Shown here: positions 1-11,433 of the stretch, piece by piece
Numbering within the stretch: position 1 is the stretch's first letter
Layout of the letters: each line of letters opens with the position of its first letter
Source: Aquificaceae bacterium
GTDB taxonomy: Bacteria; Aquificota; Aquificia; Aquificales; Aquificaceae
NCBI GenBank assembly: GCA_026983685.1
Contig: JALSTO010000174.1
Location: 1 to 11,433 of the forward strand
Direction: 5' to 3'
Length of the DNA: 11,433 bases
Program-made: the position numbers and the translations under genes
The notes under the pieces: generated by a model
What the model saw: the letters and a program-made list of their open reading frames with translations, nothing else
Database searches by the model: none
Told to the model about the DNA's origin: nothing

Positions 1-24
1 GAGGGGGAGAAGGAGGGGAGCCAT
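1..24 (-). CDS. Start of an unidentified downstream gene (partial, 8 codons)
   Basis: An ATG at 24-22 opens a frame reading MAPLLLPL that runs off the left edge of the window. A GGAGG ribosome site that overlaps the end of the oxidase subunit I gene lies about ten bases upstream. It would be the fourth gene of the oxidase operon. The hydrophobic start suggests a membrane or exported protein, but eight residues are too few to name it. Confidence 0.4.
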
Positions 25-27
25 GGG

Positions 28-1725
28 TTACTTCACCTCCCACATAGCGGATAGCCAACCGTAGTTGAGCACTACGAAGATTATGAAGGCTGTTATGAAG
101 AGGAGGACGAGGGTAAAGGTGCCCGGAGCGGCGAAACCTGTGTGTTCTTCCTTAGCGGGAGGGGGAGGCTCCGCTATCGGTATCTGAAGGTCCTGAGGAC
201 CCTTGAGGGGACTTCCGAAGAAGACCGAGACCACGACTTGAATTATCCATATAAGGGCACCGATAACCGCAAGCAGACCACCGAGACCGAAGAGAGCCCA
301 GAAGAAGTCGGTGACAGGGTTGTAGGTGTAGGTGAAGGGACCTCCGGAGAAGGTTATGTCCCAGTGCCTTCTGGGAACTCCGAAAGCTCCGAGTATGTAC
401 ATGGACACCGCAAGGATTGCAACTCCAATACCAAAGAGCCAGGGGACAAACTTTGAGACCCCGTAGAAGGCTATCTTCTTCCTGAAGAGGAGTGGTATGA
501 GGTAGTAGGTGACGCTCATGAAGGCAAGGGCTGTTCCACCCACAACCGCTCCCTTGAAGTGCCCGGGTATTGATAGGGTGTTGTGCACTATTATGTTGGT
601 TTGCTCCATGCCGTTGACAACCCCGGTTATTCCACCTATGAAGCCGAAGATTATCATTGAGAGCATCAGTCCCGAGAAGCCCGGGTTGCCCCAGGGGGCA
701 GCTTTGAGCCACTCAAAGAGACCCTTGGTAAACCCTCTCCTCCTCTGGGCTACCTCTATTGCTGAGGGAACGGCGAAGGCGTGTATCATTGAGGCAAAGA
801 CCGCAAGGTACATAACGTAGCTCGTATTCCAGACCTTCCACACGGGGCTCACAGCGGGGTCAACGAGGAGGTGGTGGGCTGAAGCAACGTTTATGGCGAT
901 TATGTAGAGTATAAAGGCGAACCTGCTGACCTTTTCATTTATAGAGGTCCCTCCAACCGTGAGGAAAGCGAGGAGGTACCAGACTGAAACGTGGGCTGCA
1001 ACGTTTATCTGCTGGGAGGGATGCCCGAGCCCCCACCAGACAAGCTTATAGACAGCCGGGTCTATGTCAGAGATTATCCCCAGAGACCACAGGAAGGTCG
1101 GTATGTAGATGATCGCACCCGAGACTATGGTTATCACCGCTATTATGGCGGCAGCCATAAGACCATAAACGAAGAGGGGCAGTGATTGACCCGGGTTTTC
1201 CCTCCTCCATATCATGAGGTTTGAGAAGAAGACGGTAACTATTACGAGTGCTCCAACAGCGAAGAGTATCATTCCAAGGTAAAAGAGTGGGTGTGCTTTC
1301 AGGGGAGCGTAAGAGGTCATGAGGACGTCCGCGTTTCCCGTGAGTATTGTGTAGTTAACGAGTAGCCACCCAACTATTGCTAACGCAGTTCCCAGCCATC
1401 CCGCAGTCGGTGAGGACATACGCGTGTTCAGAAAGGCGGTTGATGTGAATGTGAGAGCAGCAAGTTCAAAGAATATTATCCAGAAGACAAGAGCATCAAG
1501 CCCGTGGAGGGTAAGTATCCTGTAATACCAGTCAACGGGGAGGACGTGGAAGAGTTGCCACCTCGTCAGGACGAGAAGCAAAGCAGCTATAACGGCTAAG
1601 AGGAGGGAAACGACAGCCATAACGGCGTTGACCTTGGCTATCTTTTCAGCCCTCAGGTCAACCTTGAAGCCCGTTATGTCGCAGGTTCTGAACCACTTCT
1701 CTCCACTTTCAACAGCAACAGCCAT
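28..1725 (-). CDS. coxA: Haem-copper oxidase subunit I, ba3-like, with altered active site (candidate NO reductase)
   Basis: This 565-residue protein with about 13 membrane helices aligns along its length with subunit I of ba3 (B-family) oxidases. Recognisable pieces are the low-spin haem ligand H74 (TLHG), the CuB ligand H235 (GHP), the CuB pair H284-H285 (HHLLVDP), H381 and the proximal high-spin haem ligand H389 (PGHF). Two key positions differ. The tyrosine four residues after the first CuB histidine, cross-linked in oxidases, is Q239 (HPSQQ). The second low-spin haem ligand, normally the last H of GHFH, is K391 (GHFK). The K-channel tyrosine after HPxxY also appears replaced (V246), while Y250 remains. 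GGAGGTGA lies just before the ATG. Loss of the active-site tyrosine is typical of NO-reducing branches of this superfamily, and the nos genes nearby fit that. I infer an alternative NO reductase, but an oxidase is not excluded. Confidence 0.85.
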   Translation of the reverse strand: MAVAVESGEKWFRTCDITGFKVDLRAEKIAKVNAVMAVVSLLLAVIAALLLVLTRWQLFHVLPVDWYYRILTLHGLDALVFWIIFFELAALTFTSTAFLNTRMSSPTAGWLGTALAIVGWLLVNYTILTGNADVLMTSYAPLKAHPLFYLGMILFAVGALVIVTVFFSNLMIWRRENPGQSLPLFVYGLMAAAIIAVITIVSGAIIYIPTFLWSLGIISDIDPAVYKLVWWGLGHPSQQINVAAHVSVWYLLAFLTVGGTSINEKVSRFAFILYIIAINVASAHHLLVDPAVSPVWKVWNTSYVMYLAVFASMIHAFAVPSAIEVAQRRRGFTKGLFEWLKAAPWGNPGFSGLMLSMIIFGFIGGITGVVNGMEQTNIIVHNTLSIPGHFKGAVVGGTALAFMSVTYYLIPLLFRKKIAFYGVSKFVPWLFGIGVAILAVSMYILGAFGVPRRHWDITFSGGPFTYTYNPVTDFFWALFGLGGLLAVIGALIWIIQVVVSVFFGSPLKGPQDLQIPIAEPPPPAKEEHTGFAAPGTFTLVLLFITAFIIFVVLNYGWLSAMWEVK

Positions 1726-1736
1726 AGCTCACCTCC

Positions 1737-2264
1737 CTACTCTTCAACGATTATCTTGCCTATCATCATGTGGTGCCCTATACCGCAGAACTCGTTGCAG
1801 ACAACGGCGTACTCACCTGCGGAGGTGGGTCTGAAGGTAAGGACGTAATCATACTTGGGATAGACCATGAAGTTCATGTTCACAGGCTGGAGGGAAAAGC
1901 CGTGAAGAACGTCCAACGAAGATATGTGGAACCTGTACTCCTCACCCTTCTTGAGTATAAGAACCGGCTCCCATCGGAACTGTCTCGCCAGCAGGAAGAC
2001 ATCCCCAGGCGGTGGCTTAACTACGGGAACCCCGTTCTCCTCACCCACCTTGTACTTGTTTATGAAGGCTTCCGTTAGGGCGTAGAACTCCTCCGGTGTT
2101 GTCTTGTAGGTTACGAAAGAGGGATTCTGCTTGGCATAGACGTGCCATATTATCATCCAGAAGAACAGGAAGACGGACACCACAAAGGCGAGACCCATCC
2201 ATATCTTCTCATCCTTTGCAACCTTCTGATGGAACCATCCTTCTCCCGGCGGAAGAATAGCCAT
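1737..2264 (-). CDS. coxB: Haem-copper oxidase subunit II with CuA centre
   Basis: A 175-residue protein with one N-terminal membrane helix (about residues 22-43) and an exported cupredoxin domain. The CuA site is complete: an upstream histidine in DVLHGF and the loop C-N-E-F-C-G-I-G-H-H-M-M, which gives Cx3C, Cx3H and x2M. FRW upstream supplies the aromatic residue usual at the cytochrome c docking face. E19, in DEKIW just before the helix, matches the subunit II glutamate that begins the K-channel in ba3 oxidases. It would take electrons from cytochrome c and pass them to subunit I, so a soluble or anchored cytochrome c is the likely donor. I chose the ATG at 2264 because GGAGG lies eight bases before it. 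An in-frame GTG at 2273 overlaps that ribosome site and is rejected. It ends 11 bases before subunit I. Confidence 0.9.
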   Translation of the reverse strand: MAILPPGEGWFHQKVAKDEKIWMGLAFVVSVFLFFWMIIWHVYAKQNPSFVTYKTTPEEFYALTEAFINKYKVGEENGVPVVKPPPGDVFLLARQFRWEPVLILKKGEEYRFHISSLDVLHGFSLQPVNMNFMVYPKYDYVLTFRPTSAGEYAVVCNEFCGIGHHMMIGKIIVEE

Positions 2265-2269
2265 GACAC

Positions 2270-2443
2270 TCACCTCCCTAAGAGCGCCTGCTTTACCTCG
2301 TCAGGTATAGGCGGGAGCCACGCTATCTCCATCAGCCCCCATATAAGGTAGGAGATGGCATAGACAGCCACTCCTATAAAGAGGAGTAGAATGAAGTCAT
2401 CAAAGACCAGCTGAAGGAAAGGCGTTTTCTTCTCCTCACTCAT
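2270..2443 (-). CDS. Small one-helix oxidase subunit, subunit IIa-like
   Basis: This 57-residue protein is the first gene of the oxidase operon. It begins MSEEKKTPFLQLVF, has a charged cytoplasmic start, one membrane helix (about residues 17-37, LLLFIGVAVYAISYLIWGL) and a short tail rich in proline and acidic residues. Its ATG at 2443 has GGAGGTG six bases upstream, and its stop at 2270-2272 sits in the ribosome site of subunit II. Position, size and layout match subunit IIa of Thermus ba3 oxidase, a single helix that packs against subunit I. The sequence match itself is only loose, so the role is inferred mainly from context. Confidence 0.75.
   Translation of the reverse strand: MSEEKKTPFLQLVFDDFILLLFIGVAVYAISYLIWGLMEIAWLPPIPDEVKQALLGR
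2273..2277 (-). promoter_or_regulatory. Shine-Dalgarno site setting the subunit II start
   Basis: GGAGG on the minus strand is eight bases before the ATG at 2264. It shares a base with the in-frame GTG at 2273, so that GTG cannot be the start. It also overlaps the last codons of the small upstream gene, which suggests translational coupling. Confidence 0.75.
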
Positions 2444-2591
2444 CCCAGCACCTCCGTAAATGTTTATTCACTCACCCTATTACTTAGTTTATGACCTTCT
2501 TATCTTTTTTCTATAAATTTTTCTTCTACTGGGTATAAAAAATTTTTATGATAAGAAAATCAATTTTTCCTATTATGTTAAGAGAAGCCCG

Positions 2592-2609
2592 TAAGTAGGT
2601 AATTACTTA
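2592..2609. promoter_or_regulatory. Inverted repeat upstream of the cytochrome b fusion gene
   Basis: TAAGTA and TACTTA form six-base arms around GGTAAT, and the perfect palindrome GTAATTAC (2599-2606) lies within the same stretch. It ends one base before the GGAGG ribosome site, a position where a bound protein or RNA structure could block expression. Part of it (TTACTTA) recurs directly before the ribosome site of the hemerythrin gene. A role as an operator is inferred. Confidence 0.4.
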
Positions 2610-2610
2610 T

Positions 2611-2615
2611 GGAGG
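2611..2615 (+). promoter_or_regulatory. Shine-Dalgarno site setting the cytochrome b fusion start
   Basis: GGAGG lies five bases before the ATG at 2621. The earlier in-frame ATG at 2609 overlaps this site and has no ribosome site of its own, so the protein most likely begins MDVVSVSP. Confidence 0.7.
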
Positions 2616-2620
2616 CGAAG

Positions 2621-4570
2621 ATGGATGTAGTGAGTGTGAGTCCCACCTACAGGCTCATGCAGAGGCTATCCTATATACTCAGCGGTATCTATTCTTCAAG
2701 GCTAAATCCCATCTACTACCTTGGAGCCATAACGGTGTTCCTTCTTATAGTTGACGTTCTCTCGGGTGTTTACCTTTTCCTCTTTTATAGGGTTGATCCC
2801 CAGCAGGCTTATCACTCCGTGGAAGTTATATCCTCTTCCTTTCTCGGAAGTCTGATGAGGGGTATTCACAGGTACTCTTCCGACGGGCTGATACTCTTTG
2901 CGGTTCTTCACATGCTACATATGATACTTACCGACAGGTTCAGGCTCTTCAGATGGGTAGCCTGGGTCTCTGGAGTTGGAACCCTCCTTATATTCATAGT
3001 AATAGGTATATCAGGCTACCTGCTCGTATGGGACGAAAGGGCACAGCTCACCGGTCTCCTAATGGCTAAGTTCTTTAGCATAATCCCTATATTCGGGCAT
3101 GCCCTAATGAGTGCATTCCTCGGAACAGACCTGAAGAACCTCGGGGGACTTTTCAGGATACTTCTCTTCGGTCATATAGCGGTGACGATTCTCCTTCTCT
3201 TTACCCTCTGGGTTCACGTGATGAGGATTTCAAGACCGAGGCTCTTCCCTCCAAAGTACCTTATGGTTCTGCTTACCATTTTCACGCTTGCGGTCGCCCT
3301 CATCTTCCCTGCAAGGAGCGACCCTCCCGCAAACTTAGGTAAGATACCCTTCGGCATGAGCCTTGACTGGTTCTATCTTACAGGCTTTCCTCTCTTCAAG
3401 GTCCTTCCCCTTTCCCTGAACTGGGTAGCCTTCTTGGGCTTCTTCGGGCTCCTGACGGTCTTTCCTTGGCTGATAAAGGGTAGAAGAAACCCGCCTGCGC
3501 GAGTTATAGAGGAGAAGTGTGAAGGCTGTAAGCAGTGCTTTGAGGACTGCCCTTACGAAGCCATATACATGAAGCGCGTTTCCCCCGATGAGGAGAAAGC
3601 CTTCGTTATAGAAGACAAGTGTGCGGGCTGTGGCATATGTGTTGCCTCGTGCAACTATAACGCAAATGTTATAGATACAGTCCCCTACACCGATATACTT
3701 TCCGCGGTCAGCTCCTCAGAACCGAGACTCCTCGTCTTCAGATGTCCCTTCAGTGCGGAGGTTGAAAGTTCAGAGGAGGTTATGGTCTGGACCCTTCCCT
3801 GCACGGGGGCAGTGAATGCGGTGTGGATGAGGGAGCTCCTGAAACACGCCGAAGGCGTCCTCTTGGTTACCTGTGACGGACCTGACTGTTACTTCAGAGA
3901 GGGTGTTCTCTGGACGGAGGAGAGGTTCAGGGGCGAGAGAAGACCGAGGCTACTGAAGGTTATAGACAGAGGCAGGGTCAGGATTCTGGAAAAGCCGAGT
4001 GTGGATGATGCGAGCAGAGAAGTGGAAGAATTCCTTAGAGCCCTCAGGAGCAGGAGCCTCCCTAAGGAGCTGGTGATACTGGCTAAGGACAAGGTGAACC
4101 ACCTTTTAGCACCCGTTATCCTCTTCATTCCCTTCCTGAGCTTTTACCCCCTGACTACCCACAGGATTGAGTTCTATCCGACTGACAGGTCCGTGGCGGT
4201 GCTGACCTTCAAGTACAGGTCTTCTCCCGTCAGGAAGGCAGAAGGAACCTACAGCAAGCTAAAGCACATGCAGGCTATAAAGAACATCGCCCTTGAGAGG
4301 TCTCCAATAGAGCTCACCTTCCTCGTTGACGGAAAGCCTCTCCTGAAGAAAAGGTACAACCCGAGGGGAATGCGAAGGGACTCCTCCATATACGTTTACG
4401 AGGAGTTCATACTTGATCCCGGTATTCACAGCCTTGAGCTGAGGCTTGTTGAGACAGCCCACCCGGAGAAGGTAAAAAGCTTCAGACTACAGAAGGAGCT
4501 GAAGCCTTCAGACAGCCTTGCCCTCTCCTACTCAGAAGAGAGAGGCTTCTTCGCCCTTGGAGCGGAGTGA
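2621..4570 (+). CDS. Membrane fusion: dihaem cytochrome b, 2x[4Fe-4S] ferredoxin, MvhD-like domain, C-terminal membrane helix and unknown domain
   Basis: A 649-residue protein. Residues 1-290 form a cytochrome b/b6-like core of about six helices with the histidine pairs H83/H97 and H185/H199, each 14 apart as in the bc1 family. Where that family has PEWY at the quinol site, this protein has L248-D-W-F. Residues 300-347 hold two cluster motifs, Cys300/303/306/310 and Cys334/337/340/344. Residues 370-460 resemble MvhD/FlpD, the [2Fe-2S] subunit linking hydrogenases to heterodisulfide reductase, with Cys375, 394, 418 and 423 kept and one usual cysteine missing (CPFS). A helix at about 495-511 then leads to a 138-residue domain I do not recognise. 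Counting helices puts the Fe-S parts in the cytoplasm and the last domain outside. It probably moves electrons between the quinone pool and a cytoplasmic carrier; direction and partner are unknown. Confidence 0.85.
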   Translation: MDVVSVSPTYRLMQRLSYILSGIYSSRLNPIYYLGAITVFLLIVDVLSGVYLFLFYRVDPQQAYHSVEVISSSFLGSLMRGIHRYSSDGLILFAVLHMLHMILTDRFRLFRWVAWVSGVGTLLIFIVIGISGYLLVWDERAQLTGLLMAKFFSIIPIFGHALMSAFLGTDLKNLGGLFRILLFGHIAVTILLLFTLWVHVMRISRPRLFPPKYLMVLLTIFTLAVALIFPARSDPPANLGKIPFGMSLDWFYLTGFPLFKVLPLSLNWVAFLGFFGLLTVFPWLIKGRRNPPARVIEEKCEGCKQCFEDCPYEAIYMKRVSPDEEKAFVIEDKCAGCGICVASCNYNANVIDTVPYTDILSAVSSSEPRLLVFRCPFSAEVESSEEVMVWTLPCTGAVNAVWMRELLKHAEGVLLVTCDGPDCYFREGVLWTEERFRGERRPRLLKVIDRGRVRILEKPSVDDASREVEEFLRALRSRSLPKELVILAKDKVNHLLAPVILFIPFLSFYPLTTHRIEFYPTDRSVAVLTFKYRSSPVRKAEGTYSKLKHMQAIKNIALERSPIELTFLVDGKPLLKKRYNPRGMRRDSSIYVYEEFILDPGIHSLELRLVETAHPEKVKSFRLQKELKPSDSLALSYSEERGFFALGAE

Positions 4571-4601
4571 TATGAGCTGAATCCTACCTCCTCTACCGTG
4601 T

Positions 4602-4620
4602 TAAACTAATGTTTACTTAC
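4602..4620. promoter_or_regulatory. Dyad and TTACTTA motif upstream of the hemerythrin gene
   Basis: TAAAC-TAAT-GTTTA (4602-4615) is a short inverted repeat, followed at once by TTACTTAC and the GGAGG ribosome site. The half-site AAACTA with GTTT resembles the larger palindrome in the Rrf2 promoter, with a spacer one base longer. TTACTTA recurs before the cytochrome b gene. No clear -35/-10 pair is visible in this 64-base gap, so the gene may be read from the cytochrome b promoter. Regulatory use is inferred. Confidence 0.35.
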
Positions 4621-4634
4621 AGGAGGTGAGAGAG

Positions 4635-5069
4635 ATGCTCATAGCCCAATATCTGACCGAAGAACACAGGAAGTGCGATGGCTACTATGCGGAGGCGGAG
4701 AAGGCTGTTCTCTCGGGAGAGTGGGAACGTGCAAAGGAGCTATTTGCCAAGTTCAGGGATTGCACCCTCCTTCACTTCAGGAAGGAGGAAGAGGTGCTCT
4801 TTCCAGAGTTTGAGGAAAGAACTGGTATAGTGATGGGTCCCACTCAGGTCATGAGGCACGAACACGCTCAGGCAAGGGAGCTCCTTCAGAGGCTTGAATC
4901 CGCTCTTGACAAAAAGGACAGGGATGGATTCCTTTCAGCGGGTGAGTCCCTCATGATCCTTATCCAACAGCACAACATGAAGGAAGAGCAGATACTTTAC
5001 CCCATGAGCGATCAGAACCTTGAAGGTGAAGAGATGGTTCAGAGGATGTCCGAGCTCGGAGAGGTATGA
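4635..5069 (+). CDS. Hemerythrin-like cation-binding protein
   Basis: This 144-residue soluble, all-helical protein has the hemerythrin iron-ligand pattern: H in TEEHRKCDG near the start, H-x3-E in HFRKEEEVLFPEF, H in MRHEHAQ, and H with downstream E in QQHNMKEEQ. Such proteins bind a non-haem di-iron centre. In bacteria they act in O2 or NO binding, in sensing, or in repair of iron centres damaged by NO (as with the RIC/YtfE group, which is larger). I chose the ATG at 4635, eight bases after GGAGG (4622-4626); a GTG at 4626 overlaps that site. The stop overlaps the next gene's start as ATGA, so the two are very likely co-translated. A role in handling NO is inferred from the denitrification genes nearby. 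Confidence 0.8.
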   Translation: MLIAQYLTEEHRKCDGYYAEAEKAVLSGEWERAKELFAKFRDCTLLHFRKEEEVLFPEFEERTGIVMGPTQVMRHEHAQARELLQRLESALDKKDRDGFLSAGESLMILIQQHNMKEEQILYPMSDQNLEGEEMVQRMSELGEV

Positions 5070-6292
5070 GGGGACTCCAGCTTCTCTACCTGCCACCCTT
5101 CAGCATAGTTTCCCGTTTCTTCCTGACCTCAGCCCTCTTCGGTCTCCTCGGTGCTCTTCTGGGTCTGTACGGGACAGTTGCCGACCGCTTTAGCCTCCCC
5201 GCCCTCGTTCATATCTATACCCTCGGATTTATGGCGATGACCATGTTGGGCGCCCTCTTCCAGATGCTTCCTGTCGTGGCTGGAGCGGTAATAGAGAGGA
5301 GCCTCCTCGTAGCCACATACACCCATATTTCTCTTGTTCTCGGCGTTCTTACCTTCGTTACAGGGCTTTTCTCCGGAGAGAAGTACACTCTGGTCACAGG
5401 CACATCTCTGATGTTCTTAGCCCTCGTGCCTACCGCCTCTCTGATGCTCTTCAAGCTCATGAGGATAGAATCCCACACACCTACTTCGGGAGGCATGAGG
5501 TACGCTCTGCTCTCCCTCCTTATTGGAGTCCTTCTCGGAAGCCTTGAAGTATTCAATCTGAGCGGTTATGCCAACCTCAGCTACTCATGGCTGTTGAAAG
5601 CTCACCTGACGGTAATGCTCTTTGGCTGGGTTGGCATTCTCGTAGCCTCGGTCGCCTTTCAGGTTATAGAGATGTTCTTTGTCACACCTTCCTATCCCAG
5701 AACCTACGCCCGCCTCTTCCCACCGGCGGTCCTTCTTTCAATACTCGTGGCTTCTTTAAAAGATGTCTGGCTTCTCAAGGTGCCCCTGTCCGTCCTCTTT
5801 ATATCCTTTGCCCTAATAACCTTTTCACGACTCCGGGATAGGAGAAGGAAGATTCCAGATCCCCTGATAAGCCTGTGGTACGTGAGCATGGGATTCCTTA
5901 TAGCTTCCTCACTTCTGTATCCTTTTGCTGGAGGTGGCGCCACCTTTCTCCTATTTCTCTTTACCTTCGGAAGCTTTGCCCAGAGTGTTATCTTTGCTAT
6001 GATGTACAGGATAATTCCCTTCTTAGTATGGATACACCTCTCAAACAGGGGAGTTCCCAACGCTCCCACGATGCACGAGGTGATAAACCCAAAGAGGGTA
6101 TGGGCACATTTCTACCTTCACCTCACATCTGTATTCCTGTTCTTAGTCCCATTCTTTACAGGGATAAAAGTTCTGTGGCTTTTCTGTTCCCTTGCTTACG
6201 CCGTATCCTTTGCATTTCTGTTCTTCAACTTATCCTCGGGGGTACTCCTCTACCTCAGGAAAGCAGGTTGGCAAGGTGCCTCTCCTCAATAG
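5066..6292 (+). CDS. Polytopic membrane protein, NnrS-like or haem-copper subunit I-like
   Basis: A 408-residue, very hydrophobic protein with about 12 membrane helices and no soluble domain. H49 stands in the pattern H-x3-LGF-x6-LGAxxQMLP, which recalls the helix of haem-copper proteins with a histidine, glycines and a terminal proline. Further helix histidines are H87 and H180 (KAHLTVMLFGW), with others near the C-terminus. NnrS, a 12-helix haem and copper protein that protects denitrifiers against NO stress, is the nearest family I can name, but the match is by pattern only. It is not an ordinary oxidase: I find no HPxxY or HH pair. Translation is probably coupled to the hemerythrin gene (ATGA overlap), and GGAGAGGT precedes the start. 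Its 3' end overlaps the convergent Rrf2 gene by 38 bases. Confidence 0.65.
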   Translation: MRGLQLLYLPPFSIVSRFFLTSALFGLLGALLGLYGTVADRFSLPALVHIYTLGFMAMTMLGALFQMLPVVAGAVIERSLLVATYTHISLVLGVLTFVTGLFSGEKYTLVTGTSLMFLALVPTASLMLFKLMRIESHTPTSGGMRYALLSLLIGVLLGSLEVFNLSGYANLSYSWLLKAHLTVMLFGWVGILVASVAFQVIEMFFVTPSYPRTYARLFPPAVLLSILVASLKDVWLLKVPLSVLFISFALITFSRLRDRRRKIPDPLISLWYVSMGFLIASSLLYPFAGGGATFLLFLFTFGSFAQSVIFAMMYRIIPFLVWIHLSNRGVPNAPTMHEVINPKRVWAHFYLHLTSVFLFLVPFFTGIKVLWLFCSLAYAVSFAFLFFNLSSGVLLYLRKAGWQGASPQ

Positions 6293-6689
6293 AGACGAGG
6301 TCCTGTATGGTGGTCTTCTTGAAGAAGTCTATCATCTGATGCTTGAGCTTCTCCCACCTGTGGTGAATGACACACGGGTTTGTCTCATAAACATCGCACT
6401 TGTCGGGCATGAGGGCGCAGGCTTGAAATCTGTACTCCTCACCCATGATAGATATAACGTCCCACATTGTCAGCTTTTCGGGATCAACCTTGAGAGAGAA
6501 GCCCCCTCTGGGACCTTTTACGGAGTTAAGTATGTCTCTGCGGGAGAGCTCGTGAAGTATCTTTGATAGGAAGGGCTTGGGGATATTCTGCGCCTTGGCT
6601 ATCTCCTCAGCTTTAACGAGCCTGTCCCTGTGCATTGCCAGATATGCCAGCGCAAGAAGAGCGTACCTGACTGTATCTGAGTAAATCAT
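6255..6689 (-). CDS. Rrf2-family transcription regulator with Fe-S cysteines (NsrR/IscR type)
   Basis: A 144-residue protein with the typical Rrf2 start (YSDTVRYALLALAYLA), a winged helix with the recognition segment KPFLSKILHEL and the wing VKGPRGGFSL. It has three cysteines, C91, C98 and C106, spaced Cx6C and Cx7C, with H109 two residues after the last. This matches the ligand layout of IscR/NsrR proteins, where loss or nitrosylation of the cluster changes DNA binding. With nos genes upstream, an NO- or redox-responsive regulator of this locus is the natural inference. The start at 6689 gives the family N-terminus; an in-frame TTG at 6728 would add 13 hydrophobic residues and falls on the -35 box. 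It has its own promoter, so it can be read apart from the nos operon. Confidence 0.9.
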   Translation of the reverse strand: MIYSDTVRYALLALAYLAMHRDRLVKAEEIAKAQNIPKPFLSKILHELSRRDILNSVKGPRGGFSLKVDPEKLTMWDVISIMGEEYRFQACALMPDKCDVYETNPCVIHHRWEKLKHQMIDFFKKTTIQDLVSIEERHLANLLS

Positions 6690-6699
6690 CTTAATATAG

Positions 6700-6728
6700 A
6701 TTATAAATATAAAACGTAGTTTTATCAA
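6700..6728 (-). promoter_or_regulatory. Sigma-70 promoter of the Rrf2 gene
   Basis: On the minus strand TTGATA (6728-6723) and a perfect TATAAT (6705-6700) are separated by exactly 17 bases. Transcription would begin near 6693, only about four bases before the ATG at 6689. There is no Shine-Dalgarno site, so the mRNA is probably leaderless. The -35 box begins right after the stop codon of the cytochrome c gene. Confidence 0.75.
6709..6725. promoter_or_regulatory. 17-bp palindromic operator candidate inside the Rrf2 promoter
   Basis: ATAAAAC-TAC-GTTTTAT (minus strand) has two perfect seven-base arms around a three-base centre and lies between the -35 and -10 boxes. A protein bound here would block RNA polymerase. 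Autoregulation by the Rrf2 protein is the simplest reading, by analogy with other Rrf2 regulators. Related AAACTA/GTTT bases occur before the hemerythrin gene. Confidence 0.6.
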
Positions 6729-7064
6729 CTAATTTAGGTCATTTTTTAGGTTGAGTATCCAGTCCACTATGAGCTCCGCCTCCTCCCTGCTGAGTTTCTG
6801 AGGAGGCATTGACCTATCTCCCCATCTACCGCTACTACCTTTTAGGATACTGTCTATGAGCTGTTCTCTATCTTTTGGATAGTATCTCCTGCTTATATCG
6901 TAAAAAGATGGTCCTAAGAGCTTCCTTCTCATGTCGTGACAGTAGGGACAGCCTTTTATTCCTACAAGTTCCTTTACATCAATCCGAACACTTCTATGCT
7001 CCTGTTTTTCGCAAGAGGCAAGAAGGAAAATCACCAAGGTTAGTAGCGGATATACCCTTCTCAT
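6729..7064 (-). CDS. Lipid-anchored monohaem cytochrome c, c-551/c-552 type
   Basis: A 111-residue lipoprotein. Residues 1-17 are a signal peptide ending in the lipobox LLAS-C18, and the mature domain is about 90 residues. Haem is bound by C39-P-Y-C42-H43, and M86 in the WGxxxMPP segment is the sixth ligand. GPSFYDI, the GSSGRWG stretch and the final helix VDWILNL are close in kind to Hydrogenobacter thermophilus cytochrome c-552 and Pseudomonas c-551, which donate electrons to periplasmic denitrification enzymes. The ATG at 7064 is two bases past the nosY stop, with AGGAAGGA upstream. A longer frame from 7127 would overlap nosY and bury the signal peptide, so I reject it. It probably feeds electrons to NosZ or to the CuA subunit of the altered oxidase. 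Confidence 0.9.
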   Translation of the reverse strand: MRRVYPLLTLVIFLLASCEKQEHRSVRIDVKELVGIKGCPYCHDMRRKLLGPSFYDISRRYYPKDREQLIDSILKGSSGRWGDRSMPPQKLSREEAELIVDWILNLKNDLN

Positions 7065-7065
7065 T

Positions 7066-7845
7066 TTACAGATCCTTCCTCCTGAACAGGGATACTGCCA
7101 GAAATGAAGGGAAGAAAGCCCATACAAGCATAGCCAGTATAGAAAGCGTTATTCCCAGATGGGAACCAAAGAACTTCTTGAAAACCGCTTCAGAAATACC
7201 CATAAGTGCAGCTATATCAAGATTTATAATAACGAGCAGTCTTGAGAGGTCAACAGGGTTCAGGAGGGTAAGCGCGAGAACAACCTTTTCCAGAGGATAA
7301 TCTTTAAATACATATACGACTGTAAGTATGACACCGTCGTGAAAGATAGCCATGTAAAGCCATAAGCTCACTATAAACCCAACACCTTTTACCCTGTCTC
7401 TGAAGAGAACTCCCGATAGGAAGGATAGTGAGGTAAAAACAATACTCAAGAGAATTCCAGACAGAGTGAGAAATGAAAGGAGGTGTATCGTATCGGAACG
7501 AATAGCCTTCACCATCAGAGGTAAGGCTACACCGATTATATAGATGACCGACAAGAAGGATGATACAGCCAGCAGTTTAGCAGTGAGAACTTGGTTCCTT
7601 GAGAGGGGCTGGGTTAAGAGAAATCTCATGAACTCCCGTGAGTCGTACAGATAGGTTATAGTGAAAAGGGATGAAACAAGAGGGACTATGAGGAGATTTA
7701 TGTTCAGAAGACTGATAGCAACCCTACCCATATCCTCACTCATGTAAAGGAATAGGAGGGTTCCTCCGAGGAGAATAAGCAGATACAGCCAGAGCCACTT
7801 TACCTTAGACAGGTCCTTCAGGTCATAAAGAAAGAGCTTAAGCAA
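7066..7845 (-). CDS. nosY: NosY, ABC-2 type permease for NosZ copper-site maturation
   Basis: A 259-residue protein with six membrane helices and the cytoplasmic stretch SREFMRFLLTQPLSRNQVLTAKL, the coupling segment seen in NosY/ABC-2 permeases. It is the membrane half of the NosFY transporter, which works with NosD and NosL in assembling the CuZ centre of nitrous oxide reductase. It follows nosF directly and overlaps it by eight bases. I take TTG at 7845 as the start, six bases after GGAGG. The in-frame TTG at 7851 abuts the ribosome site and cannot be used. The family name rests on the gene order nosD-nosF-nosY as much as on the sequence, which is typically variable. Confidence 0.88.
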   Translation of the reverse strand: MLKLFLYDLKDLSKVKWLWLYLLILLGGTLLFLYMSEDMGRVAISLLNINLLIVPLVSSLFTITYLYDSREFMRFLLTQPLSRNQVLTAKLLAVSSFLSVIYIIGVALPLMVKAIRSDTIHLLSFLTLSGILLSIVFTSLSFLSGVLFRDRVKGVGFIVSLWLYMAIFHDGVILTVVYVFKDYPLEKVVLALTLLNPVDLSRLLVIINLDIAALMGISEAVFKKFFGSHLGITLSILAMLVWAFFPSFLAVSLFRRKDL

Positions 7846-8557
7846 GCTCAACCTCCAGAAGGGAGGCGATAGCCTCCTCTAAGGTCTCAGAATCCGTTTT
7901 CTCTTTGAGACTGCCAACGGTTGAGTCAATTTTTATCCTTCCGTCTATAAGCAAAACCACCCTATCCGCCAGTTCCTCTACCTCTGACATTATATGAGAG
8001 GTAAGTACAACAGTCCTTTTCCTTTCCTTCCAAAGCAGGATCTCTCTCTTTAGCCTTGTACTGGCAACTGGATCGAGCCCAACAGTCGGCTCATCAAGTA
8101 TGAGAACAGCAGGTTCAAAGGCAAGGGCGAGGATAGCGCTGACCTTCTGTCTTGTTCCACCGGAGAGAGAGCCTAAAGGTCTATCCATAAAGTCCTCAAC
8201 CTTAAAAAGCTTCGTTAGCCTGTGCACCTCCGCCTCAGGATGGATACCCCTTATATCGGATATCAGCTTAAAGAGGTCCCTCGCAGTCAGATTATCCGGA
8301 AAGCTTGCCTCTTGAGGCATATACCCTATGTCCGCTCTATAGCTATATCCTTCCTTCACATTCTTGCCGTTCACATACACCTCGCCATCGTCTGGGACAA
8401 CGAGTCCGAGGATACACTTCAGCAGGGTTGTCTTACCGGATGCGTTAGGACCGAGTATAGCTGTTACCTCTCCAGCCCTTACCGATAGGTCTATCTTGTT
8501 GAGAACTCTAAGTCTTCCATAGCTCTTGCTGAGGTTTTCTATTCTTATCGTTTCCAC
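7838..8557 (-). CDS. nosF: NosF, ABC transporter ATPase of the NosDFY complex
   Basis: A 239-residue ATPase with all ABC motifs intact: Walker A at 36-44 (GPNASGKTT), Q-loop Q82 (MPQE), signature LSGGT at 131-135, Walker B and catalytic glutamate in VLILDEP (151-157), the D-loop in GLDP, and switch H188. It powers NosY in the cytoplasm for maturation of the copper centre of nitrous oxide reductase. The start is GTG at 8557, seven bases after GGAGG; the gene overlaps nosD by 13 bases and nosY by eight. Nothing looks damaged. The ATPase class is certain; the NosF name comes from its place between nosD and nosY. Confidence 0.93.
   Translation of the reverse strand: METIRIENLSKSYGRLRVLNKIDLSVRAGEVTAILGPNASGKTTLLKCILGLVVPDDGEVYVNGKNVKEGYSYRADIGYMPQEASFPDNLTARDLFKLISDIRGIHPEAEVHRLTKLFKVEDFMDRPLGSLSGGTRQKVSAILALAFEPAVLILDEPTVGLDPVASTRLKREILLWKERKRTVVLTSHIMSEVEELADRVVLLIDGRIKIDSTVGSLKEKTDSETLEEAIASLLEVELA
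7852..7856 (-). promoter_or_regulatory. Shine-Dalgarno site setting the nosY TTG start
   Basis: GGAGG on the minus strand lies six bases before TTG at 7845 and directly against the in-frame TTG at 7851. It places the start inside the last codons of nosF, which suggests translational coupling. Confidence 0.65.
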
Positions 8558-9807
8558 CTGACAGCCTCCATGAGGGGTTTTCTATCTGAAATAGAGATTG
8601 ACGTGACAACAGGGAACGTATCCTCAACTAAGTTCAGTATTTTAACGAAGAAGCTCTTTATGAGTACGGAAGCTGCAGGATTGTTTTCAACGATGTAAGA
8701 GAATAGCTTTACAGGTCTGTAGGGTACATCGCCATAGCCATCACCGTTCAGGTCATACCCCCTGTAGGCACTCCAGTAATTCTCTTTTATAAGATTAGGA
8801 TTCTGGGTACTATTAGTAGATACATCAAAGGTGTTAGACAGGAAGTTATTTAGCTTTATCACATTGTTCATTGAATTAGCCCATATACGGAGCGCCCAGC
8901 CATTTTCCACAAAGTCGTTTTCTTTAATTGTGATTCTTTGACACTCATCCATAAGCACACCTGCTGTATTCTTGTAGAAGATGTTGTTCTCTACTATACT
9001 GTCATCTATCGCTTTAAGGAGGAGACCGTAGGAAGCCCCTCCCCAGTTGAACTCAAACCTGTTCCCCTTCATAATCACCTTCTTGGTGTACATGACCGCG
9101 ACACCAACTCCATTCCTGCGAAAGATATTGTCTCTATAAGTATCCCTGTGAGAAAACATGAAGTGGAGTCCGTATCTCCAATTATTCTCGGATACGTTCC
9201 CTTCTATAGTGCTATCTTCAACGAACTCAAAGTATATACCGTCCCTGTGCCCGGTTATGTAGTTCCCTCTAAGGAGTATCCTCTTTGAATGCCATATGTG
9301 TATCCCGTTGCCCGAATATGCCTCCCCTACCCGAAAGGGTCCTTCAATCCTGTTGCCTTCAACTCTGCATTCCTCAACTCCAGCAAGGTATATAGCCCAG
9401 AAGTTGTCCTTAAGTATGTTTTTCCTGATAACACAGCCTTTGACATTCTCAACCTTTATACCTGCGATGTCCTCTATATCGCTCCTACCGGAGTTGGCTA
9501 TCCTGAAACCTTCAACAACGACGTTATCAGCAGTTATCCTGAGAACCTCGTACTTTCCCCGGCCATCAAGCAGAGGATAGTCTTCCCCCACAAGACTCAA
9601 GCTTTTGTTCACAACCAGCGTACCTTCCGCATAAGTTCCTCCTTTTACCCTGATGGTGTCCCCCGCTTTTGCCACCCTGAGGGCTTCCTTTATAGTTTTA
9701 AAACTGCAAGAGGGACATACATATAGCTCTTTAGAATGGGCTGTAAGATTTGTGATGAAGAGGAGGACAAACCCTAAAAAGAGCCCTTTCCAATTCTCTC
9801 CTTCCAT
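8545..9807 (-). CDS. nosD: NosD, periplasmic beta-helix protein for NosZ copper-site assembly
   Basis: A 420-residue exported protein. Residues 1-24 are a signal peptide (short charged start, then LFLGFVLLFITNLTAHS). The body is a right-handed beta-helix with carbohydrate-binding/sugar-hydrolase (CASH) type repeats, visible as recurring units such as V-x-G-N-x-I, I-x-x-N and G-I-Y/H-I about every 22-24 residues from about 75 to 330. The segment ENYWSAYRGYDLNGDGYGDVPY is a NosD hallmark. NosD delivers copper or sulfur for CuZ together with NosFY. An ATG at 9807, four bases after GGAG, lies within the last codons of nosL (34-base overlap). CPSC at about residues 31-34, right after the signal peptide, is a possible metal or disulfide site. 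Confidence 0.93.
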   Translation of the reverse strand: MEGENWKGLFLGFVLLFITNLTAHSKELYVCPSCSFKTIKEALRVAKAGDTIRVKGGTYAEGTLVVNKSLSLVGEDYPLLDGRGKYEVLRITADNVVVEGFRIANSGRSDIEDIAGIKVENVKGCVIRKNILKDNFWAIYLAGVEECRVEGNRIEGPFRVGEAYSGNGIHIWHSKRILLRGNYITGHRDGIYFEFVEDSTIEGNVSENNWRYGLHFMFSHRDTYRDNIFRRNGVGVAVMYTKKVIMKGNRFEFNWGGASYGLLLKAIDDSIVENNIFYKNTAGVLMDECQRITIKENDFVENGWALRIWANSMNNVIKLNNFLSNTFDVSTNSTQNPNLIKENYWSAYRGYDLNGDGYGDVPYRPVKLFSYIVENNPAASVLIKSFFVKILNLVEDTFPVVTSISISDRKPLMEAVRWKR

Positions 9808-10244
9808 TTTTCTCCAACATAGCTCAGAACGTCTTCCCAGTTTAGAACCTTACCTCCAAAGTTCCTCACGGCCTCTTTCAGTTTTTCTTCGTCCGCATAA
9901 GCGGATATGTTCAAACCCATAGGGCTCCTTATCTTCTCACTCACGAGAAACTTCACTCTTTCAACAGACACAAGTTCCCTTGAATAGAAATCGGAGACCC
10001 AGAGGGCTGAGATCTCCTCCCTTTTGACCTTTCCACTCAGGATGAACGCGGCAAGACACTCTATGGAGTCAAACTTGTAAACCTTACCTTTCTTCGTTTT
10101 CAGCTCCGCAGAGAAACCTGCATCCGCTATTATCATTCTGCAGAAAGAACAGGAGTCTTTTCCGTACTCTATAGGCTCAGGAGATACAACCTTTTCACAG
10201 GAAAGTATCAGTAAGGGGATCAGCAGGAGGATTAAATACCTCAT
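9774..10244 (-). CDS. nosL: NosL, copper-chaperone lipoprotein
   Basis: A 156-residue lipoprotein with a signal peptide ending LLILS-C16. It has the copper-site motif C32-S-F-C35-R-M37 and the downstream conserved segment SPMGLNISAYAD. NosL binds Cu(I) and supplies it for NosZ maturation on the outer face of the membrane. YKFDSIECLAAF between the two motifs is also typical of the family. The start ATG overlaps the stop of the upstream membrane protein as ATGA. The C-terminal tail is charged and extends into nosD by 34 bases. Family assignment is firm. The only slight departure is R36 where glycine is common in the motif. Confidence 0.93.
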   Translation of the reverse strand: MRYLILLLIPLLILSCEKVVSPEPIEYGKDSCSFCRMIIADAGFSAELKTKKGKVYKFDSIECLAAFILSGKVKREEISALWVSDFYSRELVSVERVKFLVSEKIRSPMGLNISAYADEEKLKEAVRNFGGKVLNWEDVLSYVGEKWKERIGKGSF

Positions 10245-10840
10245 GCCTCCGCTGTCCTGTAAGAGGGCTGAGAACTGAACTTATCCACGATGAACGCTAT
10301 TATACCCATGAGCAAGGACAGCAATGCGATGTAAGTTCCGATAACGGGCCAGGAGCAGGCCTTCATGTTCAGTAAGGTCTTACATCCTATCAGGGGAGGC
10401 TGATAGGCAAGTCCAGGTATCCTTATAGGGGCATTGGGGTCAAGGTTGTGACCGTACTTGTACTCCCACCACCAGAAGTCCGCTATACCTATAAGACCGA
10501 ATACTATAAAGAGGATGACCCATGTTTTCAGGACCCACTTCTTGCCGGTTATCGCCCCAAAGAGACCGAAGAGTATGAAGAAGACGAAAACGACAGGCAT
10601 TATCTTCAGCTCGGGAACCTTCTCAGGCTCTATAAGAGCCATACCTATGTAGTGGTTCAGGAGGTTTATGTTGTAAAGGTCATGGGGCTTCTCCCCAGTT
10701 ATGTTGTTGACCCATATTAGCATACCCAAGCCTTCGGGATACTGGGGAGCGGTGAGGGTTATCTTCCAAAGGGGTACAAAGAAGACACCTATAAGAATGA
10801 GAGAAGCGAGGGCAAGAAGCCCCCGGGAAATGAGGTTCAT
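10241..10840 (-). CDS. NosB-like membrane protein of clade II-type nos clusters
   Basis: A 199-residue protein with four predicted membrane helices (about 7-27, 80-98, 106-126 and 165-187). It has a loop of about 50 residues after the first helix and a second loop holding DFWWWEYKYGHNLDPNAPI and PPLIGCKTLLNMKACSWP. A small membrane protein directly after nosZ, named nosB in Wolinella, is a mark of clade II nos clusters, and this gene has that place and layout. Its role is not established in the literature I know. The tryptophans, tyrosines, H131 and two cysteines in the loop could bind a cofactor, but that is a guess. ATG at 10840 has GGAGGTG upstream, 12 bases after nosZ, and the gene overlaps nosL by ATGA. 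Confidence 0.75.
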   Translation of the reverse strand: MNLISRGLLALASLILIGVFFVPLWKITLTAPQYPEGLGMLIWVNNITGEKPHDLYNINLLNHYIGMALIEPEKVPELKIMPVVFVFFILFGLFGAITGKKWVLKTWVILFIVFGLIGIADFWWWEYKYGHNLDPNAPIRIPGLAYQPPLIGCKTLLNMKACSWPVIGTYIALLSLLMGIIAFIVDKFSSQPSYRTAEA

Positions 10841-10852
10841 ATCACCACCTCC

Positions 10853-11433
10853 TCAGTCCGCACACCTCTTCTTATTGCCGGTCCACCAGCAGGTTTTAAC
10901 CTTGACGTTCCTCGGGGAAACCCTCACGTAACCCTGCATCTCCTGGTGAAGTGCTGAGCAGAAGTCCGTGCAGTAGAAGGGGTACACCCCGGGTTTTTCG
11001 GGCTTCCACTTTATGGTAAGGGTCTCACCGGGCATGATGAGTATGTTTGGAACATCCGCACCGAACATGGCGAAGCCATGGGGTATGTCCCAATCCTGCT
11101 CTATGTTCGTAACGTGGAAATAAACGGTATCACCTACCTTTATACCTTCTATGTTATCGGGTGTGAAGTGAGATCTGATGGCACTCATATATATGTGAAC
11201 TTCCCTACCTTTCCTCACAACGCCTTTTCTAATAGCCTCATCCTCTGACTTAACAGCGTAGGGGTGTTTGTTCTTCCCAAGCTCATAGATCTTCTTCTGA
11301 TGCTTTGTTACCAAATTAGCAGGTATCATCTGGGCGTAGTGAGGTTCTCCGTGGGTCGGGAAGTCAAGTAGCATCTTCATTTTATCACCAGAGATATCTA
11401 TCAGCTGAGCTGCATGGGGAAGTTCAGGTCCTG
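10853..11433 (-). CDS. nosZ: NosZ, nitrous oxide reductase, C-terminal part (partial)
   Basis: The last 192 residues of nitrous oxide reductase, which reduces N2O to N2 in the periplasm; the frame stays open to the window edge. Upstream of the internal ATG at 11380 it reads PELPHAAQLIDISGDK, a conserved NosZ segment, so 11380 is not a start. GEPHYAQMI follows. The C-terminal cupredoxin domain carries the CuA site: H in DIPHGF and the loop C-T-D-F-C-S-A-L-H-Q-E-M (10937-10972). This loop, with D where Pseudomonas-type enzymes have W, and the NosB-like gene next to it point to clade II. The CuZ histidines lie outside the window. After the usual end (QGYVRVSP) is an extra tail, NVKVKTCWWTGNKKRCAD, with two cysteines. 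Confidence 0.95.
   Translation of the reverse strand, partial: GPELPHAAQLIDISGDKMKMLLDFPTHGEPHYAQMIPANLVTKHQKKIYELGKNKHPYAVKSEDEAIRKGVVRKGREVHIYMSAIRSHFTPDNIEGIKVGDTVYFHVTNIEQDWDIPHGFAMFGADVPNILIMPGETLTIKWKPEKPGVYPFYCTDFCSALHQEMQGYVRVSPRNVKVKTCWWTGNKKRCAD

Follow-up and report, generated by a model that had tools for sequence, protein, structure and literature searches.

A subunit I gene at one end of an 11,433-nucleotide contig from an Aquificaceae bacterium (the whole stretch, called the window below) resembles that of the ba3 oxygen reductases, and departs from it at two of the residues on which those enzymes depend. The locus thus raises the question of what the enzyme reduces, and of what holds its low-spin haem. 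A first-pass annotation of the window, aligned by eye, had read the cross-linked active-site tyrosine as glutamine and the second histidine of the GHFH motif as lysine, and had put the enzyme forward as a missing NO reductase. The features of the window are collected in Table 1.

Table 1. Features of the window and ligand positions of subunit I
Feature	Position	Strand	Remarks
eNOR subunit I (by sequence)	28–1725	−	565-aa ORF; PF00115, E 3.3e-59; relatives up to 90% identity (protein search)
Q239	1009–1011	−	CAG; replaces cross-linked active-site tyrosine; 444/444 eNOR-type rows
K391	553–555	−	AAG; replaces helix-X histidine ligand of low-spin haem; K 191, H 252, unreadable 1 (444 rows)
H74	1504–1506	−	Second low-spin haem ligand, kept; H in 320/324 rows
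H284–H285	871–876	−	CuB ligands, kept; script-read codons and 80-locus alignment
H235	1021–1023	−	CAT; third CuB ligand, kept
H389	559–561	−	CAC; high-spin haem ligand, kept
eNOR subunit II, CuA cupredoxin	1737–2273	−	H124, C159, C163, H167, M170 (listed ORF numbering)
Protein with cytochrome b6-like N-terminus, 2x[4Fe-4S] and FlpD-like part	2609–4570	+	eNOR-associated
Hemerythrin-domain protein	4626–5069	+	PF01814
Hydrophobic 408-aa protein	5066–6292	+	Without Pfam or NCBIfam match
Rrf2-family regulator	6255–6728	−	Profile matches
nos cluster	6729–11431	−	Small cytochrome c, NosY-like, NosF-like, NosD, NosL, 199-aa ORF, NosZ C-terminal part
Overlap with contig C44 of the same genome (4244–4397)	1–154		99.35% over 154 bases; both contig ends

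The ligand codons of the window subunit I were read by script, and the reading by eye was borne out at every site: both replacements are real, and H235, H284, H285 and H389 are kept. HMMER alignment to the solved Thermus ba3 chains pairs the window motif GHPSQQ with Thermus GHPIVY (taken from the second chain, the first being a mutant) and PGHFK with PGHFH; we take Q239 and K391 to correspond to Y237 and H386 in Thermus numbering, as the alignment pairs these sites. Among the best 120 homologues listed plus the window, glutamine is found in 121/121 and lysine in 114/121, with histidine in the other seven. In 80 loci taken from genome contigs plus the window, glutamine is again universal (81/81), while site 391 is lysine in 54, histidine in 26 and unreadable in one. 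Since both states recur across homologues and loci, neither is a sequencing slip. A frameshift or assembly error at K391 was considered and ruled out, given the presence of lysine in 191 rows of the full alignment.

The glutamine has a precedent. According to the accessible part of one article (PMC8756737), a conserved glutamine at the tyrosine site is diagnostic of eNOR, a family traced there to Hemp & Gennis (2008) that also has a cupredoxin subunit II. In our alignment site 239 is glutamine in 444/444 eNOR-type rows, a count that keeps near-copies and a few sequences present as both protein and locus, and it is glutamine in 120/120 listed relatives of a Thermus member and 120/120 listed relatives of a Gemmatimonadota member. 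A CuA cupredoxin subunit II adjoins subunit I in the window, and its CuA ligands are present, as they are in 80/80 rows for which K or H was read at site 391, the window included. In a phylogenetic tree the glutamine rows are split from seven Tyr-type ba3 outgroup rows with an SH-aLRT of 100; on it, Gln-type sequences of Thermus, Thermomicrobium and Defluviimonas stand in for the reference eNORs of Rhodothermus marinus, Natronomonas and SURF MAG 42. Three homologue searches, each with 120 rows listed and most rows nameless, show no row named Rhodothermus. On these sequence features we assign the window enzyme to eNOR, a known but little-studied family whose biochemistry has reportedly been treated by Murali et al. 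in 2024. As the family and its diagnostic were already known, the exchange of tyrosine for glutamine is not novel.

The ba3 oxygen reductases (Thermus 1ehk; 7deg; L003 from the same genome) are akin to the window enzyme in their CuB and high-spin haem ligands and in CuA, but they keep the tyrosine and GHFH where the window has Q and K, and the HPxxY tyrosine is absent from the window subunit I. As far as the available part of a second article goes (PMC3475470), the qCuANOR of Bacillus has asparagine at the tyrosine site, and some NO reductases have aspartate in place of one CuB/FeB histidine. Like the window enzyme, qCuANOR (bNOR/sNOR type, Bacillus azotoformans) is a CuA-containing, ba3-like NO reductase of denitrifiers, but it has Asn rather than Gln. 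The aspartate we take to be the rule for gNOR, whereas the window keeps H235, H284 and H285. The cNOR enzymes (NorCB, PDB 3o0r) are likely to carry out the same reaction, but have a c-type cytochrome subunit in place of the CuA subunit and are only distantly related in subunit I; a NorB-type subunit with a cytochrome c subunit or quinol fusion (cNOR/qNOR) is absent from the window, which has the CuA subunit II. Searching the PDB by sequence returned no solved structure of the eNOR family: there were 19 matches, all named cytochrome c oxidase and none above 179 bits. The eNOR family itself shares with the window the glutamine, the CuA cupredoxin subunit and the ba3-like subunit I, and many of its members, like the window, have lysine for the low-spin haem histidine.

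Y250, S312, H315 and E324, which by analogy with ba3 enzymes would belong to a putative proton channel, are invariant in eNOR (92/92 rows). R452, presumably interacting with a haem propionate, is likewise present in 92/92 rows, and R453 in 86/92, with lysine in the remainder. We note that residue 315 (window 781–783) is histidine in 92/92 eNOR rows and threonine in 7/7 ba3 rows, where we take the threonine to be part of the proton channel; the invariant histidine could belong to an altered channel.

The neighbouring genes are nir and nos genes. The nos genes that the first-pass annotation saw in the window are real: NosD scores above its NCBIfam cut-off and NosL above its Pfam cut-off, and NosZ is present as its C-terminal piece. 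NosY and NosF are named from ABC-transporter domains and gene order, and the match of the small cytochrome c is below the Pfam cut-off. Only 27 bases of the window lie beyond the eNOR stop codon, but the overlapping contig C44 extends the gene run with an SCO-type protein, NirS (cytochrome cd1, matching 1bl9 with E 2e-186), and a cytochrome c plus cd1-like protein which we take to be NirN-like. Four related loci (L129, L130, L132 and L134) have the same order as the window and C44 together, and after it come genes for a radical SAM protein and another cd1-like protein; Pfam scans cover the members of L129 and L130, and the others were recognised by similar N-termini and cd1 matches. In L129, L130 and L132 the run reaches what we take to be the start of a uroporphyrinogen methyltransferase gene. 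At locus L131 a single stretch of 19.5 kb takes in nosZ, nos accessory genes, nirS and an eNOR that is 76% identical; in Thermus, some 3.6 kb separate eNOR from nirS, which is on the opposite strand. Contamination as the source of the eNOR gene was ruled out, as the same gene order is found in close relatives.

The idea of a missing NO reductase did not survive a search of the rest of the genome (1.48 Mb in 338 contigs, 84.6% complete). Five PF00115 matches were found, comprising two proteins that we read as aa3-like, one ba3-like subunit I that carries HPVVY and GHFH, the window gene, and NorB. The last is on contig C126 with NorC upstream, and matches the solved cNOR chain 3o0r with E 3.4e-89. 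The first-pass statement that there is no classic NorBC is therefore correct for the window and wrong for the genome, and the window enzyme is ruled out as the missing enzyme here, although the idea may hold for some other genomes of the genus.

We then looked at the occurrence of eNOR across 136 Aquificota genomes, using a threshold of E<=1e-100. It is found in 20 of these, from 3 of 30 genera. All 20 have a match to the cd1 domain (PF02239), 17 of them at NirS strength (E<1e-100), in a search that covered the 20 eNOR genomes only, without a control from eNOR-free genomes. In 14/20 eNOR and the cd1 gene share a contig and a strand, with the cd1 gene 3' of eNOR (in G015 it is truncated where the contig ends); in the remaining 6/20 it is on another contig, one of these being the window genome with its C44 overlap. 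No NirK match over the cut-off was found in the 20 genomes. A NosZ match (E<=1e-40) is present in 14/20 eNOR genomes and 24/116 others (Fisher p 2.6e-5, ignoring kinship), and nine of the 14 matches are above the curated cut-off; the NosZ of G020 is split and that of the window genome is cut. Six of the 20 have no NosZ match, including two genomes that are 99% complete. In 11 genomes from other phyla, NosZ is found in 6/6 with Lys-type eNOR (including one with an unreadable codon, and one with NosZ split over two frames) and in 3/5 with His-type eNOR.

NorB/qNOR matches (E<=1e-40) are about as frequent in eNOR genomes (10/20) as in others (43/116, p 0.32), so as a rule eNOR neither replaces nor follows NorB. 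Seven Aquificota genomes combine a NosZ match with no NorB/qNOR match, and five of these have eNOR (G010, G014, G015, G018 and G020, 89–99% complete); in G014 and G018 the NosZ match is full-length yet under the curated cut-off, and G018 is 99% complete. We note that G008, G014 and G018 all encode full-length NosZ-like proteins of 593–598 residues scoring about 500 bits, against a Sec-type cut-off of 625; these are possibly divergent NosZ proteins.

The gene context supports NO reduction well, and the window enzyme is very probably a NO reductase; that it acts as one in vivo we regard as very likely. Of the alternative NO reductase groups between which the first-pass annotation did not choose, the glutamine and the nir gene run point to eNOR. 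The nirS gene lies directly downstream, and its product would supply the NO that eNOR, a B-family enzyme related to ba3, consumes. We infer that the CuA centre of subunit II is the entry point for electrons, which would pass to a low-spin haem held by H74 and K391, then to the high-spin haem (H389) and CuB (H235, H284 and H285), where two NO would be joined to give N2O; Q239 stands where O2 reduction needs the tyrosine. The N2O would in turn be reduced by the adjacent NosZ system. Taken as a whole, from NirS-made NO to CuA, the H74/K391 haem and the active site, we consider this account likely.

Some NO reductases are able to reduce O2, and kinship with the ba3 oxidases would allow the enzyme to be an O2 reductase, or to reduce both O2 and NO, in spite of the missing cross-linked tyrosine. 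Against this, two aa3-like oxidases and a ba3-like one with Tyr and GHFH are already encoded in the genome, and the neighbours of the window gene are nir and nos genes; we judge this reading very improbable. The counter-example named in the first-pass annotation, an O2-reducing ba3 enzyme with both Q and K, was not seen among the seven Tyr-type ba3 rows examined, all of which have His391. That the enzyme removes NO as a toxin rather than respiring it is a less remote idea: NorCB in the same genome and the hemerythrin gene close by would fit, but nirS in the same gene run argues for respiration, as do the five genomes in which eNOR is the only NO reductase match beside a NosZ match, and we consider it unlikely. 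Two missing canonical residues might also suggest a decayed, non-functional oxidase copy, to which the intact full-length ORF and its deep conservation across phyla leave hardly any probability.

With the glutamine already known, the point of interest is the recurrent lysine. At site 391 the eNOR-type rows hold lysine, histidine (252 rows) and a single unreadable codon (AAN), and no other residue. Lysine codons in the loci are AAA/AAG in 52 of 53, the other being read out of register (TTT). Two bases must change to turn a His codon (CAC/CAT) into a Lys codon (AAA/AAG); neither Asn nor Gln was seen. We reduced 331 rows to 99 by dropping fragments below 495 residues, the unreadable-codon row and near-copies (>=80% identity), and built a tree with the site-391 column excluded, rooted on the seven Tyr-type ba3 rows. 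On this tree lysine needs four changes, of which well-supported branches force at least three. One clade (SH-aLRT 100) comprises all 30 representatives of the window's type, from Aquificota, from Bacteroidota (Kapaibacterium among them) and from relatives of rows that bear the name Nitrospirae, while Thermus, P0150 and P0160 are lysine rows amid histidine rows. The same scatter appears in a more careful tree of 42 rows, picked after inspection of the 99-row tree, on which a single origin of lysine is rejected (AU p=4.5e-6, LG+G4). As the outgroup has histidine, gains of lysine are likeliest, with some losses possible. The exchange of histidine and lysine appears to have been made several times in evolution. 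The first-pass annotation had called the lysine strange; the substitution stands, but by its distribution it reads as a conserved and recurrent state of the family and no one-off oddity.

The partner ligand H74 is almost as constant. Its exceptions among 324 rows are two gaps, a 431-residue fragment (P0137, Glu, taken as an alignment artefact), and P0136, a Thermus-like eNOR that has K391 together with Gln at site 74 and therefore neither of the usual low-spin haem histidines; the lysine is thus not always paired with histidine. Apart from 391, fourteen columns (G392 and W429 among them) are candidates for changing with the lysine. A pair test on eleven columns identified no site that changes with it, three independent pairs placing significance out of reach.

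Haem-copper enzymes otherwise hold their low-spin haem with two histidines, and we know of no His/Lys ligation elsewhere in the superfamily. A search of titles and the beginnings of abstracts, with the family's main biochemical paper outside its scope, found nothing on a lysine haem ligand in eNOR; in the accessible part of one paper located, the passage on lysine concerns a proton pathway rather than a haem ligand. Several features favour K391 as the axial ligand, the invariant R452 among them. Retention of H74 and of the CuA ligands makes a His/Lys haem likelier than loss of the haem; and the site alternates between two residues that both bind metal, whereas a site without haem should drift, so that histidine and lysine presumably both hold the iron. 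On balance we favour coordination by K391, with some reserve. It is also conceivable that the enzyme is an eNOR in which K391 is not bound, the haem being five-coordinate or having another ligand and the lysine serving proton transfer or charge balance. The want of a solved family structure in the PDB leaves room for this, and P0136 indicates that H74 is changeable too; but a free site would not be expected to hold only His or Lys in 443 readable rows, nor to show the recurrent change seen on the tree, and we think an unbound K391 rather doubtful.

A second feature of the eNOR loci is the protein encoded divergently from eNOR in the window, which combines two [4Fe-4S] motifs with a cytochrome b6-like and a FlpD-like part. 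Its relatives occur in 75/83 eNOR loci (22/28 of the His-type), and 72/75 have both iron–sulphur motifs. Their genes lie upstream of eNOR and are read divergently from it in the Aquificota loci and in several from Gemmatimonadota, and lie 3' of an SCO gene in the Bacteroidota loci displayed. SCO matches are found in 57/83 loci, yet in only 5/28 of the His-type. Within the 136 Aquificota genomes the protein occurs in 21, namely the 20 with eNOR and G027, in which a 75%-identical eNOR gene is truncated by the end of its contig. This tight association suggests a dedicated electron donor, with the protein feeding electrons to eNOR. A full-text literature search, in the portions of the sources available, found no description of such a protein with eNOR. 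We tentatively propose, though with less than even confidence in the combination, that a His/Lys low-spin haem was reached independently three or four times in eNOR to tune its potential, and that eNOR forms a unit with the cytochrome b/2x[4Fe-4S] input protein (and SCO in many lineages) that would draw on a low-potential donor to reduce the NO coming from NirS.

Where the sources name relatives of eNOR, the name is cytochrome c oxidase; the capacity to reduce NO can therefore go unnoticed in Aquificota, Bacteroidota and Nitrospirota. The recurrent exchange of histidine and lysine is also a natural experiment on the bis-histidine rule for the low-spin haem.

Some minor observations concern individual loci. 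The hydrophobic 408-residue protein adjoins the hemerythrin gene and is matched in 6/10 Aquificota eNOR loci. Two eNOR genes, at L097 and L101 (genomes G036 and G045), were flagged for in-frame TGA codons within the stretch that was matched. At L131, whose host belongs to the same family as that of the window, a second COX1-like protein of 425 residues (P0361, 10948–12225) has its start within the final part of the gene for eNOR subunit I, and by eye lacks the CuB His-His pair.
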